Source of the DNA: Candidatus Geothermincola secundus
GTDB taxonomy: Bacteria; Actinomycetota; Geothermincolia; Geothermincolales; Geothermincolaceae
Assembly: GCA_015711755.1 (NCBI GenBank)
Contig: JACVIY010000007.1
Span: forward strand, 1 to 40,022
Length of the DNA: 40,022 nucleotides
Direction: 5' to 3'
The translations under genes and the position numbers were made by a program. The notes beneath the pieces were generated by a model, which saw nothing but the letters and a program-made list of their open reading frames with translations, had not been told where the DNA came from and searched no databases. Each line of letters opens with the position of its first letter. The first letter of the stretch is position 1. This document shows, one piece after another, positions 1 to 40,022 of the stretch.

Positions 1-110
1 CGAGCCCGTATCTCAACACCTCCGTCGCCCTGGAAAGGGCGGAGGTCCCCCAGGAGGCTTTCATCGCCGCTCTGCGCCTGGGCGGAGAAGGTCGGGAGGA
101 AAAGAAATAA
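1..110 (+). CDS. C-terminal fragment of a gene cut by the window edge, possibly lepA (elongation factor 4)
   Basis: An open frame runs from base 3 to a TAA at 108-110 and encodes about 35 residues. The stretch VPQEAFIAALRL resembles the extreme C-terminus of LepA/EF4, the ribosomal back-translocase GTPase. lepA lies directly upstream of hemW in many Gram-positive genomes, which supports the idea. Against it, the residues just before (YLNTSVALERAE) do not show the usual basic KKRMK-type stretch of LepA. The stop codon shares its last A with the ATG of hemW, so the two are translationally coupled. The identity is tentative because only the tail is visible. Confidence 0.4.
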   Translation, partial: SPYLNTSVALERAEVPQEAFIAALRLGGEGREEKK

Positions 111-1234
111 TGAGGCTTTACCTGCACATCCCCTTCTGCTTACGAAAGTGCCCCTATTGCGACTTCGTGTCGTTTAAGGCCGACCGCGGCATTATGCGGG
201 ATTATCTTCAGGCGCTGGCTAGGGAGATGAGGATCGTGCGCGAACTGGAGGGCGGGGGAGCGCTGGAGTCGGTCTACTTCGGCGGCGGCACGCCCTCCCT
301 TTACCGCCCCCGAGAATTGGGATGGTTGTTGGAAGAAGCGGCAGCCCTTTGGGGTTTAAGGGAAGATGCGGAAGTGAGCGTGGAAGTCAATCCTGCCACA
401 TGGAAAGGTAGCGAGATCAGGGAAGCATGGGATCTGGGCTTCAATCGGATGAGCTTGGGGGTGCAGTCTTTTCGCCAGCGGGATCTCGAGGTCTTGGGAA
501 GGCCGCACGGTTCGATCGAGGCCTTAGAGGCGGCTTGCGCGGCCCTGGCCCTGAGAGGTCCCACGGTGGGTTTTGATCTCATTTACGGGATCCCCGGTCA
601 GAGTATTACCGATTGGGAGGAAACGCTAAGTTTGGCCTTACGCATGAAACCCCATCACCTATCCTTCTACTTGCTCACTCTGGATGAAGGGATGCCGCTT
701 AAAAAGAGCCTGGATAAAGGGCACCACGCCTTGCCCGACGATGAGGAAGCTGCCGCTATGTATGAAGCGGCATGCGGATTGGCCGCCGAGCACGGCTATG
801 TCCACTACGAGGTTTCCAACTTCGCCCTGCCGGGTCACTTCTGCAGCCATAACCTCGCCTGCTGGAGGAGGGAAGGCTACTTGGGACTGGGGTTGGCCGC
901 TCATTCTTTCCTCCCCCCTTCGCGCAGGTGGAGCAACATCGACGACCTCAATGCCTATATGGCTTCCCTGGGAGAGGGAAAGCTGCCTCTACGGCGGGAA
1001 GAGCGCTTGACTCCCGAGGAGGAAAGAGAAGAGGAGGCGATGCTGGCGCTGCGCACCGCGGAGGGATTGCGGCGATCCTTTCTCCTCGAAGGGAAAGGCG
1101 GAGATCGTCAGCATAATTGGTTGAAGTGGCTGGAGGAAGAGGGGATGGTATGGATGAAGGAAGATGCCTTCGGCCTGACGGAAAAGGGGATGTTCGTGTC
1201 CAACGACATCTTGGCGACTTTGCTGTGCTGTTGA
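110..1234 (+). CDS. hemW: HemW, radical SAM family heme chaperone
   Basis: The 374-residue product is a radical SAM protein of the HemN/HemW family. The [4Fe-4S] cysteines are C10, C14 and C17 in FCLRKCPYCDF, and the SAM-binding GGGTPS motif lies near residue 63. The C-terminal HemN-type region contains HNLACWRREGYLGLGLAAHS, typical of HemW. The spacing C-x3-C-x2-C without the extra cysteine of true oxygen-independent coproporphyrinogen oxidase (HemN) favours HemW, which carries heme to respiratory enzymes. Older annotations call this family coproporphyrinogen III oxidase-like. It starts on the last base of the preceding stop codon and precedes hrcA, the usual Gram-positive order. A heme-synthesis role cannot be fully excluded from sequence alone. 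Confidence 0.93.
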   Translation: MRLYLHIPFCLRKCPYCDFVSFKADRGIMRDYLQALAREMRIVRELEGGGALESVYFGGGTPSLYRPRELGWLLEEAAALWGLREDAEVSVEVNPATWKGSEIREAWDLGFNRMSLGVQSFRQRDLEVLGRPHGSIEALEAACAALALRGPTVGFDLIYGIPGQSITDWEETLSLALRMKPHHLSFYLLTLDEGMPLKKSLDKGHHALPDDEEAAAMYEAACGLAAEHGYVHYEVSNFALPGHFCSHNLACWRREGYLGLGLAAHSFLPPSRRWSNIDDLNAYMASLGEGKLPLRREERLTPEEEREEEAMLALRTAEGLRRSFLLEGKGGDRQHNWLKWLEEEGMVWMKEDAFGLTEKGMFVSNDILATLLCC

Positions 1235-1260
1235 CGCTCACCCGGTCTCTCTGCTAATTT
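1231..1260 (+). promoter_or_regulatory. Predicted promoter of hrcA-dnaJ
   Basis: TTGACG at 1231-1236 (overlapping the hemW stop codon) is followed after 18 bases by TAATTT at 1255-1260. This is a reasonable sigma-70-type pair. It lies just upstream of the CIRCE operator, the position expected for an HrcA-repressed promoter. Confidence 0.5.
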
Positions 1261-1273
1261 CTAATCGAGGATT

Positions 1274-1300
1274 TTGGCACTCGAAAAGGGAGAGTGCTAA
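1274..1300 (+). promoter_or_regulatory. CIRCE operator (HrcA binding site)
   Basis: The sequence TTGGCACTC, nine bases, then GAGTGCTAA matches the CIRCE consensus TTAGCACTC-N9-GAGTGCTAA with one mismatch in the left arm. CIRCE is the operator of the heat-shock repressor HrcA, so hrcA and dnaJ should be autoregulated and heat induced. The element ends one base before the hrcA ATG. The only Shine-Dalgarno-like run (GGGAG, 1288-1292) lies in its spacer and the first base of the right arm, so repressor binding and ribosome loading use the same bases. Confidence 0.95.
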
Positions 1301-1301
1301 T

Positions 1302-2336
1302 ATGGCATTGGACAGGCGCAAGGAGACGATACTCAAAGAAGTGGTGTTCCGATACATCACCACCGGCACGCCGGTGGGCTCCGCTACCATTTGCGAGAAC
1401 CTGAACTTGAGCATCAGTCCCGCCACCATCCGAAACGAGCTATCCAAACTCGAGGAGATGGGTTACCTGTATCATCCCCACACCTCAGCAGGGCGTGTTC
1501 CAACGACCATGGGATATCGTTATTACGTCGATTCGCTGGCCGGCAGGACCCGCCTGCGCAAAGAGGAAAAGGAAGCGGTGCTGGCGCTTTTCTCCGCGAA
1601 ATCCAGGGAGATGGAGCGCACCCTTCAGGAGGCCACCGACCTGCTCTCCCGTATAACCCATTCGCTGGCCATGGTCATCGCGCCGCCGCTCCGCCGTTCC
1701 ACTCTCAAACATGTGGACCTGGTTCCCCTGAATGAGAGGTTGGTGCTGCTGGTTATAATCACCAACACCGGAAGGGTTGAGAAAGAATTGCTGGAGATGG
1801 AAGAGCCGATGCCCCATGAGACCCTGAGAAAAGCACAGAATTACCTCAACCGGCGCCTGCGCGACCGCACTTTCGAGGAGCTGGAGGGACTTGATCCGGG
1901 GAGCTCGCGTCTGCCCGCGCAGGTGCACCCCCTGATCAACCGCATATATCGGGAGATAAAGGATATGCTTACCCGGGAGGAATCCGAGGGGGTCTTCATC
2001 ATGGGCAAGGCCAATCTGGTAAGGGCCCATGAGAAGAAAGAGGACATCGAGCGCATAGAGCAGCTCATGGAGGCCTTGGAGCAGCAGTGCTTCATACTCA
2101 GCCTGGTAAGAGAGGTGGTAAACGAAAAGCAGCTGCTGGTCCGTATCGGCAGCGAGAACCTCCTTGAGGAGTTGAAGGGCTTCAGCCTGGTGGCCACCCC
2201 CTATACGGTGGACGAGGATCAGCTGGGCACCATAGGTGTGCTCGGCCCCGTTCGCATGGATTATGCCCGCATAATCCCCGCGGTCGATTTCCTGGCTCGC
2301 TCCCTGAGCAAATCCCTGCAGATGTTGAGGGGATGA
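1302..2336 (+). CDS. hrcA: HrcA, heat-inducible transcription repressor
   Basis: The 344-residue product has the N-terminal winged-helix DNA-binding domain of HrcA (about residues 1-75, including ISPATIRNELSKLEEMGYL and the HTSAGRVPT signature). A GAF-like inducer and dimerisation domain follows, ending with GVLGPVRMDYARIIPAVDFLA. HrcA represses class I heat-shock genes at CIRCE and is kept active by GroEL. A near-perfect CIRCE sits directly in front of the gene, so autoregulation is expected. The ATG at 1302 follows CIRCE without a separate leader. The stop codon lies two bases before the preferred dnaJ start. grpE and dnaK, which often sit between hrcA and dnaJ, are absent here and must lie elsewhere if present. 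Confidence 0.97.
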   Translation: MALDRRKETILKEVVFRYITTGTPVGSATICENLNLSISPATIRNELSKLEEMGYLYHPHTSAGRVPTTMGYRYYVDSLAGRTRLRKEEKEAVLALFSAKSREMERTLQEATDLLSRITHSLAMVIAPPLRRSTLKHVDLVPLNERLVLLVIITNTGRVEKELLEMEEPMPHETLRKAQNYLNRRLRDRTFEELEGLDPGSSRLPAQVHPLINRIYREIKDMLTREESEGVFIMGKANLVRAHEKKEDIERIEQLMEALEQQCFILSLVREVVNEKQLLVRIGSENLLEELKGFSLVATPYTVDEDQLGTIGVLGPVRMDYARIIPAVDFLARSLSKSLQMLRG

Positions 2337-2338
2337 TC

Positions 2339-3436
2339 ATGGAAGATCTCTATTCCCTGCTGGGAGTGTCGCGCAACGCTTCACAGGAGGAGATCAAGAG
2401 GGCTTACCGCCGTTTGGCCCGAGAATATCATCCTGATCTGAATCGGGGAGACAGGGAGGCGGAGGCGCGCTTCAAGGATATTGCCCGAGCCTATGAGGTG
2501 CTCAGCGATCCCCAGAGACGCCGACGTTACGATCTGTACGGAGATGCGGATATATCTCCCGCCGCGGAACGCGGATTCGCCGATTTCACCAGTCCCTTCG
2601 GGGACATCTTCGACCTGTTCTTCGGTAGGGGCAGGAGGGATAGGGAATGGGCACCCCGGCGCGGCAGCGACCTGACCTGGCGTCTCACCCTGACCCTGGA
2701 GGAGGCCTTCTTCGGAACGGAGAGGGTCATCGAGGTGCCCCGACACCGGGAATGCGGTTCTTGCAGCGGAAGCGGCCTGGAGGCGGGATACGATCTGGAC
2801 CTCTGCCCCGCCTGCGGGGGAGAGGGGCGGATAACCTCCACCAAGCGCACGGCTTTTGGGACCTTCACTTCCACTTCCACCTGTCGGCGTTGCGGTGGTC
2901 GGGGGGGCATAAACACCCATCCCTGCCCCGCCTGCGGGGGAGAGGGGACCCTCTTCGAGGCCGAGAGGATCGAGTTGAAAGTGCCGGCGGGAGTGGACGA
3001 TGGCGATCGATTGCGAGTGCCCGGCAAGGGAGAGGCGGGTTCCGGAGGCGGGGCACCGGGCGACCTCTACGTGGTCATGGAGATTGAGCCGCATCCCTAC
3101 TTCGAGAGGAGGGGGGAGGATCTATACGGAAGGATCATGGTCAGCGTGGCGGAAGCGGTGCTGGGGACGGAGCTCGAAGTGGAGCTCCTGGACGGCAAGG
3201 AGAAACTTAAAGTGCCTCCTGGGACTCAACCCGGACACGTTTTCGTCATCCGAAACAAGGGGATGCCGATGCTGCGCGGCGGCAGGCGAGGCGATCTGTA
3301 CCTGGAGTTGATGGTGGAGATACCGGAAAAACCCAGCCACGAGGAGAAAAGGATCTTCAAGGAGCTGGCCAGACTGCAGTCCCGAAACGGTAACGATAGG
3401 AAATGCCTGGTCCCCCGCGAGGCCGACGGGGCTTGA
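2339..3436 (+). CDS. dnaJ: DnaJ, type I Hsp40 co-chaperone
   Basis: This is a full-length type I DnaJ that stimulates DnaK ATP hydrolysis and delivers substrates. The J domain (about residues 1-70) has the catalytic HPD in YHPDLNRGD. A short G/F region follows. The zinc-finger domain has four CxxCxGxG repeats (CGSCSGSG, CPACGGEG, CRRCGGRG, CPACGGEG), and two substrate-binding beta domains complete the protein. The ATG at 2339 is preferred over the one at 2333: GAGGGG at 2327-2332 is well spaced from 2339 but touches 2333. This gives 365 residues. The gene is cotranscribed with hrcA and so probably under CIRCE control. The second and fourth zinc motifs share an identical 25-base stretch (2803-2827 and 2923-2947). 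Confidence 0.97.
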   Translation: MEDLYSLLGVSRNASQEEIKRAYRRLAREYHPDLNRGDREAEARFKDIARAYEVLSDPQRRRRYDLYGDADISPAAERGFADFTSPFGDIFDLFFGRGRRDREWAPRRGSDLTWRLTLTLEEAFFGTERVIEVPRHRECGSCSGSGLEAGYDLDLCPACGGEGRITSTKRTAFGTFTSTSTCRRCGGRGGINTHPCPACGGEGTLFEAERIELKVPAGVDDGDRLRVPGKGEAGSGGGAPGDLYVVMEIEPHPYFERRGEDLYGRIMVSVAEAVLGTELEVELLDGKEKLKVPPGTQPGHVFVIRNKGMPMLRGGRRGDLYLELMVEIPEKPSHEEKRIFKELARLQSRNGNDRKCLVPREADGA

Positions 3437-3501
3437 GGATATAAAGGCGAAAGAGGGCCGCAAGGGAGAGCTGGCCGGGGTTCTCGCATCGGGGGAGACG
3501 A

Positions 3502-4254
3502 TTGAGCGGAGATAAGGGAAACGTCGAGCATTTGTTCATCGAGCCCGGCGATCTCGTTGAGGGGAGTTTCTCCCTGGCGGGAGAGGAATTCTTTCACCTC
3601 CTTAAGGTCAAAAGGGCGCGTAGGGGGGAGGAATTCACCTGGAGCGACGGAGCCGGAAGGACGGGTCGGGCCGTCCTGAAAGAGGTGGATGGCTCCAAGG
3701 CCGTGTTCACGGTACTGGAGATAAAAGAGGTCAGACGCCGGGCGCCGTCCTTGCGCCTGTATCAGGCCCTGCCCAAGGCAGGCAAGATGGATGACATCAT
3801 GAGGCGCTGCACAGAGGTGGGGGTGGACGGCTTTATTCCCTTTGCCTCCTCCAGGTCAGTGCCGGGGCTTCGGAGGTACTGGAGCGATCAGCGCCGGAGA
3901 CGCTGGGAAAGGATCGTGAGGGAAGCGGCGAAACAAAGCCGCAGAGATTTCTTGCCTACGATAACAGAGCCGCTTACCTGGGAGGATTGCCTGGACATGC
4001 TGCGCGGGGAGGAGCTGGCCCTTCTGGGATGGGAGGGGGAGGGTGAGAGAAGGGTATTTGGCGCACTGCCGGAGAAAGCGCCGGGCAGCGTGGCCCTAGT
4101 GGTGGGACCGGAGGGGGGGTTCTCTGCGCATGAGGTTAAGGAGTTGAGCGAGGCCGGCGCTCTTCCGGTGACCCTGGGCGCTAATGTGTTGCGCACCGAG
4201 AACGCCGGCATGGTGATGGCGGTGCTGGTAGGCGGCTTCTATGGGATCATCTGA
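3502..4254 (+). CDS. rsmE: RsmE, 16S rRNA m3U1498 methyltransferase
   Basis: The 250-residue product has the N-terminal PUA-like RNA-binding region and the C-terminal SPOUT (trefoil-knot) methyltransferase domain of RsmE. The SAM-binding knot is visible as VALVVGPEGGFSAHEV and VTLGANVLRTENAGMVMA. RsmE methylates N3 of U1498 of 16S rRNA in the 30S subunit. The start is a TTG at 3502 with GGGGGAGA at 3491-3498 as ribosome-binding site. In many genomes prmA separates dnaJ and rsmE, but it is absent here. The gene end overlaps the open frame of mtaB. Confidence 0.95.
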   Translation: MSGDKGNVEHLFIEPGDLVEGSFSLAGEEFFHLLKVKRARRGEEFTWSDGAGRTGRAVLKEVDGSKAVFTVLEIKEVRRRAPSLRLYQALPKAGKMDDIMRRCTEVGVDGFIPFASSRSVPGLRRYWSDQRRRRWERIVREAAKQSRRDFLPTITEPLTWEDCLDMLRGEELALLGWEGEGERRVFGALPEKAPGSVALVVGPEGGFSAHEVKELSEAGALPVTLGANVLRTENAGMVMAVLVGGFYGII

Positions 4255-4267
4255 GAGAAGAGTGCCC

Positions 4268-5620
4268 ATGCGTTCCCTCGAAGGGATGAAGGATGCGGAG
4301 TATCAGCCCGGAAAGGGCCAAGCGGCGCGAGAGGCGATGACTTCGCTGGAGATCATCAATCTGGGATGTAAGGTCAATCAATCCGAAGGGCGCGTACTGG
4401 CACGGCGGCTTGCCTCTCTCGGGTTTGACGTTGCCGATCGATGGGAGAAGCCCCGCGTGACCGTCATCAACGCATGCGCCGTGACCGCTGCGAGCGAGGC
4501 CAAGGCGCGTAAAGAGGTGGCGCGGGCGCGCGGGCGCGGCTCGTCCATGGTTGTGTTGACCGGCTGTCTGGCCGGTATGGGTATAGAGAGATGGCGCGAG
4601 GAGTCGCGGCCTGATGCGGTGGTCCCGCAGAAAGGAAAGGAGGATCTGCCGGAACGGCTTGCGGAATCCTTGATTCCAGCCGATCTCCGAAAGCGGAGAG
4701 CCGACCGCGCGCTTCCCGTCGGGAGTCGGGCCAAAGCTTTTATAAAAGCGCAGGACGGATGCGGGCACCCGTGCTCTTATTGCGTGGTTCCCGCGCTGAG
4801 GGGAGGACCCGTGAGCTTTCCCGCGGAGCGGATCATAGGAGAGGCGCGGCGATGTCTGGAAGAAGGAGCGGGAGAACTGATCCTGTGCGGGATAAATCTC
4901 GGTGCCTGGGGCGATGGGAAGGGAGGCAGACTCGATAGGCTGGCATCCCTGATGCTCCGGTTGGGAGGGGGTTTTCGTTTGCGCCTCAGCTCGATAGACC
5001 CGCAGGATCTTGATGAAGATCTCCTCGACGGCCTGCGCGAGATCGGGAGGCTTTGCCCGCATTTCCATATCCCCTTGCAGAGCGGCAGCGACCGCGTCCT
5101 GCGGGCCATGGAGAGGGGATATGGCTCCGACGATTACCTATACCTGATAGAAGAAATACGCAGAAGATGGAACGACTGCGCCGTGACCACCGATGTCATA
5201 GTGGGTTTCCCCGGCGAGAGCGAAGCCGATTTCAACGATACCCTCGAGCTGCTGAGGGAGATAAGGCCTTCGAGGGTGCACGTGTTCCGCTATTCGCCTC
5301 GTCCGGGGACTAAGGCGGCAAAGATGAGCGGACAGGTCAGCGAGGCGGTTAAGCGCGAGAGAGCGGCCGAAGTCTCGTGCTTGGCGACCACATTGTCCGT
5401 GGAATATGCCGATTCGCAGGCGGGGAAGGAACTCGAGCTTCTTGTTGAGAGAAGCTCGCCCTTCGGAGTATATGGGACCACCGGCAATTATCTGAAGGCG
5501 TTGATTCCCGGGGTCTCGGCGGAGACGGGAGCCCTCTTGAGCGGACGCGTGGAGAGGTCGGAGGAGGGGCTGCTGGTAATGAACGCGGCCTCGTCAGCAA
5601 TGAAAAGCGCAAGCGTTTAG
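4268..5620 (+). CDS. mtaB: MtaB, tRNA N6-threonylcarbamoyladenosine(37) methylthiotransferase
   Basis: This is a radical SAM methylthiotransferase. The N-terminal domain carries three cluster-binding cysteines in LGCKVNQSE, INACAVTAASEAKAR and LTGCLAGM. The radical SAM core has CxxxCxxC in DGCGHPCSYCVVP, and a TRAM-like RNA-binding tail follows. LGCKVNQ and the SSIDPQDLD segment fit MtaB, which adds a methylthio group to t6A37 of tRNAs reading ANN codons, rather than MiaB or RimO. The start is uncertain. The frame opens with an ATG at 4241 inside rsmE. ATG 4268 has the best-spaced purine-rich site (4252-4262). ATG 4337 (MTSLEIINLGCK) matches where homologues usually begin but has only GAGAGG two bases upstream. 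Confidence 0.92.
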   Translation: MRSLEGMKDAEYQPGKGQAAREAMTSLEIINLGCKVNQSEGRVLARRLASLGFDVADRWEKPRVTVINACAVTAASEAKARKEVARARGRGSSMVVLTGCLAGMGIERWREESRPDAVVPQKGKEDLPERLAESLIPADLRKRRADRALPVGSRAKAFIKAQDGCGHPCSYCVVPALRGGPVSFPAERIIGEARRCLEEGAGELILCGINLGAWGDGKGGRLDRLASLMLRLGGGFRLRLSSIDPQDLDEDLLDGLREIGRLCPHFHIPLQSGSDRVLRAMERGYGSDDYLYLIEEIRRRWNDCAVTTDVIVGFPGESEADFNDTLELLREIRPSRVHVFRYSPRPGTKAAKMSGQVSEAVKRERAAEVSCLATTLSVEYADSQAGKELELLVERSSPFGVYGTTGNYLKALIPGVSAETGALLSGRVERSEEGLLVMNAASSAMKSASV

Positions 5621-5780
5621 GCTTGAAAGGGGGTGGGGTCCCTCGAAAACGGTTGGCTTGCGTGACATGCGGGGGCTTCGGGCCGCGGTGGAGAGGTGGT
5701 GGGCGAGTAAGGTTCGCTCTTTTAATATAGAAGGACTGGGGTCCCTTAATGGGATTCGTGAATGGTTGGAGGAAGAAAGA

Positions 5781-6125
5781 ATGGGAGATTGCGTTTTCTG
5801 CAAGATAGTCGAGGGAGGCATCCCCTCGGAAATCCTCTATTCCGACGACAGAGTGATCGCTTTCCGGGACATAGAACCCCAGGCCCCCGTCCATTTCCTG
5901 GTGGTGCCGCGCCGCCACGTGGAATCGGCATTCCATCTGAGGGAAGGTGACGGCGAACTGCTCGCTCGAATGTTCGATGCGGCGCAAAAGGTCTGCGCCG
6001 AGCTCGGGGTTGAACGCTCGGGAGTCCGCATCCTCACAAATGTGGGGCCCGATGCCGGCCAGGTGGTCATGCATTTCCACCTGCACGTCTTGGGGGGCAG
6101 GACGATGGGGTGGCCGCCGGGATAA
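5781..6125 (+). CDS. HIT family (HinT-like) nucleotide-binding protein
   Basis: The 114-residue product has the histidine triad HFHLHVLGG near its C-terminus, the catalytic motif of HIT purine-nucleotide hydrolases and transferases. It has the N-terminal CVFCKIVEGGIPS segment of the Hint branch, where the cysteines may bind zinc. Hint proteins hydrolyse AMP-lysine and aminoacyl-adenylate-like phosphoramidates. The frame is open further upstream to 5658, but the ATG at 5781 has GGAGG at 5768-5772, and family similarity begins exactly there. A HIT gene before phoH is a familiar actinobacterial arrangement. The 160 bases upstream hold no other recognisable gene. Confidence 0.95.
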   Translation: MGDCVFCKIVEGGIPSEILYSDDRVIAFRDIEPQAPVHFLVVPRRHVESAFHLREGDGELLARMFDAAQKVCAELGVERSGVRILTNVGPDAGQVVMHFHLHVLGGRTMGWPPG

Positions 6126-6153
6126 CGGCGAGGCCCAAAAGGCAAACCCGCGA

Positions 6154-6180
6154 TTGTATTAACCGCTGACAGGATATAAA
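6154..6180 (+). promoter_or_regulatory. Possible promoter of phoH
   Basis: TTGTAT (6154-6159) and TATAAA (6175-6180) resemble -35 and -10 boxes, but the 15-base spacer is short. If it is real, transcription would start shortly before the strong Shine-Dalgarno-like AAGGAGAG at 6193-6200. Confidence 0.25.
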
Positions 6181-6248
6181 ATCGGTTTTGGAAAGGAGAG
6201 TGCTGGGAGATAAAAGAGCTGAAGATCCTGGTTCCCGGGAACCAGCCG

Positions 6249-7205
<957 letters not shown>

Positions 7206-7208
7206 GAA

Positions 7209-9374
7209 TTGGAAGCGAAGGAGCCGCCCGAAAAGCCATCAAGCACCCCGGATGGGAATAAAGGAAGATGGGACGGAAGGGCACTGGCTGCCACCTTTGC
7301 CTGCCTGCTCGTGGTGTTCGTCCTCTCAGCATCACCATATATAGGAGACAGGGGCTCATATCGTATAGGCGCGCCCAGCCCCGATACCGTCACGGCCACG
7401 CGCTCCTTTCAGGTCGAGGACCCCGAGAGGACCGAATCGGAGCGCGCGAGGCGCCGCGAGGAGGTGAAGAGGGCCTACATAAAACCCGGCCGCAGTGCCG
7501 AGGCCGCCGCAGCTCTCCGCGAGGCGCTCCAATCCTTGAACGGATGGCTTGAAAGCGGCATTGCCATCGGGGAAGCAAGCGCCCTGGCTTCTTCCGCCGG
7601 CCTTAGGATCTCATCGGAAGAAATAGCCGCCTATGCAAGGGCGGATAGGGAGATGAGGAACCTCCTGGAAAGGTCTGCCGCGGAGGCGCTGGTCTATCTG
7701 GAGAAGGAGCCGGTATCGGCTGAGAACATCGAGGAGATAAGGGCTGAGGCGGCGAGGCTTGCCTCCGATCTGCCCGTGGAAGAGGAGCTCCGCAGGGTAG
7801 CGGCTACTCTGGCAGCTGCCTTTATCAAACCCAACACCGACCTTCCCGCGTCCTACGTGCTCGCGGAGGCGGAGAGGCAGGCTCAGTCGGTGCCCGTGTT
7901 CTTCGAGCAGGTCAACGAGGGTGAGGTGATTGTGAAAAAGGGCGAGGTCGTTACGGATATGACCTTGCGTAAATTGGAGAAATCGCGCGTCCTCGATGTG
8001 AGCTTCTCGGCACGTCGTCTGCTCGGCATATTCTTTTTTTTCACCATGCTGGCAGCCGCTTTCTATCTTTATCTGGTCGGCAAGAGGCCTAGCAGGTACC
8101 TGCCTGCTCGCATCCAATTGTTCTACCCGGTTGTCATGGTGGCATTCGCTCTGCTCAGCCGCCTTTTCACGGTGCTCGCCCAAGAAGAGCTGCTGTGGGG
8201 ATTCATGATACCCGTGCCTCTGGTAGCCGTGCTAACGGTGTTCATCCTGGGAAAGGAGACCTCTCTGTCAATGATCGCGCTCTCCACGCTGATAGCCGGG
8301 GTCATGCTCAAGGGAGATTTCGTACTCACCTTAGCGGCTCTTTCGGGAGGCTTGATGGCCGCGATTTTCGCTCGCCGGGCGGACAGGCGTGAGGATCTCC
8401 TCAAACAGGGGTTGTGGATCTCGCTGTCGGTGGGATTGGCTGATTTCGCCATCGCCTTCATCTTCCTGACCCCCGTACAATCCGTTGAGGCATTGGGAAT
8501 GGGCGTTGCCAACGGCATGCTCTGCGCCGTGCTTGCCTTGGGCATGCTCCCCCTCCTGGAGAAGGCACTGGGGGCCACGACCCACATGCGCCTTCTGGAG
8601 CTGGCCTCCCCCAACGCTCCGCTGCTTCGCCAACTGATCGAAAGGGCTCCGGGCACTTATAACCACAGCCTCATGCTCGGGAACCTGGTGGAGACTGCGG
8701 CGCGCTCGGTGGGCGCGGATCCCTTGCTTGCTAGGGTGGGGGCCTATTATCATGACGTGGGAAAGATAAACAGAGCCTCCTTCTTCATCGAGAACCGCGG
8801 AGTGAATGGCGCTCAGCAGGAGGAGGTGCCTCCCGACGTCAGCGCAAGGTACATAGCCGACCATGTCAGAGACGGCGTAAGGCTGGCGCGGGAGCACAAC
8901 CTGCCGCAGGAAGTGATAGACATCATCAATCAGCATCACGGCACCACGCTGATGAGATATTTTTATGCGCAGGCGCTGGAGGAGTCCGAGAGCGGAGGCG
9001 GCCAAGGGCAGGTGGAAGAAGGCGATTTCCGTTACAAGGGGGAAAGACCGCGCAGCAAGGAGGCCGCCATCGTCATGTTGGGGGATGCCCTGGAGGCCAC
9101 CATACGCTCCCAGCCGTCCTCGGAAAGGATAAAACCCGAGGAGATCATCGACAGGGTCATCGAAGAGAGGGTGCAGGACGGACAGCTTGACCAGAGCGAG
9201 CTGACCATGCATGACCTTGAGGCGCTAAGGCAGTCCTTTATCCAATCCACTTCTGGGGTTGGCCATGAAAGGGTGCAGTATCCGGTTATGGCGGATATAG
9301 AGGACAGAAAAGGGAATCCTGCCGGCAGGAAAAAGAGACTGCGGCCTGATAGACGGGAGTGTGGAAACGGCTGA
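7209..9374 (+). CDS. 7TMR-HD family membrane phosphodiesterase, PgpH-like (c-di-AMP hydrolysis)
   Basis: The 721-residue product has the architecture of PgpH. A first membrane segment lies at about residues 22-42 (LAATFACLLVVFVLSASPY), followed by a large extracellular alpha-helical 7TMR-HDED domain. A cluster of about seven transmembrane helices spans roughly 275-460. A cytoplasmic HD domain carries H486 in GTYNHSLMLGN and the H515-D516 pair in YYHDVGKI. PgpH enzymes hydrolyse the second messenger c-di-AMP to pApA, linking it to cell-wall and osmotic control. The start is a TTG at 7209 with a GGAGGGAGGGG run about 11 bases upstream. The phoH-pgpH-ybeY order is common in monoderm bacteria. 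The family is recognised from the HD motif and topology; nucleotide specificity is inferred. Confidence 0.9.
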   Translation: MEAKEPPEKPSSTPDGNKGRWDGRALAATFACLLVVFVLSASPYIGDRGSYRIGAPSPDTVTATRSFQVEDPERTESERARRREEVKRAYIKPGRSAEAAAALREALQSLNGWLESGIAIGEASALASSAGLRISSEEIAAYARADREMRNLLERSAAEALVYLEKEPVSAENIEEIRAEAARLASDLPVEEELRRVAATLAAAFIKPNTDLPASYVLAEAERQAQSVPVFFEQVNEGEVIVKKGEVVTDMTLRKLEKSRVLDVSFSARRLLGIFFFFTMLAAAFYLYLVGKRPSRYLPARIQLFYPVVMVAFALLSRLFTVLAQEELLWGFMIPVPLVAVLTVFILGKETSLSMIALSTLIAGVMLKGDFVLTLAALSGGLMAAIFARRADRREDLLKQGLWISLSVGLADFAIAFIFLTPVQSVEALGMGVANGMLCAVLALGMLPLLEKALGATTHMRLLELASPNAPLLRQLIERAPGTYNHSLMLGNLVETAARSVGADPLLARVGAYYHDVGKINRASFFIENRGVNGAQQEEVPPDVSARYIADHVRDGVRLAREHNLPQEVIDIINQHHGTTLMRYFYAQALEESESGGGQGQVEEGDFRYKGERPRSKEAAIVMLGDALEATIRSQPSSERIKPEEIIDRVIEERVQDGQLDQSELTMHDLEALRQSFIQSTSGVGHERVQYPVMADIEDRKGNPAGRKKRLRPDRRECGNG

Positions 9375-9381
9375 GGAGAAT

Positions 9382-9816
9382 ATGGAGATCCTTATAAGAG
9401 ACGAAACGGGGTTTGGATACGCGCTGGAGGACTTGGAGCGTCTGGCCGCCTTCGTGTTGCGGGAGGAGGGGGCTCCCGACAACGTGGAATTGTCCATCTG
9501 TCTGGTGGACGTGGGGCGCATGAGCGATTTGAACTCGCATTACCTAAAAAGAGAGGGACCTACCGATGTCCTCTCCTTCCCCATGGAAGAAGAGTTGGGA
9601 GACGATTATCTGCTGGGAGACGTGGTGATATGTCCCGAAGAGGCGGAGCGGCGGCGGGATTCTTACGGCGTCGCTGAGGGGGACGAGGGAAGGCTGGTGC
9701 TCATACACGGGATCCTGCACCTGCTGGGATACGATGATGGGGATGAGCAAGGGAGCATCGACATGGACCGGAGGCAGAGGGAACTATTATGCAGATGGAA
9801 GGAGGGCGGGGATTGA
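9382..9816 (+). CDS. ybeY: YbeY, rRNA maturation / endoribonuclease-like metalloprotein
   Basis: The protein carries the YbeY signature HGILHLLGYDD near the C-terminus and RxxxPTDVLSFPM-like residues in the middle (REGPTDVLSFPMEEELGD). YbeY takes part in 16S rRNA 3'-end maturation and ribosome quality control. The zinc site is normally three histidines, H-x3-H-x5-H. Here the third ligand position is aspartate (GYDD instead of GYDH), which may still coordinate metal. The ATG at 9382 with GAGG at 9373-9376 gives 144 residues. A GTG at 9361, inside the preceding gene, is an alternative start. The 3' end overlaps the next gene by 28 bases. Confidence 0.93.
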   Translation: MEILIRDETGFGYALEDLERLAAFVLREEGAPDNVELSICLVDVGRMSDLNSHYLKREGPTDVLSFPMEEELGDDYLLGDVVICPEEAERRRDSYGVAEGDEGRLVLIHGILHLLGYDDGDEQGSIDMDRRQRELLCRWKEGGD

Positions 9817-11111
9817 GCGTGGCGGCCGCCGTGACCACGGCAGGGGTTCTCTGGAGATGCGCTCTTATATTGGGCTGCGTGCTCATCAGCGCCTTCATGT
9901 CTCTCTCGGAGATGGCCCTTTCTCGTGTCAGCAGGGTCAAGGCCCGTAGTTTATTCGAAGAGGGGCGCAAGGGCTCCCGGGACCTTCAGAAACTGGTGGA
10001 GAGGCCGGATAGATTCCTGCCGGCCGTCCTGCTGCTCAATCTCTTGGCCAATCTGGCCGGCTCGGCCGCCGCGACCAGTTTATCCCTCTACTTAGGCCTG
10101 CCGGGCGCTGCCGCCATAGCCACTGGGTGCATGACCTTCGTCTTCTTCACCTTCGGGGAGATGGTCCCCAAATCATATTCGGTTATCGATGCGGAGAAAG
10201 CCGCCCTTCGTGTGGCTCCTCTGGTGGATGCGATTACCGGCTTGCTTTATCCGTTGACCCGGGCGCTTGTCTTCTTGTCGAACGGGGTCATCCGCCTGAT
10301 GGGAGGCAGGGTGATGAGGGAGGGGCCCTTCGTGTCGGAAATGGACATCAAAGCCATGGTAACGGTGGCGGAGGAGCAGGACGTGATCGAAGAGGAGGAA
10401 AAAAAGCTGCTCCACTCCATCTTCGAGTTCGGGGACACGCTGGTGCGAGAGGTGATGGTCCCCCGCACCGACATGGTGGCGCTGCCGGAGATGGCAAATC
10501 TGGAGACGGCCCTGGAGACCGTGGTGGAGACCGGGTTCTCCCGCATACCCGTTTATCGCAAGAGCATAGACGATGTGGTGGGCATACTTTACGCCAAAGA
10601 CCTCTTGGCCTACCTCAAAAGGGGGGATTCCGATGTGGCCCCGCGGGATATAATGCGTGAACCGATGTTCGTGCCTGAATCGAGGAGAGTCATCGAGCTC
10701 TTGTCCGACCTGCGCAGCCGCAAGACCCATATCGCAATCGTCTTGGACGAATATGGAGGAACGGCTGGCCTGGTCACCATCGAGGACCTGCTGGAGGAGA
10801 TAGTGGGTGAGATATTCGACGAATATGATCGGGAGGAGGTCATGTGCGAGACCATCTCCGAGGGAAGATACCTCTTCGATTCCCGCGCTTCCATAGACGA
10901 TGTCAACGAGCTCTTGGGCACTGACCTTCCGGCCCACGAATGGGATACGCTTGGAGGGCTTATGTATAACCTTTTGGGCAGGGTGCCCAAGCAGGGAGAG
11001 AAGGTCGAGCACGCAGGGATAAGGATGACCGCCGATAAAGTCGTGGGACGTCGCATCGCCAAGGTCATGCTGGAATTGTCCGATTATAAAAGGGAAGAAG
11101 AGCGGGGATGA
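9789..11111 (+). CDS. CorC/HlyC-type CNNM-CBS membrane protein
   Basis: The 440-residue protein has an N-terminal CNNM (DUF21) membrane domain of about residues 15-190 with several hydrophobic helices (ALILGCVLISAFMSLSEMALS). A CBS-domain pair follows (VREVMVPRTDMVALP and SRIPVYRKSIDDVVGILYAKDL, then IAIVLDEYGGTAGLVTIEDLLEEIVGEI). The C-terminal CorC_HlyC domain includes LGTDLPAHEWDTLGGLMYNLLGRVP. Family members are linked to magnesium and cobalt efflux; the transported ion here is inferred. The ATG at 9789 lies inside ybeY and is preceded by GAGGG at a good distance. The stop overlaps the next start as ATGA. In many genomes era follows, but here the ylm block begins instead. Confidence 0.93.
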   Translation: MQMEGGRGLSVAAAVTTAGVLWRCALILGCVLISAFMSLSEMALSRVSRVKARSLFEEGRKGSRDLQKLVERPDRFLPAVLLLNLLANLAGSAAATSLSLYLGLPGAAAIATGCMTFVFFTFGEMVPKSYSVIDAEKAALRVAPLVDAITGLLYPLTRALVFLSNGVIRLMGGRVMREGPFVSEMDIKAMVTVAEEQDVIEEEEKKLLHSIFEFGDTLVREVMVPRTDMVALPEMANLETALETVVETGFSRIPVYRKSIDDVVGILYAKDLLAYLKRGDSDVAPRDIMREPMFVPESRRVIELLSDLRSRKTHIAIVLDEYGGTAGLVTIEDLLEEIVGEIFDEYDREEVMCETISEGRYLFDSRASIDDVNELLGTDLPAHEWDTLGGLMYNLLGRVPKQGEKVEHAGIRMTADKVVGRRIAKVMLELSDYKREEERG

Positions 11112-11929
11112 TAAACCCGTTGAGGAGCGGAGAGGGCGTCTCGGTCTGGTGGGTGAAGGAGGCGCCGGCCCCTTTCCGATTGGCTTATTCGGGACGCTGG
11201 GGCGGGGCGAGCGAACCTCCCTTCCACCAGCTCAATCTGGGGTTCAAAGGGGGGGATGAGCCGGCCCGTGTCCTCGAGAACCGCAAGCGGGTGGCGGAAG
11301 CCCTGAAGATGCCCCTGGAAAGATGGACGCTGCTACGCCAGGTGCACTCCGACGCCGTGGTGATGGTGGGGGAGGATGTAGTGGGGGCGGGATCCCGCGA
11401 CTATGCGTCCGGTGTCGATGATGCGGACGCCATGGTCACCGCGGTTCGCGGCGCGGCGCTATGCGTTCTTGCGGCCGACTGCCTCCCGCTGGCGGTTATG
11501 GGAGGCGACCCTCCGGTGGCCGCCTTGGCGCATGCGGGAAGAAGGGGATTGCTGGCGGGGCTGCCCGGAAAAGTCGTCCGTTTCCTGGCGGAGAATTTCC
11601 CCGTCGATCCCGCGGACCTGATCGCGTGGTTGGGGCCGTGCATAGGGCGATGTTGTTACGAGGTCTCCGAGGATATCGCGGAAGATTTTAAAAGAAGATT
11701 TGATCCAGAGGGAATCGAGGCCGGCGATCCCCATTCGGTGGTCAGCCTGAAGGGGGGAAGAGCGCGGCTGGACCTTCGGCTGGCGGCGCGCAGGGATCTT
11801 TCGTCCGCGGGAGTACCCCCCGAAAGGATCCTTGGTTCTTCGGAGTGCACTTGCTGCGAACCCCGGTTCTTCTCCCACCGCCGAGAGGGGATTACCGGTC
11901 GACAGGCGGCTTTTATCTGGATAGAGTGA
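11108..11929 (+). CDS. pgeF: PgeF/YlmD, multicopper-oxidase-fold (laccase-domain) protein
   Basis: The 273-residue product belongs to the YfiH/YlmD (Cu-oxidase_4) family. Conserved pieces are LRQVHSDAV, ADCLPLAV, AHAGRRGLL, GPCIGRCCYEV and the C-terminal CTCCEPRFFSHRRE. The histidine-cysteine-histidine set forms the metal site. Members are described as peptidoglycan-editing factors and as purine nucleoside phosphorylase/adenosine deaminase-like enzymes. Where most relatives have AHAGWRG, this one has AHAGRRG. It is the first gene of a ylmD-ylmE-sepF-ylmG-divIVA-like block, although acyP and mgtC intervene before the ylmE gene. The start overlaps the corC stop as ATGA. Confidence 0.92.
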   Translation: MINPLRSGEGVSVWWVKEAPAPFRLAYSGRWGGASEPPFHQLNLGFKGGDEPARVLENRKRVAEALKMPLERWTLLRQVHSDAVVMVGEDVVGAGSRDYASGVDDADAMVTAVRGAALCVLAADCLPLAVMGGDPPVAALAHAGRRGLLAGLPGKVVRFLAENFPVDPADLIAWLGPCIGRCCYEVSEDIAEDFKRRFDPEGIEAGDPHSVVSLKGGRARLDLRLAARRDLSSAGVPPERILGSSECTCCEPRFFSHRREGITGRQAAFIWIE

Positions 11930-12024
11930 TGAGGGGAGTGGGGCAGCGCTGCCTTGGGTCCTATGACGCGACTTTGCGAAAAAAGAAGGGGGCGCCGCTG
12001 AATATCGTCAGGAGGTAGAGGCCC

Positions 12025-12306
12025 ATGGTCAAAGCCGTTCGGCTTCGCGTCTTCGGTAGGGTGCAAGGCGTGTATTTTCGTCAAGGCACTCGTGAGCAGG
12101 CCGAGCGCCGCGGGGTCACCGGCTGGGTGCGCAACCTTCCCGACGGGAGCGTCGAGGCTTTGCTCGAGGGGGAGGAAGAGGGCTTGCGAGAGATCGTCGA
12201 ATGGTGCTCGCACGGACCGCCCGGAGCTCGCGTGGAGGATATAAGGGTGGAATGGCTGGAGCCCACGGGAAGGTATGAAGATTTCTCGATCCGCTACGAT
12301 TTGTGA
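12025..12306 (+). CDS. acyP: Acylphosphatase
   Basis: The 93-residue product covers the whole acylphosphatase family. The catalytic arginine lies in [12 protein letters not shown] and the catalytic asparagine in [13 protein letters not shown]. The enzyme hydrolyses the carboxyl-phosphate bond of acyl phosphates in the cytosol. The ATG has AGGAGG about ten bases upstream. A perfect 12-base palindrome (GGCAGCGCTGCC, 11942-11953) lies in the gap after pgeF. The gene sits alone between pgeF and mgtC, with 95 and 219 bases on either side, so it may not be strictly coupled to its neighbours. No gene is visible in the 219 bases that follow. Confidence 0.95.
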
Positions 12307-12525
12307 AAGCGTCATAGGAAGGGCTTGTCCGGCAAGAGGCACGGCCTGGCATTGAACTGAGGACAAGGCGGAGATGAGATTGATGGGGGCGGAAGTGATG
12401 AGTAAGTACAGTCATAGGAAAGCGATCAAGTGGATATGCGCGGGTTGCGCTGCATGCCGACCGGAGGAAGGCGGATGGGCCGTTCGGGGGAGAGGATCGC
12501 TTAGCTGGGGAAGAAGGGCGGCTTT

Positions 12526-13185
12526 ATGAGTAGCTGGCAGGCCCTGCTGCGTCTGTTGGTGGCTTTGGGCTGCGGGTCGGCCATCGGCTTAGAGAGGGAA
12601 AGGGGAGACCGGCCAGCCGGCTTTCGCACCACCATACTGGTATCCGTGGGGTCTGCCCTGTTCACCGTGCTGTCGTTATCTGCTTTCGAGGGAAGCGACC
12701 CGGCCAGGGTTGCGGCGCAGGTGGTTGTGGGCATAGGCTTTCTTGGTGCCGGGGTCATCATCCTCTACGGGGGTACGGTCATAAGGGGGATAACCACTGC
12801 CGCTGCCTTGTGGGCATCGGCCGCCGTGGGCATGGCGTCGGGAGCCGGGCGCTTCGCTTTGGCCGGTCTTTCTACTGCGTTGGTGGTGGTGATACTGTCC
12901 CTCTTCAACCTGGCCGAGGACCTGCTCATATCGCGGATCACCACCAGACAGTTCTATCTGAAGGTGGAGGCCGAAGGCGGCACTGATACCGTAACCGGGC
13001 TGAGGGCATTGCTCTCCGACATGAAGGTGAGATCGGAGGTCATCCGCATGGAGGAATGTCGGGGCGAGCGCTGCCGCTATTCTCTGGTCTTCCGCATACG
13101 GGTTCCCCAGAGATTACCGGCGCAGGAGATCATGGCCGAGCTGATGGGCAGAGAGGAAGTGCTCTCCGCTCTGTTGGAAGAATGA
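12526..13185 (+). CDS. MgtC/SapB family membrane protein
   Basis: The 219-residue protein starts with the MgtC family hallmark GSAIGLERERGDRPAGFRTT, followed by several transmembrane helices up to about residue 135 (VVVGIGFLGAGVIILY, GITTAAALWASAAVGMASG). A soluble C-terminal domain of about 80 residues with an ACT-like appearance completes it. MgtC proteins affect magnesium homeostasis and can inhibit the F1Fo ATP synthase in pathogens. Most environmental homologues, as here, have no assigned role. It is separated by 21 bases from the next gene. Confidence 0.9.
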   Translation: MSSWQALLRLLVALGCGSAIGLERERGDRPAGFRTTILVSVGSALFTVLSLSAFEGSDPARVAAQVVVGIGFLGAGVIILYGGTVIRGITTAAALWASAAVGMASGAGRFALAGLSTALVVVILSLFNLAEDLLISRITTRQFYLKVEAEGGTDTVTGLRALLSDMKVRSEVIRMEECRGERCRYSLVFRIRVPQRLPAQEIMAELMGREEVLSALLEE

Positions 13186-13206
13186 GCGAGCTGAGGTGAT
13201 CCGGCT

Positions 13207-13911
13207 ATGGACCCAAGGGGGCTTGAATCGGGGATCAGGCGACGATACGAACACGTGCTCAGGCGGGTGGGGGATGCCTGCAAGCGTTCGGGGCGAGATC
13301 CCCGGGAAGTGCGGGTGGTCGCCGTGAGCAAAAACCGCAGCCTTAGAGAGATCGAGGCGGCTTGGAGGGCCGGCCTGCGTGACTTTGGAGAGAACCGGGC
13401 CCAGGAGCTTGCGGAGAAGTTGCCGATCGCGCCGCCCGGCATTTCCTGGCATTTCATCGGACATCTCCAGACCAACAAGGTTAAGCTGGTGACCGGAAAG
13501 GTGGCTTTGATCCACTCGGTGGACTCGCTGCGCCTGGCCGAGGCCATCGGGAGAGAGGCGGGCCGCCGGGGGATCGTCCAAGATGTCCTTCTTCAACTGA
13601 ACACCTCAGGAGAGCAGACCAAGCACGGAATAGCCCCGGAGGAATTGGAGGAAACGCTGTTGAATATGAGAAGGATAGAGGGGATAAAAGTGAGGGGCTT
13701 GATGACCATGGCGGCGTTTACCGCGGACGAGGAAGAGATACGCAGGTCCTTCAGGACGCTGCGGCGGTGTAGGGAAGAGTACGGAGGCAGGATGCAGGGA
13801 ATATCCCTGGACCTGCTGAGCATGGGCATGACCAATGACTTCGAGATAGCTGTTGAGGAGGGAGCGGACCTGCTGCGGATCGGAACGGCCATATTCCTGG
13901 GAGAGCCGTGA
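13207..13911 (+). CDS. YggS/YlmE family pyridoxal-phosphate homeostasis protein (PLPBP)
   Basis: The 234-residue protein has the PLP lysine in VAVSKNRSL, followed by FGENRAQELAEK, WHFIGHLQTNKVK and the phosphate-binding end LSMGMTNDFEIAVEEGADLLRIGTAIFL. These are all diagnostic of the fold-type III PLPBP family. These proteins carry PLP and influence B6 and amino-acid balance without a known catalytic reaction. It is the ylmE position of the ylm block and precedes sepF and proC, as in many actinobacteria and firmicutes. Confidence 0.95.
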   Translation: MDPRGLESGIRRRYEHVLRRVGDACKRSGRDPREVRVVAVSKNRSLREIEAAWRAGLRDFGENRAQELAEKLPIAPPGISWHFIGHLQTNKVKLVTGKVALIHSVDSLRLAEAIGREAGRRGIVQDVLLQLNTSGEQTKHGIAPEELEETLLNMRRIEGIKVRGLMTMAAFTADEEEIRRSFRTLRRCREEYGGRMQGISLDLLSMGMTNDFEIAVEEGADLLRIGTAIFLGEP

Positions 13912-13947
13912 GGGATCGGATCGCGGCGGGGAAGATGCCCTTTGATA

Positions 13948-13953
13948 TATAAT
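13948..13953 (+). promoter_or_regulatory. Possible -10 element upstream of sepF
   Basis: A perfect TATAAT lies in the short AT-rich gap before sepF. No convincing -35 box is seen 16-18 bases upstream, so this is a weak promoter call. Confidence 0.3.
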
Positions 13954-13978
13954 TATCGGCGGACGAGGAGGTAGTGAT

Positions 13979-14443
13979 ATGGCCGGCATCTTCAGGAAGG
14001 CCCTGATCACCCTGGGGCTGGTGGAAGATGATGAGTTTGAGGAGGTCAGGGAGTACGAGGAACAGATCCCGCCTCCCTACCAGGAAAGGCCGGCCCGTCA
14101 GGTAAGGCGCCAGCGCGAAATGGTCGATGTCGCCCCGGTCCTGCAGCCTGTCGTGAGCACCTCTCAGGTAAAGGTGCACATGGTCGAACCCAAGAGCTTT
14201 AACGATGCGGAACAGATCGGTCAGAAATTCAAGGCGGACATCCCCGTCATCATAAATCTGCAGCAGGCCGACGCGGAGCTCTCCAAGAGGCTCATCGATT
14301 TCGCCTCGGGGCTCACCTATGCTCTTGACGGAGGTATTCAGAGAGTGGCGGACAAGGTGTTCCTTTTGACCCCTCACAACGTGGAAGTGTCCGCCGAAGA
14401 CAAGCGCTGGCTCAGGGAAAAGGGCTTCTTCAACCAGTTCTGA
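13979..14443 (+). CDS. sepF: SepF, cell division protein (FtsZ membrane anchor)
   Basis: The 154-residue protein has the SepF domain from about residue 60 to the end (VHMVEPKSFNDAEQIGQKF, PVIINLQQADAELSKRLIDF, GLTYALDGGIQRVADKVFLL). An N-terminal amphipathic segment (MAGIFRKALITLGLVEDD) is expected to bind the membrane, with a charged linker between. SepF bundles and anchors FtsZ at the septum in monoderm bacteria. GAGGAGG in the 12 bases before the ATG gives a strong ribosome-binding site. It lies in the ylmF position, between the YlmE homologue and proC/ylmG. Confidence 0.96.
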   Translation: MAGIFRKALITLGLVEDDEFEEVREYEEQIPPPYQERPARQVRRQREMVDVAPVLQPVVSTSQVKVHMVEPKSFNDAEQIGQKFKADIPVIINLQQADAELSKRLIDFASGLTYALDGGIQRVADKVFLLTPHNVEVSAEDKRWLREKGFFNQF

Positions 14444-14486
14444 AAACGATCGCAAGGGCCGGCGGAGATATGCGGAAAGGAGTCAC

Positions 14487-15284
14487 ATGACCACTTTTGC
14501 CTTTATCGGCGCCGGAAAGATGGGGGAAGCCATCCTGAGGTCGCTGCTGGAGAAGGGGTTCATGCAGCCGTCCCAGGCCATACTCAGCGATGTCGATCTG
14601 GAACGCCTGCATGAGCTCAGCGACAGATATAAAGTCAGGGTGACCTCCGATAATCTTGCCGCGACGCGAGAGGCCGATGTTATCGTGCTGGCAGTAAAGC
14701 CCCAGAATCATGCCACGGTTCTACCGGAGATAGCCGACGCCATCGATGATGGAAAGACGCTCATCTCCATAGCCATGGGCAAGAGCACCGAAAGCATAGA
14801 AGCCCACCTCAAGAAGCCCGCTCAGGTTATCAGGGTCATGCCCAACACCCCAGCCATGGTCTCGGCCAGCATCTCCGCCATCAGCTACAACGAAAGGGTC
14901 CGCCCGGAGTCCCGCGAGCTGGCGAGGGAGATGTTCTCCACCCTGGGAGAGGTGGTCGAAGTCGATGAGAAGATGCAGGACGAGGTGGGAGCGATCTCCG
15001 GATGCGGCCCCGCCTATTTTTACCTCATGGTCGAGGCGCTCTCCGATGCGGGAGTGCGCATAGGACTGGATCGCGCTCTGGCCACGCGCATAGCCACCGA
15101 GACCATGATCGGATCGGGGATGATGCTCAGGCAGACCGGCCTGCACCCTGCCCAATTGAGGGATATGGTAACCAGTCCCGGGGGAACTACCATAGCGGCG
15201 TTGGAAGTCCTGGAGGAGTATTCCTTTCGAGCCGCGGTCATGAAGGCCGTTCAAGCAGCGCTGAAAAGGTCCAGGGAGGTCTGA
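14487..15284 (+). CDS. proC: Pyrroline-5-carboxylate reductase
   Basis: The 265-residue protein has the NAD(P) Rossmann start FAFIGAGKMGEAILRSLL. The middle motif VIRVMPNTPAMVSASISAIS follows, and the family signature lies near the C-terminus (VTSPGGTTIAALEVLEE). It makes the last step of proline synthesis, reducing pyrroline-5-carboxylate with NAD(P)H. proC is often found between sepF and yggT, as here. The AAAGGAG at about 14476 is well placed for the ATG. Confidence 0.97.
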   Translation: MTTFAFIGAGKMGEAILRSLLEKGFMQPSQAILSDVDLERLHELSDRYKVRVTSDNLAATREADVIVLAVKPQNHATVLPEIADAIDDGKTLISIAMGKSTESIEAHLKKPAQVIRVMPNTPAMVSASISAISYNERVRPESRELAREMFSTLGEVVEVDEKMQDEVGAISGCGPAYFYLMVEALSDAGVRIGLDRALATRIATETMIGSGMMLRQTGLHPAQLRDMVTSPGGTTIAALEVLEEYSFRAAVMKAVQAALKRSREV

Positions 15285-15294
15285 GCGGCTGGGG

Positions 15295-15573
15295 ATGTCC
15301 TCTATCGGGACCTTGCTGAGTTATCTTATCGGGGCTTATATGCTGCTGGTCATGGCCCGGGTCTTCCTGGACTGGATCCCTCCCTTTGACTCCGCGGCGT
15401 TGCGTTTCCTTACCTTATGGGCGCATCGCTTAACCGAACCGCTGCTGAGCCCCCTGCGCCGTATGGTCCCCATGATCCCCTTGGGCGAGGGATCGACCCT
15501 GGACCTCACCCCGGCAGTCCTGATGCTCTGCCTTTTGGTGCTGCGCTTGATGATTGGGAGGCTGATCGGTTGA
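15295..15573 (+). CDS. YggT/YlmG family membrane protein
   Basis: The 92-residue protein has two hydrophobic helices (about residues 5-25 and 70-90) and the family motif VFLDWIPPFD followed by LTEPLLSPLRRMVP. YggT/YlmG proteins occur next to sepF and divIVA. They are linked to membrane or nucleoid organisation and to osmotic tolerance, but the mechanism is not settled. It starts ten bases after proC. Confidence 0.93.
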   Translation: MSSIGTLLSYLIGAYMLLVMARVFLDWIPPFDSAALRFLTLWAHRLTEPLLSPLRRMVPMIPLGEGSTLDLTPAVLMLCLLVLRLMIGRLIG

Positions 15574-15626
15574 TTCAGGGCAAAAGGCAGGCAATCCGCC
15601 CGCTAGGGAGAGCGGATCGGTCCGTA

Positions 15627-15655
15627 TGGATAGCCTGATGATTATGATATATACT
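15627..15655 (+). promoter_or_regulatory. Predicted promoter of divIVA
   Basis: TGGATA (15627-15632) and TATACT (15650-15655), 17 bases apart, each match four or five of six sigma-70 consensus bases. They sit in the AT-rich gap before divIVA. Confidence 0.45.
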
Positions 15656-15698
15656 TTAAAGATGAGCCGAAGCGATGGCGGGAAGGGAGGCGAAGCGC

Positions 15699-16997
15699 AT
15701 GGCATTGAGCCCCATGGACATCCATCATAAAGAGTTCAACACGGTCCGAATGGGAGGCTATAACAAGGAGGAGGTAGACGCTTTTCTCGACCAGGTGGCC
15801 GATGAACTGGACAGGCAGCTGCACCGCAACCAGGAGTTGATGAACCTGGTTGAGAGCATGAGAGCCAGGGTCGCGGAGTACGACAGTATGCAGCAGACCC
15901 TACAGAATGCCCTGATCAACGCGCAGAAGAGCGCCGATGCCATAGTACAGGAGGCAAGGGCTCAAGCCGAACAGTCGTTGCAGCAGGCTCAGGCGCAAGC
16001 GACCCAATTACTCGAAAACGCAAGGTCGGAGGCTGATGCGCTCGAGCGGCAGGCCAGGCAGGCCAGGGACGATGCGGTCAGGGAAGCGGCTGCGGAGAAG
16101 CAGCGCCTGATGTCCGAGTTCTCCGACCTGGAGGGCAGGTTCAAATCGTTCTTGGACGGCGTGAGGGGTTTGATACGCGAGATAGAGTCCAGCCTGAAGG
16201 ATTGCGAATCCAGGGTCGAGGCGACCGCAGGAGCGACGATACGGGAAGAAGAACGAGCACCGGTTTCAATCACCGAGGCGATGATGGGCGCCGAGCCGAT
16301 GGAGGCGGCGGAGCCGCGGGAGTTCGCGCTCGATCAAAAGGCGACTTCGGCGCCCGCGGAGATGTACGCGGTGCCCGAAGCTCCTCCGATCGAGACCCAG
16401 GAACAGCCGTTATTCGAGCCGGCCGCTTATGTGACTCCGGAAGCCCGGGAAGAGGTGCCGCAGGATGTCAAGGGTCTGGGGAAGGCGGAACCCTTCCCAG
16501 CTGCGGAGGCGGCGCAGGCTCCCTTTGCGGAAGCGATGACGTCCGAGCAGGGCGCTACCGCGGCTCCCGCGGAGCCCCAGGCATACGTGCCGCCCATCGC
16601 CCCGCTGCAGGAGGTGAGGGAAGAGGAATCGCCCATACCGCCCATCCACCCGGAGGCGGCTACCGCGGAGCCCCAGGCATACGTGCCGCCCATCGCCCCG
16701 CTGCAGGAGGTGAGGGAAGAGGAATCGCCCATACCGCCCATCCACCCGGAGGCGGCTACCGCGGAGCCCCAGGCATACGTGCCGCCCATACGCTTTGCGG
16801 AAGGAGAGGCCGCATCGGGAACGCGGCCCGGTATGAGCGAGGAGGTGACGGCCGCGGAGATGCCGGGGCCGGTTACGCCGCCCCCCTGGGAGGCGGCGCC
16901 TTCTCAGGAGGAACAACCCGTCACCCTTGAGGCGGCACCCGAGGTCCCCGAAACGCCCGAGGAGCCAAAAGAGGAGAAGCACTTCTTCTGGGAATGA
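15699..16997 (+). CDS. DivIVA-domain cell-pole/division protein with a repeated acidic proline-rich tail
   Basis: The ATG at 15699 is preferred over 15675 because GGGAGG at 15685-15690 is well spaced; this gives 432 residues. The N-terminus (MALSPMDIHHKEFNTVRMGGYNKEEVDAFLDQV, shown here only to identify the lipid-binding DivIVA segment) is followed by a long Ala/Gln/Glu-rich coiled coil to about residue 165. The remainder, about 260 residues, is disordered-looking, rich in Pro, Glu and Ala, and ends EEKHFFWE. A 32-residue unit beginning EPQAYVPPIAPLQEV is repeated 2.3 times with identical DNA. DivIVA/Wag31 proteins mark negatively curved membrane and organise polar growth or septation. It follows sepF and yggT, as in the ylm locus. 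Confidence 0.93.
   Translation: MALSPMDIHHKEFNTVRMGGYNKEEVDAFLDQVADELDRQLHRNQELMNLVESMRARVAEYDSMQQTLQNALINAQKSADAIVQEARAQAEQSLQQAQAQATQLLENARSEADALERQARQARDDAVREAAAEKQRLMSEFSDLEGRFKSFLDGVRGLIREIESSLKDCESRVEATAGATIREEERAPVSITEAMMGAEPMEAAEPREFALDQKATSAPAEMYAVPEAPPIETQEQPLFEPAAYVTPEAREEVPQDVKGLGKAEPFPAAEAAQAPFAEAMTSEQGATAAPAEPQAYVPPIAPLQEVREEESPIPPIHPEAATAEPQAYVPPIAPLQEVREEESPIPPIHPEAATAEPQAYVPPIRFAEGEAASGTRPGMSEEVTAAEMPGPVTPPPWEAAPSQEEQPVTLEAAPEVPETPEEPKEEKHFFWE
16567..16789 (+). repeat. Perfect 96-bp tandem repeat inside divIVA (2.3 copies)
   Basis: Copies begin at 16567, 16663 and 16759 with an exact 96-base period. The third copy is partial and ends at 16789. The period is a multiple of three, so the reading frame is kept and 32 residues are added per unit. 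Full identity at silent positions implies recent duplication or ongoing homogenisation. Confidence 0.97.
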
Positions 16998-17087
16998 GCC
17001 GACTGAGCCCCTCTTACCTATGGTGCTCAGCACTTACCTTTTCCGCGGGGACCTTCTTATGGGAATGAGCCGACTGAGCCCCTCTTA
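16989..17087 (+). repeat. 28-bp direct repeat duplicating the divIVA 3' end
   Basis: The 28 bases at 16989-17016, which include the divIVA stop codon, recur exactly at 17060-17087. The repeat continues leftwards as CTTCTT with one mismatch between. The copies are 71 bases apart, and the second lies in non-coding sequence. Confidence 0.9.
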
Positions 17088-17105
17088 AGCCGCATAAAAG
17101 CCCTG

Positions 17106-17148
17106 AAAGGGTCGCGCCCTCGATTGAACCGGAGGGAAGCGACCCTTT
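17106..17148 (+). terminator. Long hairpin between divIVA and the DUF167 gene, possible terminator
   Basis: AAAGGGTCGC (17106-17115) pairs with GCGACCCTTT (17139-17148). Inside, CCCTC (17118-17122) pairs with GAGGG (17132-17136). The structure is long and GC-rich but is followed by ATACTTG rather than a T-run. It could be a weak or Rho-assisted terminator, or an mRNA-end stabiliser. Confidence 0.45.
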
Positions 17149-17176
17149 ATACTTGCAGGATATGGAAGAAAGACAT

Positions 17177-17497
17177 ATGGAAAAAGACTGCATCAGGGAT
17201 TGCGGAGGAGCAGTGGAGCTGAAGGTTAGGGTGAACCCGCGGGCATCCCGAAGGCGTTTCCGGGGCATGGCGGACGGAGTCCTGCGCTTCGACCTCAATT
17301 CACCTCCCCAGGGAGGAACGGCCAACCGGGAACTGCAGGAGATGGTGGCCGGGCTTCTCGGGATACCCCGCAGCAGAGTGAGGATAACCAGAGGGGAGAA
17401 ATCGCGGGATAAGTCCTTGATGATAGAGGGGATGAACGCGGAGACCCTGAAAGGACTTCTTCGACTGGGAGGGGGCGAGAGTGAGGAGGGGCCGTGA
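17177..17497 (+). CDS. DUF167 (YggU) family protein
   Basis: The 106-residue product contains the short DUF167 domain: VELKVRVNPRASRRRF, then LRFDLNSPPQGGTANRELQEMVAGLLG and SRVRITRGEKSRDKSLMIEG. The fold is known, but no molecular function is established for the family. The ATG at 17177 has GGAAG a few bases upstream. An ATG at 17162 and a TTG at 17153 are possible alternatives. It is often linked to yggT and yggS genes, in keeping with this locus. Confidence 0.85.
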   Translation: MEKDCIRDCGGAVELKVRVNPRASRRRFRGMADGVLRFDLNSPPQGGTANRELQEMVAGLLGIPRSRVRITRGEKSRDKSLMIEGMNAETLKGLLRLGGGESEEGP

Positions 17498-17599
17498 GGC
17501 CCGAGGGTGGATAAAGAAAGCGGACGGCGTGTTGATGGCTTGAAGCAGCTGAACTTGCCCGTCTCTTTGATAGGCTCGGAGAAGAAGAAAGAGGTGGAG

Positions 17600-20362
17600 A
17601 TGGACTATCGTCAGACCCTGAACCTGCCGCGAACGGATTTCCCCATGAAAGGTGACCTTCCCAAGCGAGAGCCGGAGATGCAGGCTTGGTGGGATGAGTT
17701 GGACATCTACAACAAGATGCTGGAGCGGCGTAAGGAGGGGGAGGCCTTCCTCTTGCACGACGGCCCTCCATACGCCAACGGCGACATACATCTGGGCACG
17801 GCGCTGAACAAGATACTCAAGGACATCCTGGTGAAATACAAATCCATGCGCGGCTGCTACGCTCCTTATGTTCCGGGCTGGGACTGCCACGGGCAGCCCA
17901 TTGAGCATGAGGTGGAGAAGAGCCTGGATATTGAGCGCGGCCTCCTGGATATCATGGAGGTGAGGCGGCGCTGCCATGAGTATGCCCTGCATTTTGTGGA
18001 CAGGCAATCCCGCCAGTTCAGGCGCTTGGGCGTGTTCGGCGACTTCGGCCGACCTTACCTGACCCTTGACCCGAGGTACGAGGCCACCAATATCGCTGTT
18101 TTCTCCCGTCTTTATCGTAGGGGCCTGATATACAGGGGGCGCAAGCCCATCCATTGGTGTCCCTCCTGCGTTACCGCCCTGGCGGAGGCGGAGATCGAAT
18201 ACGCCGAAAAATCATCGCCTTCGATCTATGTGAAGTTCCCCATCATCGAGAGTGCCGTCCCCCTTCCCGAGGGGTTGCGACAGGTCTCCATGGTCATATG
18301 GACGACCACGCCCTGGACGCTTCCCGCCAACGTGGCCATAGCTTTGCATCCTCATATGGATTACGTGCTGGTGGAAGCAGGCGGGGAGGGCCTTATCTTG
18401 GGTGAGCCGCTCCTGCAGAGGGCCTTGGAGGAGATGGGCGTCGAGGGACGGCGAATGGCCTCCTGGCGAGGTGCGGAGCTGGCAGGTACTCTGACCCGCC
18501 ATCCCTGGGAGGACAGGCCCTCTCGCGTGGTGACCGCCGAATACGTGACCTTCGAGCAGGGAACTGGCGCCGTGCACATAGCGCCGGGGCACGGATATGA
18601 GGACTATCAGGTGGGCCTGGAAGAAGGACTTCCCATGCCCATGCCCGTGGATGACGAGGGGAGGTTCACAGATGAGGCCCCTCCTTTCAAGGGCCTTTTC
18701 ATCGAGGAAGCCAACCCCCGCATACTCGAGGATTTGAGCGGCAGAGGTCTCCTGTTAGGATCGCGGGAGGTGATCCACCCGTACCCCCATTGCTGGCGCT
18801 GCAAGAAGCCGGTGATCTTCCGGGCCACCCCCCAGTGGTTCATAGCCGTGGACCGCCCTTATGAGGGCGGCGAGGGGCTCCGAGAAAGGGCTTTGCGCGC
18901 ACTGGACGAAGTGGAGTGGATACCGGGATGGAACCGCAAGCGCATGCAGGGTATGTTGGAGGTGCGCCCCGATTGGTGCATCTCCCGCCAGAGGGCCTGG
19001 GGCGTTCCCATACCCGTTTTTTACTGCGAGAGCTGCGGAAGCGAACTGATTGACGAGCGTACACTGAAAGCGGTGGAGGAGGCCATAAGGCTCGAGGGAT
19101 CCGATGCCTGGTTTCTGAAGGAGCCGCAGGAGATCCTGGGAGGGAAAGTCGCCTGCCCCCGCTGCGGCGGTGATATCCGCAAAGGCCAGGATATCCTGGA
19201 TGTATGGTTCGAGTCGGGCATCAGTCATGAAGCGGTCTTGCGTTCCCGAGACGAACTGTATTGGCCATGCGACATGTACTTGGAGGGGAGCGATCAGCAC
19301 CGCGGTTGGTTCCAGACCTCATTGTTGACCTCGGTGGGCGTGGAGGATGCCCCTCCTTATCGAAAGGTCCTCACTCACGGTTTCGTGGTGGACGGCGAGG
19401 GTCGCAAGATGTCCAAGTCGCTGGGAAACGTGATCAGCCCGCTGGAGATCTGCGACAGTCTGGGGGCCGACGTCCTGCGGCTGTGGGTCGCTTCATCGGA
19501 TTACACCGTGGACATACCGGCATCTCGGGAGATATTCGACCGGCTGGTGGAGGCCTATCGGCGGATACGCAACACCTTACGTTTTCTCCTCGGGAACCTC
19601 TATGACTACCCGCGGGACGCCGGGAAGCCGCGCCCCCAGGACCTTGAGGAGATGGACCGCTGGGTACTCAGCCGCTGGCACGGCCTCCTGATAAAGATAA
19701 ACAACGCCTACGACTCGTACTCGTTCCATCAGGTGTTCCACGCTTTGCATCATTTTTGTACGGTTGACTTGAGCTCTCTTTTTCTTGATGCTCGCAAGGA
19801 CTGCCTCTACACCTTCGCCGCCTCCTCGCGGGAGAGGCGCTCGGCACAGACAGCCATTTACCTCTTGGCTCAAGGACTTATACGGGTGATGGCCCCCATC
19901 CTCTCCCACACCGCCGAGGAGGCTTGGCGTTGCTTGAGATCGGAGGGAGAGCCCGAGAGCGTGTTCTTGCTGGATTGGCCGCTGCCGGAGGAGGAGTGGC
20001 TTGACGGCGCCCTGGAGGAAGAATGGCAGGAGCTTCTGCGGGTACGAGAGATGGTGACCAAGCGCATCGAGGAACTCAGGGCCTCCCGCCGGATGGGGAC
20101 CTCCCTCGAGGCCCAAGTGGTTCTGAGGGTCGATGGAAGGGCCAAAGCCGATTGGGAGAGGCGGCTGGGATTGCTGCCCACTCTGCTCATCGTATCCTCG
20201 GTCATCCTGGAAGAGGTTGAGGGGCTGGAGGACGTGGAGGTGGAAGTTCGGAAAGCCCCCGGGAACAAATGCGCCCGCTGCTGGAATATACGGGAGACGG
20301 TGGGGGCGGATGAGAGGCATCCCCAGATATGCGACCGATGCGTTGCGGCCCTTGAAGGATGA
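17600..20362 (+). CDS. ileS: Isoleucyl-tRNA synthetase
   Basis: The 920-residue class I synthetase has its HIGH-type motif in GPPYANGDIHLGTALNK, where the last histidine is Thr, as in a number of bacterial IleS. The editing domain carries WTTTPWTLPANVAIA, the catalytic LEGSDQHRGWFQ follows, and KMSKS is in GRKMSKSLGNV. The C-terminal zinc finger has CARCW and CDRC. It attaches isoleucine to tRNA-Ile. The frame is open from a GTG at 17507, but the family start (MDYRQTLNLPRTDFPM) is the ATG at 17600 with GAGG at 17591-17594. No T-box leader was seen in the roughly 100 bases upstream. divIVA-ileS-lspA is a common monoderm order. Confidence 0.98.
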   Translation: MDYRQTLNLPRTDFPMKGDLPKREPEMQAWWDELDIYNKMLERRKEGEAFLLHDGPPYANGDIHLGTALNKILKDILVKYKSMRGCYAPYVPGWDCHGQPIEHEVEKSLDIERGLLDIMEVRRRCHEYALHFVDRQSRQFRRLGVFGDFGRPYLTLDPRYEATNIAVFSRLYRRGLIYRGRKPIHWCPSCVTALAEAEIEYAEKSSPSIYVKFPIIESAVPLPEGLRQVSMVIWTTTPWTLPANVAIALHPHMDYVLVEAGGEGLILGEPLLQRALEEMGVEGRRMASWRGAELAGTLTRHPWEDRPSRVVTAEYVTFEQGTGAVHIAPGHGYEDYQVGLEEGLPMPMPVDDEGRFTDEAPPFKGLFIEEANPRILEDLSGRGLLLGSREVIHPYPHCWRCKKPVIFRATPQWFIAVDRPYEGGEGLRERALRALDEVEWIPGWNRKRMQGMLEVRPDWCISRQRAWGVPIPVFYCESCGSELIDERTLKAVEEAIRLEGSDAWFLKEPQEILGGKVACPRCGGDIRKGQDILDVWFESGISHEAVLRSRDELYWPCDMYLEGSDQHRGWFQTSLLTSVGVEDAPPYRKVLTHGFVVDGEGRKMSKSLGNVISPLEICDSLGADVLRLWVASSDYTVDIPASREIFDRLVEAYRRIRNTLRFLLGNLYDYPRDAGKPRPQDLEEMDRWVLSRWHGLLIKINNAYDSYSFHQVFHALHHFCTVDLSSLFLDARKDCLYTFAASSRERRSAQTAIYLLAQGLIRVMAPILSHTAEEAWRCLRSEGEPESVFLLDWPLPEEEWLDGALEEEWQELLRVREMVTKRIEELRASRRMGTSLEAQVVLRVDGRAKADWERRLGLLPTLLIVSSVILEEVEGLEDVEVEVRKAPGNKCARCWNIRETVGADERHPQICDRCVAALEG

Positions 20363-20508
20363 CCCGGGGCAGTCAAGGGAAGTGGGTGCTCTTGCCGAAA
20401 AAGAGTATTGACCCGGTGGTTTCGGGACGTTCTTACAAGGACCTGGATTTATGTCGCGCTTGTGGTTAGAATATCGCAAACGTGTCGGATATGAGTTGAG
20501 GTGAGGTC

Positions 20509-20880
20509 TTGGGAAAGAAGAAATACGCGGAGGTAAAGAAACTGCTGCTGGAGGAGAGGCAAGCTCTGCTCAAGCAATACCACGACCTTGAGGAGGGCAA
20601 CTTGAACACCTCTCAGTCGGAATTGAGCGGAGAGGTGGGTTTCGATGAGGAATACGCCGATTCAGGGACTCAGACCTTCGAGCGCGAGCGCGACCTCTCC
20701 CTATCCAACAACGTCAAGGACCTCTTGGAAAAAGTGGAGGAAGCGCTGCGCAAGATAGAGCAGGGCACTTATGGCATCTGCGACGCCTGTAAAAAACCCA
20801 TCCCCGAGGAGAGGCTCAAGGCCCTTCCTTATGCCACCCTCTGCGTCGAGTGCAAGCAAAAGGAAGAGAAAAAACACTGA
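20509..20880 (+). CDS. TraR/DksA family C4-type zinc-finger protein
   Basis: The 123-residue protein has an N-terminal helical coiled-coil half and a C-terminal zinc finger, CDACKKPIPEERLKAL then CVECKQ. This is the TraR/DksA pattern with four cysteines. In proteobacteria DksA binds RNA polymerase with ppGpp. In monoderms, related proteins next to ileS and lspA (YteA/YocK-like) have less clear roles. The start is a TTG at 20509 preceded by GAGGTGAGG. It overlaps the lspA frame by about 30 bases. Confidence 0.88.
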   Translation: MGKKKYAEVKKLLLEERQALLKQYHDLEEGNLNTSQSELSGEVGFDEEYADSGTQTFERERDLSLSNNVKDLLEKVEEALRKIEQGTYGICDACKKPIPEERLKALPYATLCVECKQKEEKKH

Positions 20881-21365
20881 CGGACTTCTTGGCCGCGCTG
20901 ACAGCGGCGCTCGCCGCCGATCAGGCCGCGAAAGCAGTGGTGAGAGCGACCTTGCCGTTGGGTGAGGCCGGATTGAGGATGCTGGGGGGCCTTCTGGTTC
21001 TGCACCAACAGCGGAATGCCGGCATCTCTTTCGGGCTGCTGGAGGGGGGGGATCGGGCCCTTCTGGTGCTGCTGGCCGCAGTTCCCGTGGCGTTTCTTTT
21101 CATCTATGCCTTGAGGTCGAAGGGCGGATCCAGAGCAGCTCTCATTGGGGCGGGGTTGATATGCGGGGGAGCTGTGGGTAACATCATCGACAGGATGATC
21201 TTCGGGGAGGTCATCGATTTCATCGACTTGAGCTTCTGGCCGGCCTTCAACTTAGCGGATGCGGCGGTGGTGATTGGGATAGCGCTTTTCGCCGCGGGGC
21301 TGATCGCAGGGCGTAAGGTTGGGGACGAAGAGGCGTCGGGGCGTGAAAGAGAGGAGGGCCGATGA
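20850..21365 (+). CDS. lspA: Lipoprotein signal peptidase (signal peptidase II)
   Basis: This is an integral membrane aspartic protease that removes signal peptides from diacylglyceryl-prolipoproteins. The two catalytic aspartates are in GNIIDRMIFGEVIDFI and FNLADAAVVIG. AADQAAKAVV near the start and RNAGISFGLLEG match other conserved LspA parts, and four hydrophobic helices are evident. The start is uncertain. A GTG at 20850 inside the previous gene gives 171 residues but has no clear ribosome-binding site. A CTG at 20877 or TTG at 20889 lies after AGGAAG (20861-20866). It is followed directly by lgt, the preceding step of lipoprotein maturation. Confidence 0.93.
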   Translation: MQAKGREKTLTDFLAALTAALAADQAAKAVVRATLPLGEAGLRMLGGLLVLHQQRNAGISFGLLEGGDRALLVLLAAVPVAFLFIYALRSKGGSRAALIGAGLICGGAVGNIIDRMIFGEVIDFIDLSFWPAFNLADAAVVIGIALFAAGLIAGRKVGDEEASGREREEGR

Positions 21366-22201
21366 AGAGGGAGCTTTTCAGCATAGGCGGATTCCACCTT
21401 CATTCTTACGGGCTGATGCTATGCATTTCCTTCCTTCTTTCCGTCCTCATAATGAACCGCTGGCTCAAGCGGAATTTCATCGATGCCTATGCCGTGTTCG
21501 ATATGGTGGTGGCGGCGTTGGTGGGCGGGATAATGGGGGCCCGAATTTTCTACATCCTGGGCAACCTCGATGAGTTCAAAGGGCGCTGGCTGGACATACT
21601 GAAGTTCTGGAATGTTGAGGGTCTGGTCTTCTACGGCGGACTGCTGCTTGGCGCGGTGATGGTCATTGCGGTAATAAGATGGAAGGGTATCCCTCTGGCT
21701 TTGGTGGCGGACGGGGCCGCCCTTTGCATTGCTCTGGGGATCGCGGTGACCCGCATCGGCTGCTTCCTCAACGGCTGTTGTTTCGGGAAGCCCTCGGGTA
21801 TGCCCTGGGCGGTGACCTTCCCCCTGCGGACCCAGATGGAGATGGGCATGCCCGCCAATCCGCTCCACCCTACACAGCTTTACGAGAGCCTGCTGGACCT
21901 GGCCTTGTTCATCCTGCTGCTCGTCTTGGCTCCCCGCCTGAAGTACCGGGGCCAGCTATTTCTTGTCTTCCTGGCCGGATACGGCATCATCCGCTTCTTT
22001 TTAGAGTTCTTCCGCTATCACCAGAGCCCCCATGCAGCCCCGGCGTTTCAGGCCTTGAGTTTGCTGATGGCTGCGGCAGCGGGGACGGCCATCTTATTTC
22101 GAGCGAGATTGCTGCCGGAAGCGCGTCCCATCACAAGCCGGGTAAAAGGGCGGATGAGGCGTCTGCAAAGTAGCGGGCTGTTTTCAAGACATGGGATCTG
22201 A
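21362..22201 (+). CDS. lgt: Prolipoprotein diacylglyceryl transferase
   Basis: The 279-residue polytopic membrane protein has Lgt hallmarks: FHLHSYGLMLC near the N-terminus, GLVFYGGLLLGAV, and the signature RIGCFLNGCCFGKPSG followed by HPTQLYES. Lgt transfers diacylglycerol from phosphatidylglycerol to the lipobox cysteine before LspA acts. The start overlaps the lspA stop as ATGA, so the two lipoprotein enzymes are translationally coupled. The 3' end overlaps the pseudouridine synthase gene by 11 bases. Confidence 0.96.
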   Translation: MKRELFSIGGFHLHSYGLMLCISFLLSVLIMNRWLKRNFIDAYAVFDMVVAALVGGIMGARIFYILGNLDEFKGRWLDILKFWNVEGLVFYGGLLLGAVMVIAVIRWKGIPLALVADGAALCIALGIAVTRIGCFLNGCCFGKPSGMPWAVTFPLRTQMEMGMPANPLHPTQLYESLLDLALFILLLVLAPRLKYRGQLFLVFLAGYGIIRFFLEFFRYHQSPHAAPAFQALSLLMAAAAGTAILFRARLLPEARPITSRVKGRMRRLQSSGLFSRHGI

Positions 22202-23138
22202 TGGAGGGCGCGGCCAGGAACCGCTTGTCTTGCGCATGGAAGACGGCGCCGGCATGCGCTTGGATGTGGCGCTTTCAAGCAGATTAGGCATCTCCCGGAA
22301 CCGCGCGCAGGAGATGATCCGCAGGGGCCTCGTGGAAGTGGACGGAAGGCGGGCCAAAAAGGACCACCGCCTCGTTGGTACGGAGGTGGTGAGCGTGATG
22401 CCCTTTCCCGAGGAAAAAAGCTCCCTGACGCCGACACCCATACCGCTGCGCATCGTGTACGAGGACGATGATGTCGCGGTGGTCTCCAAACAAGCGGGGC
22501 TGGTAGTACACCCGGCGGCGGGGCACCGCGACGACACCCTGGTGAACGCACTGCTCCACGCGCTGCCGGACCTCGGATCGCTGGGCGGAGAGGTGCGCCC
22601 GGGGATCGTTCACCGCCTCGACCGCGATACCTCCGGGTTGATGGTGGTGGCCAAGAACGAACCCACCCTGACCCGCCTGCAGGAGGCGGTGAGGAGCCGG
22701 GAGGTGAAGCGGTTCTATATGGCTCTGGCGCACGGTTGTTTCCCCGCCTCCGCGGGAACCATTGACGCCCCCGTGGGAAGGGACCGGCGGGATCGAAAGA
22801 GGATGGCGGTCATCGAGGAGGGCAGGAGGGCGGTGACCCATTACAGGGTGCTGGAGTCGATGGGAGACCTTACGCTGCTGGAGCTGGAGCTGGAGACGGG
22901 CCGCACGCATCAGATACGCGTCCATCTATCGCACATCGGCCATCCTGTGGCGGGTGATCCGGTATATGGGAAGGGATCCCGCGACCGGCGACGGCTGGGC
23001 CTGGAGCGGCAGTTCCTGCACGCTTGGCGGCTTTCATTCCCCCATCCCTCGGATGGGAGGCAGATGGATTTCCGCGACGGCCTGCCGGAGGACCTTCAGG
23101 AAGTTCTGGAGAGACTGCGGCGAGATATTTCCCTTTAA
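22191..23138 (+). CDS. RluA/RluD family pseudouridine synthase
   Basis: The 315-residue protein has an N-terminal S4 RNA-binding domain (MRLDVALSSRLGISRNRAQEM). The catalytic domain carries the active-site aspartate in HRLDRDTSGLMVVAKN and ends LELETGRTHQIRVHLSHIGHPVAGDPVYG. It converts uridine to pseudouridine in 23S rRNA (RluD-type) or possibly other RNAs; the exact sites cannot be told from sequence. Its place after lspA is common in monoderm bacteria. It is the last gene of the housekeeping block; the next 192 bases before the redox cluster are non-coding. Confidence 0.94.
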   Translation: MGSDGGRGQEPLVLRMEDGAGMRLDVALSSRLGISRNRAQEMIRRGLVEVDGRRAKKDHRLVGTEVVSVMPFPEEKSSLTPTPIPLRIVYEDDDVAVVSKQAGLVVHPAAGHRDDTLVNALLHALPDLGSLGGEVRPGIVHRLDRDTSGLMVVAKNEPTLTRLQEAVRSREVKRFYMALAHGCFPASAGTIDAPVGRDRRDRKRMAVIEEGRRAVTHYRVLESMGDLTLLELELETGRTHQIRVHLSHIGHPVAGDPVYGKGSRDRRRLGLERQFLHAWRLSFPHPSDGRQMDFRDGLPEDLQEVLERLRRDISL

Positions 23139-23248
23139 GTCGATCCTCCCAAAGAGCACGTATTTATAATATAGCTGCTTCCGCCGTAAAGAAAGAACCC
23201 CTACAGCTCAGCGACGCGGGCGACCTAAGGGTCAAAATAAAAGGCATC

Positions 23249-23277
23249 TTGCGCGGCCAGTAAATAGATAGTAGCAT
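23249..23277 (+). promoter_or_regulatory. Possible promoter of the redox operon
   Basis: TTGCGC (23249-23254), a 17-base spacer and TAGCAT (23272-23277) form a moderate sigma-70-like match. A second TATAAT at 23165-23170, closer to the previous gene, lacks a good -35. The non-coding stretch 23139-23330 is AT-richer than its surroundings. Confidence 0.35.
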
Positions 23278-23285
23278 AATATCCA

Positions 23286-23306
23286 TTAGTCATATCAACT
23301 GACTGA
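23286..23306 (+). promoter_or_regulatory. Inverted repeat, candidate operator before the redox operon
   Basis: TTAGTCA (23286-23292) and TGACTGA (23300-23306) form an imperfect palindrome with perfect AGTCA/TGACT cores around seven bases. It lies just downstream of the predicted -10, where a repressor dimer would block transcription. No regulator gene lies next to it. Confidence 0.4.
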
Positions 23307-23330
23307 TAAGCGCGAAGGGGTGTGAGAAAG

Positions 23331-24848
23331 ATGCCGGATTACGATGTCGTGGTGATCGGCGGGGGCGCTGGCGGACTGTCAGCCGCAGCGCTCTGCCAGA
23401 AGGCTGGTATGAAGACCCTGGTATTGGAGCAGTCGGATCGGATCGGCGGATGTTGTTCCACCTTTGAGGCCGAGGGTTTTCATTTCGACGTCGGGGCCAG
23501 CGTGGTGGAGGTGACCGAGTCCTTTGAGGAGCTGTTCCGGCGCCTGGGATTGAGCCGCGAGAAGTACATACCACTGGTGCCCGTGGACCCCATTTATGAT
23601 TACTGCGACATCACCAGAGGGGTGCGCTTCGCATATCCCACCGATGTGGAAGAGACCGCCAAGGTCATATCGGAGTTCTCCCCCGAGGACGGAAAGGCGT
23701 TTCTGAAATTCGCGCGCGACTTCACTCCCAAGATAAAGGGCCTGGTGGGTAACTTCTTCTACGCGCCCTGCCAGGGCTTCCTGGACATAATCAAGCTGGT
23801 TATCAAATATCCTGGCATCATGGAAGCCCTGCCCATGTTCTTCACCACCCACCAGAAGATAGTCCGCAAGTACTTCAAGAACGACGATGTGCTCGCCTCC
23901 ATGGCTTTTCAGTCCTTCTACGCGGGGCTGCCGCCGGACCTCTGCGCGGGGCTTTACGCTATAGTGGGACTGCTCGAGCACGAGGGCATCTACTACCCTC
24001 CGGGCGGCATGATCGGAATCCCTCGAGGCATACAGCGCGCTCTGGAGGATCTGGGCGGAGAGGTGCAGTTCGGCAAGCGGGTGGTGAAGATACTGGTCGA
24101 GAAGCGAACCGCCAAGGGCGTGGAATTATGGGACGGCACGCAGATAACCGCGGGCAATGTCATCGGGGCCATTAACGCCAAAAAAGTGTACATGGAGATG
24201 ATCGGGAGGGAGCATCTGCCCTGGCACGTCTGGCGGGGTATAGATTCGATGAAGCTGTCCATGCCCTGCCCCATGATCTACCTCGGCATCGATTACGAGC
24301 CTCCCCTGCGGGCCCATCATACCCTCACTCTGACCAGCCCCCAGGTGATGAACGATTACTGGAGCGACTATTATCTGAAGGGCAAGCTTTACACGGTGGA
24401 CGGCAGGCCGGAGATCATGGGGCTGGTTTCCTGGGCCAGCAAGGTCGACCCCGGCTTGGCTCCCGAAGGAAAGCACGTCCTCACCCACATGGGCTTGGCC
24501 CCCTATAACCTCGCGGGCGACGACTGGGATCGCCATAAGGAACGCTACATCGATGAGGCCATAGCGACGGTCGAGCGCTACATGATCCCCGACCTTTCCG
24601 ACCACGTTGTCTATCGGGACATGGCCACGCCCAAGGACCTCGAACGCATGCTTCTGCATCCGGGCGGGGCGGTCTACGGCATACAGACCGACCTTTCCCA
24701 CATGGCCATGTTCCGCCCGTCCAACAAGAGCAAGTCCATTAAGAACCTGTACCTGGCCGGGGCTTCCACGCATCCCGGCGGGGGCGTCTGCACGGTGGTG
24801 GCGGGAGGCATAATCACCGCCACTTTGTTGACCCGAGACAACGCTTGA
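23331..24848 (+). CDS. Phytoene desaturase/RetSat-like FAD oxidoreductase, copy A
   Basis: The 505-residue flavoprotein has the dinucleotide motif G10-x-G12-x-x-G15 in VVVIGGGAGGLSAA and EQSDRIGGCCSTF. The C-terminal FAD motif is NLYLAGASTHPGGGVCTV. These mark the CrtI/CrtISO/RetSat branch, which desaturates, isomerises or saturates polyenes using FAD. There is no phytoene synthase or other carotenoid gene in the window, so a carotenoid substrate is not supported. The ATG at 23331 is preferred over GTG 23322 (AGGGG at 23316-23320). It is clearly paralogous to the copy at 30720 (shared AFQSFY/SFQSFY, EHEGIYYP, EHLPW and ASTHPGGGV). A 46-residue membrane peptide follows 12 bases later. Confidence 0.85.
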   Translation: MPDYDVVVIGGGAGGLSAAALCQKAGMKTLVLEQSDRIGGCCSTFEAEGFHFDVGASVVEVTESFEELFRRLGLSREKYIPLVPVDPIYDYCDITRGVRFAYPTDVEETAKVISEFSPEDGKAFLKFARDFTPKIKGLVGNFFYAPCQGFLDIIKLVIKYPGIMEALPMFFTTHQKIVRKYFKNDDVLASMAFQSFYAGLPPDLCAGLYAIVGLLEHEGIYYPPGGMIGIPRGIQRALEDLGGEVQFGKRVVKILVEKRTAKGVELWDGTQITAGNVIGAINAKKVYMEMIGREHLPWHVWRGIDSMKLSMPCPMIYLGIDYEPPLRAHHTLTLTSPQVMNDYWSDYYLKGKLYTVDGRPEIMGLVSWASKVDPGLAPEGKHVLTHMGLAPYNLAGDDWDRHKERYIDEAIATVERYMIPDLSDHVVYRDMATPKDLERMLLHPGGAVYGIQTDLSHMAMFRPSNKSKSIKNLYLAGASTHPGGGVCTVVAGGIITATLLTRDNA

Positions 24849-24860
24849 GGGGGTGCCTGC

Positions 24861-25001
24861 ATGAAGAAGTTGATGTTGCTGGCGATGTTGCTTGGAGCGG
24901 TGGTGGGCGCGCTGGCGGCGGTGACTGAGCCGTCCGACTGGCGTTATCCAAAGATGCTGCTCATCGAGCTGCCTAAGATGCCCTTCCGCTATTTCGTCTG
25001 A
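24861..25001 (+). CDS. Small membrane protein with MPxRYF tail, copy 1
   Basis: A 46-residue protein, too short for most gene callers, has GAGGGGG (24847-24853) seven bases before its ATG. It sits in a 160-base slot between copy A and the acyl-CoA synthetase subunit. It has a positively charged start, one hydrophobic helix (about residues 4-20) and the tail ELPKMPFRYFV. The protein at 32232 ends QVPYMPARYFA and has the same layout in the same position after copy B. The conserved tail, good ribosome-binding site and paired position argue for a real gene. The family is not recognised. A membrane anchor or partner of the desaturase-like enzyme is an inference. Confidence 0.8.
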   Translation: MKKLMLLAMLLGAVVGALAAVTEPSDWRYPKMLLIELPKMPFRYFV

Positions 25002-25008
25002 GCAGGCT

Positions 25009-26415
25009 ATGAGGGACTTCTTCAATCCCGCCAGCGTGGCCGTGGCCGGCGCCTCGCGCTCGGGGGAGAAGCTGGGCAACGTGGCCATTGCCAACATGAG
25101 GCGATTCGGCTATGCCGGCAGGATATTCCCCATACACCCTCAAGCGGACACGATCATGGGGCTTCCCGCCTGTCCCTCTCTGGAATCCTTGCCCCAACCG
25201 GTGGACATCGCCATAGGCGTGATCCCCCGCGAACTCATCCCCGGGTTCGTGCAGGAATGCGGGAAGGCGGGAGTCAGGAAGGTCATCGTATCGGCGGCGG
25301 GTTTCGCCGACGCGGGCGGGGAGGGAGTGGCCCTGCAGGAGAAGGTGGCGAGTATTGCGGCGGACGCGGGGGTGCGCATGATGGGCCCCAACAGCGTGGG
25401 GACCATCAGCACGGAGTCGGGCTTCGTCACTTCAATATTGAGTCTGGAGAAGCTGGGCAGGGGCTCTCTCTCCATAGTCGCTCAGACCGGCCTTTTCGCG
25501 GCGGGTCTGGCGCGTTGGATCGCCACAACCCAATATTTCGGGCTGGCCAAGGTGGCTTGCCTGGGCAACAAAGCCGATGTGAACGAATTGGACATATTGA
25601 GTTATTACCGTGATGACCCCCAGACCGGCCTGATCGGCGTGTACACGGAGGGGGTGGAGGACGGCAGGGGTTTTTTTGACATACTGCGCAGTATAACCCC
25701 CAATAAGCCAGTCCTTGTGCTCAAGGGCGGGCGAACGGAGACCGGCAGCCGCATGGCCGCGAGCCATACCGGTTCTTTGGCGGGCTCGCCGGAGGTATAT
25801 CGAGGCGCCTTGGCTCAGGCCGGCGCTATCGAGGTCGAGTCGCTGGAAGAGCTGTTCGACCTGGCTAAAGCCCTGCAGTATTGCCCGGAACCGCGGGGTC
25901 CCAACCTCGGGGTCATATCGGTGACCGGGGGAGGGTGCGTGATGGCCGCAGACGCCTGCTTCAGCCGCGGCCTGAGATTGCCGCCCCTGAAGGAAGGCAC
26001 CTTGCAGGAGGCAAAACAAGTGGCCCCGCCCTGGGCCTCCCTGACCAATCCGGCTGACATCTGGTCCGCGGTGGAGACGCGGGGCATCGGCAAGGCCTAT
26101 TTGGGGATAACCAGGGCCATGGCCGGGCAGGACGATGTGGATATGCTCATGCCCGTGTTCACCTTGGTTCCGGAATCCGCCTTCGATATGGCCGATGCCT
26201 ACGGGCAGATACGTGAGGAATTTCCGGAAAAACCGCTGCTGGCATGCGCCATAGGAGGTTCCCGGGACGAGTATGATGAGTGGTTCGAAGCCATGGAGAA
26301 GCTGGGGATCCCCGCCTACGGTTCCGTGGAAAGGGCGGTGGCCGCGGCAGCTGCGCTATATCGTTACCATGCATGGCGCAGAGAGCGGATGAGGCGGCCT
26401 ATGACGTCGACTTAA
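25009..26415 (+). CDS. ADP-forming acyl-CoA synthetase alpha-type subunit (CoA-binding, succinyl-CoA-ligase-like)
   Basis: The 468-residue protein has an N-terminal CoA-binding Rossmann domain (FFNPASVAVAGASRSGEKLG; IFPIHPQ). Two succinyl-CoA-synthetase-like flavodoxin domains follow, with MMGPNSVG and the phosphohistidine H253 in AASHTGSLAGS. This is the alpha half of acetate/acyl-CoA synthetase (ADP-forming), which interconverts acyl-CoA plus ADP and Pi with acid, CoA and ATP. The ATP-grasp beta domain is not fused and no beta gene lies in the window, so a partner elsewhere is needed for classical activity. It lies between the small membrane protein (7-base gap) and the first FAD oxidoreductase of the operon. 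Confidence 0.85.
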   Translation: MRDFFNPASVAVAGASRSGEKLGNVAIANMRRFGYAGRIFPIHPQADTIMGLPACPSLESLPQPVDIAIGVIPRELIPGFVQECGKAGVRKVIVSAAGFADAGGEGVALQEKVASIAADAGVRMMGPNSVGTISTESGFVTSILSLEKLGRGSLSIVAQTGLFAAGLARWIATTQYFGLAKVACLGNKADVNELDILSYYRDDPQTGLIGVYTEGVEDGRGFFDILRSITPNKPVLVLKGGRTETGSRMAASHTGSLAGSPEVYRGALAQAGAIEVESLEELFDLAKALQYCPEPRGPNLGVISVTGGGCVMAADACFSRGLRLPPLKEGTLQEAKQVAPPWASLTNPADIWSAVETRGIGKAYLGITRAMAGQDDVDMLMPVFTLVPESAFDMADAYGQIREEFPEKPLLACAIGGSRDEYDEWFEAMEKLGIPAYGSVERAVAAAAALYRYHAWRRERMRRPMTST

Positions 26416-26499
26416 GCCCGACGATGAGGGGGAGTCGAGTCAGGGTTGTTGGTATGTTTTCTGCAGGAAGGGGAAGATGGTGAAAGGGGTGGTGCTCCG

Positions 26500-27870
26500 G
26501 TGAAAGGGGAAGTGCTCAAAGGATTGGTCGAATGCTTGGGAAGGGAGAACGTGACCGCAGATGCGGGTAGATTGAAGGGCTACTTTGAAAGGCTGCCTGC
26601 GTCTACCGATCTGGCGTTGGCCACGCCTTCCGATCTGGACGGGCTGAGCGAGGCGGTGGCTTTCGCTTACGAGAACGATACCCCCATCTATTCACACAAG
26701 CGGGGGAAGATGCCTGAAGAGGTCGCATCAAGCGGAGGGGTGCTTTTCGACTTGAGCGGCATGCGGAAAATAATCCGCATAGACCAGCCCAACCTGCTGG
26801 CCTTCATCGAATACGGGGTCACCTTCGAGCGTATGAAGGAGGAGCTGGACCGGATGGGGCTGCGCATGCTCATGCCCGCGGCGGCCACCTCTTCCTCGGT
26901 GGTGCGCTCTTACGTCGATCGAGATATTATCCTGGCCAACGGGGCCACTCGACCTTATCAGTTCACCATCTTTCACGCTGTGCTTGCGGATGGCAGGGTG
27001 TGGATGAGCGGCAACGATCAGTTTACCCCGGACGGTCATTCCGAGTTCCGGGAGGATTTCGGACCCATGTATTCCAATTTCTTCCATGCCTCGGAGGACA
27101 TCTTCGGCATTCCCTACGCGGTGAAGGCATGGGTGTACAAGCGCTGGGAGGAGCGGCGGGTGCGCGCCTACTCCTTCTCCAGTGCCGCGGAGGCCATCCG
27201 AACCGCCTATCTGGTTTCCCGACACGATCAGGTCTTCGAGTGCGTGGCGGCGGATGCCCGCTACCTGAGCGTGCTGCTTTCCCGCACGCCGGAGGAGGCC
27301 GAAAGTATGGCGGAAAAGCTGGCGCCCTGGACCCTGGTGATGGGGTTCGACAATCACCCCAAACTTGTGGAGATATGGGATCGCCAAACCGCTTCTCTGG
27401 CGGCTGAGAACGGCGGAAAGCCCGCGGATGACGGGCTGGCAGCTCGGATGCTGGAACGCTTCGAACTGCCCTGGTATATGGAAGAGCGAGAATACTACCG
27501 TGGAGGGGTCACCGCCATAGACCATTATTCCTTTATGGGCAAGGCACCCTCGTTCCTGGAAGCGGCGAGGGAGGCCATGTCCGGTTACGAGACGGGACAG
27601 GTGGTCATCCCCATGTACTACGGGGCCGCGTGTTATTGCGAGACAGACATCTATCATCCCGCCGATGACGCAGAGGTCGAGGATAAGTGGGTTAGCGCTT
27701 ATTCTCGGCTCCTGGACATGGGCGCCCATCTCAACCGCCCCTCGGGCAAGGTGGCGGAGATGGTCTGGAAAAGGATGGACGGCGAGAACATACGCATGAT
27801 CAAGGAGCTCAAGAAGGTGCTCGACCCCAAGGGCCTTCTAAACCCGGGGCAACTGATGGAGGGGGTGTGA
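26500..27870 (+). CDS. FAD-binding oxidoreductase (VAO/GlcD-like), divergent
   Basis: The GTG at 26500 gives 456 residues and is favoured over a TTG at 26446; AAAGGGG about ten bases upstream is the likely ribosome-binding site. The protein resembles PCMH-type FAD oxidoreductases. It has an N-terminal FAD-binding half (LATPSDLDGLSEAVAFAYE, FIEYGVTFERMKEEL) and a C-terminal half ending LKKVLDPKGLLNPGQLM, typical of the GlcD/VAO group. The usual glycine-rich GxGxN loop is replaced by a segment around YSHKRGKMPEEV, so FAD binding may differ. It is followed two bases later by an iron-sulfur CCG protein, recalling GlcD-GlcF pairs in which electrons from a 2-hydroxy acid reach the membrane. The substrate is unknown. 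Confidence 0.75.
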   Translation: MKGEVLKGLVECLGRENVTADAGRLKGYFERLPASTDLALATPSDLDGLSEAVAFAYENDTPIYSHKRGKMPEEVASSGGVLFDLSGMRKIIRIDQPNLLAFIEYGVTFERMKEELDRMGLRMLMPAAATSSSVVRSYVDRDIILANGATRPYQFTIFHAVLADGRVWMSGNDQFTPDGHSEFREDFGPMYSNFFHASEDIFGIPYAVKAWVYKRWEERRVRAYSFSSAAEAIRTAYLVSRHDQVFECVAADARYLSVLLSRTPEEAESMAEKLAPWTLVMGFDNHPKLVEIWDRQTASLAAENGGKPADDGLAARMLERFELPWYMEEREYYRGGVTAIDHYSFMGKAPSFLEAAREAMSGYETGQVVIPMYYGAACYCETDIYHPADDAEVEDKWVSAYSRLLDMGAHLNRPSGKVAEMVWKRMDGENIRMIKELKKVLDPKGLLNPGQLMEGV

Positions 27871-27872
27871 AC

Positions 27873-29075
27873 ATGGAGGGCAGGCTGACCAAAAAGAGGG
27901 CCAAGCTCACCGATTACCGCGACGATTACTGGGTATGCGGCAAGTGCAAGATGTGCCAATCCATCAACGTGCAGAAGTTCGAGAGCGCGCGCTTCTCGGC
28001 CAACTGCCCCTGCGGTACCCGCTACCGCTTCGAGTCTTACTATGCGGCGGGGATGATGGAGATAGCCCGGGCCATCACCAACCTGGAGTTCGATCCCAAC
28101 GAGAAGACCGCCGATATCATATATTCATGCAACCTCTGCGGTCTGTGCCAGGAGATGTGCTTCCCTCTGAAAGGGCTTCACACCACCAACATCATCCAGC
28201 TCATGAGGGAGAAGGCGGTGGAGGAGGGATGGGGCCCCCTTCCCGCCCATCGACAGCTGCTGGAATCAACCGCCGCCAACGACAACCCCTTCGGTCTGAA
28301 GCCGGGATTCAAGGGCAAGGCGGTGAAGGGGCTGGGTCTGAAGGATGCCGGGAAGGAGAAATGCGAGGACCTGCTCTTCGTGGGTTGCGCCCTGGCCGCC
28401 GGCAGCGCGGACATGCAGAGGAAGTTGGAGTCGCTGGTAAAAGTGCTCAAGACGGCGGGTCTGGACCTGGGGGTGCTGGGTAACGCTGAACCGTGCTGCC
28501 GTTCCTTCAGTTTGGCGCTGGGAGACCGCGACGGGTTCGAGGAGAACGCGCTGGAGAACATCGAGAAGCTCAAGGCCAGCGGGGCCTCGCGCATCATCTC
28601 TGCCTGCCCGCATTGCCTGCAGGTCTTGCAGGACGAGTACTCTCCGTATTTGGGGATGGAGGTCGTTTCGGCGGTTCAGATCATCCCCAAGCTGCTCAAG
28701 AGCAAGAAGTTGGAGCTCAAAGGGGAAGCGCGGGTAAAGGCCGCTTACCACGACCCGTGCTTCCTGGGGCGCTGGTGCGAGGTATATGAGCAGCCCCGCC
28801 GCGCCCTGGCGGCGGTCCCCGGACTGGAGATTCTGGAGTTCGAGCGCAACCGGGAGAACTCCTGGTGCTGCGGGGCCGGGGGAGGGGTGAAGGCAGCCAA
28901 GCCGGATCTCTCCTCTTGGACCGCCCAGGAACGACTGGAGGAGGCCAGGGCGGTGGGGGCGGAGGCCATCGTCACCGCCTGTCCCCACTGCGAGAGCCAA
29001 TTCGCGGCGGAGACGGATATGCCCGTGTACGACGTCTTCGAACTCCTGGCTCGCGGTTTGGGGGAGGTGATCTGA
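27873..29075 (+). CDS. Iron-sulfur CCG-domain protein, GlcF/HdrD-like
   Basis: The 400-residue protein (ATG 27873 with GGAGGGGG seven bases upstream; GTG 27867 is an alternative) begins with a cysteine-rich region: VCGKCKMCQ, then CPCG. It continues with a ferredoxin-like YSCNLCGLCQEMCFP. Two cysteine-rich CCG domains follow, one with CCRSF and ACPHCLQVL, the other with HDPCFLGRWCEVYE, WCCGAGGG and ACPHCESQF. CCG domains hold noncubane [4Fe-4S] clusters in heterodisulfide reductase HdrB/D and in GlcF/LutA-type electron-transfer subunits. Lying between two FAD oxidoreductases, it is the likely electron acceptor of one or both. No heme b subunit is encoded nearby. Confidence 0.85.
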   Translation: MEGRLTKKRAKLTDYRDDYWVCGKCKMCQSINVQKFESARFSANCPCGTRYRFESYYAAGMMEIARAITNLEFDPNEKTADIIYSCNLCGLCQEMCFPLKGLHTTNIIQLMREKAVEEGWGPLPAHRQLLESTAANDNPFGLKPGFKGKAVKGLGLKDAGKEKCEDLLFVGCALAAGSADMQRKLESLVKVLKTAGLDLGVLGNAEPCCRSFSLALGDRDGFEENALENIEKLKASGASRIISACPHCLQVLQDEYSPYLGMEVVSAVQIIPKLLKSKKLELKGEARVKAAYHDPCFLGRWCEVYEQPRRALAAVPGLEILEFERNRENSWCCGAGGGVKAAKPDLSSWTAQERLEEARAVGAEAIVTACPHCESQFAAETDMPVYDVFELLARGLGEVI

Positions 29076-29076
29076 G

Positions 29077-30690
29077 ATGAAGGGAAAGGACCTGCAGAAG
29101 GACCTGAAGGAGCGCAAGATCATCAAGGTGCCGCGCAAACACGAGATCGAGCAAACCCACAACCTGCCGGAGAACCTGGAGAAGGCGTATGCCGAGCTGC
29201 AGGAGGCCCTGGGCAGCGAGTGGGTCTCCAACGATATCAACGTGACCGTGGCCTATGCCCGCGATCAGTCGGTTGTCCCCATGAACCATCCGGACATCGT
29301 GGCCCTCCCCGGCTCCACCGAAGACGTCATCGCCCTGATGAAGATCGCCAACAAGTACCTCGTCGACGTCATGCCTTACGGAAGCGGGCTCAACACCCTG
29401 GGCATGACCATACCCCCCTACGGCGGCATCCTCTGCGACCTGCGCCGCATGGACAGCATCGTGGAGATAGACGCGGACAACATGTTCTGCACCATCGGAC
29501 CGGGAGTGACCTTCGCCCAACTGCAGACGGAGACGCTGAAGAAGGGGCTGAGGCTGATCAACCCGAGCACCTCGGCCAACGCCTCGGTGGTCTCCAATAT
29601 CATGATGGGCAATATCTCAACCTTGGCCAACAAGTACGGGGTGGGCCTCGACCACATCATCGGGTATAAGATCGTGCTGCCAGACGGCCGCCTGATGGTC
29701 TGCGGACCTCAGGCTTACGGTGCGGACAACGCCCATCTCCCGGGCCCGGGCCCGGACGTGCGCGCCTTCATCCGAGGGTCGCTGGGCTGCATGGGCATCA
29801 TCACCGAGATGACCATACGCCTCTACCCGGAGCCGCAGGCGCTCAAGCTCACGGTGCCCATCTACGACGGGGACGACTGGGGGGTCATAGCCCCCGCGCT
29901 CAAGGCCATCAGCCAGCGCAACATCGTCATCGAGAACGCCTACTTCCAGAACACCTACATGGGGATCTTCATGGGGGAGACCAACCTGGAGAGCTCCAGG
30001 CTCATACCGGCCCTTCCCCGCCACTACGTGGTCCCGGTCACCGGCGGCCTCACCCAGGAGGAAGTGGAGGCCAAGGGAGAGGTCTGCCAGGAGGACATCC
30101 TGGCCGCGGCCCCCCAGTTCGAGTTCATGGACTGGGAGATCGTCGAGGGGATCTCCAGCGGGCGCATCCTCGGAGTGGACAAGTTCACCCGCTTCTTCCG
30201 GGAGTCGGTGCGTGTCCAGAGGGTCAAGGGGAGCTTCTTCGTGGGATTCGGGCTGGACCATCTGGACAACCTGCCGGAGATCAACAAGGCCATGATGCGC
30301 GGGATGACCAGCCAGGTGGGTACGGACGACAATGTGTTCTCCGCCGACCTCATCGCCACCTATTTCCAGCCCTACGATATGGGAAGGCTGGGCTTCATCG
30401 AGTTCGACATCTTCATCGACCAGTCCAACCCGGAGGACTCCCTGCGCACCATCACCGGGACCCTGGCGGCCATGATCGCCTCCTTCAAGATGGGCTCCGG
30501 GGTGTGCTTCGGCATCTGGCCGCTGGTCGAGGGAGCAGGGCCGCTGCACGACCTGCTGGGCTTCATCTATCCGGCGGCGGCCACCTATGTCGACACTTAC
30601 CGCGACATGAAGATGATCTATGACCCCAACAACGTATGCAACCGGCGTTGGGATTACGACACCATGCGCATGAAAAAAGCGGCCCTCTGA
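29077..30690 (+). CDS. FAD-binding oxidoreductase (VAO/GlcD family)
   Basis: The 537-residue flavoprotein has a standard PCMH-type FAD domain: IVALPGSTEDVIALMKIAN, MPYGSGLNTLG (the pyrophosphate-binding loop), and TIGPGVTFAQLQ. IRGSLGCMGIITEMTIRLYP follows, then a C-terminal cap and the end IYDPNNVCNRRWDY. This is closest in style to glycolate/lactate oxidase GlcD and vanillyl-alcohol-oxidase-like enzymes. The ATG at 29077 lies one base after the CCG gene's stop, with GGGAGGTG eight bases upstream. Third codon positions are almost always G or C, more so than in neighbours, which may reflect high expression. Substrate unknown; a partnership with the CCG protein is inferred from the gene order. 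Confidence 0.85.
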   Translation: MKGKDLQKDLKERKIIKVPRKHEIEQTHNLPENLEKAYAELQEALGSEWVSNDINVTVAYARDQSVVPMNHPDIVALPGSTEDVIALMKIANKYLVDVMPYGSGLNTLGMTIPPYGGILCDLRRMDSIVEIDADNMFCTIGPGVTFAQLQTETLKKGLRLINPSTSANASVVSNIMMGNISTLANKYGVGLDHIIGYKIVLPDGRLMVCGPQAYGADNAHLPGPGPDVRAFIRGSLGCMGIITEMTIRLYPEPQALKLTVPIYDGDDWGVIAPALKAISQRNIVIENAYFQNTYMGIFMGETNLESSRLIPALPRHYVVPVTGGLTQEEVEAKGEVCQEDILAAAPQFEFMDWEIVEGISSGRILGVDKFTRFFRESVRVQRVKGSFFVGFGLDHLDNLPEINKAMMRGMTSQVGTDDNVFSADLIATYFQPYDMGRLGFIEFDIFIDQSNPEDSLRTITGTLAAMIASFKMGSGVCFGIWPLVEGAGPLHDLLGFIYPAAATYVDTYRDMKMIYDPNNVCNRRWDYDTMRMKKAAL

Positions 30691-30719
30691 AAAGGGTCCT
30701 CGAGAAGAGGAGGTTGGGA

Positions 30720-32219
30720 ATGGCGGATTACGACGTTATCGTCATAGGGGCAGGCAACGGCGGCATAAGCTGCGCCGCTCTGCTGGCCAAACAGGGCCGC
30801 AAGGTCCTGGTGTTGGAGCAGAGCGACCGGGTAGGAGGGTGCTGTTCCACCTTCGTCAAGGACGGCTATCACTTCGACGTGGGCGCTTCCATAGTCGAGG
30901 TGATCTACCCGATCGAGCTGGCATTCAAGATGCTGGGAACCGAGTTCCAGAAGGAAGTCGAGCTCATACCCTGCGATCCTATCTACAGCTACATCTTCCG
31001 CGACGGCAGCCGGGTCAACTATCCCCTCTCGCTGGAGGGTACGGCGGAAGTCATCGGCAAGCTCAACGAGGCGGACGGGAAGCAGTGGTACAAACTGGCC
31101 GATTACTTCGCCGAGATGATGAAGCAGACCATCGAGGCCTTCTTCACCAGCCCCGCCAACAACATGGTGGATATGCTGAAGATGGTGGCCAAGAACCCTG
31201 GCATCCTCAAGTTTCTGCCGCTATTCGCCACCAGCTACCAGGATGTCATCAAGAAGTACTTCAAGGACGAAGTGGTGCAGCAGACCATGTCCTTCCAGTC
31301 CTTCTACTGCGGCTTGCCGCCCGAGCTTGCCCCGGGCTTCATCGCCTTGATCCCCTATTCGGAGCATGAGGGCATCTATTATCCCCGCGGTGGCATGATC
31401 CAGATACCCGAGGCCTTCCGACGCATCGGCGAGAGCTTGGGAATGGAGCTGCGCTTCAACGCCAAGGTGGACAAGGTGCTGGTACGCAACCGCCGTGCGG
31501 AGGGAGTGAGGCTGGCGGACGGGACTGAGATAACCTCGAAACTGGTGGTGTCCAACGTAAACGCCAAAAAGCTTTATCTGGAGTACATAGGAGAGGAGCA
31601 CCTGCCCTGGATAAACCGCGTGGGCATGAAGAGCTACGAAGTTTCCATGTCCTGCATGATGATGTACGTCGGCTGCGACTACCGCCCGCCGCTGGAGGCG
31701 CACCACAGCCTGACCATCGGCCCTCTCCAGATGATGAACGACTTCTGGTACAACGAGTACAAGAACGGCCAGATACCCGAGGATGTCTACGGGCTGATCT
31801 GCTGGCCCACCGAGTCCGACCCGGCTTTGGCGCCGGAAGGACACCACGTCCTCAACATCATGGGCATGGGGCCCTACAGGCTGCAGGGCCAGAGTTGGGA
31901 CGAGGAGAAGATGAGGGTGGCGGAAAAGTTCATCAACGAGCTGTCCAAGTTCGCCATCCCCGACCTCAAGGACCACGTCACCGTGCTTGAGGTATCAACG
32001 CCGGTGGATTTCGAGAGGCGCCTGCTCTCTCCTGGCGGGGCCATCTACGGATTGCAGATGGATATACCGGCGCAGGCAGTTTTCCGGCCTGCGTCCCGCT
32101 CAAAATGCATCAAGGGGCTCTACCTAACGGGAGCCTCCACCCATCCGGGGGGCGGCGTACCCTCGACCATCGCTTCGGGGTTGATCGCCTCCACCCTGAT
32201 CGAAAAGTACGAGAAGTAG
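30720..32219 (+). CDS. Phytoene desaturase/RetSat-like FAD oxidoreductase, copy B
   Basis: The 499-residue flavoprotein (ATG 30720 with AGGAGG at 30707-30713; an upstream start at 30636 inside the previous gene is rejected) has G10-x-G12-x-x-G15 in VIVIGAGNGGISCA. EQSDRVGGCCSTF and the C-terminal LYLTGASTHPGGGVPST are also present. It aligns over its whole length with copy A and probably arose from it by duplication. Differences cluster in the middle (residues 90-180), which could alter substrate choice. As with copy A, a tiny MPxRYF-tail membrane protein follows, here after 12 bases. Confidence 0.85.
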   Translation: MADYDVIVIGAGNGGISCAALLAKQGRKVLVLEQSDRVGGCCSTFVKDGYHFDVGASIVEVIYPIELAFKMLGTEFQKEVELIPCDPIYSYIFRDGSRVNYPLSLEGTAEVIGKLNEADGKQWYKLADYFAEMMKQTIEAFFTSPANNMVDMLKMVAKNPGILKFLPLFATSYQDVIKKYFKDEVVQQTMSFQSFYCGLPPELAPGFIALIPYSEHEGIYYPRGGMIQIPEAFRRIGESLGMELRFNAKVDKVLVRNRRAEGVRLADGTEITSKLVVSNVNAKKLYLEYIGEEHLPWINRVGMKSYEVSMSCMMMYVGCDYRPPLEAHHSLTIGPLQMMNDFWYNEYKNGQIPEDVYGLICWPTESDPALAPEGHHVLNIMGMGPYRLQGQSWDEEKMRVAEKFINELSKFAIPDLKDHVTVLEVSTPVDFERRLLSPGGAIYGLQMDIPAQAVFRPASRSKCIKGLYLTGASTHPGGGVPSTIASGLIASTLIEKYEK

Positions 32220-32231
32220 GAGGTGTGGCCG

Positions 32232-32420
32232 GTGGCTGCTGTGAAGAAGGGCGAGGGAAAAGGCAAGGGGCGCATCGGATCGAAACTGAAAATGGTGGTG
32301 CTTTTGGCGCTGATGGCTGCGATTGCTGCCCGCTACGCCACCCTTGACGCTTCTAAAAAGCGCTTTATCAAGCATATCCTCAAGCAGGTGCCCTACATGC
32401 CGGCGCGTTATTTCGCCTGA
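32232..32420 (+). CDS. Small membrane protein with MPxRYF tail, copy 2
   Basis: A 62-residue product starts at the GTG at 32232 (GGAGG at 32219-32223, eight bases before). It has a basic, Lys/Gly-rich N-terminus, one hydrophobic helix (about residues 24-37) and the tail QVPYMPARYFA. Against copy 1, the last 20 residues share about nine identities with no gap, and the helices fall in register with one gap. It is absent after the third, more divergent desaturase-like gene. The link to copies A and B suggests co-function at the membrane. The family is not recognised. Confidence 0.75.
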   Translation: MAAVKKGEGKGKGRIGSKLKMVVLLALMAAIAARYATLDASKKRFIKHILKQVPYMPARYFA

Positions 32421-32435
32421 GCGCATAAAAACCGA

Positions 32436-32441
32436 TATAAT
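32436..32441 (+). promoter_or_regulatory. Possible internal -10 element of the redox operon
   Basis: A perfect TATAAT sits in the 95-base gap between small membrane protein 2 and the iron-sulfur gene. No good -35 box is seen 16-18 bases upstream. If used, transcripts would begin just before the hairpin at 32452. Confidence 0.3.
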
Positions 32442-32451
32442 GTCGTCGTAT

Positions 32452-32475
32452 CCGGGGGGTCGAAAGGCCCCCCGG
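32452..32475 (+). other. GC-rich hairpin with GAAA tetraloop
   Basis: CCGGGGGGTC (32452-32461) pairs with GGCCCCCCGG (32466-32475) over ten pairs, one of them G-U, around a GAAA loop of the stable GNRA type. No T-run follows, so it is not a classical terminator. It could stabilise a transcript end or cause partial attenuation between the two halves of the operon. Confidence 0.75.
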
Positions 32476-32515
32476 CGCGATGGGCAGTTTTCCGCGAGGG
32501 AAAGGAGAGCCCGGG

Positions 32516-33316
32516 ATGGGCAGGAGCAAACGGAGTTTCGACCGCATCCTCAGCTTGTACAAGCACAAGGACCTGGCCTTCAGCATGACCAACTGGCCGA
32601 TAATAGGCAGTTTGGGAAAGCGGATCATGGATGCGGACAACCTGACCCTCACATATATCCCCATCAACAAGAATCTGGGTCTGCCGCAGAGCTCCCCGGC
32701 ACCGCTTAGCATCATCGAACATTTCATCGAGAAGGCCTGCCACCATGTGATACTGCACCGCTGCCCCTGCCGCAGCGAGAACGGTTGCCGCGACTACGAC
32801 CCCTATCACGGCTGTACCTTCCTGGGGGCCGCGGCCCGCGACGTCCATCCCGACGTGGGGCGCCACGTTTCCAAGGAGGAGGCGCTGGAGCATCTGCGGC
32901 GGGCCACTGACGCCGGCTTGGTCAGCTGCTTGGGGAGGTTCAAGGGTGATGCCATCATGTTGGGCGTGAAGGACCATGCGCATCTGATGACCATATGCCA
33001 CTGCTGCCCGTGCTGCTGCATTTCCACCAGCATGCCCCTGGCTTCGCGGGAAGCGCGGGACAAGCTGGTGAGGCTGGAGGGATTGACGGTGCGCGTCGAC
33101 GAGGGGAAATGCAACGGATGCGGGCTTTGCGCGGAAGGTTGCATTTTTCGGGCGATCGAAATCAAGGACGGGAAGGCCGTTGTGGGCGAGGAATGCAAGG
33201 GTTGCGGGAGATGCGCGATGGTCTGCCGGCGGCAGGCCGTGAGCATAACCATCGAAGACCCGTCTTTCATAGAGAGGTGCATTGAGCGCATTTCCGCCAA
33301 GGTCGATGTGACCTGA
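32516..33316 (+). CDS. Cysteine-rich protein with two [4Fe-4S] ferredoxin motifs
   Basis: The ATG at 32516, with AAAGGAGAG seven bases upstream, gives 266 residues; an ATG at 32480 is possible. The C-terminus holds two ferredoxin motifs, CNGCGLCAEGC and CKGCGRCAMVC. The first 200 residues carry further cysteines: HRCPCRSENGC with a later YHGCTFLG, then CHCCPCCC. Between them are helices with HVSKEEALEHLRRATDAGLV. I know this layout from ferredoxin-like proteins of anaerobes, but no function is assigned to it. The many cysteines suggest extra clusters or metal. It lies between copy B plus its small protein and the third desaturase-like gene, so it is a likely electron carrier for the system. 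Confidence 0.8.
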   Translation: MGRSKRSFDRILSLYKHKDLAFSMTNWPIIGSLGKRIMDADNLTLTYIPINKNLGLPQSSPAPLSIIEHFIEKACHHVILHRCPCRSENGCRDYDPYHGCTFLGAAARDVHPDVGRHVSKEEALEHLRRATDAGLVSCLGRFKGDAIMLGVKDHAHLMTICHCCPCCCISTSMPLASREARDKLVRLEGLTVRVDEGKCNGCGLCAEGCIFRAIEIKDGKAVVGEECKGCGRCAMVCRRQAVSITIEDPSFIERCIERISAKVDVT

Positions 33317-33356
33317 AAACGCGCCCATTTAACCTCGGAGGAAAGGAGAATGCCAG

Positions 33357-34910
33357 ATGGCCGAGCGGCGAAAGTACGACGTCGTGATCATAGGAGCCGG
33401 AGTGGCCGGCCTGACCTGCGGGAACTATCTTGCCCGGGCGGGCAAAAAAGTGCTCATCCTCGAGCACGGGAAGAACGTGGGCGGGAACATACAGGGCATG
33501 CGCCGCAAAGGGTTCTTCTTCGATTGCGGATGCCAATCGACCGAGTCAGTAGGGATCCTTTTCCCTATATTGGAGGATCTGGGAATATACGACCCCGACC
33601 AGTGGGATAAAGGGACATGGAGATGGGCGACGCCCGACTGCGATGTCCCGCTTACGGAATACGAGCAGATACGGGAGGATTTCAAACGCTGTTACCCGTC
33701 TTCGGCAAAAGGGATCGACCGCTGGTTCGATTTCATCGTCCCCGGTTGTCGGGTGATGAAGGGCATGATGGGAGAGATGCCCTTTCCCCTGGTGAAAAGG
33801 GGAAGAGAGAAATACCGCATTCTGGGCAGGATGTCCAGGGTGGGCATGGGATTCATGCCCATGGTAAGGGAAGCGCTTTCCCTCACCGGCAGGGAGAAGT
33901 GTCTTAAACTGTTCGATGACCGCCGCCTGACTTTTCTGTTCGGTGAGTTCGGTGACCCCAACATGCTGCTCTTCATGTACTTCTCTTTCTGGTACAGCTT
34001 CGTCAACGATTACTGGTATCCGAAAGGGGGGCTGAAGACGCTCGCGGAAATACTGGCCGACCGCTTCCGCGAGTGGGGGGGGGAGATCGAGTTCCAGGCC
34101 ACCGTGGACTCCGTCCTGACTGAGGGGTCTTGCGCCGTGGGAGTGGAGACCGCCGAAGGGGAACGCTATTTTGCCGACCGTGTGGTCAACACGGGAAATC
34201 CCAAGCGCCTGGTCGGCCGAATGGTGGATGCTTCCTTGCTGCCGGGGAAATATTCGGAGACCCTCCGGCATGCGCCCGTCAGTTATTCCATGTCCACCGC
34301 CTTTCTCGGCTTGGATATGGACCACGAGGAGCTGCTATCTCACCTTAAGTGCACTCACACCCTCTACTGGAGGACTTACGGCTTCGAGGAGGACAACTAC
34401 GACCCCGACATCCACCGCAAGGGGATGTCCATGATCACCTGGTGCTCCATGCACGACAAGTCTCTGGCGCCGGAGGGAAAGAACTCCATAATCGTACAGG
34501 TACGCACACCGTATCATTGGCTCAACGGCTGGGGGACGGGATCGGCCGATCCTGAGGCGCGCAACGAGGAGTATCGCCGCTTGAAGCAGAGAGTGCTTGA
34601 AGACATCATCACCGATACGGAGGCGGTCATACCCGGGTTGAGGGGAAAGGTGGTCTTCAGTGATCTGGCAACCCCCCGCACTCTGTCTCGCTACACCCTC
34701 AATCCGGAGGGGTCCATCATGGGATGGTCCTACGACCGTTACCGCACTCCCCTCTACGGCAGGTTCGCGCGCTTCAGGACCCCCGTAACCAACCTCTACA
34801 TGGCAGGGCATTATGCCATATGGCCGGGGGGCGTGGTGTTCTCTGCCCTCAGCGGGAAGATAGTGGCCGAGGGCATGTACGAGGGCATCGCCAAGGTCTT
34901 GCTCTGGTAA
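33357..34910 (+). CDS. NAD(P)/FAD-dependent oxidoreductase, third desaturase-like protein (copy C)
   Basis: The 517-residue flavoprotein has the Rossmann motif G13-x-G15-x-x-G18 in VVIIGAGVAGLTCG, EHGKNVGGNI, and a C-terminal FAD-binding NLYMAGHYAIWPGGVVFSALSG. It belongs to the same phytoene desaturase/RetSat/amine-oxidase superfamily as copies A and B but is clearly more distant: the GGCCSTF and ASTHPGGGV motifs are replaced. AAGGAG precedes the ATG at 33357 by about eight bases. No small MPxRYF gene follows. It is the last gene of the operon before a 322-base non-coding stretch. A different or later step on the same substrate is plausible but unproven. Confidence 0.8.
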   Translation: MAERRKYDVVIIGAGVAGLTCGNYLARAGKKVLILEHGKNVGGNIQGMRRKGFFFDCGCQSTESVGILFPILEDLGIYDPDQWDKGTWRWATPDCDVPLTEYEQIREDFKRCYPSSAKGIDRWFDFIVPGCRVMKGMMGEMPFPLVKRGREKYRILGRMSRVGMGFMPMVREALSLTGREKCLKLFDDRRLTFLFGEFGDPNMLLFMYFSFWYSFVNDYWYPKGGLKTLAEILADRFREWGGEIEFQATVDSVLTEGSCAVGVETAEGERYFADRVVNTGNPKRLVGRMVDASLLPGKYSETLRHAPVSYSMSTAFLGLDMDHEELLSHLKCTHTLYWRTYGFEEDNYDPDIHRKGMSMITWCSMHDKSLAPEGKNSIIVQVRTPYHWLNGWGTGSADPEARNEEYRRLKQRVLEDIITDTEAVIPGLRGKVVFSDLATPRTLSRYTLNPEGSIMGWSYDRYRTPLYGRFARFRTPVTNLYMAGHYAIWPGGVVFSALSGKIVAEGMYEGIAKVLLW

Positions 34911-35232
34911 GGGTTTTCGCCCGAGCGGATATGCGAAGGCGGGACTTGAAGCGGTCTGCAGAACCCCCGGCCTTTTCCCGGATGCGGCGCATAATGCACG
35001 GCTCTCGCGGGCACTGAAACCAAAGAGAAAAAGGCACGTGAGCGGTTAATCTGGGAAAGATAACGGTTTAATTGAGAGGTTGAACGGGGATAAGTCGTCG
35101 AGAACGCGCTCAACCTCGGCTTTTATCCGCTCGCCCGTCTCACGGCACCATTCCCGGGATTTTTATTCAAGAGTAACTTTCTATGAGCAATAATAGCAGC
35201 GGAGGGTCCACGCTCGCAGGAGGGCGGGTACG
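34911..35232 (+). other. Non-coding stretch after the redox operon
   Basis: No coding region is supported in these 322 bases. GAGGTTGA (35076-35083) pairs with TCAACCTC (35110-35117). GGATAA (35087-35092), inside that loop, can pair with TTATCC (35123-35128), beyond it, a pseudoknot-like arrangement. A possible promoter for the following winged-helix gene lies at the right end. No T-run terminator was found. Confidence 0.5.
35166..35194 (+). promoter_or_regulatory. Possible promoter of the winged-helix/GAF gene pair
   Basis: TTCAAG (35166-35171), 17 bases, then AATAAT (35189-35194) is a moderate sigma-70-type match in the only AT-rich segment before the gene at 35233. Confidence 0.35.
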
Positions 35233-35583
35233 ATGGCGGAGAGGAACGGAAGCAATGGAGATCGTCTTTCCGGGGTCCCCGACCGCGTAGTGAGAGTGGA
35301 GTTGATAACCTTCTATCATCGCAATCCTCATCTGTGCGAGACCTCAGAGGCCATCTGCTCCTGCCTTAATTACAGCGCCGAACAAGTAGCCCGGCAGCTG
35401 GAAGAGCTGGTGAGGCTGAACATCCTCGAGAGGATGGAGAAGGACGGCGCGGTGTTCTATCGTTATTTACCGCCTTTCTCTCGCGGCGATCTCAAAGGCA
35501 TCCGCTACAGCCCCGCTCTCAACGGGATAAAAGGGCTGGGAAAGCTGGGCAGGAGGAGCGTGGCCGGCCCCGAGTCTCAATGA
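35233..35583 (+). CDS. Putative winged-helix DNA-binding protein
   Basis: The 116-residue protein has a predicted winged-helix core at about residues 18-80. RVELITFYHRNPHLCETSE forms the first helices, YSAEQVARQLEELVRLNIL looks like the recognition helix, and ERMEKDGAVFYRYLPP the wing. The last 35 residues are basic and glycine-rich. Its stop overlaps the GAF gene start as ATGA, so they are translationally coupled. It could be the DNA-binding half of a two-gene sensor-regulator unit. Target genes are unknown; the redox operon immediately upstream is one candidate. The exact family was not recognised. Confidence 0.6.
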   Translation: MAERNGSNGDRLSGVPDRVVRVELITFYHRNPHLCETSEAICSCLNYSAEQVARQLEELVRLNILERMEKDGAVFYRYLPPFSRGDLKGIRYSPALNGIKGLGKLGRRSVAGPESQ

Positions 35584-36509
35584 TGGATAGAGGCGAACAC
35601 GGCATTGCCGAGGAGATGCTCCGGGCTGTCTCCTCGTATCGCGGCATAAGGAAAAACCTTTCATTGATAGTGGATGTCCTGCATGCTTTGACCGGCAAGC
35701 CCTGCTCGGCATTCCTTTTATCGACACGAGAAAGTCTTGTTTGTTGGGAGCATTCAAAGGGTTGGAAGGCGGACGAGGGACCATCGCTGCGCCTAACCCC
35801 ATATCGACTGGATGCCGTGGAGATGAGGATGTTCGAGGGCTGGGAGACAAGGGGTGGCTCACTGCGGCTTCTCCGCTCTCTGGACGATGAGATTTCACTG
35901 GTCTTGAGGTTGAAAACCGGAGGCGCGCTGGATGACGCATCCGCTGTCCGGGACATAGTGGATGGCGTGCTTCCGGCGGTAATAGGTTATTACCGCCGCG
36001 AAAAGAACAAGAGAGAGCGAGCGGAAGATCGGCAAGCCGAACACATAGCGAAGACAGTGGGCGGCCTGGGGGATAAGAGGAAAGCGATGCGTCTCCTGGC
36101 GGCAGCCGTCTGCAAGAGCACGGAGGCGGAGAGGGCGGCGATATTGGGGTATTCTGACCGGGAAGAAGCCCTCTGGGTTATAGCCGCATACGGCAGGATG
36201 AAGGAATCGCCTTCATTCTCGCGGCCCATACGCTTGGGAGAGGGGGTTGCGGGATGGTGCCTTCTCAACCGCAAGACGGCCAACCTGGCGGATGCCCGCT
36301 CCGATCCTCGCTACATCAAAGGCGCCTATGATGATATACGCACGATGCTCTGCGTGCCCGTTCTGGAGGAAGGGCGGCCCAGGGGAGCCATCTGCGCGGT
36401 GAACAGGATATGGCCATACTCGGGCATATCCCCTGGGTTCAAGCTCGCCGATCAGCGTTTCCTCGAGAAGCTGTCGCGGGAAACGACGACCCTGTTCCGC
36501 TCCGTCTGA
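35580..36509 (+). CDS. GAF-domain sensor-like protein
   Basis: The 309-residue protein has a clear GAF domain in about residues 155-305. It includes RAAILGYSDREEALWVIAAYG, IRLGEGVAGWCLLNRKTANLADA and MLCVPVLEEGRPRGAICAVN. The N-terminal 140 residues (RGIRKNLSLIVDVLHALTGKPCSAFLL, SLVLRLKTGG) may form a second, degenerate GAF-like fold. There is no kinase, cyclase or output domain. It probably senses a small ligand or redox state and passes the signal to its partner; the overlapping winged-helix gene is the obvious candidate. The ligand is unknown. Confidence 0.8.
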   Translation: MMDRGEHGIAEEMLRAVSSYRGIRKNLSLIVDVLHALTGKPCSAFLLSTRESLVCWEHSKGWKADEGPSLRLTPYRLDAVEMRMFEGWETRGGSLRLLRSLDDEISLVLRLKTGGALDDASAVRDIVDGVLPAVIGYYRREKNKRERAEDRQAEHIAKTVGGLGDKRKAMRLLAAAVCKSTEAERAAILGYSDREEALWVIAAYGRMKESPSFSRPIRLGEGVAGWCLLNRKTANLADARSDPRYIKGAYDDIRTMLCVPVLEEGRPRGAICAVNRIWPYSGISPGFKLADQRFLEKLSRETTTLFRSV

Positions 36510-36514
36510 TCTCC

Positions 36515-36558
36515 CGCGGTTAAAGACAGGCTCCACCGCCTCTCCTCCTTTAGCCGCG
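36515..36558 (+). terminator. Long hairpin after the GAF gene, possible terminator
   Basis: CGCGGTTAAAG (36515-36525) pairs with CTTTAGCCGCG (36548-36558) over 11 pairs including one G-U. AGGC and GCCT form an inner stem in the loop. It begins six bases after the GAF stop codon. No T-run follows. Confidence 0.5.
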
Positions 36559-36616
36559 ATGATCCTGCGCTGAGTCTGGTTTGAGGTTTATATCGGCCCA
36601 GATAGAAAGAAGCCCC

Positions 36617-36644
36617 GATTATAAAGCCGAGGCCCGCTCTCGGC
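36617..36644 (-). terminator. Predicted terminator of the tRNA operon
   Basis: Read on the minus strand, GCCGAG and CTCGGC (36644-36639 and 36631-36626) form a six-pair stem with a seven-base loop. It is followed by TTTATAAT, a short T-rich tail. It lies 19 bases past the 3' end of tRNA-Glu, as expected for an intrinsic terminator. Confidence 0.55.
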
Positions 36645-36662
36645 AGGGCCCCGGCCGGTCTC

Positions 36663-36740
36663 TGGTAGCGCATGCGGGATTCGAACCCGCGATCTCCGCC
36701 TTGAGAGGGCGGCGTCCTAGGCCAACTAGACTAATGCGCC
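36663..36740 (-). tRNA. tRNA-Glu (anticodon CTC)
   Basis: On the minus strand the 78 bases, including an encoded CCA end, fold as a cloverleaf. The acceptor stem is GGCGCAT/ATGCGCT, with a G-U pair at the end. The anticodon stem CCGCC/GGCGG encloses loop CTCTCAA with anticodon CTC. The T arm is GCGGG-TTCGAAT-CCCGC. It reads GAG codons. It is encoded downstream of tRNA-Gln, with 49 bases between, and shares its promoter. Confidence 0.95.
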
Positions 36741-36789
36741 ACGCCACTGCGATTATAGCAACGGACGCTTTCGGCGTCCACATCCTCCA

Positions 36790-36863
36790 TGGCTGGGGGA
36801 GAAGGATTCGAACCCTCGCAACGAGATCCAGAGTCTCGCGTCCTACCGCTAGACGATCCCCCA
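36790..36863 (-). tRNA. tRNA-Gln (anticodon CTG)
   Basis: On the minus strand the 74 bases, including encoded CCA, form a cloverleaf. The acceptor stem is TGGGGGA/TCCCCCA, beginning with the U1-A72 pair common in tRNA-Gln. The anticodon stem CGAGA/TCTCG encloses loop CTCTGGA with anticodon CTG. The T arm is GAGGG-TTCGAAT-CCTTC. It reads CAG codons. Confidence 0.95.
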
Positions 36864-36882
36864 GCGACAGGGAACGTAAAAA

Positions 36883-36912
36883 ATATTAGCACAGGGGGTT
36901 CCGCCCATACAA
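36883..36912 (-). promoter_or_regulatory. Predicted promoter of the tRNA-Gln/tRNA-Glu operon
   Basis: On the minus strand TTGTAT (36912-36907), 18 bases, then TAATAT (36888-36883) lies 19 bases before the 5' end of tRNA-Gln. Confidence 0.45.
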
Positions 36913-36946
36913 CGATGATCACGCCCCATCACACGGTCGGACACGG

Positions 36947-36975
36947 TAGGACCTGGGCTCGTCCCGTGTTATCAT
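36947..36975 (+). promoter_or_regulatory. Possible promoter of the DUF2207 gene
   Basis: TAGGAC (36947-36952) and TATCAT (36970-36975) are 17 bases apart. The -10 is embedded in an imperfect palindrome, CCCGT-G-TTAT-C-ATAACGGG (36963-36981), which could be an operator. Confidence 0.3.
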
Positions 36976-37014
36976 AACGGGCAGCAACCGACTTTCTCAC
37001 CCGAGGAGGGGGTC

Positions 37015-39402
37015 ATGAAGGCAATGCGCAGAGTCACCGCGGGAACGTTGCTCTTGATCCTTTTCATCCTGATGGCGTCCCCCGTCTTAAGGCCCATCGG
37101 AAGGACGGACGCCCAGGACGAACCGGCTTTCGTTTACTCGCGTTACCAACTAGAGGTCTACGTCAACGCGGATTACTCCCTGCATGTGCAGGAAAAGGTC
37201 ACCTACCGATTCCGCGATACGGGTCTTCAGGTGGGCGTTTACATACCTTTCGGCTACGGGGAGATACGCCAGCCCCGCGTACTCAATCAATACGGAAGAC
37301 CGGTCCCGGAAGAGCTGCAGACGGTGGAATGGGATGAGTACGGCGTCAGTCTATCGTACGACGCCGGGGGGGAAAGCGGCGAGTGCACGGTGATCTACGA
37401 ATACTACCTCTACGGCTCCCTGGATAAGCGCAAAGGGCAGGTGGGGCTGGACTGGCCGGCGGTGCCGGAGCGCCATGCCTCTCCCATTGAGCTGGCTTCC
37501 ACCGACCTCTATTTGCCGGATTCGGTGAGCCCGGACGAGCTTTACGTAAACGCCTCCACCTTCGCTTATACGGGCGCGGTGGACATACGACAACCGGAGG
37601 GAAACCACATCAGGTGGGAGACATCCGGGCTTCCGCCCAACGCCACCTACAACGTGATCTGTTACTGGCCCCCGGGGATAATGCAGGAAGAGCCGGAAAG
37701 CGGCGAAGAGGTCGCCCTCCCCGGCAGCCCTTACGGCGTGAAGAGCTGGGATTTCGAGCGCTTCGATGTTGATATAACCGTCAATCCAGACGCGTCCCTG
37801 CTCGTGCGGGAGACCCAGCTGATCAATTTTCACGGGAGCTTCTCCTTCCTCAACCGCGATCTTTCCGCCCAGGCCGCTAAGGGAGTAACCGGAAAGAGTT
37901 ACGGCAAGGTGAGGTTCAGCGACTTCGCTGTGTACGATATGGAAGGCAACCCTCTACCCAAGGATTCCTGGAAGGTGGAGAACATCCCCGAGGGGAAGCG
38001 CGTCCATGTCGAGTTCTCAGCGAAGGACGAACGCAAGGGTTTCGTTTTCGAGTACCGCATGGCCGGGGCCATCCTGTACTACGATGAATACGACCGCCTG
38101 TACTACAACGCCGTGAGCGAGGACCGAGACGTTCCCATAGCCCGCTCCACCACCGAGGTCCGTTTTCCTCAAGGGACCGATCTTGATCAGGTGAAATCGG
38201 AGCTGTATGTGGGGAAGTACTCCTGGGACGCTCCTTACCGCTGGGAGAAGGGCCGCGAGGGCGAAGTGTTCCGGTTCGAAGTCGAAGAGGTCAAGCCGAT
38301 GTCCACCTACACCATCGACCTGGCCTTTCCCAAAGGGGTGGTCGCCATTCCCTGGCAGTACCGTTCGTCATCTCTCGCGCTTTTCGGTGTCGTGTCCGCT
38401 CTGCTGTTTTTAAGCGTGCTTGGATTCATGCTGGCGTTATGGATGGAGAAGGGTAGGGACAAGGGCGGTACCGGCAGCATCATGGTCAGGTACGATCCGC
38501 CGCCGGGCCTCAGGCCGGCCATGCTGGGCATGCTCATAAGGGAGAGGACGAAGACCTCTGATGTCACCGCCACCATCGTGGACCTGGCCATAAGGGGGTA
38601 CCTGAAGATAGCGGAACATGGGGAAGGAGAGTTCTTCAAGACGAAAAAGTACGGTTTCGTCAAGAAGAAGCCCCCTGACCCGCTTCTGCTCGATTTCGAG
38701 AGGGACTTGATGAACGGGCTGTTCGAAGCAGGTGCATCGGTGACCGAGGATGACCTTGATCAAAGGTTCTACATTCACTTGCCCGGGATACTCTCGGGCA
38801 TCAAGGATCAGGTCATGAAGGAACGGCTTTTCGACGAGGAGCCCTCTGTGGTCAGGACAAGGTATTCGTCCCTGTCCATCTTGGGGATCATCGTGGTCCT
38901 TCTTCTCTGGATCTTCCTTGCCAAATGGCTGGATCTGGGCTATTCATGGCTGCTTTTCCCCGCTCTCCTCGCCTCGCTCCTGGTGGTTTTGATCATCGGT
39001 AAGTTCATGCCCCGCCGCACCGCCAAGGGCAGGCAGGCCTACGAGCATGCCCTTGGATTCAAAAAATACCTTATGACCGCGGAGCAAGAGGAGATAGAGT
39101 CCATGGGCGTCCATAATTTCCAGGACACACTTCCTTATGCGATGGTGATGGGGATCACCTCCGCATGGGGCCGTCGCCTCCAAGGCATCATGAGCGAACC
39201 CCCTGAATGGTTCGAAGGGGCAGGGGCGTTCAGCCCTCTATATCTGGCCAACAGCATGGACCTGATGGCCTCCAGTTTGAACGGGACCCTTTCTTCAACC
39301 CCCCCTTCTTCTTCCTCCGGCGGCTGGGGAGAGTCCTCCGGCGGTTTCGGCGGGGGAAGCGCCGGGGGCGGTTTCGGCGGCGGGGGCTCATCGGCAGGAT
39401 AA
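37015..39402 (+). CDS. DUF2207 family membrane protein
   Basis: The 795-residue protein has a signal peptide or first helix (TLLLILFILMASPVL, about residues 10-26). Two extracytoplasmic beta-rich DUF2207 domains follow (YQLEVYVNADYSLHVQEKVTYRF and FDVDITVNPDASLLVRETQLINF, each opening with the same pattern). A transmembrane helix lies near residues 455-478. A cytoplasmic region beginning VRYDPPPGLRPAMLGMLIRE contains two more helices around 625-665. The tail is Gly/Ser-rich and ends SSGGFGGGSAGGGFGGGGSS, typical of this family. The ATG at 37015 follows GAGGAGGGGG. DUF2207 genes very often neighbour lemA; here lemA is convergent, seven bases away. The molecular role is unknown, but a cell-envelope role is likely. 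Confidence 0.9.
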   Translation: MKAMRRVTAGTLLLILFILMASPVLRPIGRTDAQDEPAFVYSRYQLEVYVNADYSLHVQEKVTYRFRDTGLQVGVYIPFGYGEIRQPRVLNQYGRPVPEELQTVEWDEYGVSLSYDAGGESGECTVIYEYYLYGSLDKRKGQVGLDWPAVPERHASPIELASTDLYLPDSVSPDELYVNASTFAYTGAVDIRQPEGNHIRWETSGLPPNATYNVICYWPPGIMQEEPESGEEVALPGSPYGVKSWDFERFDVDITVNPDASLLVRETQLINFHGSFSFLNRDLSAQAAKGVTGKSYGKVRFSDFAVYDMEGNPLPKDSWKVENIPEGKRVHVEFSAKDERKGFVFEYRMAGAILYYDEYDRLYYNAVSEDRDVPIARSTTEVRFPQGTDLDQVKSELYVGKYSWDAPYRWEKGREGEVFRFEVEEVKPMSTYTIDLAFPKGVVAIPWQYRSSSLALFGVVSALLFLSVLGFMLALWMEKGRDKGGTGSIMVRYDPPPGLRPAMLGMLIRERTKTSDVTATIVDLAIRGYLKIAEHGEGEFFKTKKYGFVKKKPPDPLLLDFERDLMNGLFEAGASVTEDDLDQRFYIHLPGILSGIKDQVMKERLFDEEPSVVRTRYSSLSILGIIVVLLLWIFLAKWLDLGYSWLLFPALLASLLVVLIIGKFMPRRTAKGRQAYEHALGFKKYLMTAEQEEIESMGVHNFQDTLPYAMVMGITSAWGRRLQGIMSEPPEWFEGAGAFSPLYLANSMDLMASSLNGTLSSTPPSSSSGGWGESSGGFGGGSAGGGFGGGGSSAG

Positions 39403-39409
39403 GGCTGGC

Positions 39410-39961
39410 TTAGCCGCCGGGGGGCCGCTGTTCCTCGAACAGTCGGAGGTAGGGGAAAGCGGGGAACATGCGGGATAAAGGCATGGCCACAAGGATGCAG
39501 GGAAACTTTTGGCGCGCGTTATCGTAATGCATGACGCAGGCATTATAATATTTACGGGCATTGGCGATCACCGATTCGGTATGCTTCAGCTCCTCCGCTA
39601 GTTTAAGGAAGGATTCATCGGCCTTGAGGTCAGGATACCACTCCGTCCGTAAGAGCAATGCGGCTATGCCCGATTCGGCCGCGGGATAAAGACGGGAGGC
39701 CTGCTCGGGGGTCAAGGGGCTTTGGCCGATCGGATAATCCCTCACCGAGGAAAGGAGCGCTTTCGCTTCATGGGCGGCATAACCCTTAACGGTCTCCGAG
39801 AGCAGGGGGATAAGGGCGTAGCGCCGCTGCAGCTCGGCCTCAAGCCCGTGCCATGCGCTGCGCGTTCTGTTGCGCAGCCTTACAAGCAGGTTGAAACAGA
39901 ATATGAACAGGAACAGGGAAGCCCCTAATAAGGCTCCGGCGGCGATCGCTAAAGCGGACAT
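39410..39961 (-). CDS. LemA family protein
   Basis: The 183-residue protein has one N-terminal transmembrane helix (ALAIAAGALLGASLFLFIFCF). It continues NLLVRLRNRTRSAWHGLEAELQRR and IPLLSETVKGYAAHE, then the LemA signature YYNACVMHYDNARQKFP near residue 150. LemA proteins are helical-bundle membrane proteins of unsettled function, often paired with DUF2207 or TPM-domain proteins. It faces the DUF2207 gene tail to tail. The ATG lies only six bases after a perfect TATAAT, and no Shine-Dalgarno is visible, so the mRNA may be nearly leaderless. Confidence 0.9.
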   Translation of the reverse strand: MSALAIAAGALLGASLFLFIFCFNLLVRLRNRTRSAWHGLEAELQRRYALIPLLSETVKGYAAHEAKALLSSVRDYPIGQSPLTPEQASRLYPAAESGIAALLLRTEWYPDLKADESFLKLAEELKHTESVIANARKYYNACVMHYDNARQKFPCILVAMPLSRMFPAFPYLRLFEEQRPPGG

Positions 39962-39967
39962 GGTGCT

Positions 39968-39973
39968 ATTATA
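39968..39973 (-). promoter_or_regulatory. Predicted -10 element of the lemA gene
   Basis: TATAAT on the minus strand ends six bases before the lemA ATG. No recognisable -35 lies 17-18 bases upstream. On the plus strand, GAGGGAG (40007-40013) followed by GTG at 40018 might open a divergent gene beyond the window. Confidence 0.4.
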
Positions 39974-40022
39974 GCGGGAAACGGCGGCGTTCCGCGCCTA
40001 CGGGGCGAGGGAGAACTGTGAG

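Follow-up and report, generated by a model that had tools for sequence, protein, structure and literature searches.

The analyzed window is the whole stretch of 40,022 nucleotides at the start of one contig (C6) of the Candidatus Geothermincola secundus draft genome (2.39 Mb, 83% complete). Its central part contains two CrtI-like flavoenzyme genes, each followed by a very short open reading frame (ORF), within a run of genes for electron-transfer proteins. All features lie on the forward strand:

23331..24848 (+): CrtI-like FAD oxidoreductase E2, 505 aa, partner of the type II peptide; TIGR02734, 295.9 bits (cut-off, 238.1); PF01593.
24861..25001 (+): tail peptide B of type II (46 aa), with a single hydrophobic helix; HMM A3, E=1.4e-15; eight other genomes have orthologues downstream of E2.
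24921..24998 (+): conserved tail region of peptide B, 26 codons (..EPSDWRYPKMLLIELPKMPFRYFV); dN/dS of type II tails, 0.09, versus 0.63 in the helix part.
25009..26415 (+): acyl-CoA synthetase (ADP-forming) alpha-like protein; TIGR02717 is the best NCBIfam match, below cut-off; Pfam CoA_binding_2 and Succ_CoA_lig; follows E2 and its peptide in relatives.
26446..27870 (+): FAD-linked oxidase-like protein, approximate start; PF01565/PF02913; synteny.
27867..29075 (+): cysteine-rich (CCG) Fe-S protein, approximate start; PF02754; synteny.
29077..30690 (+): FAD-linked oxidase (GlcD-like); PF01565; synteny.
30720..32219 (+): CrtI-like FAD oxidoreductase E1, 499 aa, partner of the type I peptide; TIGR02734, 320.5 bits; fold match to gamma-carotenoid desaturase 4rep (TM 0.88 by target).
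32232..32420 (+): tail peptide A of type I (62 aa), with a single hydrophobic helix; HMM A3, E=7.8e-21; Shine-Dalgarno sequence AGGAGG.
32340..32417 (+): conserved tail region of peptide A, 26 codons (..LDASKKRFIKHILKQVPYMPARYFA); dN/dS of type I tails, 0.13, versus 0.43 in the helix part.
32480..33316 (+): 4Fe-4S ferredoxin-domain protein, approximate start; PF00037; synteny.
33357..34910 (+): third, more distant CrtI/CrtISO-like flavoprotein with no adjoining tail peptide; PF01593, below the TIGR02734 cut-off; synteny.

This gene order, from E2 and peptide B to E1, peptide A, the ferredoxin-like gene, and the third CrtI-like gene, recurs piecewise in relatives. There, the position of a peptide relative to its enzyme varies, but the pairing is constant. 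No carotenoid pathway enzymes were seen among the annotated genes of the window.

Both small ORFs were re-read in the sequence. Peptide B (MKKLMLLAMLLGAVVGALAAVTEPSDWRYPKMLLIELPKMPFRYFV) and peptide A (VAAVKKGEGKGKGRIGSKLKMVVLLALMAAIAARYATLDASKKRFIKHILKQVPYMPARYFA; GTG start) each begin after a gap of 12 bases past the enzyme stops at 24848 and 32219. Each contains a single hydrophobic stretch, and their last 20 residues align without gaps with nine identities, in agreement with an earlier note on this DNA. That note also assigned a strong ribosome-binding site to both ORFs, which holds for peptide A (AGGAGG, match of 6) but not for peptide B, where the Shine-Dalgarno sequence is only moderate (match of 4). 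Across 30 relatives, the match averages 5.4 of 6, compared to 1.6 at internal ATGs, a contrast that is weak evidence because this signal had helped in choosing many of the starts. The window contains two frames ending in P-x-[LM]-P-x-R-Y-F-x-stop, and 60 dinucleotide shuffles of it contain none.

E1 and E2 both exceed the curated cut-off of TIGR02734 (crtI_fam). In the previous label of "phytoene-desaturase/RetSat-like", "RetSat-like" is the looser term. In a Foldseek search, the nearest structures to E1 are 4rep (TMt 0.88) and 4dgk (CrtI, 0.77), and monoamine oxidases were also matched. In score and fold, the partner enzymes match the CrtI family (TIGR02734; 4dgk, 4rep), whose phytoene or carotenoid desaturation activity is at most putative for E1 and E2. 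In Pantoea, CrtI is bound peripherally to the membrane and works on a substrate in the lipid phase (PMC3382138). Related COG1233-type flavoenzymes, the limonene dehydrogenase CtmAB and a delta-24 steroid desaturase, function in anaerobic isoprenoid metabolism and occur as paired paralogues; the ctm cluster additionally holds a ferredoxin gene and the hypothetical genes ctmC and ctmD, which have no significant relatives (PMC4109377, PMC11061730). However, the covalent-flavin histidine motif of these enzymes, G-F-[LR]-x-[NS]-[TL]-H-A (PMC11061730), was not matched by any of the enzymes gathered for our tree, and a CtmAB-type identity for the partner enzymes was rejected on this basis. In the literature searched, nothing relevant was found on a small membrane partner of CrtI-like enzymes.

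The Candidatus Geothermincola secundus draft encodes eight close members of this enzyme branch. A third peptide of the same genome, MKKKIRAALGLALIAGAAAAYFSASESTRRYIKHLGRQVPYLPYRYLI, follows one of them on contig C47, and divergent versions lie directly upstream of the enzyme on contig C9 and in a flavoprotein cluster on contig C105. A profile was built from three peptides, then from 34 (HMM A3), and run on 31 genomes of the class Geothermincolia, yielding 53 strong matches (E ≤ 1.4e-15) spread over 18 of them. By coordinate comparison, 52 matches are located on the same strand as and within ~0.6 kb of a CrtI-like enzyme gene (49 downstream of it), and the remaining one adjoins the start of an 80%-identical enzyme cut by the contig end. 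The profile search for the tail near homologous enzymes, which the earlier note had suggested, thus places every strong match beside a CrtI-like gene. At an enzyme threshold of E ≤ 1e-100, 18 of the 31 genomes have enzyme and peptide, five have the enzyme alone, and eight have neither (Fisher p=1.6e-4), so that the peptide is found in none of the eight genomes without the enzyme. In the five enzyme-only genomes, most enzymes are more distant ones, and some of these have divergent peptides that fall below threshold. Up to seven paralogous peptides occur per genome, nearly all adjoining their own enzyme. Taken as genomic evidence, these data strongly support a partnership between enzyme and peptide.

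The peptides are covered by no existing family model. Pfam/NCBIfam searches with 34 and 33 family members, and with peptides A and B, yielded no supported match, and the matches of the peptide alignment in PDB, Pfam, and NCBIfam were discarded as chance level only. Peptides A and B consequently belong to an unnamed family outside Pfam, NCBIfam, and PDB, in agreement with the earlier note, which recognized no known family. Long frames around some peptides (504, 548, and 594 aa) were considered as fusions and rejected as apparently overlapping high-GC frames (504 and 548 read), and none of the enzyme C-termini listed carries the tail.

Among 297 Actinomycetota genomes, the peptide was detected in 15 of the 25 belonging to class Geothermincolia and in 0 of the 272 others. 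Two of 249 Anaerolineae genomes have it, both together with the enzyme, one at E ≤ 1e-100 and the other in two pieces (the enzyme search scored six candidates per genome). In further genomes of other classes (G592, G596, G305, G307, G312, G318, and others), peptide-model matches adjoin a CrtI-like gene, mostly 45 to 63% identical to E1; G592 and G596 provide the least circular test, while G305, G307, G312, and G318 were picked as holders of an enzyme relative. Named loci include Candidatus Geothermincola, Solincola, and Geohydrothermomicrobium, as well as Chloroflexota and genomes labelled Deltaproteobacteria (Myxococcota in the tree annotation). The family therefore spans at least three bacterial phyla, beside one CrtI-like branch. 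This conservation of the amino acid sequence across phyla bears on another reading, in which the short ORF serves as a leader or coupling peptide, controls how its neighbors are translated, and has no protein function. Such a role would suit the close spacing and the many relatives in which the peptide is in frame directly past the enzyme stop. We nevertheless consider it very improbable, given that conservation and the placement of peptides upstream or downstream of the enzyme, at gaps of ~16 to 570 bases across relatives.

Enzyme and peptide have diverged in parallel. The enzyme and peptide distance matrices of 42 pairs gave a Mantel r of 0.80, which none of 9,999 permutations reached (best, 0.22). 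Three tail types track three enzyme clades, even inside one genome, and enzyme and peptide therefore diversified together. On a 90-row enzyme tree, labels of peptide adjacency require 18 changes, compared to 40.6 when shuffled, with L039 and L054 mislabelled there as peptide-free. Matrices and tree together bear out the joint diversification that the earlier note had proposed.

The tail consensus reads roughly [DE]-x-S-x-[KR]-R-[YF]-x-x-H-L-x-[KR]-Q-[VIL]-P-Y-[LM]-P-x-R-Y-[FYM]-[VIA], and the C-terminal ten-residue motif is the best-conserved part of the peptide. The invariance of its P, P, and R residues is partly due to selection of the members, since the first search pattern already contained them. 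For types I, II, and III, the tail dN/dS equals 0.13, 0.09, and 0.15, respectively, versus 0.43 to 0.63 in the helix part; the contrast counts more than the values, as synonymous sites are near saturation and the pairs are non-independent. It indicates that the tail is under purifying selection, in line with the earlier proposal. Type I toxin-antitoxin toxins are typically small hydrophobic peptides, a description that the short ORFs also answer. However, the selection on the tail, the tight linkage to one enzyme branch, and the absence of the peptide where the enzyme is missing make a toxin, or a chance open frame, the least credible of the explanations weighed here.

Cofactor precursor peptides likewise have a conserved C-terminus and are encoded next to an oxidoreductase. 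The peptide could accordingly be a substrate, comparable to the mycofactocin and PQQ precursors, whose terminal R-Y-F-V/I/A the flavoenzyme turns into a small redox cofactor or signal, and the tyrosine at position -3 is indeed invariant in the 42 pairs. Against this, no radical SAM, RiPP-recognition element, or peptidase genes are present among the annotated cluster genes, and a genome can have up to seven such peptides, nearly all beside their own enzyme. Moreover, cofactor precursors are not known to include a membrane helix. We regard this reading as improbable.

The first search also returned weak matches (E 0.001 to 0.3), which were initially taken as noise; this was dropped, as many adjoin enzymes and resemble divergent members. 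Several divergent versions were grouped by position and tail resemblance, and the most divergent of them are presumably homologous. Class B peptides are located 25 to 57 bases upstream of another enzyme clade, including on contig C9 of the present genome, and end in ELREMPFRVFI and similar sequences. Peptides ahead of paired ~360-aa flavoproteins end in RMPGRLLT. Downstream of a third enzyme clade lies a protein of ~150 aa that has some four hydrophobic segments (4-TM) and ends in RELPHVYYRYRT. The L082 and L085 forms end in KNMYYRYHV, and the L054 form, 35 aa long, lacks a hydrophobic helix and ends in VRYMIPRYFV.

Homologous loci without a short ORF were named in the earlier note as a finding that would speak against its reading. 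No recognizable peptide was found near several branch enzymes, namely L042, L047, L062, L083, L086, and L092 to L097. Likewise, the E1 orthologue L036 has none in the 319 bases available downstream, although its genome has a type I tail beside a sister gene (L046). The pair is looser than the earlier note supposed: peptides occur upstream or downstream, some enzyme genes lack one, and a similar tail is found on a 4-TM protein or without a helix.

E1 and peptide A are in frame, and their read-through translation was modelled by AlphaFold as one chain. The mean pLDDT of this fusion is 90.9, with values below 50 in the linker, 86 to 91 in the peptide helices, and 85 to 88 in the tail. In a control model of the peptide alone, with 32 relatives, the helices reach 92 to 96, the block after them 83, and the final two residues 68. 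The confident fusion model is thus no evidence of contact, because the peptide scores almost as well without the enzyme; its model confidence is mostly intrinsic, and the fused model was dropped as proof of docking. Nearly all family members keep the hydrophobic helix (mean hydropathy, 2.07), while its sequence drifts. The charges flanking the helix differ little (mean +2.5 N-terminally and +1.8 C-terminally) and are compatible with an extracytoplasmic as well as a cytoplasmic tail. A cytoplasmic tail would be favored by the 4-TM form and by the L082/L085 form.

Some small hydrophobic proteins serve one catalytic partner: DPM3 is the membrane tether of the catalytic DPM1, and CydX and AcrZ are small subunits. 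The peptides show no homology to DPM3 (one peptide matches PF08285 at E=0.12), the enzyme class differs, and conservation here peaks in the C-terminal ten-residue motif. In monoamine oxidases, a covalent C-terminal membrane helix holds the enzyme at the membrane. These belong to the same flavoprotein superfamily as the partner enzymes, but here the helix would be a separate gene product.

In our view, the peptides are probably dedicated single-helix membrane partners, as anchor or small subunit, of one CrtI-like FAD oxidoreductase branch, with the C-terminal tail as the docking element. The hydrophobic helix would be inserted in the membrane and the conserved C-terminal segment would bind the cognate enzyme. 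Once bound, the enzyme would be kept at the membrane, near its lipophilic substrate and its electron acceptors (quinone or Fe-S), and the tail may shape its substrate entrance. The sequences establish the family, its close link to and joint divergence with the enzyme, and the amino acid conservation of its tail; translation of the peptides, the cytoplasmic tail, direct binding, and the anchoring, recruiting, or activating role that the earlier note put forward are what we infer.

Instead of a plain anchor, the peptide might be a regulatory or assembly subunit, in the manner of CydX, AcrZ, and KdpF, that activates or stabilizes the flavoenzyme or its electron-transfer complex. The linkage and co-divergence data fit this equally, the operon encodes Fe-S and FAD-linked electron-transfer proteins, and the L054 form has the tail without the helix, unlike an anchor. 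Yet the helix is kept almost throughout despite its sequence drift, as expected if membrane insertion alone is needed, and we think this alternative rather unlikely. More tentatively than the membrane-partner reading, the ten-residue P-x-L-P-x-R-Y segment could be a general docking code. It would recruit the whole CrtI-like branch to membrane scaffolds of different kinds, be it a single helix, a 4-TM protein, or none, and tails specific to each paralogue would keep up to seven pairs per cell apart.

CrtI-like enzymes act on membrane-dissolved substrates, yet look soluble and lack an anchor. The peptide family offers a testable answer to how they are placed, and also to how close enzyme paralogues stay separate. 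It further illustrates that possible enzyme subunits of fewer than 70 residues escape standard family libraries.

The conserved operon at 23331-34910 of the window encodes multiple flavoenzymes and Fe-S proteins, and its third CrtI-like protein is without a tail peptide. Variant forms and arrangements of the tail peptide are located as follows (L, loci of relatives or of the Candidatus Geothermincola secundus draft genome; G, genome; C, contig):

L048:4500-5086, two tail peptides in tandem, adjoining the enzyme
G029:C51:14617-14909, two tail peptides in tandem, adjoining the enzyme
L054, about 4500-4650, a version of 35 aa in which the tail is retained and the hydrophobic helix is lacking
L144:522-686, on contig C105 of the same draft genome as the window, a divergent tail peptide read from the reverse complement, MLRKLIFAAAFFAAGFYAALQLEEGTRLNINKWISEIPKLPGRLLT

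The flavoprotein adjoining the C105 tail peptide lies outside the main enzyme branch.

In three whole-genome loci from the same class as the window (L156, L157, and L158), the gene immediately 3' of another CrtI-like clade encodes a protein of ~150 aa with approximately four hydrophobic segments. Its C terminus resembles the tail (RELPHVYYRYRT and alike).

In Castellaniella defragrans, the paired flavoenzyme genes ctmAB are followed by ctmC and ctmD, two hypothetical genes without significant relatives (PMC4109377). The products of ctmC and ctmD may be of one kind with the tail peptides.
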